Positions 1 to 64,000 of a stretch of DNA of 64,000 nt are shown here, piece after piece. The notes under the pieces were generated by a model, which worked only from the letters and a program-made list of their open reading frames with translations, had not been told where the DNA came from and ran no database searches. The DNA is from Heliocybe sulcata (Eukaryota > Basidiomycota > Agaricomycetes > Gloeophyllales > Gloeophyllaceae). Both the position numbers and the translations under genes were made by a program. The stretch is from positions 1 through 64,000 of the forward strand of contig ML213540.1 of the NCBI GenBank assembly GCA_004369045.1, given 5' to 3'. Position 1 is the stretch's first letter. Every line of letters starts with the position of its first letter.

Positions 1-195
1 GCGTCCTTAGCAGTCGGCGCGTCGTATATGTGAGGATTAGGAGGTAATTTTCTGAGGCGGGGTAAACCGACGCGGTATTGTTGCGCGTCGCGCTCAAAGA
101 CAATTCGAGACATTTGTCGGGCGGCCGCCGCTTGGTAGAGGGACCGGATTGGAACACTGGCGCGTAGGGAGATTCAGGGCTTAGACTGAGCTCTA
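1..195 (-). repeat. Inverted partial copy of the HNH gene 5' end
   Basis: Read on the minus strand, bases 1-115 reproduce the start codon and first 37 or so codons of the HNH-domain gene that begins at 8143. I count two differences, both synonymous (an Ile and a Phe codon). Bases 116-195 continue as a more diverged copy of that gene's leader at 8066-8140, including a shared CTCCCTACGCGCCAG stretch. The copy runs off the left edge, so its length is unknown. The two copies point away from the kinase/SDR segment between them and form an inverted repeat about 8 kb apart. Confidence 0.93.
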
Positions 196-518
196 TGTCT
201 CTTTCTTGAAGATATCTGGGTTGTGTCTTGATACAGTTTCTGCTGCTCTACAAAATGCTATACGAAGACGTTACTAGGAGGAAGTGGACCGAACCATAAG
301 CTGCCCACGTGCGCGGCACTATATCCGGGTCAAAGATGGCCCGCTCGATTGTGACCAGTCGGTGAGCAACTTGCGCATAACTATCATACATCGAGAATTA
401 CACACACTGACATATGTTCCAAGATACATCCACCAAGCCATCCGAGCTAGATCAACCAATGCACCAGCGGTTGCTGTCCGCTACCACGATCCGTCTGTCC
501 CATGATCCATGAATCCTT
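196..518. other. Intergenic, nothing recognised
   Basis: This stretch separates the inverted HNH copy from the 3' end of the MAP kinase gene. I see no convincing reading frame, repeat or RNA gene. It probably holds the 3' untranslated region of the kinase gene and the promoter of the off-window HNH copy. Confidence 0.5.
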
Positions 519-2390
<1,872 letters not shown>

Positions 2391-3538
2391 GCTTCGTTGC
2401 CCAGTGTATCTGTCGGGAGGGGGTGTAGTACAAGGAGGAGAGGTGCTGTGGCCCTATCGACCGCCCAGGCTGTTATATCGCCGGCGCGCAAGATGGGATC
2501 GATGGATCCCACGTGGCAATGCACAGCACCAGCATAGCCACCGCCTCTGATCACCGATCCTGTCCAAGGAATTGATGGCATCCCTTTGGTGCCGGCTGCC
2601 ATGGTCTTTGGGCTCTCTGCTACGAGGGCACAATTTGAGTGGATCTCATACTACGAAATTGAATTCCTCGAGCGCGGTGCCTCGTGTCTTTCCCATAGCG
2701 CCCACCGCCTCTAAAAGCAATCTGTCAAGAGCTCAGAATAGACACAAGTATGGGTATACCCACACAGCCGCCTTCTATCGCTCAGTGCCAAGGATACCAT
2801 CTTAATGACTCGGGATAGTATAGGGCGTTTCCGAGAGACAGCTCAGGCAAGCCAGTGGAATAACATGGAGTAGAACATAGGGAGAGATCACAGACGACCA
2901 GCGTTTCATAAATATGACAGACCCCGACATACATATCCAAGCTAAAATCATCCGAATAAAGATACAGCAAGCAGAGCGCCGGCTACCGAGGCGTCTTCAC
3001 TGGGTGAGACTGGAGCTGTAAGAAGGTGAGGGGGTACAAGTCTACTAATGGTAAGAGAAACATAGCATCCAAGTATCAAAAGCCTCTGCACTGCCTACCC
3101 AAGAGCCGGAAGAATATTCAAAACACGCACAGCCACACGGAAATATCATTGCACCGGCGTGGGAACAAGGCCACATGAGGCTGTTGTGGCTGCTCCGGGT
3201 AAGATCGACGGAATGCAGACTGTGACCTTATTCCACTCGATATCAAAGACGATAACCGAGGCCCAGTCAGACAGCCAAATGTACACTGGAGACATATTCG
3301 AATCTATACTCGATTTCCACTGGATCTTTGGCGGAGGGATCTTAGGTGACGGTCGCCGGGGGAGAAGACGTGGAGTACAGTAGGGGACGGCGACGGAGGT
3401 CCTGGGACAGAGAACGTCGCCTAAAGCTTAAGGTGGTGTCGGTACAGGGCTCATAATCTTGGCAAGGGAGCACTGACGCGTCAGCCTGCCGCTCGCAGTA
3501 CAAAAGACGTCCGTTTCGCCGCCAAAATCCTCTCCCAA
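2391..3538. other. Intergenic between MAP kinase and SDR
   Basis: These 1.15 kb hold the divergent promoters of the MAP kinase (minus) and the dehydrogenase (plus). I found no convincing coding region. A short open stretch near 3290-3382 ends in an Arg/Gly-rich tail, but I see no partner exon. No TATA element or repeat stands out. Confidence 0.5.
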
Positions 3539-4603
3539 ATGTCCAGCCTACACGCCTCGAAGCTCGCCGACCTAACCGGCCGCATCGCCCTCGTCACCGG
3601 CGGCGGGACTGGCATGTACGCATCCCTCATTCCCATACCCGCATCTTCGTAGACTGAGCGCCCGCCTGCACAGAGGCAACGTCGTCGCGCGCGCGCTCGC
3701 CGCCAACGGCGCAAAGGTCTACATCACCGGCCGGCGCAAGCAAGTGCTCGACAACGCCGCCAGTCCCGTGAGTCCACCAGCTCGATTCCGCGTAGACAGG
3801 CTGACAACCCCGCAGGCTCGTGATGGACGTGACCGACAAGGACGCGATCCGCGCCGCCGTGCAGACCGTCCAGACCCAGGAGGGCAAGCTCCACATCCTC
3901 GTCAACAAGTGAGCCCGCCCCGCCGCCCCCGTCCCGACTAACCCACCCACAGCGCGGGCGCGGGAGGCCCCGCCGACCACCCGCCCTCGGACATCGGCGC
4001 CTACTCCCAACACCTCTTCGAATCCCAAAGCTTCACCGACTGGAACGCCACCTACCAAACCAACGTCTCCGCCATCTTCTTCCTCACCCACGCCTTCCTC
4101 GCGCTCCTCGAAGCGAGACCGCGAGCGTCGTCAACATCTCCAGCATCGCGGCCCTCTTGCACCTGCCCGTCGGAAGGGTGCGCATTCCGTTCCCCCGCAC
4201 GCGCCCCGCTCACCGCGCACACGTGTACAGTATTGCTACCTCACCACCAAGGCCGCGCTGAACCACCTCTCCGTCACGCTCGCGACGGACTTTGCCCTGC
4301 AAAAGGTGCCCGTCAGGGTGAACGTCATCTCTCCGGGCCCTTTCAAGTCGGAACTCGCTCCCCCGATGCTGGAGGAGGCCCTCAAGAACAGCGTCACCCT
4401 GCCTGGCACTCTCTCCCCATTCCCTACCAAACGCACTGAAAGGTAACGCACTGCACACTAGCGCACTCTGCAAGGCACACTGGCGCGGCTCTGCATGGAG
4501 GAGGAGATGGCTATGTATCACGGTCCTGAGTCTGGTGGCGTCTGGATACACCAACGGACAAGTGATTGCCCTGGACGGAGGTGCCTCGCTCGTGAATCCT
4601 TGA
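3539..4603 (+). pseudogene. Short-chain dehydrogenase/reductase, frame-damaged
   Basis: An NAD(P)-dependent SDR fold oxidoreductase; the substrate cannot be told. The start is the ATG at 3539 (MSSLHASKLADLTGRIALVT). The cofactor motif TGGGTGIG is split by the first intron, followed by ARALAANGAKVYITGRR, the HILVNNAG motif across another intron, the NISSIAA serine motif, and YLTTK, which supplies the catalytic YxxxK. The C-terminus GYTNGQVIALDGGASLVNP is typical of the fungal family. The frame is lost twice: near 4113 between LALLEA and ETASVVNISS, and near 4515-4530 between EEEMAM and VLSLVASGYTNG. No splice site repairs either. It is either a recent pseudogene or carries two assembly indels. 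The otherwise perfect motifs favour recent damage or errors. Confidence 0.8.
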
Positions 4604-5289
4604 TATCACGTACGACCGGTGGTGTATTGATATATGAAGAATGGGGGTTTCGATTCAGGCGAAGCTTGAGAGCCTCCAATAACAGAGGCGAGTCCGGAAG
4701 ATGCGCGCAGTCGGGAGTACTTTGCCCATTATACGGCGACTCACAAATCTCATTGATCCCGCTCACATCATTCAGCTAAACTGAAACTTCTCATACACAT
4801 TGAGATGTGATAGAGCCATCTTCTCAGGGCAAGACTGGAGCTGTAAGACAACCTCAAGTGCGCTAACGGTCAGCGAACCAGAGTACCCAGCAGTTCTGGA
4901 AGCCTCCTTGTCGCACCTTTTCTTCTCAATGCGCTCGCTAGGACTGGATACTTGAAGCGTAACGGAAAGAACATTCGACGCAGACATCATCATTATGACG
5001 CCCGAGCTGAGTACTGAGTACTAAGTACTGTGTCCGCAACCAACGTCGCTTTACTCAGAACAGTCTGTCTAGACTCTCAAGACGAATATCGTTGGGACAC
5101 GTCACCGTATGGACACAACCACACAGCCAATTAACCACTGCATAACCAGTCTATCTACGAAATACAAAAATCATGTCTATCGAAACAAATCCTCTATACG
5201 TATCATCTGCAAAAAAAAGATTGTCCAGTATTACTCCAACTCATACCAATACCATAAAAGCGAATAAGTTAACTCAAAAAACACCACGT
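4604..5289. other. Intergenic, 3' ends of SDR and SRPK-like genes
   Basis: This is the gap between two convergent genes. It contains a short run of overlapping CTGAGTACTGAGTACTAAG repeats near 5009-5028 and an A-rich stretch near 5165-5280. No gene was recognised. Confidence 0.5.
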
Positions 5290-5428
5290 CTCTAGGTCGC
5301 CAAGGGTGCTCGCTCCGCGGCCGCCACTTCAGCGTATTCATGTCCGAAAACTCTAATGCAGCCAAGGATGCTCAAGGAGCTGCGCCGCCGTCGCCCGCTC
5401 CTGCGGCCGCCACTTTAGCATCTGCCTC
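5290..5428. repeat. Degenerate tandem duplication at the kinase 3' end
   Basis: Bases 5290-5342 resemble bases 5351-5428, which encode the last residues of the SRPK-like kinase. Both begin CTCTA, continue GCCAAGG.TGCT, and share GCGGCCGCCACTT. The outer copy lacks about 22 bases found in the inner copy. The outer copy lies downstream of the stop codon and looks like a decayed second copy of the gene's 3' end. Confidence 0.7.
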
Positions 5429-6786
5429 ACAAAATCAACAAACAGCCGCTTCTCCTCCCCCTCCACACACGTAACAGTATCCTCGAGCTTCGTCCGCCCG
5501 GGCACACCATAGTCGGCCTTTAACCTCCCGTCGGAGTGGTAGAACACGTGCGTGTCCATCGCGCCCGCGAGCACGTCAGGAGGCGCAGGGCCCAGGAGAC
5601 TCGTGATCTGCGCCAGCTGCCGCCCCGCGGAGTATGCGTCTGTGCGCTCGTCGCGGCCACAGCACAGCGACTCGCCCTCCAGCAAGTTCCACAGCTGCCA
5701 ACATCCATCAAAACCAGCATTCTGTCACCACGGAGGGAAAGACGACACGAGACTCACCATGACCCCCAAGTTCCAGATATCCGCCGAGTACGACCACGGC
5801 GCGCCCACCGTCACCTCCGGCGCGCGAAAGTCGTCCGGCTGGATGACATGCGTCAGCGGCGCCTTCGCGTCCCCCCGCACGGCGACGTCAAAGTCGCTGA
5901 TCCGCAGGAACTTCGGCAGCGCGCGGAGCGCGCCAAAGTCGTTGCGCGACAGGTAGATCTCGCGGTCCGCGAGGATCTTGCGCGGCGAGGGCGACGCGGC
6001 TTCGTCGCGGACGACGTCGTCGAGGACGGCGGTGGACTCGAGCGCGAGGAGGATGTTCTCGGGTTTGATGTCTTATGGAAGCGGGTCAGTTAGTGGTGGG
6101 AAGATAGAACGTGGATTGGTAAGGCTCACCGGTGTGGATGATGCGGCACTGGGTGTGGAGGTAGTCGAGCGCGTAGAGGAGAATGCGGACAGTGGTCTTG
6201 AGAAGGGCGGCGGGGTAAACGCCGCCAAGGCGGTGGTACTGGAACAGCCAAAGCGGCTCACGCATCGGCTCGTAGACGAGCGTCGTGTGGCGGCCATGGG
6301 GGCCGTCCACCTCGAACGAGTCCTTGGCCGTCCGGATGTACCGCAGCGCGGGGTGCCATGGGTTGGCGGAGGCGATGTGCTGGGACAGCGACAGCTCGCG
6401 CTGGGCGGCGGCCTGGTGGCCCGGGTCGTTGCGGCAGACTTTGAGCGTGACGTAGCGGTCCTGGGGGAAACGGTAGCTGCGGACGGTCAGCCAGCGAAGA
6501 CGTGGGATAACAGTGATACGCACCGAAGCAGGTCGCGAGCCAGCCAGACGGTCGAGTTGCCTCCGAACCCGAGCTTCGCGACGACCTCGTACGAGTCCTG
6601 AAAGACCTCGCCTAGACGGACGGGGTAGAAGTGACGTGGGCTGTAGTCTGGAGCGCCCTCCTCTTCGACGGGGACATCGGAGCCCAGCAGGGGTATTGAT
6701 CTATAGACATGGGCGGAGAGCGGGGTTTGGGGGATAGTCGTGGGTGCCTTGAGCAGAGGCTTGAACAGTCTGAGCGTTGCGCGCAT
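5353..6786 (-). CDS. SRPK-like serine/threonine kinase (CMGC)
   Basis: A predicted protein kinase of the SR-protein kinase group, of the divergent type expanded in fungi. The start ATG at 6786 gives a basic N-terminus ([17 protein letters not shown]), then [20 protein letters not shown], the nucleotide loop GFGGNSTVW and the lysine in YVTLKVC. The catalytic loop is [13 protein letters not shown], interrupted by an intron after IIHT. The metal-binding triplet reads ISDFDVA, so the usual Gly (DFG/DLG) is Asp. [27 protein letters not shown] and LEHPWLH complete the C-lobe, ending at 5353. The short loop between lobes, in place of the long SRPK spacer, is usual for these fungal relatives. The substrate is unknown. 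The DFD triplet leaves some doubt about catalytic activity. Confidence 0.88.
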
Positions 6787-8065
6787 TGTGAATAGAGAGA
6801 ATAATTAAGGAGGGATGTACGAGTCTAGTGGAGTGGTGAGGGCTGAGAGAGAGATGGGAGACCCTGCTGCCAGGGGCGCAGGGCGAGTGGGCTTAAAGAT
6901 GGGAGCCAGGGTGGTGTTGGCTGGGGTAATAAGCAGTCAGGCGGTTGGTGATGGAAGAAGCCGATGGAGAGAAATTCCAAACGGGGGCGGTCCAGACCCC
7001 GGTCCGGGGTACCTGGGAAACGCGGGGTACGGCTACGGATGGCTGTGTGACTTCTTGCACCGCAGGCTTCGAAGTCCCAAGCCTGCGACGCTGGCAACAG
7101 AGGGGGATCGAGAGGGGATGGGAGGAGCAACAGGCTGGAATTTTTCAGCTCTTATAAGCATGCAGGAAATAAAAATCTGACGTACGTAGAGGAAAGTAGT
7201 CAAGTGGCGTGCGAAGGTTATACAAAAGGGGATAGGACAGAGCCATATCTAGACGAGCAGCGACTCTTCCGTAGCGAGCAAAGTCTTAACTCGCCTCTCG
7301 TAGTACACCTCTTCCCCGACTTTCTCGCATTTGCTCCCGGCCAATGACGCGAACGTGAACGCATCGGAGGGCAGAGCTATGAAGCTTAGGCAGACCAAGT
7401 GACACTGTGGGTATGCTGACGGTAGTCGCCCAGAGTTGCTGAGAGACCAGGCAATACAAATGCTTCGGAGCGCGTATAACCGCAGCCTAGGCGTAAAATT
7501 AATCGTGGTCTGCTGCCTCGCCGCTCTCAGGGAACGGTCCCAGAAGCGACGTACGATTGAGTTTGCGTTCACAGGCCGTTTGCGAGATCACCCGAGAAGC
7601 GACGATCCGGACTGTTCTGGGACGATTCCCGCAGAAGGTGGCGGAATCTAGGCGAACGCTACCAGCACCCGGGATAACTTCATGCCCTACAAGGTCAAGA
7701 TCTTCGCGGCTTCCAAGCGACGAATTACCGACTACAATGGAGAGTTTCCCCAGAACAAATCACGAAATCATGCACGAGGCAAGCCTCACCGTCGCCGCAT
7801 AGATCAGATAATCGCGTGGAGATCGAACCAGCGGAGATCCCATCGTGACACAAGACTACGTTCTCATTAAATTCAGCGAGCACTCTCGCAAAAAGCTGCA
7901 CCGGCACGACAAAAACAACAAAATAAATAACATCAGCTGAATATACCAACAACCCGACTCGAGCGGGCCATATTTGCCGGTACCGCGCACGTGGGTAACT
8001 TCTAACGTTTTCTTGTCAAGACACCACCCGGACTTGAAGAATTGTTAGCAAGATATATACGTGCT
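6787..8065. other. Intergenic between SRPK-like kinase and HNH gene
   Basis: A divergent intergenic region of about 1.3 kb. On the minus strand near 7250-7370 there is an open stretch ending EKVGEEVYYERR, which has a protein-like composition and might be the 3' tail of a lost gene. I could not find upstream exons or name it. The remainder shows no recognisable feature. Confidence 0.4.
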
Positions 8066-8142
8066 CCGTCTGAGCACTGAATCTCCCTACGCGCCAGCGT
8101 TCCAACTCTTCCCTCGCCCAGTCCCTCTACCACCGAGCGCAA

Positions 8143-9659
8143 ATGTCTCGAATCGTCTTCGAGCGCGACGCGCAACAATACCGCGTCGGTTTACCCCGCC
8201 TCAGAAAATTACCTCCTAATCCTCACATATACGACGCGCCGACTGCTAAGGACGCCGCCCTGGTCCGCGCGAATGCACCGCGGTCAGAGAGTGCACAAAC
8301 GGACCCTGAGCCTACTTCGTTGAAGCGTGTTCGCCATTTTCTTCTTGTGCACGACCAGCGGTTTTTTCTCACCGGCTCTGCGGTGCCTGACCTTCAGGCA
8401 GCCCACATCATTAGTCCCGTTCGTAAGAACTTGGGCAGGAAGCAGAGAGTGGTGAGTCCTCGTTCTGCATTCACTACACCACCTTCTGACATATTTACTC
8501 TAGGAGAGCTTTCAAATTTTACAGCAGTCCCTCAGTCCTCCTAGAGCTGCATCATTCTATCTGGATGAGCCCTTCAATGCTATTCTTTCTAAGCCTACCC
8601 ATTTCACATGGCTCCGTTGATTTCTATCGGTTGAACATTACCGATGTAGTGGAAGCTAGCCTTCACGTCCACTGGGACACGTACGGTACTTTCTGTTTCG
8701 TTCCAGCTGAAGCGAATGTCGTCACTATGCTGAAGGCTCTACGCCAGTCAAACCAAGACTGGGAGGATGTAGTTAGACTTAATCCATCCCTAAATCATTT
8801 GCCCTCTCGATGTACGCCTTTCAGACCCGCATATGAACGACACTGACGGTAATCCAAACAGGTAACAGCAGAGCCTTACAACAAACCCATGTGGCACGTC
8901 GTCGTCCTGCATCCCTATGCCATGCTCCCCGAATGCCAGCCACTCCCCATCGCGCAGAACCGAACCTTCCATCGGCAAGGGCAGCCGCGAGTGACATGGA
9001 CCTCCTGGACCCCCTCCTCGCCGCCTCCCCACCTCACGAGCCCCTCCCTCCCTTCCCCGCCTCAGACATCCGCGACAGTCTCCTCAATCCTGCGATCTCT
9101 TCTCTCGCAATGGTCATCAACGCGCACTCCAAGCTGGAAGTATTCATGCGGGACCACGGCGCTGCTGCTGCTCCTCGTATCCAAAGATATGCACAGCTGA
9201 TGTCGGACCTCGTCACTGAGATATTTTTTGTGCCCGAGGGGATGGGGAGTGTGGCTGTTCGAGAGTCGTCGCTAAGAGTTTCTGTCCCTAATTCAAGTAA
9301 AGCTGGTGTCGTACCAGGACATACAAACCGAACCACCGGCCAATCTCCAGGTGCAGGACACGAGCACGGCGGAACTAATCCGCACGGCAGAAAGCAGGAA
9401 ACTCCAGGCCCGGCCGATACCGACTCAGCGGATGCCCCTGAACCCCCAGCAGAAGACGGCCTAACCGACACCGAGTTGCGCTTGGTCGAGGCGCAAGCCT
9501 TGCTCCCAAGGAATGCGCGAATGCGGCGATGATGATAATGCTATTCGGCACTCGCGGTATGTGCTCGCACGCTCTCTGGGAGTTTCGTCTCTGACTTGAT
9601 ACCCGTTATAGGGATATAGGGATTACAACGCGGAGAGAGAGCAGGCTCTAGGCGGGTGA
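8143..9659 (+). pseudogene. HNH-nuclease-domain protein gene, decayed
   Basis: Encodes a basidiomycete HNH_2-like protein of unknown role. The ATG at 8143 opens MSRIVFERDAQQYRV and LPPNPHIYDAP. The motif FFLTGSAVPDLQAAHIISP corresponds to the first part of HNH_2, with Phe where most members have Cys. After a GT-AG intron, FYLDEPFNAILSKPTHFTW supplies the Asn and second His. Then HVHWDTYGTFCFVPAEAN, KPMWHVVVLHPYAMLPECQP, DMDLLDPLLAASPPHE and DDDNAIRHS follow, with a last exon RDYNAEREQALGG. The frame is not continuous: a stop near 8610 could be avoided only by a 34-base intron, and frame slips lie near 8950-8995 and 9512-9535. It is probably a pseudogene. Its 5' end is present again, inverted, at bases 1-195. 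Confidence 0.72.
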
Positions 9660-9984
9660 TGTGGATCCACAACGTGTACTGTGGCTTCAGACCAGCTTCC
9701 ACAAATCGGCTCGACTACTGCAAACTCCCACTGCAGACCATCTCAAGGACCGGACACGCTGGCTCGTAAAGGCGATGCATTCTTCCTTCACCAGAGTCCC
9801 AAATAGTCGATATATAGCCGTCCAAATGACAGCTGAGCAGATAGAGTCAGAACGTGATAAGGTGTATCCGTTAGCGCTTCAGAGCGACATCTTTCAAACT
9901 TTTGTCATTGACAGTTAACCCAATAGATTGAAGGATCCGACGACGGTCGTTGCAGCAACGCGACGTCGACACCGGAAGTCCCCG
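9660..9984. other. Spacer after HNH gene, with small ORF
   Basis: A plus-strand frame at 9661-9918 reads MDPQRVLWLQTSFHKSARLL and ends TFVIDS. It has no recognised domain and follows the HNH stop directly, so it could be chance or a remnant of a larger C-terminus. Nothing else was seen before the segmental duplication begins at about 9985. Confidence 0.3.
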
Positions 9985-10065
9985 AATGACAGTTATAAAT
10001 AACGGCTTTTCAGCGCAATCCCAAGGAATGATGGATCAATAGACGTGCAAGCTTGTTCCGCCTTT

Positions 10066-11941
10066 TCAAGAAGAGGGGCAGTTCGCGTCGGTGTACATCG
10101 TGGCGTCCGCGGGGCCCGACTGCAGCGGGTTGCACCCCGGGAGCTTCGTCAGCGTCCCGTTGACTTGTTCCTGTGCAGCGCAACCGTCAGCATCCGTCAC
10201 AGCCGATGCAGTCATGAAACGCACGTTCACGATGGGGTTGATCTTGCACGCGTTGGCAACCGAGGCAGAGGTGACGGTGAGGTACGAGCACGCCTCGGTT
10301 ACACCGCTGCCGGTCTCGTCGTTCGGGTTGTTGCAATTGTCGATGGCGTTTTGGAGGGCGGTGGTGTCCCATCTACAGGACAGTCAGGCTCAGTTGACGA
10401 TAAAAGGCGAGGCGGGGACTCTTTACCCGTTCTGGAAGTCTCCGTGCCAGGAGTAGCCGGTGGGGTCACTGCAGACAGATGCGGTCAGGGGATGCGTGCA
10501 GGGAAGGAGCGGGAGGCGGACCCGGTAGCGTAGACGAACGGCCAGCTCTCGGTACTCGGGTCCCATTGGTCGGCGAAGTCGTGGACATTCCATGTGATCT
10601 CGGGCACGGTCAGCTTCGACGTCTCAGTCGTGATCTATCAGATTCGACGGACCTCGTAGAAGAGCTGCTGCATCCGTCAGAGTGGGTCTAGTTAGAATCG
10701 ACCGGGCCACGGACCTTCATCAGCCCGACCGGGTAGCCGGGCGGGCAGGACCCGTTGTCGAGTTCGCTCAGGTAGGCAACCTGGACAGTCAAGGCATGGA
10801 CGCAGGATGAGCGACGCGGGCACGTACATGTGAGTTGTCGGTCTTGTAGAGGTTGACGCCGTCCCAGCATGCAGGCACTGTAGAAACAAGCGAGTTCGTC
10901 ATGGCGCAGGGGCCTTTCGGGCAGGGACTTACTGTGCAGGCGAGCCTGCGTACACGATTGAGTAGGATGGGCGTCTGAGAAAAGGACAGGTCTTACGTTG
11001 AACCCAGATTCGCAGTCCGTCCAGGGGAAGCCGGTGCCGTTCGTGTTGTCGTACCCTAAAGACATTCCTCAACCCGCTGCGTGCTTACGCCTTCGGATAG
11101 ACTGACCGACGTTGGAGCCGTAGCGCAGGCAGGCCCACTGGATGGCGCGTTCGCCCAGCTCTCCTGCAGACCGAACTGGCGATCAGCATGCATAAGACTC
11201 CTGCGCATGCAACGAACCCTGGCTCCCTTCGCCGACGGGGTACTTCTTCGATCTTCGTGCCGGGTTGCCGGTGATCATCTGCAAACCCGGAGGGAATGCC
11301 TATGGCTTGATGTCAGTACGGCTGGTCAGAGCACAGAGAGACGCTTGCCTTCAAGCCAGGACCATTGTTGCTCTGTAAGCGACCCGTGAGGTCGTGAACG
11401 TCTTTATACGCATGGCACGAGATACACGCACCACGTCGTCGTCCCCGCGGTTCTGGTAATAGACCAGGAGCCCGCCGTTGTCCACGGCGGTGAACGTATT
11501 TGCGGTGCGGTCGTGGAAGTAGAGCTTTGGGTACCAGTAGTTCGAGAGGTCCTGCGCGACCTCGCACGAGGTGCAGGAGGAGGCGCGCAAGGTATTGTAG
11601 TCGTAAGTCGGACCAAAGTCTGGAGCGAGGGTCAGCAGAGGACACGAGGACAAATGGGAAGGGTGTACTAGAGGCTCCTTCGACCTGTGGAGGGGTTGGA
11701 GTCAGCGTGATGGGGCGGTGAGACAAGCTTACGGTGTGGACATGCTGGGAAGGGTTCTGTCCCGGGTTCAAGACAGGATCAATACTAGGGTTGTCGGTCA
11801 GTAACACTTGTGGCGGGATGGTTCTGGATGGGCTCACCGTTCTTGTACGAGGGGGTCTGTGCAAGCGACGCGGAACCAAGCGTTTGCGACTCCCGAGGCA
11901 CTCAGGATAGCGAGGAGAGAAACGAAGGCGGGGCGCAACAT
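10066..11941 (-). CDS. Secreted DUF1996 protein, copy 1
   Basis: A secreted protein of the DUF1996 family, whose molecular function is not known. The ATG at 11941 begins a signal peptide (MLRPAFVSLLAILSASGVA) followed by WFRVACTDPLVQER. Spliced exons give DPVLNPGQNPSQHVHTV, EGASNFGPTYDYNTL, SSCTSCEVAQDLSNYWYPKL, VDNGGLLVYYQNRGDDD, QMITGNPARRSK, IQWACLRYGSN, GYDNTNGTGFPWTDCESGFN, CWDGVNLYKTDNSH, ELDNGSCPPGYPVGLMK, DPTGYSWHGDFQNG and a Cys-containing end DANCPSS with stop at 10066. The HxH motif, Cys pairs, FPWTDC and YSWHGDF are family hallmarks. About ten introns can be placed with GT-AG ends. It diverges from GH128 copy 1 across 2.2 kb. I see no break in the frame. Confidence 0.9.
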
Positions 11942-12072
11942 CTTTACTGGGTGGCTTAACTACAACCAGAGGGGGGTGAAGGACGATGATAACACTTGAC
12001 TTTAAGTAGAGATGAAGCAGAAGTATAGGGCCGCAGCCAGATTGTCCAGGCAGTCCCAGGTCCCAGCGGCTA

Positions 12073-12985
12073 TTACCATGCTGCCGCTCATCATGAGTGC
12101 GAGCGAGATCAGAGACATTTTTGCATGCCGAACAGGATCCAGGGTGAATGGTGATGGTGATTCGATTCTCGAGCACGATGTACATTGATCCTAGTCCTCA
12201 TCGTGAACCCACGAGAGCACTCTAACTGCCGTAAGGAGAATACGATCTGCAGCTTCAGTGGGAAAGAGTACGAGTATGCTGGACAGGAACAGTTGAGCCG
12301 TCGTCTGCAGTGGCTGCCATCAATGCCAAGAGCATGTAGATCAAGGTTGTGTACGTACATCTGTTGATCCCGAGAGTGTAGCTTTGTTCGCGGTAACCCA
12401 GTGCTCTCCGCGAAAGGTTACCGCAGTGCAGTCGCCGTAAATGCCGCAGGAGACATGGCCCAGTGACGAGCAGAGCATATGGTGCAGTAGTTGAGTTTGT
12501 GCTGCAGTTGTAATTGACAGATTCCGATACCTAGGTCAGATTACTATGCTGCCGCTCATCATGAGTGCGAGCGAGATCAGAGACATTTTTGCGTGCCGAA
12601 CAGGATCCAGGGTAGATGGTGATGGTGATCACATTCTTGAGCACGATGTACATTCATTCCATTCTTCATCATAAGCACACAATAGCACTCCTAATTGCCG
12701 TAAGGAGAATGCGGTCTGCAGCTCAGTGGGAAAGAGTACCGGAAGAGTTGAGCCGTGGTCTGCAGTGGTGCCATCAATGCCAAGAGCATGTAGATCAAGG
12801 TTGTGTACGTACGTTCGTCGGTGCCGGGAGTGAGCTTTTGTTCGCGGCAACCTAATGCTCTCCGCAGAAGGCTATCGCAGTGCAGTTGCCGTCATTGCCG
12901 CAGGAGACATGGCCCAGTGACGAGCAGAGCATATGGTGCAGTAATTGAGTTCGGGCAGCAATTGCAATTCTGAGGCCTAGGTCAG
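12073..12985. repeat. Direct tandem duplication in the shared control region
   Basis: Bases 12073-12538 and 12541-12985 are two adjacent direct copies of one segment. Both begin with a match to TGCTGCCGCTCATCATGAG and contain GCATGTAGATCAAGGTTGTG and GGAGACATGGCCCAGTGACG. Small indels separate them (about 466 and 445 bases). Unit 2 has one copy (about 20705-21180). The duplication therefore probably arose in unit 1 after the larger duplication. Confidence 0.9.
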
Positions 12986-13140
12986 CAAGCCCGAGATTTG
13001 ATGGGGTCGCGGTAAAAACTTGGGTCCATCGCTATGGATAGTGCTTGGCTTGAAAGCTTGATCACGAGAACGCATTCAGGGAGGACTGAAAGCAAGGCGT
13101 CATGTCAAAGTTCGGACATTGATTCACTTGAAGGAACTTG

Positions 13141-13790
13141 TGGGTAGCCGGCCACCGCTCACGTGGCATTTTTACGAGTCCTGAGTAGAACTGTGGTAGC
13201 GTTGTGATTAAGTAACACTATATATAATACTACAGTGATTCCGGTAAATAAAACCCTCCAGTTGAATATACTTCATGCATCGTGCCATAGAATCTGGCTC
13301 AACTGACCTGCGCCACCGACTACAAGTCCCATTCAACGCGTATTCCCACGGTAACAGAGGTGAATTCGACAGCATTGAAGGGTGAGGGATGCTAAAGGGG
13401 TGATAAAATCTTGAAAATATTCCGGTACGCAGGTCCAATTCTCATATGCTTATATTCAAAATTTGAGGTGCAAAGGAATGAGCATCATGGAGACCGACAA
13501 GAATTAGTGATCGAGACCACTACAAAACGTGTTTTGTACTCCGCTTGTAGTCTCAATAGGGGCGGGGTTTCATTTGAGTGTATTGATAACTACAAAGACG
13601 TTCATACTCCGATTACTCGGCATCTACTTTCCCACGGCGGGAACGTTCGGCAGCGCGCCCAAAAAATGCATGCAAAGACTCATCCTTCGTAAACTCAGGA
13701 CTCGTAACCTCTACGCCGGTAGGATTGAAGACTGAAAGCTTCAAGCTTTCAAGCTTCAGAGACACAGGTCAAGAAAGCGTTCCTGCTATT
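13141..13790. other. Block in unit 1 without counterpart in unit 2
   Basis: Flanking sequences align between units (CATTGATTCACTTGAAG on the left, TTGCTCAGGATAG on the right), but unit 1 has about 650 bases here against about 140 in unit 2. No terminal repeats, gene or target duplication was recognised, so it may be an old insertion or a deletion in unit 2. Its right part contains a short AAGCTT-rich palindrome near 13732-13758. Confidence 0.5.
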
Positions 13791-14131
13791 GCTCAGGATA
13801 GGCGCAGCTTTCATTCATGAACTGCTCCCGCAACTACCGTGGGAACGGCCTTGCCCATGCAGCTCCGATTAACCAGCTCTACTACAGCACCTGATTCTGT
13901 CTCCTTTCCTGGGCCCACGGAGCGGGCAATTGTGCTGGAGACCGACTGATTCATCTCTGCGCATCGTGTGATACATCCACAAAGCATAATCGTAAATGAT
14001 GGATCGGGGTCTTTAGCAGCGAGTGCACTGTTTCCTTAGGTACCCGTCGGGCGGCCGTTTGGGATTGAATATCAATGTGTAGCATGGCCGAGGTGTAGTT
14101 ACACCGTCTGTAGCAAGCCATCCAAATCGCC

Positions 14132-15250
14132 ATGCTCAGACTTACCCTTCTTACTTCGGCTGTGGCCATTGCCTCCCGCACTCTGCAAGTATGGGGTGCG
14201 AAGCGTGGTCTCGGCTGGCCCTCAGAGTGAGTGTACAGCGACTATGTCTTGCGGTCCTCGCTCACTAATATATGTGATTCTCTCAGTAACAGTTTGTCAA
14301 CCCGTCGATGTGCAGGGTCTCGTAATTCAACCCGGTTTTTCCAGATTTTAATCCCGCCATATTCGAATCCTCCGAGGTCGACTGGCTCTATGCAAGTCAC
14401 CACATCACTGTTGTTAGAAACAGCCTTGACAATCGATATTAGGACTGGGGCCAGACCAACACCGCGGCCAACGATGAGTTCCCGTTCTACGCCATGCAGT
14501 GGAACGGCGGCGGGATCCAGAACCTCGCATCGGCCGTGGCATCGCAAGGTGTAACCGTCGTGCTCGGATTCAACGAGCCAGACAACGCGGGGGAGGCAAA
14601 CATGACCCCAGCTGACGCAGCTACATGTATGTCCATTACGCTCAGCCGTGCCTTGCTCAATTACGACGGCAGTGTGGAAGCAGTATATCCAGCCACTAGC
14701 TGCCGATGGTGTGACGCTGGTCTCTCCAGCTGTTACTTATGGTGGGTCCGGTTTGCCTTGGATGGACCAGTTCCTGGGGAACTGCACGGCATGCACGGTG
14801 GACAAGATTGCGATTCACTGGTACGGAGGTAGGGAGGCTCCTTCTCTCCTCTCCAGGCGGGGTCGCTCCATCGCGTAATTAGGCTGGACGGGTGATCTCG
14901 AGCCCTTTGTCGCGTCTTTCCAAAAGTACGATAAACCTATATGGCTGACCGGTCAGTCGACCCTCCGGCGGCGAGTCTTAAACTCAGCGCTCACCTACAT
15001 TATGTATAGAATTCGGACTGTCCTGGGACGCGGGCGCCGATAGTTACGAAGAGTTCCTGCCTCTAGCTCTAGAGTACCTAGACGGCAACGCATATGTTGA
15101 AAAATACGCCTTCTTTGGTGCCTTTCATTCAGGAGGAGGTACGCGGTCAGCTGATATAAAACCCTTCTATGCTGATAATTCACACTAGCCGAAGATATGA
15201 TCAACTCAGATGGTCAGCTCACAGCTCTCGGCCAGATCTACGTCTCTTGA
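14132..15250 (+). CDS. GH128 Asl1-like endo-beta-1,3-glucanase, copy 1
   Basis: A secreted glycoside hydrolase family 128 enzyme, expected to cut beta-1,3-glucan in the cell wall. The ATG at 14132 gives a signal peptide (MLRLTLLTSAVAIAS) followed by WGAKRGLGWPS. FNPAIFESSEVDWLY, DWGQTNTA, FYAMQWNGGGIQNLA, VVLGFNEPDNAGEANMTPA (acid/base Glu), LWKQYIQPLAADGVTLVSPA, CTACTVDKIAIHWYGGW, PIWLTEFGLSWD (nucleophile Glu) and GQLTALGQIYVS complete a full-length domain. Eight exons are needed. The second is only five bases (14287-14291, TAACA) between introns 14227-14286 and 14292-14344. The next intron (14392-14442) has a GC-AG boundary. All other junctions are GT-AG and the frame is open, so the gene looks functional. 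Confidence 0.93.
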
Positions 15251-15754
15251 TGCAAGGGTATATCATATATTGTCACTTCTATATACCAGAGTGTTCGCGA
15301 AATTCAAGTCGCGTTCACCGTTTAGGCCGAAGAGACAGGTATGGCATGCAGATGCTTGGCACACGGATGCATGCAGGACGGTACCCACAGCCTCGGCGCG
15401 AAAGAGGTCAATGTGACCCGCATTGTTGAAACCTGGGTTCCACTCGCCATTACACAAGCTCAAGTCCGAAATGACAGGGCCTTGGCATACGCAGGTAGGC
15501 TCCGTTCTCTTCACGCATGTATAGACCTTTCCTCCGCTGTCAATGATACAAGCATACAACGTCCGAGAGCCTTGTCCTTACACATAGCGAGGTGCCGTCC
15601 GCAATCTCGTGGTTTCCAGCTCGTACACCAACAACCAATCCACTCCCTGGCAATCTATATCCAATCAAAATCCTCTGTACCCACACCATCCTTCACCCAA
15701 ATCTCAATCACTCGATACACCATACAAATAACGATAACATCCCACAACGCCCAC
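15251..15754. other. Convergent 3' region, GH128 and TRP1
   Basis: About 500 bases between the GH128 stop and the TRP1 stop. Similarity to unit 2 ends within the first 25 bases. I see no gene here. It should contain both transcripts' 3' ends. Confidence 0.5.
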
Positions 15755-18121
15755 TCACGCCGCCCCCCTCGCCGCGCTCACAAACGCCCTCACCTTCTCC
15801 CCCTCCTTCCCGCCCCCATCCGCGCGCTCCACGCCCCCGCTCACGTCCACCGCCCACGGCCGGACCATCTCCACCGCCTCCCGGACATTCGCCGGCGTGA
15901 GCCCGCCCGCGAGGATCACGGGCACCTCGATGCTCCGCGCGTACGCCCAGTCCACGACCTCCCCGCTCCCCCCGCTCAGCCCATCTTTCCGCATCGAGTC
16001 CAACAACACAAAGTGGTGGTACCCCGGCTTCTTTATTTCCATTTCCGCTTCCTCTCTTAGCTCGGAGGAGGCCGAGGAAGAGGGGACGTGGAACGCCTTG
16101 ATGACGGGCACCGGGAGGAACTTGGGGTAGTCTAGTGGTTCGCCGCCGTGCAGCTGTACCATGTCCAGCCCGACTTCCCGCACCACGGATAGGATGTAGG
16201 CGAGCGGCTGGTTCTGGAACACGCCGACGAGCAGCGGTCGGGTGCGCGGGAGGGTGTGGGCGTGGTGCGTGAACCACGGGAGTCTTCCTGACGAAGCAGG
16301 ACGAGGAGAAGGAGGAGGAGGAGAAGAAGAAGAAGAAGAAGAGCGGAAAGAACGGATGGACAAGGCGATTTCGACGGCGGTGGGGACGGAGACAAGGCGC
16401 TTGGACGAGGGGACGAACATCAGCCCGAGCATATCCGCGCCCGCCTCTGCTGCCTCCCGCGCCTCGTCCACGCTCCTTATCCCGCATATCTTCACGAGGG
16501 GGGTATGCGCCTGCTGTTCCTGCACGGACTCGGGAATGTCGAGCAGCTCCCGGATCGCAGACGCGGGGTCCCGCGCGCGCATGAGCGCCTCGCCCACCAG
16601 CACCGCGTCCACGCCCTCCTCCTGGTACTTCCTCACCTCCTCCGCTCCCGCTATCCCGCTCAGCGCGCAGAGCACCACCTCCTGCCCCGTCGGCTGTTTC
16701 CCGTTCCACTCCCTCACGGTCCCCGCCAGTCGCGATGTTGTTTCGAGATCGACTTTGAAGTCGTGCAGATTGCGGTTGTTGACGCCGATAACCTTGGCGC
16801 CGAGGTCGAGGGCGAGTTGGAGTTCGCGCGCGTTGTTGACTTCGACGAGGGGTTCCATGCCGAGGGTGAGGGAGTAGGTGTAGAGGCTTTCGAGGCGCGC
16901 GGGGGGGAGCATGGCTACGATCAGGAGGACGCTGTCTGCGCCGTTTACTCGCGCTTCTAGGATCTGGTAGTCGTCTAGTATAAAGTCTTTGCGGAGAATG
17001 GCTGGGCGATCGGCTAGCGAGTCCACGGCTAGCCGCGCGAGGCGCAGGTCGGTGAGCGTACCGGAAAAGTGTGGGGTCTCAGTGAGGACGGAGATGACCC
17101 GCACTTGCGGGGAGGCGAGGGCGTAGGTGAGCGCGAGAGAGGAGACGGGAGGGGGGGAAGCGGTCAAGGGCCCTTTTGAGGGGGAGCGCCGTTTGATTTC
17201 GGCGAGCAGGGAGGGCGAGGACGAGGAGGGTTTTAGGGCGGCGAGGAAGGAGGTTGTGGGAGGGGCGAAAGGCAGGAGGGCTTTTAGGTCTTCGGGCGAA
17301 GAGCCGGGGGAGGCTTTGAGTGCTTGGACGTCTCTCAGGCGCTGCGTGTAGATTTTGTCAAGTATGCTGGGGATTTTTGGATTAGAGGATATGTCGAGGG
17401 GCGGGAGTGTCGTGTCCAAGACGAGTGAGTCGGGGTTGTCGGCCCACTTGCCGCCTTTGAGCGCTAGGAAGTTGAGGAGCAGGGGATCGCCCTGCTCGGA
17501 GAGACAGGACTCGGGGTGGTACTGGACTGACTCTAGGGTGTAGGTGCGGTGGCGGACGCCCTGGATGACGACAGGCGGGCCGGGTGAGAATGCACTGACC
17601 TGGAGGGCGGGCGGGAGGGTGGAGGCGGAGGCGGCGAGGGAGTGGTAGCGCGTGGAGGAAAAGTTTTGCGGGAGAGATCTGAAGATGCCGCGACTGTCAT
17701 GCCGGATGGAGGAGACCTTGCCGTGCATGATTTCACCCGCATAACTGGATGAAGCCTCAAATGACTGCATTATACCATGGCAGCTGACTCACCTGATCTG
17801 CCCTCCAAAGACGTCGACGAGACATTCCAGCCCCATGCACACTCCCAAGACTGGGACCTTCCCTGTGAAGAATTTGATGGCGTCTCTGGAGATGCCCGAG
17901 TCTGTGCGGGGGTGGCCTGGGCCGGGAGAGATGACGAGGTGCTTGATGTCGAGCAGAGGCAGCGCGGACGACGAGATGGCGTCGTTGCGGATGACCGTCA
18001 CATTTGCACCGAGCAGAGAGAGCGACTGGTAGAGATTGTACGTGAACGAGTCGAAGTTGTCGATCATCAGCACCTCGATGGGCTTTTGCAGCGCCGGCGG
18101 GAGCGACGACAAGGACGCCAT
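15755..18121 (-). CDS. TRP1: Trifunctional tryptophan enzyme (GATase-IGPS-PRAI)
   Basis: Combines the glutamine amidotransferase of anthranilate synthase, indole-3-glycerol-phosphate synthase and phosphoribosylanthranilate isomerase of tryptophan biosynthesis. The start is the ATG at 18121 (MASLSSLPP); the upstream in-frame GTG was rejected. Exon 1 is 17793-18121 and exon 2 is 15755-17744, with one 48-base intron. The amidotransferase has VLMIDNFDSFTYNLYQSL, ISPGPGHP, catalytic Cys in GVCMGLECL and the His-Glu pair in QYHPES. The synthase has LLAEIKRRSPSKG, LVEVNNARELQLALDLGAKV and GVNNRNLHDF. The isomerase has VKICGIRSVDEAREAAEAGA, DMVQLHGGEPLDYPKFL and DVSGGVE. An added Ser/Pro-rich loop encoded by a GAG/GAA microsatellite (16305-16350) sits in the isomerase part. 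The gene lies between two direct repeat units of several kilobases. Confidence 0.97.
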
Positions 18122-18552
18122 GGCTGCAGAGGACACCGGGGAGAGCTTTATGTAGGCCCACCGGAGAGAGGGCTTATGTTATGAGAGTAGTACACCGGCA
18201 ATTGGCGAAATTGAGTCGAGTGGCGATACGTCAGCATCATCTCGATCGCGTTTCGGACATGTCCGCGATGTGGCAAAGCCTCAACTGGATGATGGAATAG
18301 CCCAGGTGCGGAGAGCAGAGACGAGTTTGCCAAGTAAATATACCTAGTAATCAAAGCGTCACTTGCCAACGATTTGCCTCAGTTCGAAGGCAATGCGAGG
18401 TCACGAAAGAGTATTCGCACAAAATGCACGTGACGAGGCTCGATCATTAGAAGGGCCACAACAACAGAGCGAGTTCAAGTAACCCAATAAATATCTCTCC
18501 AACAGATACAACAGCAGTCCTTACACACCAAGTACACAAATGACTCGAAACG
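18122..18552. other. TRP1 upstream region
   Basis: This 430-base stretch between the TRP1 start and the left edge of duplication unit 2 should contain the TRP1 promoter. I recognise no regulatory site with confidence. Confidence 0.5.
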
Positions 18553-18651
18553 AATGACAGTTATAATGAACGGCTTTTCAACGCAATCCCGAGGAACAAT
18601 AAATAAATACCCATCAATCAACATCCTACAGCCCTACCCTGTTCCGCGTTC

Positions 18652-20578
18652 TCAGGAAGAGGGGCAGTTCGCGCTGGTGTACATCGTGGCGTCCGCGGGA
18701 CCCGTCTGCAGCGGGTTGCACCCCGGGAGCTTCGTCAGCGTCCCGTTCACTTGCTCCTGTGCAGCGCGAACACAATCAGCATCTGCCACAGCTTATGTAG
18801 TGTATGAAACGCACGTTCACGATGGGGGTGATTTTGCACGCGTTGGCAACTGCGGCAGAGGTGACGGTGAGGTACGAGCATGCCTCAGTGATACCGCTGC
18901 CGGTCTGGTCGTTCGGGTTGTTGCAGTGGTCGATGGCGTTCTGGAGGGCGGTGGTGTCCCATCTATATACACTCGGGGTTAGTTGATGATGGAAGGTGAG
19001 GCGGGGACTCCGTACCCGTTCTGGAAGTCTCCGTGCCAGGAGTAGCCGGTGGGGTCACTGCAGACAATGCGGTCAGGGGATGCGTGTAGGGAAGGAGCGG
19101 GAGGCGTACCCAGTAGCGTAGACAAACGGCCAGCTCTCGGTACTGGGGTCCCACAGGTTGGCGAACTCGTGGACGTTCCATGTAACCTGCAGCTCCGTCA
19201 GCTGCGATATCTCAGTCTGCTGTGACATATTCGACGGACCTCGTAGAAGAGCTGTTGCATAGTCGACAGTCAGTCAATATTGGAGGTATCGACCGGGCCA
19301 CAGACCTTCATCAGTCCAACCGGGTAGCCAGGCGGGCAGGACCCGTTGTCGATTTCGCTCAGGTACGCGACCTGGACAGTCATGGAATGGACGCGTTAAT
19401 GGAATGTGGTGACCGATGAGCGGGCACGTACGTGTGATTGGTCGTCCTTGTAGAGGTTGACGCCGTCCCAGCAGGCAGGCACTGTAGTCAGGAGTTAGTT
19501 CATCGTGGGGTAGAGGTGCTGTCGAGCAGGGACTTACTGTGTAGGCGAGCCTAAGTATGAGACCGGTCGTAAATGAGTATGATGAAGTCTTGAAAGAAAG
19601 GAACAAGTCTCACGTTGAACCCAGCTTCGCAGTCAGTCCACGGGAAGCCGGTGCCATTCGTGTTGTCGTACCCTAAAGACAATTCTTCACCTCACACTAC
19701 CTGCTTCCTGCGTACAGACCGACCTTCGTTGCTTGTGCCATAACGCAGACAAGACCACTGGACCGCGCGTTCACGAAGCTCTCCTGCACACCAAAGCGAC
19801 TATTAGAATGCAGATCAGACTTCTTCGCGTGCAACGAACCTTGGCTGCCTTCGCCGACTGCGAACTGCTTCGACCTGCGCATCGGGTTGCCGGTGATCAT
19901 CCGGAAACCCGCTGGGAACGCCTATCGCTGGATGTCAGTGTACGATCGGTCATAGAGCATGGAGAGCTCCGCTTGCCTTTAAGCCCGGCCCGTTGTTGCT
20001 CTGTTCACACCCGTGAGCTCACCCATCTCTTTCCGTGTATGCCACAGGAGACACGTACCGCATCGTCGTCCCCCCGGTTCTGGTAATACACGAGGAGCCC
20101 GCCGTTCTCCACGGCTGTGAAGGTGTTGGCCTTGCGGTCGTGGAAGTAGAGCTTCGGGTACCAGTAGTTGGACAGGTCCTCTGCGACCTCGCAGGAGGTG
20201 CAGGTGGAGGCGCGGAGGTTGTTGTAGTCGTAGTTCGGGTTGAAGTCTGGTGCGAGGGTTTTTAATGGAAGCAGAGACGGATGGGAGCGGTGTAAGCTTA
20301 CTGGAGGCTCCTTGGATCTATGGGGATAAGGGGATCAGTGGGGTAGGATTTGTGGGATGAGACAGGCGTACGGTGTGAGCATGCTGGGAGGGATTCTGTC
20401 CGGGGTTCAGAATGGGGTCAATACTAATGTAGTCGGTCAGTCACTACGTGATGAAACAGTGTAGATGGGCTCACCGTTCTTGTACGAGGGGGTTTGTGCA
20501 CGCGACGCGGAACCAAGCGTTCGCGACGCCCGAGGCACTCAGGATGGCGAGGAGAGAAATGAAGGCGGGGCGCAACAT
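18652..20578 (-). CDS. Secreted DUF1996 protein, copy 2
   Basis: Paralogue of the gene at 10066-11941 with the same exon plan. The ATG at 20578 begins MLRPAFISLLAILSASGVAN, a signal peptide, and WFRVACT follows. NPSQHAHTI, QGASNFNPNYDYNNLRAS, CTSCEVAEDLSNYWYPKLYF and VENGGLLVYYQNRGDDDA then follow; the same GFPWTDCEAGFN, CWDGVNLYKDDQSH and YSWHGDFQNG motifs lead to the C-terminus TSANCPSS at 18652. The first motif is HAH here and HVH in copy 1. It diverges from GH128 copy 2 over 1.3 kb. The frame appears open throughout. The biochemical role of the family is unknown, and pairing with a beta-glucanase suggests a wall-related one. Confidence 0.9.
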
Positions 20579-21881
20579 CTTTACCGAGTAGCCTGATTAC
20601 GATTAGAAGGAAGGCGGATGAAAGGTGAAAGGTGATGCCGTTTCTTGAGCTAGTTGGCTTTAAGTATGTAAGGAGAGACCAGCAGAAGTATAGGATTGGC
20701 CAGGCGATCCCGAGTATGACCATGCAGCCATCACGAGTGCGAGCGAGATCGGGGACATGAGCCGCCTGCCGTGGCAACCAGGATCCAGGGTGGATGTGAT
20801 GTTGATCAGGCTCGAGAGCACGATGTACATTAATGTGTCCTGATAGGTACTCCTCGTGTGGTGCACATCACCCTGGAAAGTAGTACTAGTCCTAATTGTC
20901 GTAAGGAGTACCAGTGCCTGGGATAGGGTAGGTGAGAGTACGAATCCGTTCGACGGGGGAGTTGAGCTGTGATCTGCAGTGGCTCGCCGCTAATGCCAAG
21001 AGTGTACAGCACGTAGATCAAGGTTGTGTACATACTTTACACTTGTCGGTCCCGAGAGTACGGCTCTCTTCGCGGTAACCTAATGCTCTGCCGAGGAGAC
21101 ATGGCCCAAGGATGAGCAGAGCATATGGTGCCTAGTAGTTAAGTCTGGGAAGCGTTTGTGATTGACAGATTCCGAGGTCGGCAAACGGGTGGCGAGCGAG
21201 GGCTTTGATGGGGGTTGGAACTTAGGCCTTGCTAGACCAGGGATGGAAAGCTTGACCACGAGAACATGTATACAGCGAAGAGTGAAAGCGAGGCACTATG
21301 ACTGAGCCTTGAGGTCCATGGACCTGTGGCAATAGTCGTTCGTCCCGCGCACATTCACTTGAAACCGTCCGCTCTAGTAGGATGTAAGACTTTAATGAAG
21401 CAGTCCGAATTGCATTCTTACTAGTACCATCAATGCGCGAATATTGCTCAGGATAGCCGCAGCTCAGGAATAAAGATTTTGATGGGCTGGGTGATGCGAT
21501 GCGGGGAACGGGCGACTCCAAATCCGCGGGCAAGTCCAAGTCGCCAACTACACTGAACTATTCGACTACCTAACACTGCTCTTTTTCTCGGGCCCGCTGT
21601 GTGCCATGCGGAACCATCAGTTGTGCTAGAGGAGGCCTACTTTTCTCCCACTGATCCATGTCTTCGCATGGTGCACGAGTCTCCTGGTTACTCGCGCGTG
21701 ATGGATGCACAAAGCATAATCATAAATGACGATCGGGATCTTTAGCAGCGATGTGCTCTGTCTCCTGGCAGCCCATGCAAGCGATGTCCCTCCCAGTATC
21801 ATTTGCGAATGATGCGTAGTATATATCGAAATACGACTGCGTTGTCGGAAGCAAGCCATCTTTCCTCTTCCCCGGATCGCC
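20579..21881. promoter_or_regulatory. Shared divergent control region, unit 2
   Basis: This 1.3-kb region separates the start codons of DUF1996 copy 2 and GH128 copy 2 and should carry both promoters. It matches unit 1 at its flanks and in one copy of the segment that is duplicated there. No defined transcription factor site was assigned. Confidence 0.55.
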
Positions 21882-23026
21882 ATGCTCGGACTTACCCTAC
21901 TTACCTCAGCTGTGGTTATTGCCTCTAACACTCTTCAAGTGTGGGGCGCGAAGCGTGGTCTTGCCTGGCCCTCAGAGTGAGTGTACCCCGACTATGCCTT
22001 ATGGTCCTCGCTCACTGACATACACAATTCTTTCAGTAACTGTTCGTTAACCCATTGCGCTTCGATGTGCAATCCCTCTTAATAGAACCTTTTCAGACTT
22101 TGATCCCGCCATATTCGAATCATCCCAAATCAACTGGTTCTATGTAAGTCAATTTTTACGATTGCGGTCGTTGGATACATTCTTGACAATCGATGTTAGA
22201 ACTGGGGACAGAACAACACCGCGGCCAACGATGTTTTCCCGTTCTACGCCATGCAGTGGAACGGCGGCGGGATCCAGAGTCTCGCATCGGCTGTGGCGTC
22301 TCAAAAAGCAACCGTCGTACTCGGCTTCAATGAGCCGGACAACGCTGGTCAGGCGAACATGACCCCAGAGGATGCCGCTACATGTATGTCTGTCCTGCTC
22401 GTGGATGGATAACGTACCGTATTCAATTACTGCGGCAGTGTGGAAGCAGTATATCCAGCCGCTAGCTGCCGATGGCGTGACCCTGGTCTCTCCTGCTGTT
22501 ACTTATGGTGGATACGGGCTGCCTTGGATGGATCAGTTCTTCGGGAACTGCACGTCATGCACGGTGGACAAGATTGCGATTCACTGGTATGGAGGTAAGG
22601 AGGCTCCTTCTCTCTCCTCTTAGCGCAGGTTCGGCAATGTTCGCTAACATCGCATACTTTAGGCTGGACAGGTGACCTCCAGCCCTTCGTCGAGTCTTTC
22701 GAGAAGTACAACAAACCTATATGGCTTACCGGTTAGTTGATTCTCTGACGGTTTCTAACCCAGCGCTCACCTGCATGATATATAGAATTCGGGCTTTCGT
22801 GGGATGCGGGTGCCGATAGCTATGAAGAGTTCCTGCCTCTAGCTCTAGAGTACCTGGACGGCAATGCGAATGTCGAGAAGTACGCATTCTTTGGCGCTTT
22901 CTATTCGGGAGGAGGTAAGCGGCTTGCTGCTATAAAGCACTTCTATGCTGATAATTTATGATAGCCGAAGATATGATTAATGCTGACGGTCAGCTCACGG
23001 CTCTCGGCCAGATCTATGTCTCTTGA
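21882..23026 (+). CDS. GH128 Asl1-like endo-beta-1,3-glucanase, copy 2
   Basis: Paralogue of the gene at 14132-15250. The start at 21882 reads MLGLTLLTSAVVIASNTLQV, followed by WGAKRGLAWPS. FDPAIFESSQINWFY, NWGQNNTANDVFPFYAMQWN, VVLGFNEPDNAGQANMTPE, LWKQYIQPLAADGVTLVSPA, CTSCTVDKIAIHWYGGW, LTEFGLSWDAGADSYEEFLP and GQLTALGQIYVS show both catalytic glutamates. The five-base second exon is conserved in place (22037-22041, TAACT) between introns 21977-22036 and 22042-22096. The following intron (22144-22199) has a standard GT-AG boundary, unlike copy 1. The gene looks intact. Confidence 0.93.
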
Positions 23027-23108
23027 TAAAAGGGTATATTATATGGTACCATTGGTTCAGCTTTTCTATACACCCGTCCCTACTACACGGTGGTTGACAA
23101 CATGTTTG

Positions 23109-23964
23109 TTATTCGGTTGATGCTATCTCAACAAGCAGCCCCTGTGTAGGCCTTCTGGCGACATGAGCGAGGCAGGTATGACGTGTATATCGACATACCT
23201 TTACCTGGCGCACGAATGTCACCATGTCGTATCTGTCGTAGAAGATAGCATGGCCCGCACCCTCAAGGAAAACCGCCTCCATCTCCTTAAAGTAGGACCG
23301 GAATTTGCTCTCCAGGGCCTTCCTGTCTGTGCACCTGCGCGTCTGCCGGGACAGACCAAAGATGCCACCTTGCGGCGTTCTCCGGCGGCAAGCGCTCACA
23401 GAAGGATAGTGCCCTTAGATCCTAAAATATCTTTGAACTAATCTGTTTGCCCTTCGTCTCGAACGGCACTTTTTCAGGGTCGTAATCGCCATAAGTATTC
23501 GAGAGCTGTCCGGCGAGTGCGTAACGTCCTTTGGTATGAAAGGGATATGCAGAAAGTCAAGGATGGCGGGCCACGGCAGAGTGCAGGCATAGACGATCCC
23601 GAATAATGGGACCAGCTTCACCTACTGGCAGCAATCGTCCGCGACCGCTGAGGAGACCGAATTGCCTTGAACGTTTCTCTTGCAGTTGCGGACCTCCATA
23701 TCTCCTAGCCAGAAGGCAACTGACCAGCCGAAACTGGTGGGGTTCTTCAGGTTGAAGGTTTTCACGACCGTCAATCGTCATGAGGTCGTCTGCCCACACG
23801 GAGGACCTTGTACGTATGTTTGGCTGTAGCCGCGTAATTATAGCAAGCCCAAATTGTGTAAGTCCAGCAGCCAGACATGGTTGAAGCGTGGTCGTCGCCT
23901 GACAGAACTCTTTCACGGGCTCAGCGATATCGACGCAATGTGCATGCAGTGAGAGATAGGCCAT
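23109..23964 (-). pseudogene. Possible alpha/beta-hydrolase remnant
   Basis: On the minus strand, pieces in different frames look like the end of an alpha/beta-hydrolase-like enzyme: GRYALAGQLSNTYGDYDPEK, then LPPENAARWHLW, and finally MEAVFLEGAGHAIFYDRYDM, where GAGHA would carry the catalytic His. Frames shift between pieces, one contains a stop, and no nucleophile GxSxG motif is visible, so it is a fragment if it is one at all. The family call rests mainly on the last motif. Confidence 0.35.
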
Positions 23965-23978
23965 GTAGGAGTGTAATT

Positions 23979-24050
23979 GGGGGAGCTTGCTCCCCCTTTT
24001 GTTACGCTAGGGGAGGCCAAAATCGTTAGTGCCGGCCAACCCTAGCGTAA
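23979..24050. repeat. Two adjacent hairpins
   Basis: Bases 23979-23996 form a perfect palindrome-like hairpin (GGGGGAGC, two-base loop, GCTCCCCC). Just after it, TTACGCTAGGG (24002-24012) is the inverse complement of CCCTAGCGTAA (24040-24050), an 11-bp stem with a 27-base loop. Such paired hairpins often mark an end of a small transposon, but no matching second end was found. Confidence 0.6.
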
Positions 24051-24279
24051 GGTTAGAGCCACGTGGCGTGACCGCTTTCAGTGTGCTGCGTTCCCACACT
24101 TTGCAGCGTAGCCACGTGGTGCATCCGGCCTTCACCCCCGAGCCCCGAGCCCCGAAAACATGTAAATACACATAGCTTACCCGTCCTTTTAGCTCTTGTG
24201 TGTCGGGGACTACTTCTTGCACTACCTCTGGAGATGAAGGAACTCTGGAGACATTTCCAGCTTGGGATGGTCTGAACAT

Positions 24280-24789
24280 TGAGTGCCTTTAAGACTGGCT
24301 AAGTATTGAGTTCTCTCTGAAAATTGCAATACATAAATGGAAGTCAAATATTCTGCCAGAAATTAATGCTAGGGGGAGGATTATCTACAGAAAACCATGC
24401 TAAACTGCAGCAGCAATAAAATGGTAAAGAAAATAAGTAGAAAAAACCAGCTGTCCAAAGTATTTCTGATACTTTCCTCTAGAGGATCTGTCATGATATG
24501 AGGGTATTAAAAGAGACAAGATTTCCAGAGCTGAAAAATCCCAATAGTAAAAATTAGGGAGTTGTTTGCTGAAACTGTTGGGCAAACAAAAAAAACTCAA
24601 TGAATTATATGCATCAGATGCACCGATAATCAATGCATGCCAACTGCACCCCATGGTCTTATTGTTGACATTGGCCAAACTAGACATGAAGCTGACAGAA
24701 GCCATTCGTGATCAGCTGAACTGCAGCCCACAATGGAGTAAATATTCATTTGGAAACTGATTAGAATTGTGTAATGTACTCAGATAAAA
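24280..24789. other. AT-rich insert
   Basis: This half-kilobase is much richer in A and T than its surroundings and directly abuts the MITE at 24792. Open stretches occur on both strands, but none has a recognisable domain. Base composition suggests foreign or mobile origin. Confidence 0.5.
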
Positions 24790-24791
24790 TA

Positions 24792-25067
24792 CTGTATCTC
24801 TATGTATGTAAGCAACGTAACGCGTAACGCAGGGTCCGTTGTGTTGCCCGGAGCGCACTTTGTAACGCGTAACGTGGACCCAGTCCCTCCTCAGGGGGCA
24901 ATGTAACGGGATTTTGGGACCGCCAAAGACCTCCTTTTTCCATTTTGGGCACTTCGGCGTACCTCCGGAGCGGCAGGTAACGGGTAACGCTGGTCCCGTT
25001 GCCAGAGCCCCATGCAAGTCAATATGTAACGCTCGACTTTCGGTTGCTTACATACATAGAGATACAG
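24792..25067. mobile_element. 276-bp MITE with 25-bp perfect TIRs, TA target site
   Basis: The left end CTGTATCTCTATGTATGTAA continues GCAAC (25 bases) and is repeated in exact inverse complement at 25043-25067. A TA dinucleotide flanks each end (24790-24791 and 25068-25069), as for Tc1/mariner-type target sites. The interior has no coding capacity and contains repeated GTAACGCGTAACG-like motifs near 24817, 24861 and 24976. This is a non-autonomous DNA transposon, and the perfect ends suggest fairly recent insertion. Confidence 0.9.
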
Positions 25068-25069
25068 TA

Positions 25070-28000
25070 AGCTCTCCCTGAAGTAGGTGGGAAACCCACA
25101 TACAAGCCATATTATTTGTCCCACCGCGTTATCCGCAGCTTCGGTGTAAAGTTTAAGCGAAACTAAATGGTGTCACACGGGATAGCCCCCCGGTCACAGA
25201 CCATGCCTTCCTGTCCCTGCGAGATAGGCACCCCGTCACTCCCACCCGAATCTCCTCCCCTGCTTCACGGGTTGCCCTAATCTCTTAGAAATAGTTTCCT
25301 GGCATGTATAGCATAATAGGAAAAATATTTCTGGGCTGGTAGTGTTACGGCACATCTGCCATGGTAACATAGGGCATAATGCTTGCAACCTCTACAAGGA
25401 ATCGACGCCACCGCGGCTACTGACACCCGAGACCTGCTCTTTGTGTTGTCCACGTTATTCTGCGATGAGCGCTGAGCGCTGAGCACTAATAGCTCATCGC
25501 TCTTTCTGACTTTGCCCACATGCTTATGCTTTCTTTTGTTCGTTAGCTAACTGTGCATCTCGGCTCGGCTATTCTCTGGCTCAAGAACCCGGAAGTCTAT
25601 ACTTGGACGTCGACTGGCGATCTTTCTGGGGGTCCATGCTGCCACCGAGGCATGTCTCGTGCGCTCTTTCGAACCGGAAGTATGATACTACTAGGCTTCT
25701 TCGAACACGTCGAGCTTTTCCACTGCATCATCGCTCTTCTACCGATACCGCCCGGCCCGTCACCATTCTGTCCTCAACCGGTCGGCCAATTCGGACCACA
25801 TGTCGGGGCAGCGTGCACCAGCGGGTGCGTCATGTGTTGAACCCGTTCATTGAGGACATCACTACATTCATGGCAAGGCTAGATGAATGCTTGCCATCCA
25901 AACCACCACAGGATAGTTCAAACCAGATTAATGGATGCTACGGGTAGTACACATGATGTAAATTGCAGTATAATATTGGGCTGACGAGAGGCGGCGAAGG
26001 CACGAGAGCGTGTGCCTCGGGAGGAAACACAATCGATCGCGACAGCAGGGCGGTTGAGCACGCGCATGTAGTATGCGGGGTCAGCGAGACTTTTACGAGG
26101 GTCTTGCGGCAGGTGTGAGCAGCGTGTGCGTGTCGATGCGAGCTTCACGGCCACCAAAGGAACATGTTTCCGTTCGGGAGGACGGTGTCGGCAGATCGAG
26201 CGCCTGGGCAGTCCAGTAGATGGGTGTGGATGATTGTAGTCCGCATCGTGCGTCAAGAAAGGCACTCGCGCACACTGTCGAAAGGGACCGGCAGATGAGA
26301 GAAGTAGGTTCATGGAGGGCCACTCCCCTCAGCCCGGAGTGTTGCCGCCGTCGAAGAGGTTGAAGGGCGGTTGCAATAGCGCGAAAGTAGCACCACGTAC
26401 TCTTGATATAACCTTCAGTCTGATCCAACTGCACCCATTACTCCCATCCCGTCCCAGCTCTGCCTCAATAGAGATGCGGCCTTCGGCAGCGCGTGATGCA
26501 GTACGCGAGGTGAGTCGAGCCTGCAAGCCCACATACGCAGCCGTCCAGAGACGCGGTCTTCATACAAATGCCATCGCGGTTTTGGAAGAAGGTAACGGTC
26601 TTCGACCACCTGACCGGAGGAGAATTGAGGACTTCATTATGGAGGATGAAGAGACAACCAAGATGGAAGATACATGGCATACCCTGTAGTGGAAATGGAG
26701 ACGGCCGCGGTCGCGGCCGGAGGTTTGCGCGCTCGCGCAGGAGCTCGCGAGACCACGCGAGAAAAGGCACCCCCCCAGGCATTGTCGAGCACATAGCGTA
26801 AGAACGAGCGGGTCGATAGCAGAGCGAATATTTTTCCTAGATCCAGCAGAGCCGTAGGAGTCAGAATCAGCTGGAATTAAGGAAATCGACCCAGCAGAGG
26901 AGGAGATTTGGGTGCGGGTGACAGGATGTCCATCTTGAGGGAGCAGGAAGTTCAACAGCGCGCGACGGAATCCCCATCAGAGGCCGACGGAAGCGCATGT
27001 GCACGTGGCCGAAAAATCAAACCTCGGTGACCCGAATGGCCGGTAGTGGCAACCAGAAGCAAGTCTGCAAGTATCCGGATACGGAGCTGGCGGCAGCCGA
27101 ATTCGGCTATGGCGACGACTGGGGGGCTGGGTGCCTGTGACCGGATTGCCTGATAGGTGACCAGTTTACCATTTCACGCGACATTATTATGTCATGCAAA
27201 TTTTAATCCCGTAACGACCGTTCCTACCATAACATTAAGTGGCTCGCGTATAAGAGTCTATCCCACTCACGTGCTTTATTCCCACATTCGACGGGCCATA
27301 CCCTCGAGACTTGGAGTTTCACGACGACTTTTGTCCACCCTCGACTCTCAGCATAAACATAATGCATGCAGCTGGCTATTTTTTGCTGTCTTGCTGCGAG
27401 GCTGAATTACCAAAGGTAAAACTACTGTCTCTGATATTTGACCGTTTCTCTTGGCGACGTTCTTGATGTCAGATGCTGTATCTGATCCGTAACTCGGGAT
27501 ACTCCGAAGCGGCCCTTCTACCCTAGGACCCACTCGACTTTCGTATGATGGTTGATTTCATTCTGCATCGAGCGGACTAGGTGGCGATAGCTGTGGCTTA
27601 TACGTGTCATGCGGCGGCGGAATGTCTCGTACGATAGTCCTCCTGATGAAATATCGCGGAGCCAAGTTATAGTGAACTGCGACACAAGTCGTTTCAGGTC
27701 CACTATGCAGGATGTTTAGATCTCACATTCTCGCATACAGAATATCAATCAAGATCAAGCATCGGCATCACGCGAGAACTCATCTACGGCGCTTCCGAGT
27801 GCTGATGCAACGTTATCTCTCCGTCTTCTTTGTTCTGGGTGAGACGTCGCGCCACTGCTCGAGCCAACATCCGGCCGCCTCTGCTGGAGAGTGGCCCAGA
27901 TCACTCGCAGCGGATGATCAATCTCGTCCTTTGCATAAACCTGGAGTGACGCTCGTCTGGACAGCATGAGGATGCCGGTGGTGATGCTTCTTAAAATCGG

Positions 28001-28166
28001 GCGCAGGTTTCAGTGGTCAGGTATTCTTGTGTCGTCATAAACCTTCTCTGAAACAGAATCACTATTCTGATTGCAGATCATCCAGTCAAACTTGTTTCGC
28101 TCACCCGTCGTAAATAACAGTGTTTCCTTTGCAAAAGGGTTGCGGCCCCATCCCACCGCTGCCATC
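25070..28166. other. Gene-poor 3.1 kb
   Basis: No gene could be supported firmly. The features that stand out are a 9-bp hairpin (GCGATGAGC at 25462-25470 with GCTCATCGC at 25492-25500) around a GAGCGCT repeat, a possible small mitochondrial-type ORF at 26474-26689, and a GC-rich palindromic patch near 26700-26720. Decayed coding sequence may be present at 25.6-26.3 kb, but I cannot name it. Confidence 0.45.
26474..26689 (+). CDS. Possible small mitochondrial-type protein
   Basis: A 71-residue frame begins MRPSAARDAVREVSRACKPT and continues VQRRGLHTNAIAVLEEGN, ending in an acidic tail. The Arg-rich start and RGLHTNA resemble mitochondrial presequences of fungal proteins. No domain was recognised and the frame could be the 5' part of a lost gene or chance. 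Confidence 0.22.
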   Translation: MRPSAARDAVREVSRACKPTYAAVQRRGLHTNAIAVLEEGNGLRPPDRRRIEDFIMEDEETTKMEDTWHTL

Positions 28167-29481
28167 ATGGCCTCCGTCGAAGCCCAGTTCAAGGAGCTAA
28201 GAGGTACGTTGCTGCAGTCATGGTACCAACACCGGCTTGACAAGCTTCAGTGCTTTCATTAACGCTTCCCGTGTTCGCCATTGCCATCACTCTTTTCCGG
28301 CTATGCATTCGGGCGCACAGGCGTCAGTTGTGGTGGGATGATTTCTGGGCCATGGCAGCGGTCCTTTGCACTGTTCTATTTGTGACGGCAATGGAACTGC
28401 ATTTCCGGGATGAAAGTGCGCTATTTCAACTGCTTCATATTGCTCTTGTTACTCGTGCTAATTATTGACTTGAGGTTCTTACTCTCGGACGACGAAGATC
28501 GCTCTGTACTATATGTATGTGATGTCCAACTCCAAAGAGCTTACTTAGCAACCGAGGATGTGCAGGCTGAGCCAGTTTTTCTATGCCATCAACTGGTAAG
28601 TACGGCGTATCGCTCAATTGGCAGTGCAATGATGGAACGGTACAGGTGCTCGAAGCTGTCCATACTGTCCACCTCCATCCGCTTGACCACCAAAGGACGA
28701 TTCAGAAACCTGCTCATCACCGCTGGGTGTATGTTTGTGTTGACGTGGACCATCCTGTTCTCCCAAGTCTTCTGGGTATGCGAACGGCAGCCTGGCTGGA
28801 AGGACACACCTCAGCCCCAGTGTGATTTAGGGCGGAATGTCGCCATCGCACAGGTCATCTGTGAGTTACATATTCGTTGGCAGCAGAAGTTGGCTTCCTA
28901 AATGAGTGGGGACACCGTCCAGCGGACGTTCTGACCGACGCAATACTCATCGCTGCACCTCTGAAGCTGATTTGGAGGGTCAAGTTGACACGTCCTCGGA
29001 AGACTAGGATCGTCGTGGTGTTCAGCTCGACCATAATCGCCACTGTTGTGAGCCTGTACCATGCCTACGCAATCCTTCGCTTTGGTGGTTTTGTGGAGGC
29101 GCGCGCCGCCGTCATCCAGGTGATTCAATCCTTACTAGATGGCATAGGGGCTTGGATAGCGCTGACCGCTTTGATGATATCTAGGACGGCGTCAGCTTGA
29201 TCGTTGCAGATCTCAGTGTCCTCGTCGCGTTTTTTGGCCGCCTTGGCTCGATCGACGACTCACGCGGAGCCGTCCGAACGGGTCCCATGGAGCTCAAATA
29301 TGTTACTCAGCCTTACAAGACGGGTACGGCGCTCACAGTGCACGTCGATACCGAGACCATCTTCCAAGACTTCCACAACTCGGACACCTCACGTTTGGCA
29401 AAGGCACCGTCAAATACCAGCTTGGACACGGTCGACAATGCCACTAAGCCAAAAGCGGAAGAGCTATGCACCCAGGTCTAA
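28167..29481 (+). CDS. Fungal rhodopsin-domain integral membrane protein
   Basis: A multi-pass membrane protein of the fungal rhodopsin-domain family (PF20684-type), function unknown. Starting at the ATG 28167 (MASVEAQFKELR), successive exons give LTLPVFAIAITLFRLCIRAH, the hallmark LWWDDFWAMAAVL, SILSTSIRLTTKGRFRNLLI, FVLTWTILFSQVFWVCER, ADVLTDAILIAAPLKLIWRV, IVVVFSSTIIATVVSLYHAY and DGVSLIVADLSVLVAFFGRL, followed by a hydrophilic tail ending in PKAEELCTQV. At least six membrane spans are visible. Several introns of 50 bases or less are needed, including around 28600 and 28860. The exact boundaries between 28410 and 28570 are uncertain. It is convergent with the carboxypeptidase gene. Confidence 0.82.
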
Positions 29482-29732
29482 TATCTCTTTTTTCGCTCTT
29501 TTAATGGGACCACATTCTTTTTCACTGCTCATTCATTTTCTGCTGCCAAGGTAATGTAAGCATGTCTGTTTCAGTATCTGTCTGTATGTGACTTCCTTCT
29601 CGTGTATGGTGACCATCTATGTTCCATCATGTACGACAATCCATGGTCTTGTCAGCAATATGAGCCTATCTGAGGATGCCATAGTCTGCTAGCTGCGCGG
29701 CTGGTCCAACCTCGAACCGAGCTGATCGGACA
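29482..29732. other. Convergent 3' spacer
   Basis: The 250 bases between the stops of the rhodopsin-domain gene and the carboxypeptidase gene contain no gene that I can see. Confidence 0.5.
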
Positions 29733-32237
29733 TTACTGCGAGGGCGACGGCTGTCGTCCGAGCAGATACTCCACGGTCTGATAAACGGCCCATGGCACGA
29801 ATTCTGGACAATGGCATGTTTGTCAGTATCCTTCGAGGGAAAGGATCAGGTACGTACGCGGCGTCATATGCCCGCTGTAATAGAACTCGACATCTGCGAA
29901 AGGGCGACATGGTGGGTAATGTGCGGGACTACAGCAAGCGCGGATGGCACGTACAGGTCAGGCCTCGTTCAGTATGTGTATTCCCATATACGCCCATGTT
30001 CTTGACCGTGAATGTTTCTGGATCGATGGGCGTTTGAAAACCTTGGGTGCCTCCCCATGTCATATTCCTAAACGCACAGATCAGATGATGTCCTCAACAT
30101 CTACACAGGTACAGATGAGGGTGTGCTGACTGGATCGCTATTCTTGTCCCCTCTGCAACGAGGATAAAATCCTATCAGTGTTCGAGAGCATTGAGTGATA
30201 GATCACGATTCAGAAGTTGACGAAAATGTTCCGTGACATACCGCCAGACCATGAGCTATGACCGTCCGCTCAGACTTCTCTATCACATTGGGTAGGACAC
30301 TCAGAGTGGACGGAATGGACGTGTCCGAGCCGGGCCGGCCAGTTGTAGCGTTAATATAGACAGACTGGGTAGAACAATCCGTCCAGGTCATGCGCGGAGC
30401 ATGGATTACATCTTGAACCTATACGAAAGGGTAAGGGATATTTGCAGTTCGTTCAAGATAAGTACCCACATCGGTCCTGGCGGGCATAAAAAACGTCAGT
30501 GTGAATATAGGAATCAACTGACTGAAGGACCCACCGATTAAAGTATATGAATTCCTGGGTAGACCTTGGGAATCCCAGTACACTCCCTAGCCGAAGTATG
30601 AGGGATACGAAGGAAGTTAGGTCGGATTGAATACTCACATTGGACGGGCCAGGTATCCGAGACTCGGTACACGTCAAAAGCGGGATTGAGACTAGTGCAA
30701 TAAATCAGACGGAATACCGGGATCACGGAAGTCAAGCCTACGTTGTCACGGCTCGCTGTATCGGTGAGTGCATTCTACACTCTGGCGTGACCGTGAAGGT
30801 TCCGTTCGTACCAGCAGGGAGAGGCAACAGCCCGGCTGGAGGATACGTCACATAATTCTCTAAATAGTCGGTATACCCGCAGACATCGGAGGTATTCTGT
30901 AGTTGAGACATGAAAGTGCTGTTGAAAGGGAAGAGGTTCAGGTTGTTCTAAATCGAGAGCGGTATCAATAAGGACCTCTATAAAGGTGACACGGCACCAA
31001 CCTGAACGAAGCGGAGCGCAGGGATTTCCTGCTGTACCACGCCGTAGGAGAGGGATGGGTCGGCTATCCAGATACCTTTGAGGTCGACTTCCAATCCGGG
31101 ATGTTCATATATGTAATTCGCGATGTACGGGACGTCTACCAGCCAACGGTTTTGTTATGTGAATTCGAGAGCAAGTCGGCCAAAGCGTGCTTACAATAGC
31201 CGGCATACTGAAATGGGGAGCGATCGTTGAGAATGTGAACATCGAGCAGAGACCACACACTCACGCTTTCGCCGGTAACGTAGAAGTTGGATCCCTTGAG
31301 CTCATTGAAGACATCCAGGAACTGCTGCATGAAACCGTATACTTCGGCAGCAAGCTCGTCGTCGTTGGATATATCCGGTGTCCCTTGGCTGAAACCAGTC
31401 TAGCAGCAGGACAGATTCAATGCGGGCCACGGTTAGTCTGAACTCGGGAATCATTTACCCCAACGGGTTGCTCGACGTATACGACATTGGAGAGATTAGT
31501 CCAAGCCCAAGGGTTCCTACGATAACATAAGCAGGCAGACGCATTGACGTGCAAGAGTAAAACATACTGAGTCGGTGCAGCTTGTCCCCATGACCACGCT
31601 GTCGGCCAGAGCGTCATAAGGTGACGTTAGACAGTACAGACTTCCGCAAATACGTACAGATGGGACCGTTCTCCTGTAGGAAGCCCTCCAAAGACGAGCA
31701 CCCGGGCCCTCCTACACCGCGCGTGAGACAGCGACCGAGTCCCGAATCACTATGGCACTACCATTTGTCCAGAAGATCAAATCGCGGGCGTTTGATATGT
31801 TGTTCGTCGGCCAGAACCTGATTCGGGTAAATACTCATTGGAACGTGCGGCGATATAAAAGGTTACCAAAAGAACAGCTTCCTCGTCTCATTCTTGTTCG
31901 AGGATATGGGCATGAGGCCCGCCCACGAAGGTCCAGCGTCGAACGTCACTATCACCGTAGTTAGTATTATAGAGGACCTCCCGACAGCGCCGTCGTACGT
32001 ACCATTCGGGATCGTCCGTCCGTCCACATAGTATTGTGCAGCGGCAGGGTTATTGAAGCTGATGCCTGCCTCACTCTGGCGTTTACTGATAGACTCAGAC
32101 GGATTGACAGGGCCGAGGAAGTCAGACATGCGTTCCAGAGTCTCCCTCTGGAGATCCATGGAGTCTTTCAAAAAGTCTCCCGTCTGACAGAGCACACCCA
32201 GCGTCCATGCCGAGAATAAGAGGAGAGAGCGTAACAT
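29733..32237 (-). CDS. Secreted serine carboxypeptidase (peptidase S10)
   Basis: A secreted or vacuolar carboxypeptidase that removes C-terminal residues from peptides. The ATG at 32237 begins a signal peptide (MLRSLLLFSAWTLGVLCQ). Spliced exons give [63 protein letters not shown] (S10 hallmark), NPWAWTNLSNVVYVEQPVGV, NELKGSNFYVTGES with the catalytic Ser at an exon end, YIANYIYEHPGLEVDLKGIW, and the C-terminal YSGHMTPQFVPWAVYQTVEY with the catalytic His, ending LLGRQPSPSQ at 29733. At least ten introns break the gene. All junctions that I followed work, including the last acceptor near 29802. Confidence 0.88.
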
Positions 32238-32362
32238 TGTAGGTAGACAAAGAGGGGCGACTGTCTGTCAGAGGGCGTAATCGTTGAGCAGCAGTTATAT
32301 GTGTGTCCACATTGTTCACCGATATTCCGACGGTACGGGAGAGCCGGAACCGCGATGAGTGT

Positions 32363-33463
32363 CTACAGGACTTCGGATAGCGGGAAGTATTGTACTCCAG
32401 AAGATAGAAGCACGGCTGCCATGCGCAAAGGGGCGAATTACGGAATGCAGCAGCTAAGTATATTGCCTCGAGGCTGCCTGTGTAGTGCCCAGAGGAAGTC
32501 GTATTGGCGCAATTGAAGGAACAGGTTAGGGTCTGCAGACATGGCATACCAGACATTGATATTTTCTTACTCTCAGATATTGTAAGGGTCGAAGTGATGC
32601 TCTGTCGAAGAGAGATCTTGGAGAAACAGGAACTGCATATTTTTAGAAAGCCTCTCGTGACCGCTGATGACGCGGATAGCGCTTTTGAAGTCCGTGCCTC
32701 GACAGCCACCGTCGCCCAAATCAGGGATCCATCCGAGCCTTTCGAGTGTTTCGTATCTTGGCAGTACAGGTCGAATATGGGGTTAAAATTGTCTGCTCTA
32801 GAGTATCGCATCCATATCGAGATTGTCTGGAAAGACCAGAAGTAGCAAGCATCGGACTGCCAGGCTCGAGCCTCAGAACTAGGATACTGCGCGGGTAGAC
32901 GGATCAGTCCCACCGGTAGGGATCCGGAGACGACGGCGGCATCGATGGGTCGGGATCCATGGGCGGATATGAGGACCATTTCTGCGTATGAACCAAGACT
33001 CGTCCACAGGATTGCTGGGGCGATCGGCGGGAGCAAGTCCAGCAGTTCCGGACCCCAGAGCGATTGGGCCGTATTCTTTCCGACGAGCGCGAGGTACTCA
33101 GAGTCAGAACATCAATCGAGGAAGGGTCCCAGATGGAGCAGGAAAGGTCCCGAAAATCCTCAAAGAGACGATGTTCGCCTGAGATACCCAGGTGATCAGA
33201 GGAAACTGCAAGAAAGTCGGATAGACACCTGAAGAGACGCAAATACCGGTACCTTGATTCCAAAGGTAATAGACGTAGCAACGCGAGAAAGGCGCCTCAA
33301 ACAGGCTTTGGAGGGTGATACCCATCGAGTCCATCGCGTGTACTACGCTGATCTGACGAGTGCGGTTGCAACTGGAGTCCAGGAGCGCAGCATACGCTCG
33401 AGGCAGGCCATAGAGATGACGGATATCGAGGTACGCAGGCTGTACTGATGCAGCCATGATCAT
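32363..33463 (-). CDS. Unrecognised multi-exon gene
   Basis: A tentative gene just upstream of the carboxypeptidase and on the same strand. The ATG at 33463 opens MIMAASVQPAYLDIRHLYGL, then YAALLDSSCNRTRQISVVHA and SRCYVYYLWNQ before likely introns. Later pieces are SEYLALVGKNTAQSLWGPEL, LPPIAPAILWTSLGSYAEMV, PIDAAVVSGSLPVGLIRL, LERLGWIPDLGDGGCRGTDF and INVWYAMSADPNLFLQLRQY. The stop at 32363 is a guess. The amino acid composition is protein-like, but I recognise no domain and the splice plan is uncertain. Further exons may lie between 33500 and 34260. Confidence 0.35.
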
Positions 33464-33499
33464 TGATCAGGTGAGCTTCTGGAATCGGGTCCTAAAGTG

Positions 33500-35136
33500 A
33501 AAGCAACATCAGCAATTTAGACGCCACTATTGATGCCTGCTGGCAGATAGCTCAAGCATCAGCCCTGGCTGCGATGAAACCTGAACGCGTAGACCAGTGG
33601 CAGAACGGAGACCAGGGAACGCGAGGGATGTCTGAGCGTAGCAACAGATCCGAGAAGAGCCTGAGCCATGAGGGAGATGGGGATAGAGCGTTGTCGTGGT
33701 CGCGCTGACAGTGCACGTGTCTCCCACTCGATGGGATATGCTGAAGGTTAGGCACGAGGACATGAAATTCATCGAGCAACAGGTGGATCGACGCAATACA
33801 GTTTAAACGGTCGATGACTAAGATACTCGCAGGTTAACCTCGAGGAGGTGAAATGGCCGATGTAGGCCACCTAAGTTTAGCGCCTGTTGCGAGGATAACA
33901 GCCTTCCTTTCATACTCGTGGCTAGCATTTGATGGGGCCGTGGCACTACTGCGGATGAGGTACGCTCTGTCTCCGAGACTTCTGTCCCATTAGCATAAGC
34001 TTGATCTTCTGAGAAGGCCGAGGGAGGTGAGTGGATATCGGAGCCGAACGTAATCATATACTGCCACCGAGAGGTCTCGGAGGACGGGGTGAGACTCAGC
34101 TGGAATAGAGGCAGCATGTCGCGACCTGCTTGCTACATGTCGGGTCCTGTCCAGCTCGGACGACAATAAGGAGCCCCACGTCCTAGTCAAACGCGTTGAC
34201 GCCGTAGTCCCGGACTCCGTCATCGAGACTGACGCATAAGGCGATGCCGCACTTGTCAACTATGAGGCTGGGATTGATTGATGAACGTACGACGCACGAC
34301 TGATGCTGCGTGTACGTCGTATTTTTGGTTATCATGCCTGATGTGCGCTCCAAGTAGGCAGTTGCGTGAGCAAAGTAGCATCCGCGAGGAGAAGAAGGTG
34401 TACGGTTTCCTCCGTTTGAGCTGAATGAAGTCCGGCTATACTTGGCAACCTCCGCAAGTCATAGTGCAACTCCGTCGCGCAGTCCCGAAGTTGCGCAAGC
34501 CGCTAGGCAGACCGCCAAACGTCGAGTGAACATCCAGCAGTATTTGTGAACGTCCAGCAGTATTTGTATTTTCTGCCCAGCTTCAACTGATGAAAGAACT
34601 GGCGAGAGTGCTCCGGCCTCATTCTGGTGCGAACTAGACGCGCGTCGGGTTCTGCACGTGAGAATGAAGAGCTTGAGCATAGCAACAGCCTCCTTGTACG
34701 ATCCCTTGCACGAGTCTGAGCTGCGGATGAAGATAGCCGTAAGATAGCAACGGTATATAAAGCGAGTTCATTGTGCAGAACGGCGACGAAACGCTGCTGG
34801 AGGCCCTCCGACGCTGTGGGCGACGAAGACGAACATACCGGCGGCACCTTACGTGACGAACAATCACACGTCACGCATTGCCTAGCGACAGATCAGTCAA
34901 GGTGCTGCGAGTGCGCTATATATCCCGTCTCATCAGCCCTGTGAGTCTCAGACTGCGTCTCTTTCGTCCCTTCGTCTTTCTTTACTTTCCTTCTCCTTCG
35001 CGGCTCTACCGCTTGTTTTACCTATATTCATCTTATTGTCTTTGGCCAGTCTCCGCGTCCGGCACGCCAACTATATACGCTCGCTTGTATCACCTACCGA
35101 TCCGGATAAACCACTACTTCAACCACTACCACCATC
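33500..35136. other. Intergenic and noxR promoter region
   Basis: Possible upstream exons of the preceding minus-strand gene (33.5-34.3 kb) could not be confirmed. A direct repeat of GAACGTCCAGCAGTATTTGT occurs near 34530-34570 (GAACATCCAGCAGTATTTGT, then the exact form). From about 34925 to 35060 the plus strand is strongly pyrimidine-rich, as is common just upstream of fungal transcription starts, and leads into the noxR start codon. Confidence 0.5.
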
Positions 35137-37772
35137 ATGTCTCTTAAAGCCGAACTCGAGACTTGGGCTGCTGCCCTGAAAGCTTATGATGAGGAGGACT
35201 TCGAGAAGGCGTTGGATCTCTTTTCGGTGAGTTCTCTGCCTTAACGGCAGGAGCAAGACCCTTGACTTCATGGCGGGATTCGCAGCGCATTGCCGACTCG
35301 TCCAAGATTCTTACGAATATGGGCCTGATTTACGCCACCCTCGGAGAGCACGAAGCTGCTGTCGAGCAGTTCATTGCAGCGACGCAGTTGGATCAATATT
35401 TGGCTGTCGCGTAAGTGTCTATGATTCCCTTTTGCTGCTATCGCGTCTGTTGGATGTGCACGACTGTTACTACCCTTCTCCGAATACGCCGCCTTTGCAA
35501 GCACGACAATGAAGACGAAGACTACATGGCCGTTGAAAGTCTTCTCCTGTCCGCCCGCTCGGTGGCCGAGCATACATCATGGCGACCAACCCCTCGGCAG
35601 GGAACGACGTGCGGTCGCTACGGGCAACTGTGACCGATAAGCCCATGCTGGTCGCCGTTACCTGTGGATGTGCTGGTCTGTCCCTCGATGATGTATCAAC
35701 ATAGCCTCCGCAGTGGAGCATCTGCGCAGCTGTCTCGGAACTGTACTTTCTCGCTTCCGAGCATGGTCATGGCTCTTGTGAGGGTCCTGGGCCTTGGTCG
35801 TTCGGCAGCTTGAATCGCGACTGAATCGCGTATGCACTCTACGATGGTCGGAGCCTCGGAACCCATGTCTTTGCATCAGCGATCAGATGGGATAGCTGCG
35901 ATCGGGCATAGAGCGGTATGCGCGCCGCCTTCATCAATGTCACTTCAAGCAGTCGTGGCTGGAAACGAGAGAGGGCCAGCGTCCTCCATCTATTCTCTTC
36001 CCCCTTTTGCCTCATCAAGAGTTCCAGCTTGATCTCGGTGCTAACTGATTATTGCATTATTCAGCTACTTCCAATGTGGCGTCTCCAATTTCCTGCTAGC
36101 CCGCTACGATCTCGCCTTCAAAGACTTCGAAGAGGCGCTGCTTTTCCTCCGCGGCAACCAAGCCATGTAAGTCTCTCACTTCGCCCTCTGCCTCCCCTCT
36201 GATATATCCGATGCAGCAACTACGAACAAATTGGCCTCAAATTCAAGCTCTTCTCCGCAGAGGTCCTCTTTAACAAGGGTCTCTCGCAGATCTACATGGG
36301 CCGTGTTGCCGAGGGTCTGCAGGACATGGAGGACGCGCGTCGGGAGAAGGCAACGGCGGAGCACAATGTCATTGACGATGCGATTCAGGATAGGGGAGAG
36401 GGATACACAGTGTTCAGTATTGTGAGTGCCCGGCTGTTCATGCTTGACGTGCCAAGATTGATGACATCTGCTTAGCCTGTGGGAGTCCTGTACAGACCAA
36501 GCGAGAACAAGCTGAAAAATGCGAAAGCAAAGGATTACATGGGCAAGGCGGTTTGTACTCCAAATTACTGTGTGGTGTCATCCCCTCACTCATTGCCGCA
36601 TATCTAGAAACTTATAGCAGCAAGTGATGCATCAGATGCCTACACCGAATTCAGCGGTGTTACACGTTACAAGCAAGGCGTAACGCCGTCGGGAGTCCTC
36701 ATCGACAACCCAGGACCGGGCACTCTTGAGCGCAGCGTTACAACTCCTAACCTGCCTCCCAGTATGTCACAATGTTATACTTTGCAATGGGCCAATCTGA
36801 TAGAACTAACTTCGTAGAACGAGAAGACGACATGCAGCGCCCGACCAACCTCGGCCGCTCGAAGACGACAATCCAAGTCGATCCCAGCGCACGTGAGCGC
36901 ATTGCCGCGCTTCGGCCGGGTGGTGATGGAGGTGCAGCTTCACCTACTGCTCCCCTTGGTCGCTCGAACACCATGGGAGGCCCCAAAGGCGCGGGTATGG
37001 GCGGTCCCGGTCCTGCACGTGCTCTGAGCGTCAAGAAGCCTCAGGTGTCGCCCAGGAGTCCAGAGGAAGCGCCCGCACCACCTGCAAAAGGTCCTGCAGG
37101 CGGCGCCCGGCTCACGGAATTCTACGATGATTTCGTGGACTCGTACGGTGGTGAGGAGGCTGCTCCCCCGCCTCCACTGCCCAACAGTGGCCCGGAGAGG
37201 GTCGCTGCATGGGCGAGAAACAACGCGAATCCGAATCTACCCCCTCCTGCGCGGGCGCCGAGCGGTCGTGGCCCTCCGCCGAGTGCGTACGCTGCGAGCT
37301 CGTATGGTAGCAGTGCTAGTCAGGGGTTGAGGAGGAAGGTGACGAGACGGGGCACGACGCGGAGTAGAGCGCCAAGTCAGTACACGTATGAGGAAGAGGA
37401 GGAGGGGTATGTCAGTGGGGACTATGACGATGGACCGTTCGAGTTGGTCAAAATCAGGGTTAAGGTGCGTATCCGAGTGGGCTGAGATGGGAAAGAAGAC
37501 AGCGCTGAGCTTGCTTCGTTTAGTTGCACTACCAGGACGACGTCCGCGGTATGGCACTGACGCCTGAGACGCCGTTTGACGAGTTCATGGACCGGGTATG
37601 CGCCAAGTTCGGGAAGGCGTTGGGCGGCCTGGGGATGAAGTTCAAGGACGAGGACGGCGGGAAGGTGACGCTCCGGGACGACAGCGACTACGAGCTCGCC
37701 ATCGAGACGGCACGCGAGAGCGCGAAGGGCAAGCCAGAGGGCAAATTGGAGATCTGGTGTGCTGATGCGTAA
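35137..37772 (+). CDS. noxR: NADPH oxidase regulator NoxR (p67phox-like)
   Basis: The cytosolic activator of fungal NADPH oxidases, working with Rac to control hyphal growth and differentiation. It starts at ATG 35137 (MSLKAELETWAAALKAYDEE). TPR repeats run through SSKILTNMGLIYATLGEHEA, YFQCGVSNFLLARYDLAFKD and SAEVLFNKGLSQIYMGRVAE over about the first 170 residues. The activation-domain region YTVFSIPVGVLYRPSENKLK follows, then a long Pro/Ser-rich linker, and a C-terminal PB1 domain (FELVKIRVKLHYQDDVRGMA to GKLEIWCADA). The intron after the third TPR segment (35411-36064) is 654 bases, far longer than the others. The frame is intact and the family call is firm. Confidence 0.95.
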
Positions 37773-38408
37773 TTCTGTTTTATACGTTACGCCTACTACC
37801 GCCAAGATGCTCCCGATGCTGCGGGCGTCTTGGCTTTCTTGGGTTATCGTCCGCTTCCCCACTTCTGCTGATGCATGGTTGTGTTCGCCCCTATCTTATT
37901 TTCCTTGCAGTGTCGCTTGCTGCTCATCTGACGCCCTCCCTGGCTTCCTTCCGTGTCTTTCTTCCGTCTACCCATCCCCTACGCGGACCCAAGTCTCGTC
38001 TCGCTCGTTGGTTTCTGGTTGTGTTGTGATATATATATATCGGCCCTCCTATTAGTTAGAGTTATTGCAGCGCACGTCTCCGGTGTATTAGTTAAGAGGT
38101 CCGTCGGTGTCCTGGTGTACGTTCTGATCCAAGTATATAGATCCATCATTTTTGCGGATGCAAGAGTATCAAGTGGACAATGCATTATTGAGGTTTCAGA
38201 ATATATGGATATCTCGGACACCGTCTAAATTTAATTTACTCTGGATGGTAAGGCGTAAGGATTTATTCCTACAGCAGTCGTTGTGTCCGTCCTGCGGATT
38301 GACTGCATTCATCCCTGACAACTATTACCCGAATAAGTAAGGCTGTTACCTTCTGCAGCTGCTACTTGCATTGCGTCGCTGGCAGCGGAGGAGGACCTGT
38401 CTCTTGAG
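37773..38408. other. Intergenic between noxR and GT61
   Basis: About 640 bases holding the noxR 3' end and the GT61 promoter. A TATATATATAT run lies near 38030. No gene was recognised. Confidence 0.5.
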
Positions 38409-40117
38409 ATGACCGGTCTCACCCCTACTGCAAGAGAACTATGTCTCGTCGTTCTTCTCCTTTCTTCGCTCGTCTTCTTTCTCTCTAGGTCGACCGTACC
38501 GACGTGGAGCGTTAACTTGGGCTCTGAAGCCGTAATACAGACTGACACCAACTCAAAAGACTTGTCGCTCACTTCACAAGACGATACCGGCTCGCAACTG
38601 CCATACCAATACGGGAGCAACAGACTGGATGGCTTTCCAGAGACTACGATAGTTGCACACGTCCCAGGTTAGTCGATCGTTTGTTCCTCCCCGTCTTTAA
38701 TACACAGATTAACAGGTGCCTTGCAGGCTGGACGATATTCGATAAATTATACATCTGTAATGGCACAGCTTATGTTGTTACCGACCACCCGGATAGCATC
38801 CCTGACAGGAATCACATCATCTCTACCGGGAAGGATATTCACAATGGGCCTGAGGAGGTAGCAAGCAGACTGCCGACGGACAAGGAGATGCGTATCGTCA
38901 GCAGGAAGGAGGCTGCGGAGATTTTTGGGGTAGAGAGTTCGAGCAGGATAGATGGTGTCTCGGTGGGTCTTTTCAAAGAGTGATCCATGACTGCTCACGA
39001 ACGAGATGCAGTGGTGGGTGAATGACCCGTCGCAATTGTAAGTCTCCCTCTGTTCTACGTACGTTTCATGCACTAAACACCGGTGACAGCATCATGCACT
39101 ATTACCACTGGTCCGCAGAGCTCTTCTTCGGCCTTTGGCGCACGTACTCCTCGCTCGACCCCACCATTCCCGCAAATGGCACCACACACCTCCCCCCTCC
39201 TCGTCGGATGGTCTTCACCCACATTGACGCACACCACTGGCGCGACTACGCGAGCATGAGCGAGTGGGTGACGCGCTCGGCCTTCCCGTCCATCTCGTTC
39301 GAGTTCAACCAGGACTGGCAGGAGAGGACGAGCATGGCGCGCCCGTTCGTGTTCGACCGGGTCGTCCTGGCGGACCGGAGCGCTGCGATGAAGAGTTATA
39401 ATTTCCTGCGGACTCAAAGGACGGCGAGCGTGCCCTTTGCGCTGCCGGGTAGCCCGCATTGGTGGGCGACGATCCGGCATAGCGTGATGCTGTTCAGTGG
39501 GTACAGGCCGGAGGCGCAGGAGAAGGATAAATATGTGATCACGTATATTTCCCGGCAGGAGTGGGGAAGAAGGATGCTGATTCAGAGAGACCATGAGAGG
39601 CTCGTGGAGGAACTGTATAAGCTGAGAGATACGTACGGGTATGAGGTGAATGTGGTGGCGTCGGAGAAGCTGAGCAGGGTGGAGCAGCTTCAGTTGGCTG
39701 GGCGCACGACGGTGAGTAGGATAATGCCTTTTGGGTGGGTAGTGCACTGATAAATTGGATAGATTATGATGGGCGTGCATGGGAACGGCCTGACGTCGCT
39801 TGTGTGGATGCAGCCCACGCGAAGGTCGACAGTGATGGAGTTCTTCTTCCCGGGAGGGTTCGCGCACGACTATGAGTGGACAACACGGGCGCTTGGGATG
39901 GTGCACTTTGGGTTCTGGGGAGACAGGTACGTTCAACTCCCTACTCCCGAGTCGTTCTCGACATGGATTTTCGCCAAATAGGTCCTTTACGAGGCCGAAT
40001 GTGCCGGAGGTGAAGTACCCGGAGGGATTCCAAGGCAATGAGATCCCAATAGACGGTGCGGCCGTGGCGAGACTCTGTCATCAGCGATTGACGTTGGCGG
40101 AGGAGACGGACGATTAG
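38409..40117 (+). CDS. GT61-family glycosyltransferase, type II membrane protein
   Basis: A predicted Golgi or ER glycosyltransferase of family GT61 (DUF563, EOGT/xylosyltransferase-like). The donor and acceptor are not predictable. The start at 38409 gives a short tail, then the membrane anchor LCLVVLLLSSLVFFLSRS. The stem is followed by GWTIFDKLYICNGTAYVVTD, WWVNDPSQF and the conserved IMHYYHWSAELFFGLWRTYS, ADRSAAMKSYNFLRT, DKYVITYISRQEWGRRML, the hallmark MMGVHGNGLTSLVWM, VMEFFFPGGFAHDYEWTTRA and GNEIPIDGAAVARLCHQRLT. Five or so short introns are needed, all with plausible ends, and the frame is open to the stop at 40117. Confidence 0.9.
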
Positions 40118-41435
40118 ACGGGTTGGGCTGTAGGTTATTTTCAGGTAATTGATTGAAGTAATTCTTGGAGGTGGTACAAAATGTTGCTTGGGTTGATTTC
40201 TCTTGCATTTCCTCGGCACTTGAAGTCTCGTTCACCTCTCTAGCTGGTATGTCCACGAGCTCACTATGCATATACAACGTCTCCCTGCATTTGCTTCCCG
40301 ATCTGGAGGTATCAGTCTGGTTGCCTCGCAATCATGTATGGACGAGCAACGACGCGCATAAGTGCACGTCCGGTACTGGTATACATACACAGAACCCATC
40401 ATCCGGTACCTCCCAGCGTGGAATGGTTATCAAACTTGAAATGGCCATTCTTTGGACATTGGACCTCGCGCCCTTAAGCCGAATAAAGAAGCTCATATGC
40501 GCCATCTTGGAACACCCCTCGCCTGTTTCTCGCCTGTGTCATTGCTGGCAAGCTCCAGCGAGTGTGTTGGCGGAATAAGGACCTAGAATGAAAACACCGG
40601 TGTATGTCCAAGGCCCCTGGTCGAGCGCCGTACGTGTGAAGGTCTATGCAAATCAACCCGTGTGTTCTTCCGTCTTTGACACTCGCTGAGACAGCCGTCT
40701 AGACACAGGACGGCGTAAACATTGAGGTCGCCCATGCGTCTCTAGAGTTTGCGCTCATAATAGGAATAAGCCTTGGATAGAATACGCCGCAGGCGAGCAA
40801 GGGCAGCGTGCAGCGGTCGACGTCTTCGCGTAAAGATGGACGTCGACGGTACTGATTACTTCAGAAATTGCGGTTCGAGTGGCATATGCATCGGCTTCAT
40901 TTTGGAATGACTCCTCCATGGATGGAAAGCTTGTATAAGCATCCCAGGAATAGGCGTCAGCCTCTTTTACGACGAGACTCTGCGCCTGGGCGAGTCCTCT
41001 TCGCTAGGGACGAATGCGGTCCAAATGAGGAGAAAGTCGCGGGTAGTAGTGGGCACCTCGTTTTTCATTGCGTGGCGATCAGAGATTTTATCACCAGCTA
41101 GAAATCTGCTGAACCGTGGCGTCTCACTGGCAACTTACATGACAGCACATTTTCAATAAGAAGGCCTATGCACCGATATCGACATGTAAAGCGTACGTAC
41201 ACTCCTGATAAAAATTCCTGGGAGGACTCTGTCTGTCCTACCTGCCTTGAGGGAGTTCTGGCCAAGCTTCAAGAGGCGTCGTGGCCATGCCACACGTGAC
41301 GGTAAACTCACGCTCGCGTGACAAGTCGCACCTGGAATTCGCGCGACCGCGTCAGTGGCTGTGCACCCGCGGTTGAAAACGCCAGACGTCTCCTCGTCCA
41401 TGCATCCGCCTCTCTCTTCATTCTGACGCCTGCTC
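40118..41435. other. Intergenic 1.3 kb
   Basis: Separates the GT61 gene from the Ams2/Spt21-type gene. Open stretches such as 40165-40578 show no domain and no consistent exon pattern. No repeat was recognised. Confidence 0.5.
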
Positions 41436-44400
41436 ATGGATTCATCAATGCTACCCTGTGAGTGTGCTTTGCAGATGGACTCAGTCATTCTCAGGCGGCT
41501 GATATCTTCTATAGTGCGGGTCCTCTACACCATCAATAGTTCGCCGCAGTATATCCTCGCGCGGTCGCAAAGGAAGACCGCCGTTAATGTCGTTCAACAG
41601 GCTCAGTCGAGCTCTCTGCGGGGTGCAGCGGCGCCGACGTACGCGACGGTGCCTCTCAAAGCGTGTCTAAACGTGATATGTCGCTGCAGGTACGTCATCT
41701 GCCACCTCTGACGACTCCATTGAAATTTTATTGACTCCCGGCGTTTCCAGCCCTGAACTGACGCAATTCAAGTCTCGAGACTTCTCGATATACCTCCTGG
41801 ACCCGCTCGAAGCGTCGTGTTCGGCCTCATCATTTGCCCCAGCGCCGACGAGGCAGGGGGTGGCGGTCGGCATGGGGCTGTTGTCGTGGGCGATGGTGGC
41901 GGAGGATCAGGATGATCAGAGTGTTACGGGGACGATTGTTAGTACAGGCCACGGTGAGACGCTGGAGATCGTGTTCGCGTTGAGAGAGGTAAGTGATGCA
42001 TTCAGCTTTTACGCTATGGGGCCCCTTTCTCTCGCGCCGACTTGCATTTTTCCCTCGTTCAGTTTTTACTGTTCCCAATTCGAGATGAATGCTTATATTG
42101 ATTGACAACCAGACGACTCCCGTAGAGCGTATCCACTCTTCACGCTCGTCTGCCGGCCAGTCCCGGTCTCTGTTACATTCCGCGGTACCCACAAGGCCAC
42201 AACCGTCCTGGGAAAACAGAGCATGTTCTTCTCAATTATCTCACTATTCCTCTACCATCCCGTCCAGTTCCCAAGAATCTTCTGCCTCGCGGGAATCCTC
42301 TGTCACCTCCACCTCCACAGCCTCACGCGAATCATCCACAATCCCTTCTTCCTCGCAAGACCGTCAAGGTACCCCTACGAAACCCCATGCGCAATCACAG
42401 TACTCCAAGGCAGCCGACTGGCCCATCGTGTACGTCGGTCCGCCAAGACCACGCGGCCGGCCCTCCTCCTACTCTGAATACCCGCCTACGCTTCCTGAGT
42501 ACGCACCCTTCGACCTGCAGTCCTATCCCTGGAACCCGTACACCCGTGAGCGTGCACCCTTGTTTGCCACTGCACCTCTGAGGCGGGAGGGGGGTGAGAG
42601 TGGGGAAAGGAAGGAGAAGGGGAGGGAAGGGAGGGACTCAGTGGGGAGGGACACGTTGCCGCCGGAGGAGAGGTTTAACCTAGTGAAGCCGGGGAAGGAG
42701 GAGGCAGTGGAGGCGTTGAGGGGGTTGTTGCGCCGGAGAGGGGATGCGGCGTCTGATCCGAATATTGCGCTGCTCTCTATCCTATCCGCCATTGACACGT
42801 CGAATTCTGCCGCGACCTCTTCTGCTGGGTCCGGAAATCAGCTGAACCCAGTTCTGCTCAAGGCGCTTGCGGAGTTGCTTACCTCCTCTGCCTCTTCCTC
42901 GGCGTCGACACAACCGGCTTCGTCTGCCTCTTCCACACACGCGTCTTCTTCCTCTGCCCAACATGGGCAGGGCAAGAGAAAACGTAAATCGCTGGGCGAG
43001 GAGGAGGTCGTGTGTTTGGACAAGGAGAACGTTAACCCGGGTGCCTTTCGGAGGAAGGAGAAGGCGGCGAAGGTGGAGAAGGCTCGCCGCGATGCGCGTG
43101 CAGGCGAAAGTCACCCGTCTTCTGAGGGTGACGTTGAGAGTGGAGGTGGAGGGCGGAAACGGACGCTCAGCGAGATGTATAATGGCAAGACTGCGCCCTC
43201 GGGCTCGGCTTCGTTGCAGCGTGCCCAGACAGCTCCGTCCATATCTGCAGCTTCGCAGAGCTCCTCATCAACGCAGCAGCCGTCGTTCATCGAACACCTT
43301 TTGTCCTCACTCGCTTCTGCTTCTTCTGCGTCCCCACACCCGCGTGCCTCCTCCACCGCCCCACTTGTGGCCCAGTCGGACCCTGTCCTCCCGTCCCGTT
43401 CGCAGTCTGCCTACATCGATCTAACGGCGAGCCCGCCCCGACGAAGGGAGGAGAGAGACACAGAGGAAAGAGTAGGCCCGCGCCCGCCCGACCTCCCGGA
43501 CTCGTCGATGGAGGCGCTGAGAATTGAGCCGGGCGGGAGGAGGATGGGGGGGTTTGTGTTGCCGGAGTGGGCGGTTGCGCGGTCTGAGCCGCCGGCTGTG
43601 CAGGATGACTCGCGGTCTGCTGTGAAGCGGGCTGCGTCGTCTGGGAAGGCGAGCGGGAAGGGGAGGGAGAGGGAGAGGCGGCAACGCGCGAAGGAGAGCA
43701 AGGGGACGCAGAAGAGGTTCCCCCTCCCTTTCCACAAATCTACGCCTTCGAGAACGGTTTCGATGCCTGTTCTGCCCGTGTCAGTGCCTGCGTTGCCTGT
43801 GTTGGCTTCGGATGCGCCTGTGCTCCCTGGTTCTGAGAAGGAGGCAGGGGAGTCGCCGTTGCCGTGTTCGAGCCCGCCGTCGCCCAGTCCGGTGCCTCTG
43901 GCCGGAGAGGACACTGACGCTACCATCATTGCTAGGGTTGGGGATGGGGAGAGGGAAGCGCGCACGCCTTCTCCCCCGCCTTGTGAAGGTGGCGGGAGTT
44001 TGTTCACACCTTCGCCGAGGAAGCTGTCTACATATGGCCTGCCTCGAGATGGGTCGCCATGCAGGCGCACCTCGTCAAGTTTTAAGACATCTCCGTTTGG
44101 CAGAGCAGGGAATGGTAGAATGCGGACGGAGGAGCCGCCTTCGAGTTCTCTCCCGATTGCGTCGAGCGATTTTGATCCCGCGCCGACGGGGCCGCATTGG
44201 AGTGTGGGGCTGCCGCCTTCGTCGCCGTTGCCGCCATCTAGTCCTGCTTTGGGACCTGTATTTGACTCTGAGTGTGATGTAGACGCGGACTTGGAGCTGG
44301 GCGTGGAAGGGGAAGGGACAGAGGGGGAGGAGGAAGTGGACTTTTTGGAGGCTGCATTGTGCTCCGAGCCAGCACAGGAGATGTGTGACTCAGTTGCTGC

Positions 44401-44812
44401 GGAGGCGGGGTCGGATGAGAGCGCGAGGGCGTTCGGAGCGCCTGGCGTGGATGATATTTTTGAGGATTTTCAGCTTGATTTTGGGGCCGCGGTGGATGCG
44501 GCGTTTACGTCGACAGAGCTGGGCTCGCTGGACGTCGCCTCGTTTACCGAGATTGATCCAGCTCCGGACTTTGGGCTGAACTCGACCAACAGCGCTGACG
44601 TGGGCCTTTCATATTTGACGGGACCCGAGCTCGACTTTCGCGAGTTTTGGGAGTGTGTGAGGCCCCTTGCAGAGCAGCCTGGTAGGGATGGCGGTGTGGA
44701 TGCTGCACCAGGTAGTGATGATTTGTTTGTGGGTGGAGGCATCCTGAGCGAGGGTGATCAGGCAAAGCTTGCGGAGGAGCTGCAGAGTTTGCTGGGTGGG
44801 TGTTTGGTGTGA
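41436..44812 (+). CDS. Ams2/Spt21-type histone-gene regulator
   Basis: A large, mostly disordered nuclear protein whose N-terminus matches the Ams2/Spt21 domain, known from yeasts for controlling histone gene transcription. The domain spans RVLYTINSSPQYILARSQRK, YATVPLKACLNVICR, SPELTQFKSRDFSIYLLDPL, GMGLLSWAMV and GHGETLEIVFALRE, across three exons. A long last exon (from about 42112) encodes Ser-rich, Pro-rich and Lys/Arg-rich segments, including KRKRKSLGEEEVVCLDKENV and KRFPLPFHKSTPSRTVSMP, and ends in an acidic region with DIFEDFQLDFGAAVDAAF and LLGGCLV. I chose the first ATG (41436); the one at 41475 is also possible. No GATA finger was seen, unlike Ams2. Confidence 0.83.
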
Positions 44813-46312
44813 AGCGCGTCGGACATGGGAAGCTGGGAGTTGCCAGCATGTTTTTGCTGCAATGTACATACGCTCCTCAACATTACAATACAAATCTTTG
44901 CTATGATGTGTTTTCATACCTTACAGTCAGGGACTGTGGCAAGGCATGTGACTGGTTGACGCGTCTTACACGTGCATGGGACTCACGTGATGGGACGCGA
45001 GCACGCCATCGTCGCGCAATCGAGGACGCCGGGATAAAAGGTACCAGCGGTTCGACGCTTGGTCGTTCTTTTCTTTTGCCCCCAGATTCTTGTCCCTGCG
45101 TCGGACAGTCGTCTCTTCGTCAGGTGGTTGTCTCTGCGTGTCTCAAGTCCTGTCTGCGGCCGGTCTCTGTGTGATATCCTCTTCTATTCCCGCTCGCCAG
45201 TGCCTACCGCCGACCGTCTCGAGGCTATCGTCGGACTCCCAGAAATATGTCCATTTGGGTACGCGCAGGTCATTAATGCATCACTACCTGCGAGACTTGC
45301 TCATGGCAATGGCGGATGGGTTCTCATGCCCTCTCAGAGGCTGTCGAGTCGCACCGAGTCGCATCACTTCTGCCGCTCTCTCGTGTCCTCTCGCAGCACC
45401 CTGCTGTCATGCTCTGGCCCTCAGAACAAGTGTGTCTCGCATTCCTCTCGAATGTCCGTCGAGCGCGGTGCTCACCCTCGTCATCCCCCAACGCCCGCGA
45501 TGTCACTGCTGAGCGCTGAGCAGTGATGGCTTCTGGGTGTTAATGCCCCCCTTTCTCCCGCCCTCGCCTGACCCTGACATCGTGCCCTCTGCCCAAGACC
45601 ACCTGGACCGCCTTTCAATCTCCGATCAATCACCCGAATTCCGAATGCCTTTGACCCAATTCCGAATTGTGTCGGATATCCGCCCGAGACGACTGGTCAC
45701 CCGCGCTCGATGTGTCTTAAGCGTCTCCTATCTGGTCGCTGCTCATCAGCAATTGCGTATTCCGACGATGTTTGGGATTCTATCTTGTCTTACTCCGTGT
45801 CTTATCACGTCGCTGCTGGTATTCTTGGCTTCGATCTGCCAGTGTCACAATCGTCGCCATTCCATGACTTTCTGATGGGCCGTCTCTTCTGGGGGTACGG
45901 ATTCAGAGTTACCGTTTACGTCTGGGTGTCCCCCACCGCTTTACCACATTTGCCATGAGTGTCTCGGCGACCCTGATTCTCTCCCGACCGACACTTTATT
46001 CTCGAAATGCGATTGGATACGGGCTAGTGATTATCGGACACGGTCTCCTATCCCGTCCTCGTGGTTGGACGCTCTCTTGGCTGGTGCATTATCTGGGGCT
46101 GCAGGGGAGATCGGATGTCAGAGAGTGCGTGGGATAAGAATGAATGGGTCAATGCGCAGGTGTCGAGTTGGGTCGTTTATTACGTTTATTGTATATTACT
46201 GAAACGTATAAATGGACGGATCTTGGCCTTTAATTCCATATCTTCTGATTCCATATTGCACTCCTCCCAGCAATTCCGTATTCTAGCCCTGCCAACGAGC
46301 TGACTTGAGAAA
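44813..46312. other. Intergenic 1.5 kb upstream of the EgtB-like gene
   Basis: The region has several open stretches rich in Ser, Arg and Cys but no recognisable domain. I looked for a methyltransferase that would complete the downstream EgtB-like gene and saw no SAM-binding motif. A near-perfect hairpin lies at 45503-45526. Confidence 0.45.
45503..45526. repeat. Short hairpin with GAGCGCTG core
   Basis: TCACTGCT (45503-45510) is the inverse complement of AGCAGTGA (45519-45526), and the eight-base loop is GAGCGCTG. The 15-mer GCTGAGCGCTGAGCA inside it also occurs in the hairpin at 25462-25500. Function unknown. Confidence 0.55.
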
Positions 46313-48986
46313 ATGGCTGAATCGCTCGTCAACACTCGATCCTCCTCTCCATCTTCTATAACCTCGTCGCCTTCTCTCTCCGCGGCGTCCGACTCCTCTG
46401 ACGCGACCTCTGTATCGTCCGCGCCCGCCCAGAAGACTATTGTTCTCCCCTCGTCTGCCTTCGCGAATGCTGCGTTTCTCTCCAAGATCGCAGAAGAACT
46501 CGAGAGGGGCTCTGGCGAGCTCGTCGTCCTCCAGGCTGGGAAGGCTGACCTCCTCGGGCTCAGGGAGCTCGGGAGGGAGTGGGGTGGCGATGAGAGTGTC
46601 CTCGTGCCTGCAGGGACGCAGTGGGCAGTTGAGGGAGGTGAGGGTTTCGTTTGTGCTCTCGGTGGAGAGGAGGTGCTGATGTGAGGTATAGATGAGAGTG
46701 GGAGATGGTACGTCAAGGGCAGTGCCGTGAGCGCAGGGGAGGTGGAGTTTGAGGTACCCGAGGCTGCAGGAGGAGAGGCGGTGAGTCGCAGGTGGTTCGT
46801 CGTCTGGTATGGCGTGCTTATACCTATTTCGTAGATGTCGCGCGTGGAGATGTTGAATGTGCTCGCCGCGGCGGGGTTGAGGGCGGTGTATGAGACGAAG
46901 GGGTGGTATGTGTGTGAGCGGGCGGCGGTGGCGTTCCCGCCTTTGAGTCTCGGTGAGTTTTTCCTTTCGTTATGTATGCATCGCCATTGGGTTCTTGGAG
47001 TGAAGCGGTGCTTCCTCGAACAACCGTTTGCGGCTAATGTGCCGCGCCTTTCGCGCTTGCCTACCTATCCGTCCGTGCTACTTCGATACCCATGCTGATT
47101 TGGCTCACCCTGAAGCAGTGAAGCCGTTTGGCCTCCCGACCCCGGCGGACTGGCATCATCTGTGGCGCGCCTGGGACACGGTCACGCTGGGGATGATCCC
47201 GTCCGCGATGCTGCACACGAAGCCAATTGATTTGAGGCACGTGTGCGTGTTTTATATAGGGCATATCCCGATGTAAGCGTTACTTTTTTCTTTTGTGGTG
47301 CAGACAAACTAGATGCTGATGTTTTGACGTTGCTCAGGTTCCTCGATATGTTGCTGTCGAAGACGCTCGAGGAGGACTTGTCGGAGCCGAGGTATTTTAA
47401 GGATATTTTTGAGGTGGGTAGGTTTTCGCTGTATTTGATCGACTTGTACTCAGATGCACGTCACCTACAGCGCGGTATCGACCCGAACATCGACGACCCG
47501 GAGCATTGTCACGTACGTCCTCTCCCCTGCTTTTCTTTTCCCTTATGCTAACCACCTATTTGACCCTACAGCCGCACTCTATCGTACCCACCCGCGCGGA
47601 AGATTGGCCCACTCTCGCCACCATCCTCCAGTTCCGCGACACCGTACGCAGCCGCCTACTCTCCATTTACCAAGATGTCGAGGGAGGGAAGAGGGCGATG
47701 ACGAGGCGCCTGGCGAGGACGATCGTGCTGTGTCTGGAGCATGAGGGGTTCCACGTCGAGGTAAGCTTTCTTATCTCATTTCTGCTGATGTATTCTAATA
47801 TTTCCTGTTTTCGCGGATATAGACCCTTCTGTATATGTTGCTGCAGCGTGCGGGGTCCGGTACGATCCCTCCACCAGGCCCCGTACCGCCGTTCGAAGCG
47901 CTCGCGAAGCAGTGGGCGGCGGCTCCGGCGCCGTGCGCGGAGAGGGCCGTGCTGGGTCCGGCCGAGGTGGAGTTGGGGCATGATGACCAGGAGAACGAGG
48001 ACCTACTCGAGGTGAGCTTCGCGTCAATACACTTAAAAACAGGTGCTGAGGGAGGGATATTGTAGGAGAACGTGCATGAGTTCGAGAATCATGAGTTTGG
48101 GTGGGATAACGAGAGCCCGCGACGGGTTGTGCAGGTCGGCAAGGTCGAGTTTGAGTGGAGGCCCGTGTCGAATGGAGAGTTCCGCGCGTTCCTCGAGAGG
48201 GAGGCAACTAAGGAGGAATCGAAGGTGAAGATGCCGGCGAGCTGGGTGGAGGAGGACGGGCAGGTCAAGGTGCGCTTCCGTGCCCATACGCGGCTCGCCG
48301 CTGTTGACATTTGTCTGGTGTGTTTTTCAGGTCCGCACACTGTACGGCCCTGTCGCCTTCCATATTGCCGAGCACTGGCCCGTTCTGACGTCGTACGACA
48401 ACCTTTTCGCGTACGCGCAGAGTAAGGGAGGGCGTCTGCCGACCGAGCCTGAGCTGCGCTTGTTCCTCGACAAGTACGAGGTTGGGTATGAAGGAGGCGG
48501 GAATGTTGGGTTTAGAAATTGGCATCCGGTTCCGTGAGTGCGAGTCATACTTACACGGATGGAAGTATCTCATAGGCTCGGGTACGGTAGGTCGACGATG
48601 GGCATTATGGATGTCGATGGCGGGCGTGGGTCGAACGGAGGGGTCTGGGAGTGGACGTCAACGCTGTTCGATGGGCATGACGGACTCGATCCAACTACGT
48701 TGTTCACGGGGCATGTTTTCTGTTCCACTACCTCTCATTTCGCCGTGTACTGACTTAGTCCCTCGTAGGTACTCGACGGACTTCTTTGACGAGGTGCATC
48801 ACGTTGTGGTAAGTTTTCCATAGTACTGCTCTACTGTCAGAGTTGTTAATCAGGACATTATGAATTCAGCTTGGTGCCTCATATGCTACAATCCCTCGGC
48901 TCGCTGGTCGTCGCACGCTGCGCAACTTCTATCAGCATAACTATCCGTATCCGTGGGTTGCGGGCAGGATTGTGTACGATGCTTGA
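46313..48986 (+). pseudogene. EgtB-type sulfoxide synthase (Egt1-like) with reduced N-terminus and in-frame TGA
   Basis: Related to the C-terminal half of fungal Egt1, which makes the sulfoxide step of ergothioneine synthesis with non-haem iron. DinB-like part: WHHLWRAWDTVTLGMIPSAM, VCVFYIGHIPMFLDMLLSKT (iron His), RGIDPNIDDPEHCH and EHEGFHVETLLYMLLQ (HxxxHxE). FGE-sulfatase part: ENHEFGWDNESPRRVVQVGK, GRLPTEPELRLFL, GGVWEWTSTLFDG, TDFFDEVHHVVLGASYATIP and FYQHNYPYPWVAGRIVYD. The usual EgtD methyltransferase is not there. Only a tail like its end (MSRVEMLNVLAAAGLR to WYVCERAAVAFP) follows a 120-residue start (MAESLVNTRSSSPSS) without a SAM motif. The reading frame through EEVLM and GIDESGRWYVKGSA is continuous except for a TGA at 46682. 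Translation from the ATG at 46833 could still give the EgtB part. Confidence 0.8.
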
Positions 48987-50550
48987 GTTGAATGATGCTA
49001 TCATAACTTGTGATATCTTCTGTATTGTTGTCTCTTTGGTCTGTGTCTTGTATTTATATGAAGAGAAATTCTGATTCCCCCGGAATTAATTATCAGGGGA
49101 GTTGACACTTTGATATTGGTCGGGCTATGAGTCCTGGGTTTACGAGGATGACACGGCGCAAAGCAGGCGTCGAATTTCGCAGTGGCACCGAAATTCAAGG
49201 GAGGTTACCGATAGAGTTGCGATAATTGAGTGTGGGAATATCATTACCCTGCGAACATGTCCTCGTGGCGCGCCTGCCGCGCTGGCTCGTACACTCGCAC
49301 TCGCACAGTAGATGGCTTGCCGTGACCGCATACGAAATACCGTTAGGAATCAATCTCATTGTATAAAGTGTACAGCGCACAGCTCAAGATCCTCGTTTGA
49401 TGCTCATCCAAATACACAGTACTCCGCGCCTGGGTAATTCACACTCCGATCAGTGTCGAGTGTGGCCTATTACTGCTATGCCAGGGAAAGTAGAATACCC
49501 AGGAGCTCAAAATGATACAAAAGGTGATACGTGAGTGACTTATAAGATATTTAGCTTAAAGACTGAGCCTATAGCCGGATGCTCCTTGTCACAGCGATTG
49601 AACACAGAAGAGTGGAGTTTAAAAGCTCCCATTCCTCCTCTGAAGTTCTGGTCAGATAGTGTTTCTCTCACCTCAGGCAGGGCCAGATGAGTGACATCAT
49701 ACACCCCGAGGTCCATTGTTGTACATACCAGAATGTCCTTCTGAGGCCTCATCTTTGCAGATGGCCTCCCTAGAGTCCCAATAATAGCTTTGCCTGCATT
49801 TGGACCCGACTCGGTCACATCTGGAGTTCCTTCACTGAGGTTGCGCGTCCCCTCACAACACCATCCTTTGATGCTATTGGCCTCCTCTGCATCAACCCTC
49901 TGGCATTCATCCAGTGCTGCTCAGTGACATCTGCTACGTCTGCCTCAGACCTCTGGCATTCATCCAGCATATCTGGCGACATATCTGCTCAGATGGATAA
50001 GGATGTTTGGAATATGACTGATCATACATCAATTACTGGGAGATGGCACAGCCACCAGTGTATTCGGACACAGAATTAGATATGTTTTAGGAATGAGACA
50101 CCGGACAGTCAAATTTCTTTGACAGATATAATCTACCTTGATGTATCACAGCACAAAGCCACTTAAGATGCTGAGGGCAGAATTTCATCAGAATCAGAAA
50201 GTATATGTAAAATATGCTGTCATTCTGTCAGCAATGTCTGTGTCCCATAATGTAATCGAAATAGGCCAGTTCCATCAAGTAATACCTGCAATATGACATG
50301 GGTTTTACTGCCATTTTTTCGCAATTGTCCGAGCCCGACCTTGCTATGGCACCCTCAGTGATACTTATTCAGTAATCAGGCTGCCAAACAGATATGTATA
50401 TATATATACCATTGCTTGGACAATAGATACAAAATGCAATGCAATCAAGGACGATCACATATCAGGATATGGCACAAACTTGTGTCCAATTCAACCCAAG
50501 TCGAAACCAATCCTGCTCACTGTAGCACGTTCTGCGCTCTAGATTGAGGT
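48987..50550. other. Transition to AT-rich repeat-rich DNA
   Basis: From about 49.1 to 49.5 kb the base composition changes and gene order ends. A minus-strand open stretch at 49540-49818 contains MRPQKDILVCTTMDLGVYDV but no known domain. A 17-base direct repeat (CTCTGGCATTCATCCAG) occurs at 49898-49914 and 49951-49967. The rest looks like mobile-element debris. Confidence 0.45.
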
Positions 50551-53400
50551 TGCTATGGTGCCGCCAGTCTCTACTGGCAAGTCCTCAAAGACTCAGGCCA
50601 AGAATGCCACCAGTAGAGCAGCAGTCCAGAAGATCTCTGACATCGAAGACAAGCTAGAGCAGGTTCAGCAGACAATCAAGTGCCTTGAAAAGGAATCTTT
50701 GAAGCAGCAAAACTGAATCAAAGAGCTTGAGCTTGAGAACCGAGACTTGGGGGGTGAGGTATTGGACTTGCATGTAAAGATCAAGGCTGTTGAAGACCGT
50801 GTTGAAGAAGAACTAGAGCACCGGAGCGAGCACAGGTCAGACTGCACTGGGGAGGAAGCTGCTGACGAGTCTGAAGAGGCTGAAGAGGATGAGGAAGTTG
50901 TACGGCTTTGTGAGCAGCTTGAGTGTAGTGAGGCTGCTTGTACATGCCTCACAAGTGAGCTTGCAAACGATGAGGTGTGGGTGTGCTTGCCACGCATGAT
51001 GCTTAGTCAGTGATGATTTTCTGGGTAGGATGCGTTGCATCCCAGCTTGTGCATATCCTCCTTGTCTTCCTCATCAGCCTATGATTTTCTTTGTTAAGCT
51101 TACTAGGCAATTTACATTGCACCAATGTCTCTTCTGCAGGGACTAACAATCATTCCGTACTCAATCCTGACAGATCTACTGTTCAGCTGACTGCGACTGC
51201 CCAGGTCTTGGCAACATACTATTCTAGGGGTCTCCAATCTGACGGATCTCGCTACCTGAGGGCCATGCGTAAGGCTATGAAGGATCTGATCACGGACAGG
51301 AATCGGATCAGGCACAGTAGATGGGAACAAGGTGAAACCGATGTATCTGATGATGAAGTAGATCTCATTGAAATGACGCCGGGACCTTCAAGGACCACCA
51401 CGCCGGAAAAAAATCCAGGGAGTTTGTATCTGGGACGTGTGATGGTGCAGTTATCCCCATCATCTCGGTGACACGCAGAAGATAATTGGATAAAATCTCT
51501 TCTCAGATCAAAGAGGCCTGGTGGGAATGACAACAATAGCAACTCAGATGAGGAGGTAGTATCTAATAAGAAACCTAAGATTCAGGAGGAAGTAGATATT
51601 GATATCGAAATGGATAACATTGTCGGCTGGCATCCGCATCTGAAGGACTTGGCAGTGAACAGTGAATACATCCCACTCTCCTTATTCCTGAACGATACTC
51701 GTTGACTTATGCTAAGGCAGCACAACAAGGTCACACTTATAACCAGTGTTTGTGAGGATGGCAAGAAGAGGCAGGTTCTCGATACCTCAAAATATAGGGA
51801 CGAAACCATGCTGTCCACTGAGGAATGGCGGGAAGCCATGGAGAACATGGTGGCCTTTGCTTTGGAGGTTCTCAGCCAGGAACATGCGGAGCACTGGGAC
51901 AAGCACAGGAGATGGTTTCTTTCGCTTCTAATGTTTGCCAAGGACTTTGAAATACTGAAGCAGATGGACATCAAGTTATGCAGACTCTATGTATGGACCC
52001 CATTCACGTTCAAACCTGAACAATACCATCAGAGGTTCGAGCACATGTGTGCGGACCACATCAGCACTAGTTGGACTGGGGCAATGGAAGAACTGTGTTC
52101 CATGAAGATCCAGACCACTTCATCTTTGGCAGTCAACAGCTCGTTCTCAGGCAGAGGTGCTTCGTGGTATGGAGCAGGCGGGTTGTACTCCAGTGCTGGC
52201 AGCTCGCAATCATCTGTTAACGGCTACACTCACTCACGAAATGCTGGATCCTCGTCTGGCAATCATTCCTTTTGTGATCAGGGCAGCAAGAAGCAGCCAA
52301 CCTGTCTCATCTGTGTGAGAGAAGGTCATCGCGCCAGTATCTTCCCAGGTGGCAGACCAGTATATGTGAGATGGGCAGAACAGTCGAGATGACTCATCTC
52401 CATCAAGACGGGTGACAGCATCTGTACATCCTGGAACATGGTGGGCAACAGAACGGAATATGGTGGATGTTCCAGACACGGTAGTGAACTCTGTCACATC
52501 TGTTCCTTCTGTGAATCGGCCAACCATATTGTGCTCACTCGAGACTGCGGACAGTCTGCGTGGCTCTGATCCTACTTCCATACTGCATCAAGAGATGCCA
52601 TACTCGGCTGGCGCATATCAAAAACTTCTGGCCGAATGCAGTCTTCTTGAACAATATCCAGAATTAGTATCAAAGCTGATCAATGGCTTCCCTCTCAGCG
52701 ACATGGCTTCACCGATGGAGACTATCATACACAAAAACTCATCGAATTGCACACTATATTCTGAACATGTCAAAGCTTACATTGATAAGGAAGTTGCTGC
52801 AGGTCGGATGTTGCCGGTGATGACTAGAGAAGAATGCGAGCGAGCTTGCAGGCGGCCGTTTATCGTCTCTCCCCTGGTTTGTGCTATCACCCCGAGAGGC
52901 GACAGGGAACCAGACAAGGTCCAAGTATGTCAAAACCTATCTGTGGGAACGATACACGATCCATGCGTGAACAGCAATATTGACCCAAAGGATTTCCTGA
53001 CATGCTGGTCTATGGCAGTGGATTGCGCAGAAGTGGTGAGTCTCGATTTAATCAATATCCCTTTATACACTCCACATCTTTGAATGCGCTGTTGCGCCCA
53101 TTGATACACTTTCATTTCTCACATGCAGCGCATGATTTGGACCAAGATTGGGTTCGCGACCAAGCATTGAATGTGACATCATACCATGATGGGCGATGTC
53201 AAGGACAGAGGTCCTTGGTATCCAGATGGATATGCGTGATGTTTGCGCAAGACATGAGTCCCGATTGGGTAGTGTCCAGAGCGATGCTCTATGTAATCCA
53301 GATGGATCTTGATGCCAGTTGCATTCCCAGATGGGTCTCGTATCATGATTTCATGGGTGTCAGACAGCGATCTGACATGAACCATTCAGTGTGCAAACAA
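50551..53400 (+). mobile_element. DIRS-like (tyrosine-recombinase type) retroelement, broken
   Basis: A fossil retroelement of the DIRS-like group found in Agaricomycetes. Parts in order: a coiled-coil, acidic gag-like segment (about 50.55-51.0 kb); a second gag-like segment (about 51.7-52.4 kb) containing WREAMENMVAFALEVLSQEH and a Cys/His-containing CLICVREGH stretch; and the beginning of a reverse-transcriptase region (about 52.6-53.1 kb) with GFPLSDMASPMETIIH, KAYIDKEVAAGRMLPV and RRPFIVSPL. RNase H and recombinase parts were not found. It is broken, with several interruptions, and looks old. It stops where the palindrome at 53404 begins. The family call rests on the reverse-transcriptase start. 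Confidence 0.6.
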
Positions 53401-53403
53401 GTC

Positions 53404-55233
53404 GTGGGCCCTAAAAATATACACATTTTACCACAACTATGGTAAACTCATATGCACCACTTTAGTACTCCATATATGTTTATGGTTGTAGTCACATTAT
53501 ACTGGATATAATTTGACCACATTATGGTATGCTTATACATGATTGAGCCAGGATTATACAGGATGTATATATTGACTGTATATGGTTAAGGGGACATTAT
53601 ACTGTGTGTGTATAGGATTGCTCTGGATTTATACCAGAATTGTAGGGTATGTCAGGCTATTTATACTGTGTTTATGAGATGTGGCAGGGGGTTTGTACTA
53701 AATTTGTATGCTCTGTTTGTTAGTTCATATGGGATTGTATACTGCACTGCTATATTTATATATGGGGTATATGATATTGAGGTGCCTTTGTATAAACTTG
53801 CAGGGCAGTTATACTAGATACATGCCATCTGGTGGTGCATTTATATAGTGTTATACCAAATCTGGCTCATATTATATAAGCTATATACCTTTGCAGGTTG
53901 CTTTATATTGAATTTATATGAAATGTATGGGCACTTTGTATAACTATAGGGGAGATCTGGTCACATTATATGAGATTTATATCCAAATTGGGGGGGCTCT
54001 GCTGAGTGGAACCTTCCACAAATCAGGGATCCCTATGAGCCTATATGGGACTACAGTTTGACCCAATAACATGGGGAATATCTCCCAGGATAGAATTAGT
54101 GCACCCCATCACCCTTCCAGCTGGTTCTCTGCCCACCTCCAGCCTCCTAGAATGCTACTCTCCACCTATTCTGCTGCTTGGAGGTCTGATTCCATGTCAA
54201 TAGTGTTGTACCTTAATTTACATGGCTTCCAACAGCAGGTCCTGCTACAACAGACACTGTTTCCAGTCCAGTATGCACACATATGGACTGGATTCCAGAC
54301 AAGTTTCAGATGCTTACTAAAGTGCTGTGGGCTTCCCATTGTGCTCCCCCAAGCCAACCCAAGTCTCCACTTGTGCTTTCTGATAGCTGGGGCTGGTGCT
54401 GGAAGCCATGTAAATTAAGGTACATCACTATAGAGATGAAATCAGACTTCCAAGTGGCAGAATAGGTGGATGGTAACAGTCTAGGAGGCTGGAGGTGGGG
54501 GGAGAACCAGCTGGAAGGGTAGGGGGGTGCACTAATTCTATCCTGAGAGATATTGCCCATGTTATTGGGTCAAACTGTAGTCCCCTATAGGGTCATAAGG
54601 ATCCCTGATTTGTGGGAGATTCCACCCAGCAGGGCCCCCCCCCATTTTCATATAAATCTCATATAATGTGACCAGATCTCCCCTATAGTTATACAAAGTG
54701 CCCATACATTTTATATAAATTCAATATAAAGCAACCTGCAAAGGTATATAGCTTATATAATATGAGCCAGATTTGGTATAACACTATATAAATGCACCAC
54801 CAGATGGCATGTATCTAGTATAACTGCCCTGCAAGTTTATACAAAGGCACCTCAATATCATATACCCCATATATAAATATAGCAGTGCAGTATACAATCC
54901 CATATGAACTAACAAACAGAGCATACAAATTCAGTACAAACCCCCTGCCACATCTCATAAACACAGTATAAATAGCCTGACATACCCTACAATTCTGGTA
55001 TAAATCCAGAGCAATCCTATACACACACAGTATAATGTCCCCTTAACCATATACAGTCAATATATACATCCTGTATAATCCTGGCTCAATCATGTATAAG
55101 CATACCATAATGTGGTCAAATTATATCCAGTATAATGTGACTACAACCATAAACATATATGGAGTACTAAAGTGGTGCATATGAGTTTACCATAGTTGTG
55201 GTAATATATATATATATATGAGTTAGGGCCCAC
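53404..55233. mobile_element. 1.83-kb palindromic (foldback-like) element
   Basis: Two arms of about 835 bases (53404-54237 and 54396-55233) are inverse complements of each other and enclose a 158-base loop. The ends are GTGGGCCCTAA and its inverse complement. The outer 660 bases of each arm occur a third time, alone, at 61407-62069. The inner 170 bases of each arm, after TTTGACCCA, are not in that third copy. One outer end has a TA run (55203-55219) where the other reads CCCTAAAAATATACAC. No transposase is encoded. No clear target-site duplication was found. It may be a foldback element, or two inverted copies of one terminal repeat. Confidence 0.85.
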
Positions 55234-56107
55234 TAGTGTCTTGCAAACATCTATATACTGTTCCTACACCTGGTAAACAAAGGTGTATTCGTCCCAATGA
55301 ATGCAAAGATCCTGAAGATATAATACTTTGCTATAATACTCTATCATACATTAGCATTGTACACAAATATTTATGGCATTTGTGTGATTTGTGCTGACCT
55401 TCCAGGAGCTGTTCTACTACATTTTCTCATATCCATATGTTCTTCCCACACTCCCATATCAGGCTATGAATGCACTGCCACTGAAACAACAATGCACGTT
55501 ATGTCAGCACCGCTGAAGTGCTGGGTATGAGCAGGCCCTATTATGTGGACAAGACATTATTTTATGATTTTAAAGGCATTGCGTGAATTTGTATGTCTAG
55601 CAGATAGTGTATACTCAACATCATGCGCAACTTGTCAGTGGCCTAATCAGGCAATCAGGACTGTCACCAATGTTGATGGGGAGCACCAGTATTGTAGATA
55701 TACTCTACTACTGTACCACTTTGTATGGTGGCAACGGCCTGGCGAGCGTGACACTTGCTGTTGCTAACTCGATGAGCAACCAGAGTCTTGTGACAAGTGA
55801 CAATTGTTCATGTTGGCGACCCTTGTGGACTGGCAGCCACCAACAATTTATTTTAGATCTGGCTTCAGAGACTTTGTCTGACTGGAATATGTACAACTCA
55901 ATTTTTTATGTACTTTTGTCACAGTATTGTTATGCATGACCTGGGAGCAAATTAGCAATGCAACAGGTGCCATGTGACATGTGACCATTGCCACCATACA
56001 AAGTACTACAGTATAGGACTCTGGAGCCAAGTGAAGTCCTGGTCCCGGTACCACTGCTGGTATTAGCAGAATGCAGGCATAAGCCTTGCTAGGCTCTACC
56101 AGGAGCT
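55234..56107. other. AT-rich spacer, nothing recognised
   Basis: The stretch contains open frames on both strands, none with a recognised domain. Some of it may belong to the 3' part of the Tnp2-like transposase on the minus strand. Confidence 0.4.
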
Positions 56108-57226
56108 GCATGCCTCAACCTTATATGGCTCATAGCGTGGGATGTCTAGGTGGTAGCAATGCATCAACTTCCTCTGATATTTCATTGATATTGACATCCA
56201 TAAAATAATGAGCTGAGAGCACAGCAGCAGCAGCCAGTGTGGTATCTTCACTGTCATTGGCATTGGAGCCAGACTCAATCCCATGCCCCATTTGTGCCGA
56301 GCATGGTGCTGGAGACTACCTTCCATCCAGTTGTGTATACCACCAAGGACTGTGTGTTGGACAAGATCACAGTAATTGAGTGACAACCAACGAACACTGT
56401 ACTGATCAAATAGCGCTTTTCCTTTATCTTCACATCATGCTAGTGGCCATCCAGACTTTGATGCCATTTCATCGTCTCCAGCTCAGATAGTCCAGAATTC
56501 AATTTGAGTTTTTAAAGCATTCATGGAATGAGCAGATGTTCTCGGCAGTGTGAGATGCTAAACCCGCACACTTCCAGATAGCGACAATATCTGATGAAGG
56601 CAAGGGCATACACTTTGTACAGCCTTCTGAATGTTTGTATGTGTGAACACACTTGCCAATGTTGATGATGTGAGTGATGGTTGTTACCATTGGCTCATTG
56701 GGTGGCAGGGTCATTCCTGAAAAGAAGGTATTAATACCTTCTTTTTAGGAATGAGGTTTGCGGGGAAGTATCGGGGTGCTTCACTACAACCTGCATGCGT
56801 GATATGTCTAGCAAATTCATGCACAGGAGCATTCAACAGTGTGTGCATGTGGGTCTTTCAACACGACGGGATTGATCAAAATTTCCATCGATTCTGGTAT
56901 TGCAGGCCACTCAATTTCTGGGCCCAAGGAGCATAGGCAGTTGATGAATATGGCTTCGATGCCGTCTTGGTGGAGGGTAACCTGATGATAAGTACCATGA
57001 GCGATAATTGTTTGGAGGGGTGCTTGGGAAGTGCTCACCTGGAAGGGGTACCTGGCAGTGGGTGGGTTGATGTCCGGCACACGTCCAGTGCAGTGGATGC
57101 TGCCTTGTGGGCTGGGGTTGTAGCAGGCCTATCCTTTGCATGAGCAGATGTTGGGGGGGTATGCTCTGGATGTATAGCATAGGATTTTAGTTTACATATT
57201 AGACAACGGAGGCACTGAGTGTACAA
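56108..57226 (-). pseudogene. Tnp2-like (CACTA/EnSpm superfamily) transposase remnant
   Basis: Pieces of an Agaricomycete Tnp2-type transposase in several frames. From the N-terminal side: CLRCLICKLKSYAIHP; SLGPEIEWPAIPESMEILIN; LPPNEPMVTTITHI; CTKCMPLPSSDI, matching the CxxC-L-x-x-DI motif; FDQYSVRWLSLNYCDLVQHT; and VLGGIHNWMEGSLQHHARHK, which corresponds to the conserved MHNWxEG...HH motif. It then shifts frame into SGSNANDSEDTTLAAAAVLS. The frame changes at several points and a stop lies between the Cys motif and the FDQYSVRW segment, so it is inactive unless spliced unusually. No CACTA termini were found. Confidence 0.65.
56713..56752. repeat. 40-bp near-perfect palindrome
   Basis: ATTCCTGAAAAGAAGGTATT is followed immediately by AATACCTTCTTTTTAGGAAT. 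The arms are inverse complements except for one position (G opposite what would be A). There is no loop. It lies inside the Tnp2-like remnant, between the segments ending in FPANLIPKK and starting LPPNEP. Confidence 0.9.
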
Positions 57227-59569
57227 GTAACAACTTTCAAGAAAAACACAACTATTTACTTGAAATTATACTTCTTCTTGTTGTATTCAACACCAGCACC
57301 GATGTACCAGTGCAAATATGCACAGTCAGATGCAGCTTATCACCTGTGTCATGTGCATTGCCCCTGCCACAATGACATCAATATCAATTGGATGTTACAA
57401 ACTCAGAGGATGTACTCACATAACAAGCCCATCGTGAGCCTTGTCCTTCAGCAATGGATGAGACTTGATCTCCTCCAGGATTTTCTTTTCCTCCTCTGGC
57501 AACTGGGTGGCTCAGCCCCCTTCATAGTGAATTGGTGGGAGAACAGGGTGAGAAAAGCCCTCCTTCCAAGTGCTATCCTTTGCCTATATGCAAAGAGATG
57601 AATATATCCATTCTGTGATTTTAGAGTACTCACTGCAGGAGAAACATGAACAGTGAACAGGAGGGAGAGAATGAGGAAATGCATTTGTTGGATGAATGCA
57701 ACAAGCACAACACAAGCCAGGCCGATCGAAGATGATGAGGAGCAAAGAGGGTTAGAACCATTGCTGTGAGAAGATACACAAAACCTCACCACAGAATCAC
57801 CCAGATGGTGAGGAATGGCAGTTGCTGGATGAATGCAGAGTGAGGCTGATTGAAGATGGGGGCTGAAACTGAGCTATGACAACATATTCATCAACCCTGC
57901 AGAGGAGGCCGCCATCATGGAAAAAGGACCTATGTATGTAGTCCCACATTGTCACAGTAGTGCAGGTAGCCCCAGTAGTTACCCCTCGGGTATATAGCAC
58001 TGTGTATAAGCATCAATTATGTAAGGCAACAAAATGCTATGACAATTGGCCAGTGCAACATAGTTGTTGTAGTGTCATAGCCCTGTAGTAGCTTGGGTAC
58101 AACATAGCATCAGTAGCTCCATAGACATGTAGCTTTGTAGATTAATGTAGTATGTCATAGATCTCTATCAGTATCTCATAGATGCTCATCATGATCTGGG
58201 ACTACTATCCTGAGTGACATGCAGTGAAAGTCTATATTATGGAGACCGAGCTGACACAGTGATGAACACAAACACACAACAAAACCCGGAAAGAGGAAGA
58301 CCTAAACAAACAATAACAACCGCACACCAGCACGCTGCCAGGCCCCGGGGATCGAAGGGTATGAATGTAGTTCAGATGGAGTCAATGGGAAGGGTAGGAC
58401 CGAGACCACAAGCCACAAGAGTGACGTAGTGAAGTGCTAAAAATAGAACAAGCAGCAAAAGCGACCGGTAGCGACAGAGCGCGCTATAGAAGCGAAATGC
58501 GCTAAATGCTAAAAATAGATGTAGACTCTAAAAATGGAACAAAGCAAAAAGACCTCTGGTGTCTGGCAAAACACAGACAGCAAAAGCTCTGAAAGGAACA
58601 GGCAGAAAGCGCACAATGAGCGAGATAGCGATGCATGGGAAAATATGACGAAGCGACAGCAGCGGGTGTAGCGACAGTGCCCAAACACTGGCAATAGCTT
58701 GGGATGACTAGGGATGCAGAGTGGCAATGATTCCGAGAAGCGCAGGATAGTGAGCAATGCTTGCCGGCAATTAGTGATGAACAGCGGGTTTAGCGACGAG
58801 TAGCAGGTTTAGCAACAATGAGTGGGATTAGCGACGGAGATGCAGGAAAGACAGGGGAACACTGGATTGCGCAGGGAGGACGAGATACAGGCTCTGGGGG
58901 GACTCTGGTAGCCTTGGTAACCTAAATTACGAGTACAAGAGGTGCTACTCTAGTAGTCTACCTGCCTAAACCAAATATCCGAAGGCCCATGTGCTAAACA
59001 ATAAGAACAATAGCTATACGCGAAACAATAAGACAGGCTAGACTAAACCCCTAACCTCGGAACAAGCTCCAGGAGCTGCAGCGTCCATATACAGAGGCGG
59101 CCGCTGTCCAACGCAAGTGTGGGAATGTGCGCTCATTGCATCAAAAGCACTGCCAGATGACGAACAGTGCCGGCGAGGCACGCACAGTCCTGGAAATGAC
59201 TCGAGCTGACTGAGACGACCTAGAACAAGACTGCCGGCCATTGCCGAAGCATCGCTGCACCGCGCCGCTACAATGTGCCGCCAGCGCCAACACCAACAGC
59301 AACATAGTGCGGCTGCAGTGCTGCATATCAAGAGGCCAGCGACGGCCTGTGGAACGATTCAGAGAGGCTGTCGGGTGAGGTTGGAGCTCGGGAAAAACCA
59401 GGAAATAACAGAAAAATCCATAGAAACTTGAATATTGCTCGTAGCACAACACCACAGATACGCTCACTATCGCACAAAGCGTGTGCATCTGTGCAAATAG
59501 CCTCAAAATGAGTTTTCAATGCTCAGAGACACGTAGGGTGTATTAACGGTCAGCGATGTGTAGAGTCAG
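57227..59569. other. AT-rich repeat debris
   Basis: No gene was supported. Near 58.05-58.2 kb CATAG-containing motifs recur. Near 58.45-58.85 kb variants of TAGCGACA, TTTAGCGACG and TTAGCGACGG recur, which suggests the untranslated part of an unidentified mobile element. Confidence 0.4.
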
Positions 59570-61000
59570 CTATCGGGCTACAGTATCACCCATCCCGTCT
59601 TCCTCCTCCTCCTCCTCCTCCTCCGAGCTCCCATCATACAGTCTGCCATGTGCATGGTAATCTTGGATAGCAGCTGCGATGGTGTCCATGGACATTGGAC
59701 CCTTCCAATGCTCTACATCTACATTGAGACCAGGATGGAATCTGTAGTGAGCAATGATATCTGTGACCGGAACCAAAGCACACACCATCCATTCTCAACC
59801 AGAGATTTCTCAATAGCTGAGAGGAGCTCCTCACTGTCTTTGCCCTTGAAGTGAGTATGTCGAGACTGTCTTCATACCATTCTTTGTATCCCTGAGCACT
59901 GAAGTTGATACTGCATTTCTTGCCCATCTGCCATTCCTCGATCCAACATTCGATCTATCACAGACTAGAAATGCTCGTGAGTCTGAATAATTACACATAT
60001 TGCGGTGAACACCAACGCAAGGCACTGGTGCAATATTGTGTCAAAATATACTTTGTATCTGATACCTTTATCATCCGGCCCATTGAACCACATGGCATTT
60101 TTTGGCTCTGCATATTCTGGTGCTGGAGTTCTGAGAAATTAAGTGGCTGCTGTAACTATTGTAGACAGATACTTGCCCAGTAAAGATAGTTATAATCATC
60201 AAGTAGTGCCTCAGCACAACTGTGGTTCTGAGGTATAGCGGCCGGCCATTGGCTGCTTTCAAACTCATACAGGGTCTCAACAAATGGCTGAGCCTTTGTC
60301 TTGAGCTCTCCATGAACATGAGAGTCCCATGTCATGATCTCCAGTGCAACTGTCAATAACAAAACTGTGTGATGGTTAAGGCCTGCACACTGGATTCTCA
60401 TTCCTTATCTGTCTTATGTTTAATAACACACAACTATGTAATGGCAGCCAAAGGCTCATCGTGCAACACAGTATCTATGTAGGGGCGCGTACCTGGTTCC
60501 TGGTATTTAGGAGTGTCCCTGATACACTGTATCAGCTTGTACCTGGTTCACTTTGTCAAATCAATGCCAGTATCGGTCTTGCACTCACTCATTTCATTGT
60601 TCTCAAGCTTAGTCCTTGCATAACAGCACCTTGCCTGTTACAAACTGAAGGTGTATGGGACAGATGCACTAGCTTTCAGATCTCGGCATCAAGTGGTATA
60701 TCGACTTCTCAAGTCTTGCATGCCTCGGCCCATGACTGCTTTGCCATCTTCATGACATCAACTCATTTGGACATGGGGAGCAGATTCTTACAAATGATGA
60801 GGCATCTGAGTGGCCAATAGCTTCCTCGATGACATTGTGAATGTCATTGTCATCATTGAGGTGCTTATGGCATGGGCGGTCATCAGTAGGAGCTGAAGAA
60901 TCTTCATGCACCACATATTCATTCTGCTTTTTGTCCTCATCTTTGCCCTCATTACCCTCATTTGAGTCCTTGCATCCTCGGCAGCAGTCATTCCTACCAT
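59570..61000 (-). pseudogene. DUF6532-containing gene, partly decayed
   Basis: A DUF6532 protein, a family expanded in Agaricomycete genomes and often found among mobile elements; function unknown. An acidic N-terminal part (near 60.8-61.0 kb: EGKDEDKKQNEYVVHEDSS) precedes the domain: HGELKTKAQPFVETLYEFES, NHSCAEALLDDYNYL, AMWFNGPDDKGIRYKVYFDT, ILHQCLALVFTAI, then after a likely intron ECWIEEWQMGKKCSINFSAQ and GYKEWYEDSLDIL. FKGKDSEELLSAIEKSLVEN follows in another frame. The tail HWKGPMSMDTIAAAIQDYHA ends in an acidic run and a stop at 59570. A frame change after DSLDIL and an uncertain link between the N-terminal part and the domain suggest decay. Confidence 0.68.
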
Positions 61001-61269
61001 CCTTGGCCTGAACCTGGCTACGAGTCAGCAGAGATGACCAACCTTGGATTGATGATCATCAGGTCCTTGAGACAAAGAGTGGGCATGCTTTCCTGAAGGG
61101 TACGTGGTTGGATGTTCATTAGAGTTTGTAAGGTACACAAATGACCAACTATAATCACTGCATGCTTGAGTATGTTGAGGATCGATGATGTGAGGGGACC
61201 CACCTTCACACACATGACAGTGACTCGCAGGTATATATATGGACGACTTTTCCTTCTCTCTTTTCCCTG

Positions 61270-61395
61270 AGTCATTATGCAGGAGTTGACTGAGGTAAGC
61301 TATAATGTATCCAGTGTATTGTATGATACCTGACAATTTTCCTCTTATTATAGGTACTGTCCAATACACCAGTCATTATGCAGGAGTCAACTGAG
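61270..61395. repeat. 25-base direct repeat
   Basis: AGTCATTATGCAGGAGT recurs with a following TGACTGAG or CAACTGAG (61270-61294 and 61371-61395), 101 bases apart, with two mismatches in 25. The second copy lies 11 bases before the solo 660-bp repeat. GTAAGC and TTATAG at the inner edges look like splice sites. Confidence 0.7.
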
Positions 61396-61406
61396 TTCCG
61401 GGGTCA

Positions 61407-62069
61407 TGGGCCCTAAAAATATACACATTTTACCACAACTGTGGTAAACTCATATACACTACTTTAGTACTCCATATATGTTTATGCTTGTAGTCGCATT
61501 ATACTGGATATAATGTGACCATGTTATGGTATGCTTATACATGGTTGAGCCAGGATTATATAGGATGTATATATTGACTGTATATGGTTAAGGGGACATT
61601 ATACTGTGCATGTATAGGATTGCTCTGGATTTATACCAGAATTGTAGGGTGTCTCAGGCTATTTATACTGGGTTTATGAGATGTGGCAGGGGGTTTGTAC
61701 TGCATTTGTATGCTCTGTTTGTCAGTTTATATGGGATTGTATACTGCACTGCTATATTGATACATAGGGTATATGATATTGAGTATAAACTTGCAGGGCA
61801 GTTATACTGGATATATGCCATTTGCTGGTGCATTTATATAGGGTTATACCGGATCTGGCTCATATTATATGCATATATATAAGCTATATACCTTTGCTGG
61901 ATGCTTTATATTAGATTTGTGTAAAATGTATGGGCACTTTGTATAACTGTAGGGGAGATCTGGTCACATTATATGAGATTTATTTCCAAATGGGGTGGGG
62001 GCCTGCTGGGTGGAATCCCCCATAAATCAGGGATCCTTATGACCCCATATGGGACCACAGTTTGACCCA
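61407..62069 (+). repeat. Solo copy of the palindrome's 660-bp outer repeat
   Basis: This segment begins TGGGCCCTAAAAATATACAC and ends TTTGACCCA. It matches 53406-54065 on the plus strand and the inverse complement at 54570-55231, with scattered changes and small indels. It lacks the inner part of the palindrome arms. This shows the 660-bp unit can exist by itself, like a solo terminal repeat or a separate small element. Confidence 0.88.
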
Positions 62070-62984
62070 GTCCAATTTAATCTCCGACCTCTGGGTGTCA
62101 TCAAGCAGGGAGAAGGCTTAGGGAATCTACTGACAAGTGCTGTTTGCCATCTGATATAGCTTAAATTTGAGTTTAACAGTATGGAAAACATTTTCATAGA
62201 GAGGTCTGAATATATAGGTAATTCTTGAATCTAAAATGCTGATACAGGTCCCAGCCATCCTATTGAGCTTAGAGGTACAGCACTCACATTTACTTTCCAG
62301 CCATATGTACTGCTATAATACCATTATCAATCCTCTGTCTTTAATGAGCTTGAGGGATCTCTGTCACTGGGAACCAACCAACAGAGAGCCTTCATGCTGC
62401 AGCCAGAGACAATGCCACATTCAGCATTTGAAATGTCTTACATAACTCGGCTCATTATCATTATCTCACAGCACAATGAGTAGTGTCCCTGTATAAGTGC
62501 CCCGTATCTGTTGGCCCAGCTACTCCCACCTTCTAAAAGTACCAGGAATGTCTCTGAGATGGAGTGCCCACACCGGCACCAAACCATTGTATAAGGAGCA
62601 TGTGCATGCGTCTTCTGTCAATACCATAGACGTCCTGAACCACAAAAGCTTTCCTGTCACATCATACTCTGCTGTTGATTACATTGTTATGTTCTCATTA
62701 TTTGCCACAAAGCACCATCTAAAGTCATACAGAGCTTATTTTCCACCCCAGACAGCTGGCCAGCCTTGCCATGTCTCAGCAGCCGATGGGTGTGTGGCAT
62801 AGCAAAGATATGCTATGGGCTGATATCATGGAATAAACTGACACTAGAGCAGTGCAAGTGTGTGTCAGAGGTGCTAATGGGGCATTACCTGTTCTTGTTC
62901 AAAGACTGCAAGACTACAGTGCTGCAGCAGTGAGTGTTTGCTAGGGACTTGTTGTGTAACAGCGCTGACCTGACCGTAGTCTGC
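62070..62984. other. AT-rich spacer before the SET fragment
   Basis: No gene was recognised. A plus-strand open stretch near 62500-62800 might be an upstream part of the SET gene, but shows no motif. Confidence 0.4.
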
Positions 62985-63644
62985 TCTTTCACTACATACT
63001 TCCCTATTCACCTGAGTCAAACATGCAGCTCGAAAAGATGTCTTTTGATGGTAGGGCAACTATACAATTGGGCCTTAAAGCAACTTGTGACATTCTGGCG
63101 GGTATTGGTGACATTTACAAGCAGCTCTATGTCATCTGCCCTGGCTCACTCTGGGGGAGTGTCTGTTAACCAACCTCACAAGCTACAACTAGAGTCGAAG
63201 GATCCTTGGGCAATTCTAGGCCCCTTTCATTTCATCAACCATGACTGCAATCCGAATTGTCAGGTAGGCTATAGTCTTCTGTGTCCTGTATGTTATGAAC
63301 AGGCTCATGTCTGAGACTGCCTGTAGTTTGAACCGATCCATGGCACTCATGCTTTTAGAGTGATCACTCTATGTAATGTCCAGTGCCAGGAAAGCTTAAC
63401 CTGTTTATACACACCTCAAGGATATTATGGTGACCTAATGAGTTGTCAATGTGCAATGTGTAACCCTCATCTGTTAATTGCACTACAATATGAAACTCCA
63501 ACTGTAAAACTGTCCAGTTTAGGACAAGGAGTGGCCAAGGGAAGGAAATGTGGCAGCAAGGCCTGCAGGAGAAGGAAAAAGGTGCACTTGGCATATCTGG
63601 CCTCCCAGTCTGAGAACAATCAGTGCATAACTGATGGACAATGA
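62985..63644 (+). pseudogene. SET9/KMT5-like SET-domain protein fragment
   Basis: Resembles histone H4-K20 methyltransferases (Set9/Suv4-20 group). FHYILPYSPESNMQLEKMSF matches the segment leading into that group's SET domain, followed by GRATIQLGLKAT. The core AILGPFHFINHDCNPNCQ matches the LGPARFxNHDCNPN signature. After an intron (about 63263-63323), GTHAFRVITLCNV, SLTCLYTPQGYYGDLMSCQC and AMCN correspond to the GEELTxxYGxxYFG and CxCxxC post-SET motifs. A basic tail (KGRKCGSKACRRRKK) ends at 63644. The first segment and the core are in different frames, and the GEE part is replaced by QES, so catalytic function is doubtful. It sits among mobile-element debris. Confidence 0.6.
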
Positions 63645-64000
63645 GTGCCCAGTACTTGTCAGCAGAGAGCAGCTGCACAGATTGAACCCTTGAGGCCGAG
63701 ACACATGCATAATATTGACACAAATCACTGGTTGCAGGGTTCGAAGCAATGGGAGCAACGACAGCATTCTTTACATTGATGGATTATGTAGCAGGCTATC
63801 AGAAAAAACCAATGTACATTTTCCATATTCTCTAGCTCAAGGCAATCAAACCGAGGAAGAAGCCTGTCGATTTCCGATGCTGAGCAACCCACAGTCTGCT
63901 TGGTTGAGGTGTAGTCAAAACATGTCACATTTACATTTGTATGTATGGACATGTATTTGAGTATCTAGTCAGAAGTTCTGCGCTCTCCCGACCACATCCA
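63645..64000. other. Right edge, nothing recognised
   Basis: No supported gene. Open frames on both strands lack known motifs. Confidence 0.4.

Follow-up and report, generated by a model that had tools for sequence, protein, structure and literature searches.

Very short exons in fungal genes

Exons of a few nucleotides have been described in several fungi. The predicted genes of Phlebia radiata are described as typically having very short exons, some of less than a codon and as small as two or three nucleotides (PMC6540522), and P450 genes of Phanerochaete chrysosporium have exons of 6 bp (PMC1184071) and an 8-nt exon inside a conserved motif (PMC12940212). A one-nucleotide exon of Fusarium CYP621A has 18 supporting sequence reads, and Nelson and Syed reasoned from intron sizes in the same way as is done below (PMC12940212). 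Long-read annotation in Ganoderma lingzhi is reported to have difficulty with very short exons (PMC11590231).

The window analysed here, the first 64,000 nucleotides of contig ML213540.1 of Heliocybe sulcata, contains two GH128 genes (A and B), in each of which a second exon of five nucleotides is predicted. P. radiata is likewise a wood-decay basidiomycete with many introns and very short exons, but the published statement is a genome-wide one on gene models, and a GH128 micro-exon is absent from the portion of that paper covered here (PMC6540522). P. chrysosporium is also a basidiomycete with tiny exons and small introns, although its P450 genes are another family and the 5 nt of GH128 is slightly smaller (PMC1184071; PMC12940212). 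The Fusarium case follows the same logic (a phase mismatch, an over-long intron, an intron-free relative as ruler and a codon spread over three exons) but concerns an ascomycete and a single base and is backed by reads (PMC12940212), whereas the GH128 exons are predicted from genomic sequence. Xlr2 of Trichoderma virens also has a fungal microexon, but regulated inclusion is a feature of Xlr2 (PMC11121469). Because exons of 1-8 nt are published for Fusarium, Phanerochaete and Phlebia, and tiny exons occur in the DUF1996 genes next door, an exon of five bases, which the preliminary description had called rare in fungi, is unexceptional in this setting. No report of a GH128 micro-exon was found in the titles and abstract beginnings listed by searches of open-licence literature, which makes for a thin absence.

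Two GH128 genes and their neighbourhood

Genes A and B are twin predicted glucanase genes of family GH128. Both proteins match PF11790 (Glyco_hydro_cc), which we take to be GH128, at 204 and 207.7 bits (cut-off 21) over profile positions 1-237 of 237. The acidic residues E94 (NEP motif) and E186 (TE motif), presumably the catalytic pair of GH128, are invariant in both copies and in three partial sequences from solved structures. GH128 enzymes cleave beta-1,3-glucan, an activity that is only predicted for genes A and B. A scan of viral contigs using the GH128 protein gave no match.

10066-11941, minus strand: DUF1996 gene, 16 exons (Pfam PF09362, 1.8e-73, residues 37-282 of 364)
14132-15250, plus strand: GH128 (PF11790) gene A, 8 exons, 248 aa (Pfam 3.4e-60)
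18652-20578, minus strand: DUF1996 gene, 16 exons, modelled as a copy of the first (the Pfam match was checked on the 10066-11941 gene only)
21882-23026, plus strand: GH128 (PF11790) gene B, 8 exons, 248 aa (Pfam 2.6e-61)

A head-to-head pair of DUF1996 (minus strand) and GH128 (plus strand) is thus present twice, at 9983-15268 and 18551-23044, and a tryptophan-pathway gene lies between the pairs on the minus strand (GATase/IGPS/PRAI, by Pfam on the ORF 15755-17788; judged by eye, it probably runs on to about 18178). Exons of 16, 24, 13 and 12 nt recur at corresponding positions of the two DUF1996 genes.

In the 400 bases upstream of the GH128 starts, 208 of 328 columns align, with many gaps. 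A patch of 73 columns there (13965-14036 and 21695-21766) is 85% identical and could be a shared promoter element. Upstream of the first DUF1996 gene is a tandem repeat of about 440 bp (12072-12515 and 12540-12969, 85% identical). Elsewhere in the window, inverted copies at 53401-55233 and 61403-62069 (95% identity, with further copies at 89%) look like ends or fragments of mobile elements, and inverted copies of about 210 bp with 84% identity are found at 1-206 and 8047-8255.

Gene models and the two predicted micro-exons

The exons of gene A (plus strand) are modelled at 14132-14226, 14287-14291, 14345-14391, 14443-14626, 14673-14828, 14883-14951, 15010-15138 and 15189-15250, and those of gene B (plus strand) at 21882-21976, 22037-22041, 22097-22143, 22200-22383, 22439-22594, 22663-22731, 22786-22914 and 22965-23026. 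The features around the second exons, all on the plus strand, are as follows.

14132-14226: exon 1 of gene A, 95 nt, from a signal-peptide-like start (by eye) through WPS
14227-14286: intron 1 of gene A, 60 nt, GTGAGT..TCAG
14287-14291: micro-exon 2 of gene A, TAACA, in the best-scoring splice model
14292-14344: intron 2 of gene A, 53 nt, GTTTGT..CCAG
14345-14391: exon 3 of gene A, 47 nt, followed by a GC-AG intron 3 (14392-14442)
21882-21976: exon 1 of gene B, 95 nt
21977-22036: intron 1 of gene B, 60 nt, GTGAGT..TCAG
22037-22041: micro-exon 2 of gene B, TAACT, in the best-scoring splice model
22042-22096: intron 2 of gene B, 55 nt, GTTCGT..TCAG
22084-22085: AG that would serve the closest rival in copy B (109-nt intron, 21977-22085)
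22097-22143: exon 3 of gene B, 47 nt, followed by a GT-AG intron 3

TAACA and TAACT stand exactly where the preliminary description placed them, each between an upstream TCAG and a downstream GTTTGT (A) or GTTCGT (B), with flanking introns of 60/53 nt (A) and 60/55 nt (B). The junction would be read as GA|TAACA|AT (D-N-N) in gene A and GA|TAACT|AC (D-N-Y) in gene B, the third residue being shared between the micro-exon and exon 3 in both (a detail beyond the preliminary description), and the predicted spliced junction reads TCAGATAAC[AT]A. The in-frame joining of WPS-D-N to the next segment that had been claimed is borne out by the gene models, as both genes, spliced in this way, are open across 747 nt, stop included, and give 248 aa with a full PF11790 match. 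Both exons are internal, at 5 nt well within the limit of about 30 nt for a micro-exon, and flanked by spliceosomal GT-AG introns in the best-scoring models; a length of 5 departs from the multiple of three that is usual for regulated neuronal-type microexons and permits both isoforms (PMC11121469).

GC-AG borders occur in 3 of the 44 modelled introns, at 14392-14442 (plus strand), 11300-11348 (minus strand) and 19922-19976 (minus strand). The DUF1996 intron has GC in both copies; the GH128 donor is GCAAGT in copy A versus GTAAGT in copy B. A GT donor at 14396 was also tried for intron 3 of gene A and breaks the frame; the aligned GC donor at 14392 leads to the frame of gene B.

Reading frame, intron sizes and divergence of the copies

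With exon 1 ending in phase 2 and exon 3 having to be entered in phase 1, two bases modulo three are missing between them. Exon 1 joined directly to exon 3 yields two altered residues and then a stop, after 33 residues in both copies; retention of intron 1 gives a stop after 32 residues in both, so that forms omitting the exon or retaining intron 1 end at codon 33-34, and retention of intron 2 gives a stop after 103 residues (A) or 46 (B). The micro-exon is thus required for the reading frame, with another in-frame route existing besides in copy B.

The 40 other introns (10 of GH128 and 30 of DUF1996, the borders of the latter picked by eye for an open frame common to both copies) served as size reference and as the source of a splice-site matrix, a small one. 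They measure 46-68 nt (mean 53.8, SD 4.2), and a single merged intron without the micro-exon would measure 118 nt (A) or 120 nt (B). The introns flanking the micro-exon had been described as good GT-AG introns, which is mostly right; the exceptions are the weak acceptors of intron 1, which score 1.32 in A (1 of the 40 others is as low) and 2.52 in B (5 of 40), and a low donor 2 in copy A (2 of 37 others as low, against 11 of 37 for copy B).

The two copies share 220 of 248 residues, and their Ka/Ks of 0.10 (Ka 0.057, Ks 0.56) agrees with purifying selection on the frame that the micro-exon model produces. Aligned columns are 86.7% identical in exons and 73.0% in introns, and length differences are found in introns 2 to 6 and in none of the exons. 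Given this considerable divergence, both introns and the micro-exon have persisted through it; the agreement of A and B is non-independent because they are paralogues, and the comparison at the DNA level comprises these two, plus the top-ranked relative described below if that sequence is fungal.

Intron-free relatives as a ruler

Prokaryote genomes were scanned for relatives; 463 were obtained, and the 80 best of them were used. Between the KRG[LVIA]-like start and W.Y.W, a strict motif measured the spacing in 63 of these 80 (17 were unmatched) as 22 residues in 52, 23 in 10 and 28 in 1; on 53 distinct segments it gave 22 in 45, 23 in 7 and 28 in 1. A looser motif, which leaves out L017, L071 and L076, measured 77 of the best 80 and gave 22 (62 relatives), 23 (11), 27 (2), 28 (1) and 37 (1), the last being L018, which is mis-anchored and has 23 by the strict motif. 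The spacing is thus 22-23 residues in 73 of the 77 relatives measured. Under the micro-exon model both copies have a spacing of 23, compared with 25 for the copy-B rival with the 109-nt intron and 15 for a rival with an upstream donor; a spacing of 25 is possible in principle, because 27-28 is seen in 3 of the 77.

In L001, the top-ranked relative, a single open frame reads KVGLAWPNGN, and the spacing is 23 by the looser motif. Among four models per copy L001 favours the micro-exon (353 versus 346 for the next, and 361 versus 356), with two compensating two-residue gaps in the junction stretch of the pairwise alignment. Its uninterrupted GH128-like ORF (L001:415-1317; 300 aa with a signal-peptide-like start) is on a eukaryotic-looking contig deposited as Candidatus Ichthyocystis sparus, and it may be a eukaryotic contaminant in a bacterial assembly.

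Alternative splice structures

In-frame structures were enumerated with the start codon and exon 4 fixed, one to three introns of 40-130 nt, and GT plus a few GC donors, giving 301 models for copy A and 27 for copy B. Against a small profile made solely from the best 80 of the 463 relatives, the micro-exon model scored first in both copies (A, 73.0 versus 70.3 bits for the next model; B, 77.5 versus 76.7 bits). When every intron was required to reach 6 of 9 on an ad hoc splice score, 15 models for A and 3 for B remained, and the micro-exon model was again at the top by profile score in both (for A, among the 12 of the 15 that were listed). Among the models listed (the 25 best per copy and those passing the splice filter) it alone both keeps exon 1 whole and is common to the two copies. 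This enumeration, which with introns from 40 nt is looser than the rules of the shuffle test below, further includes exons of 11 and 17 nt in A and of 9 nt in B.

With four models compared on the best 80 of the 463 relatives, the micro-exon model of copy A is sole best for 49, with 18 ties and 13 for the others; for copy B, 33 relatives put it alone in first place, 22 the 109-nt rival and 11 two others, and 14 are ties. Pfam scores of the N-terminal fragment are 18.7 bits for the micro-exon model of copy A versus 18.0, 18.0 and 17.4 for its rivals.

The micro-exons would be dispensed with if each gene had a single long intron with other splice sites, which in copy B could take the form of the 109-nt intron (21977-22085) and produce WPSETFSDFDPAIF. 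That intron is in frame, has a strong acceptor (5.95), lies only 0.8 bits lower on the profile and is equal on Pfam (21.2 versus 21.0 bits for the micro-exon model), and among the best 80 of the 463 relatives taken singly it does better than the micro-exon model for 32, against 36 for which it does worse and 12 that are equal. The earlier assertion that exon 2 must be TAACA and TAACT is therefore upheld as the best-scoring solution in both copies but is too strong for copy B, where this intron is open at a near-equal score. Its length, however, is well beyond the 46-68 nt of the 40 other introns, the spacing of 25 residues that it implies occurs in none of the 77 relatives measured (of the best 80 of 463), and copy A has no AG at the place aligned to its acceptor. 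The 13 single-intron forms available to copy A, with GC and AT donors also allowed, all start inside exon 1, upstream of the strong donor, and cost part of KRGLGWPS, and such internal donors score near -4 in the forms scored (two in copy A and two in copy B). A single long intron in each gene is accordingly improbable. Chance was gauged by 2000 dinucleotide shuffles of the merged 118/120-nt interval, with the ends kept, introns of at least 45 nt and an exon of 2, 5, 8, 11 or 14 nt. If the five bases were a chance AG..GT pair, the true start or structure would differ upstream or the copies would be decaying pseudogenes, and some in-frame AG..GT exon does arise in 519 of 2000 shuffles for A and 200 of 2000 for B. 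The number falls to 99 and 16 of 2000 when [CT]AG and a G at donor position +5 are demanded, and to 7 and 5 of 2000 when a pyrimidine tract and a branch-point match are added, so that a bare AG-5-GT is unremarkable but the fully dressed site is remarkable; under the same rules each real interval holds only one candidate exon. With the Ka/Ks of the copies and their full-length domains also against it, a chance origin is extremely unlikely.

The micro-exon might instead be included alternatively, as a switch in which inclusion gives the enzyme and omission an early stop, with copy B perhaps making a second in-frame isoform via 22085. The stop that follows skipping in both copies, the weak acceptor before the micro-exon and the published microexon switch of Trichoderma Xlr2 (PMC11121469) are in keeping with this. 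An early stop is weak evidence for a switch, however, as out-of-frame skips usually end early, and fungi and protists have few cassette exons, which average 3% of retained-intron and cassette-exon events together (PMC2397502); alternative inclusion thus seems very unlikely. Equally doubtful is a conserved on/off control, in which the weak acceptor would make inclusion inefficient and splicing efficiency would set the amount of enzyme, copy B also yielding an isoform longer by two residues via the AG at 22085. It is very probable, judging from the genomic data, that each GH128 gene instead has a constitutive internal exon of 5 nt between two ordinary short introns.

Probable splicing of the micro-exon and its significance

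The micro-exon lies just after the conserved KRGL[GA]W stretch, presumably the first barrel strand of the fold, where it would complete an Asp codon (GA|T), encode Asn (AAC) and supply the first base of the next codon. It would be retained because the frame and the spacing at the junction depend on it. The spliceosome would pair splice sites across introns (intron definition), inferred to be the main mode of splicing in fungi, basidiomycetes included (PMC2397502; PMC2219887), and because sites would be paired in this way recognition would set no lower limit on exon length. Removal of the two introns is probably sequential, since factors flanking an exon of 5 nt would collide.

The finding is a sound annotation point that leaves knowledge of splicing unchanged. 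With two paralogues, tight intron sizes and intron-free relatives, it offers a compact worked case for finding exons of a few bases. For this paired enzyme family it would amount to a correction of the gene models, since overlooking the exon would lose or mis-join the first conserved stretch.
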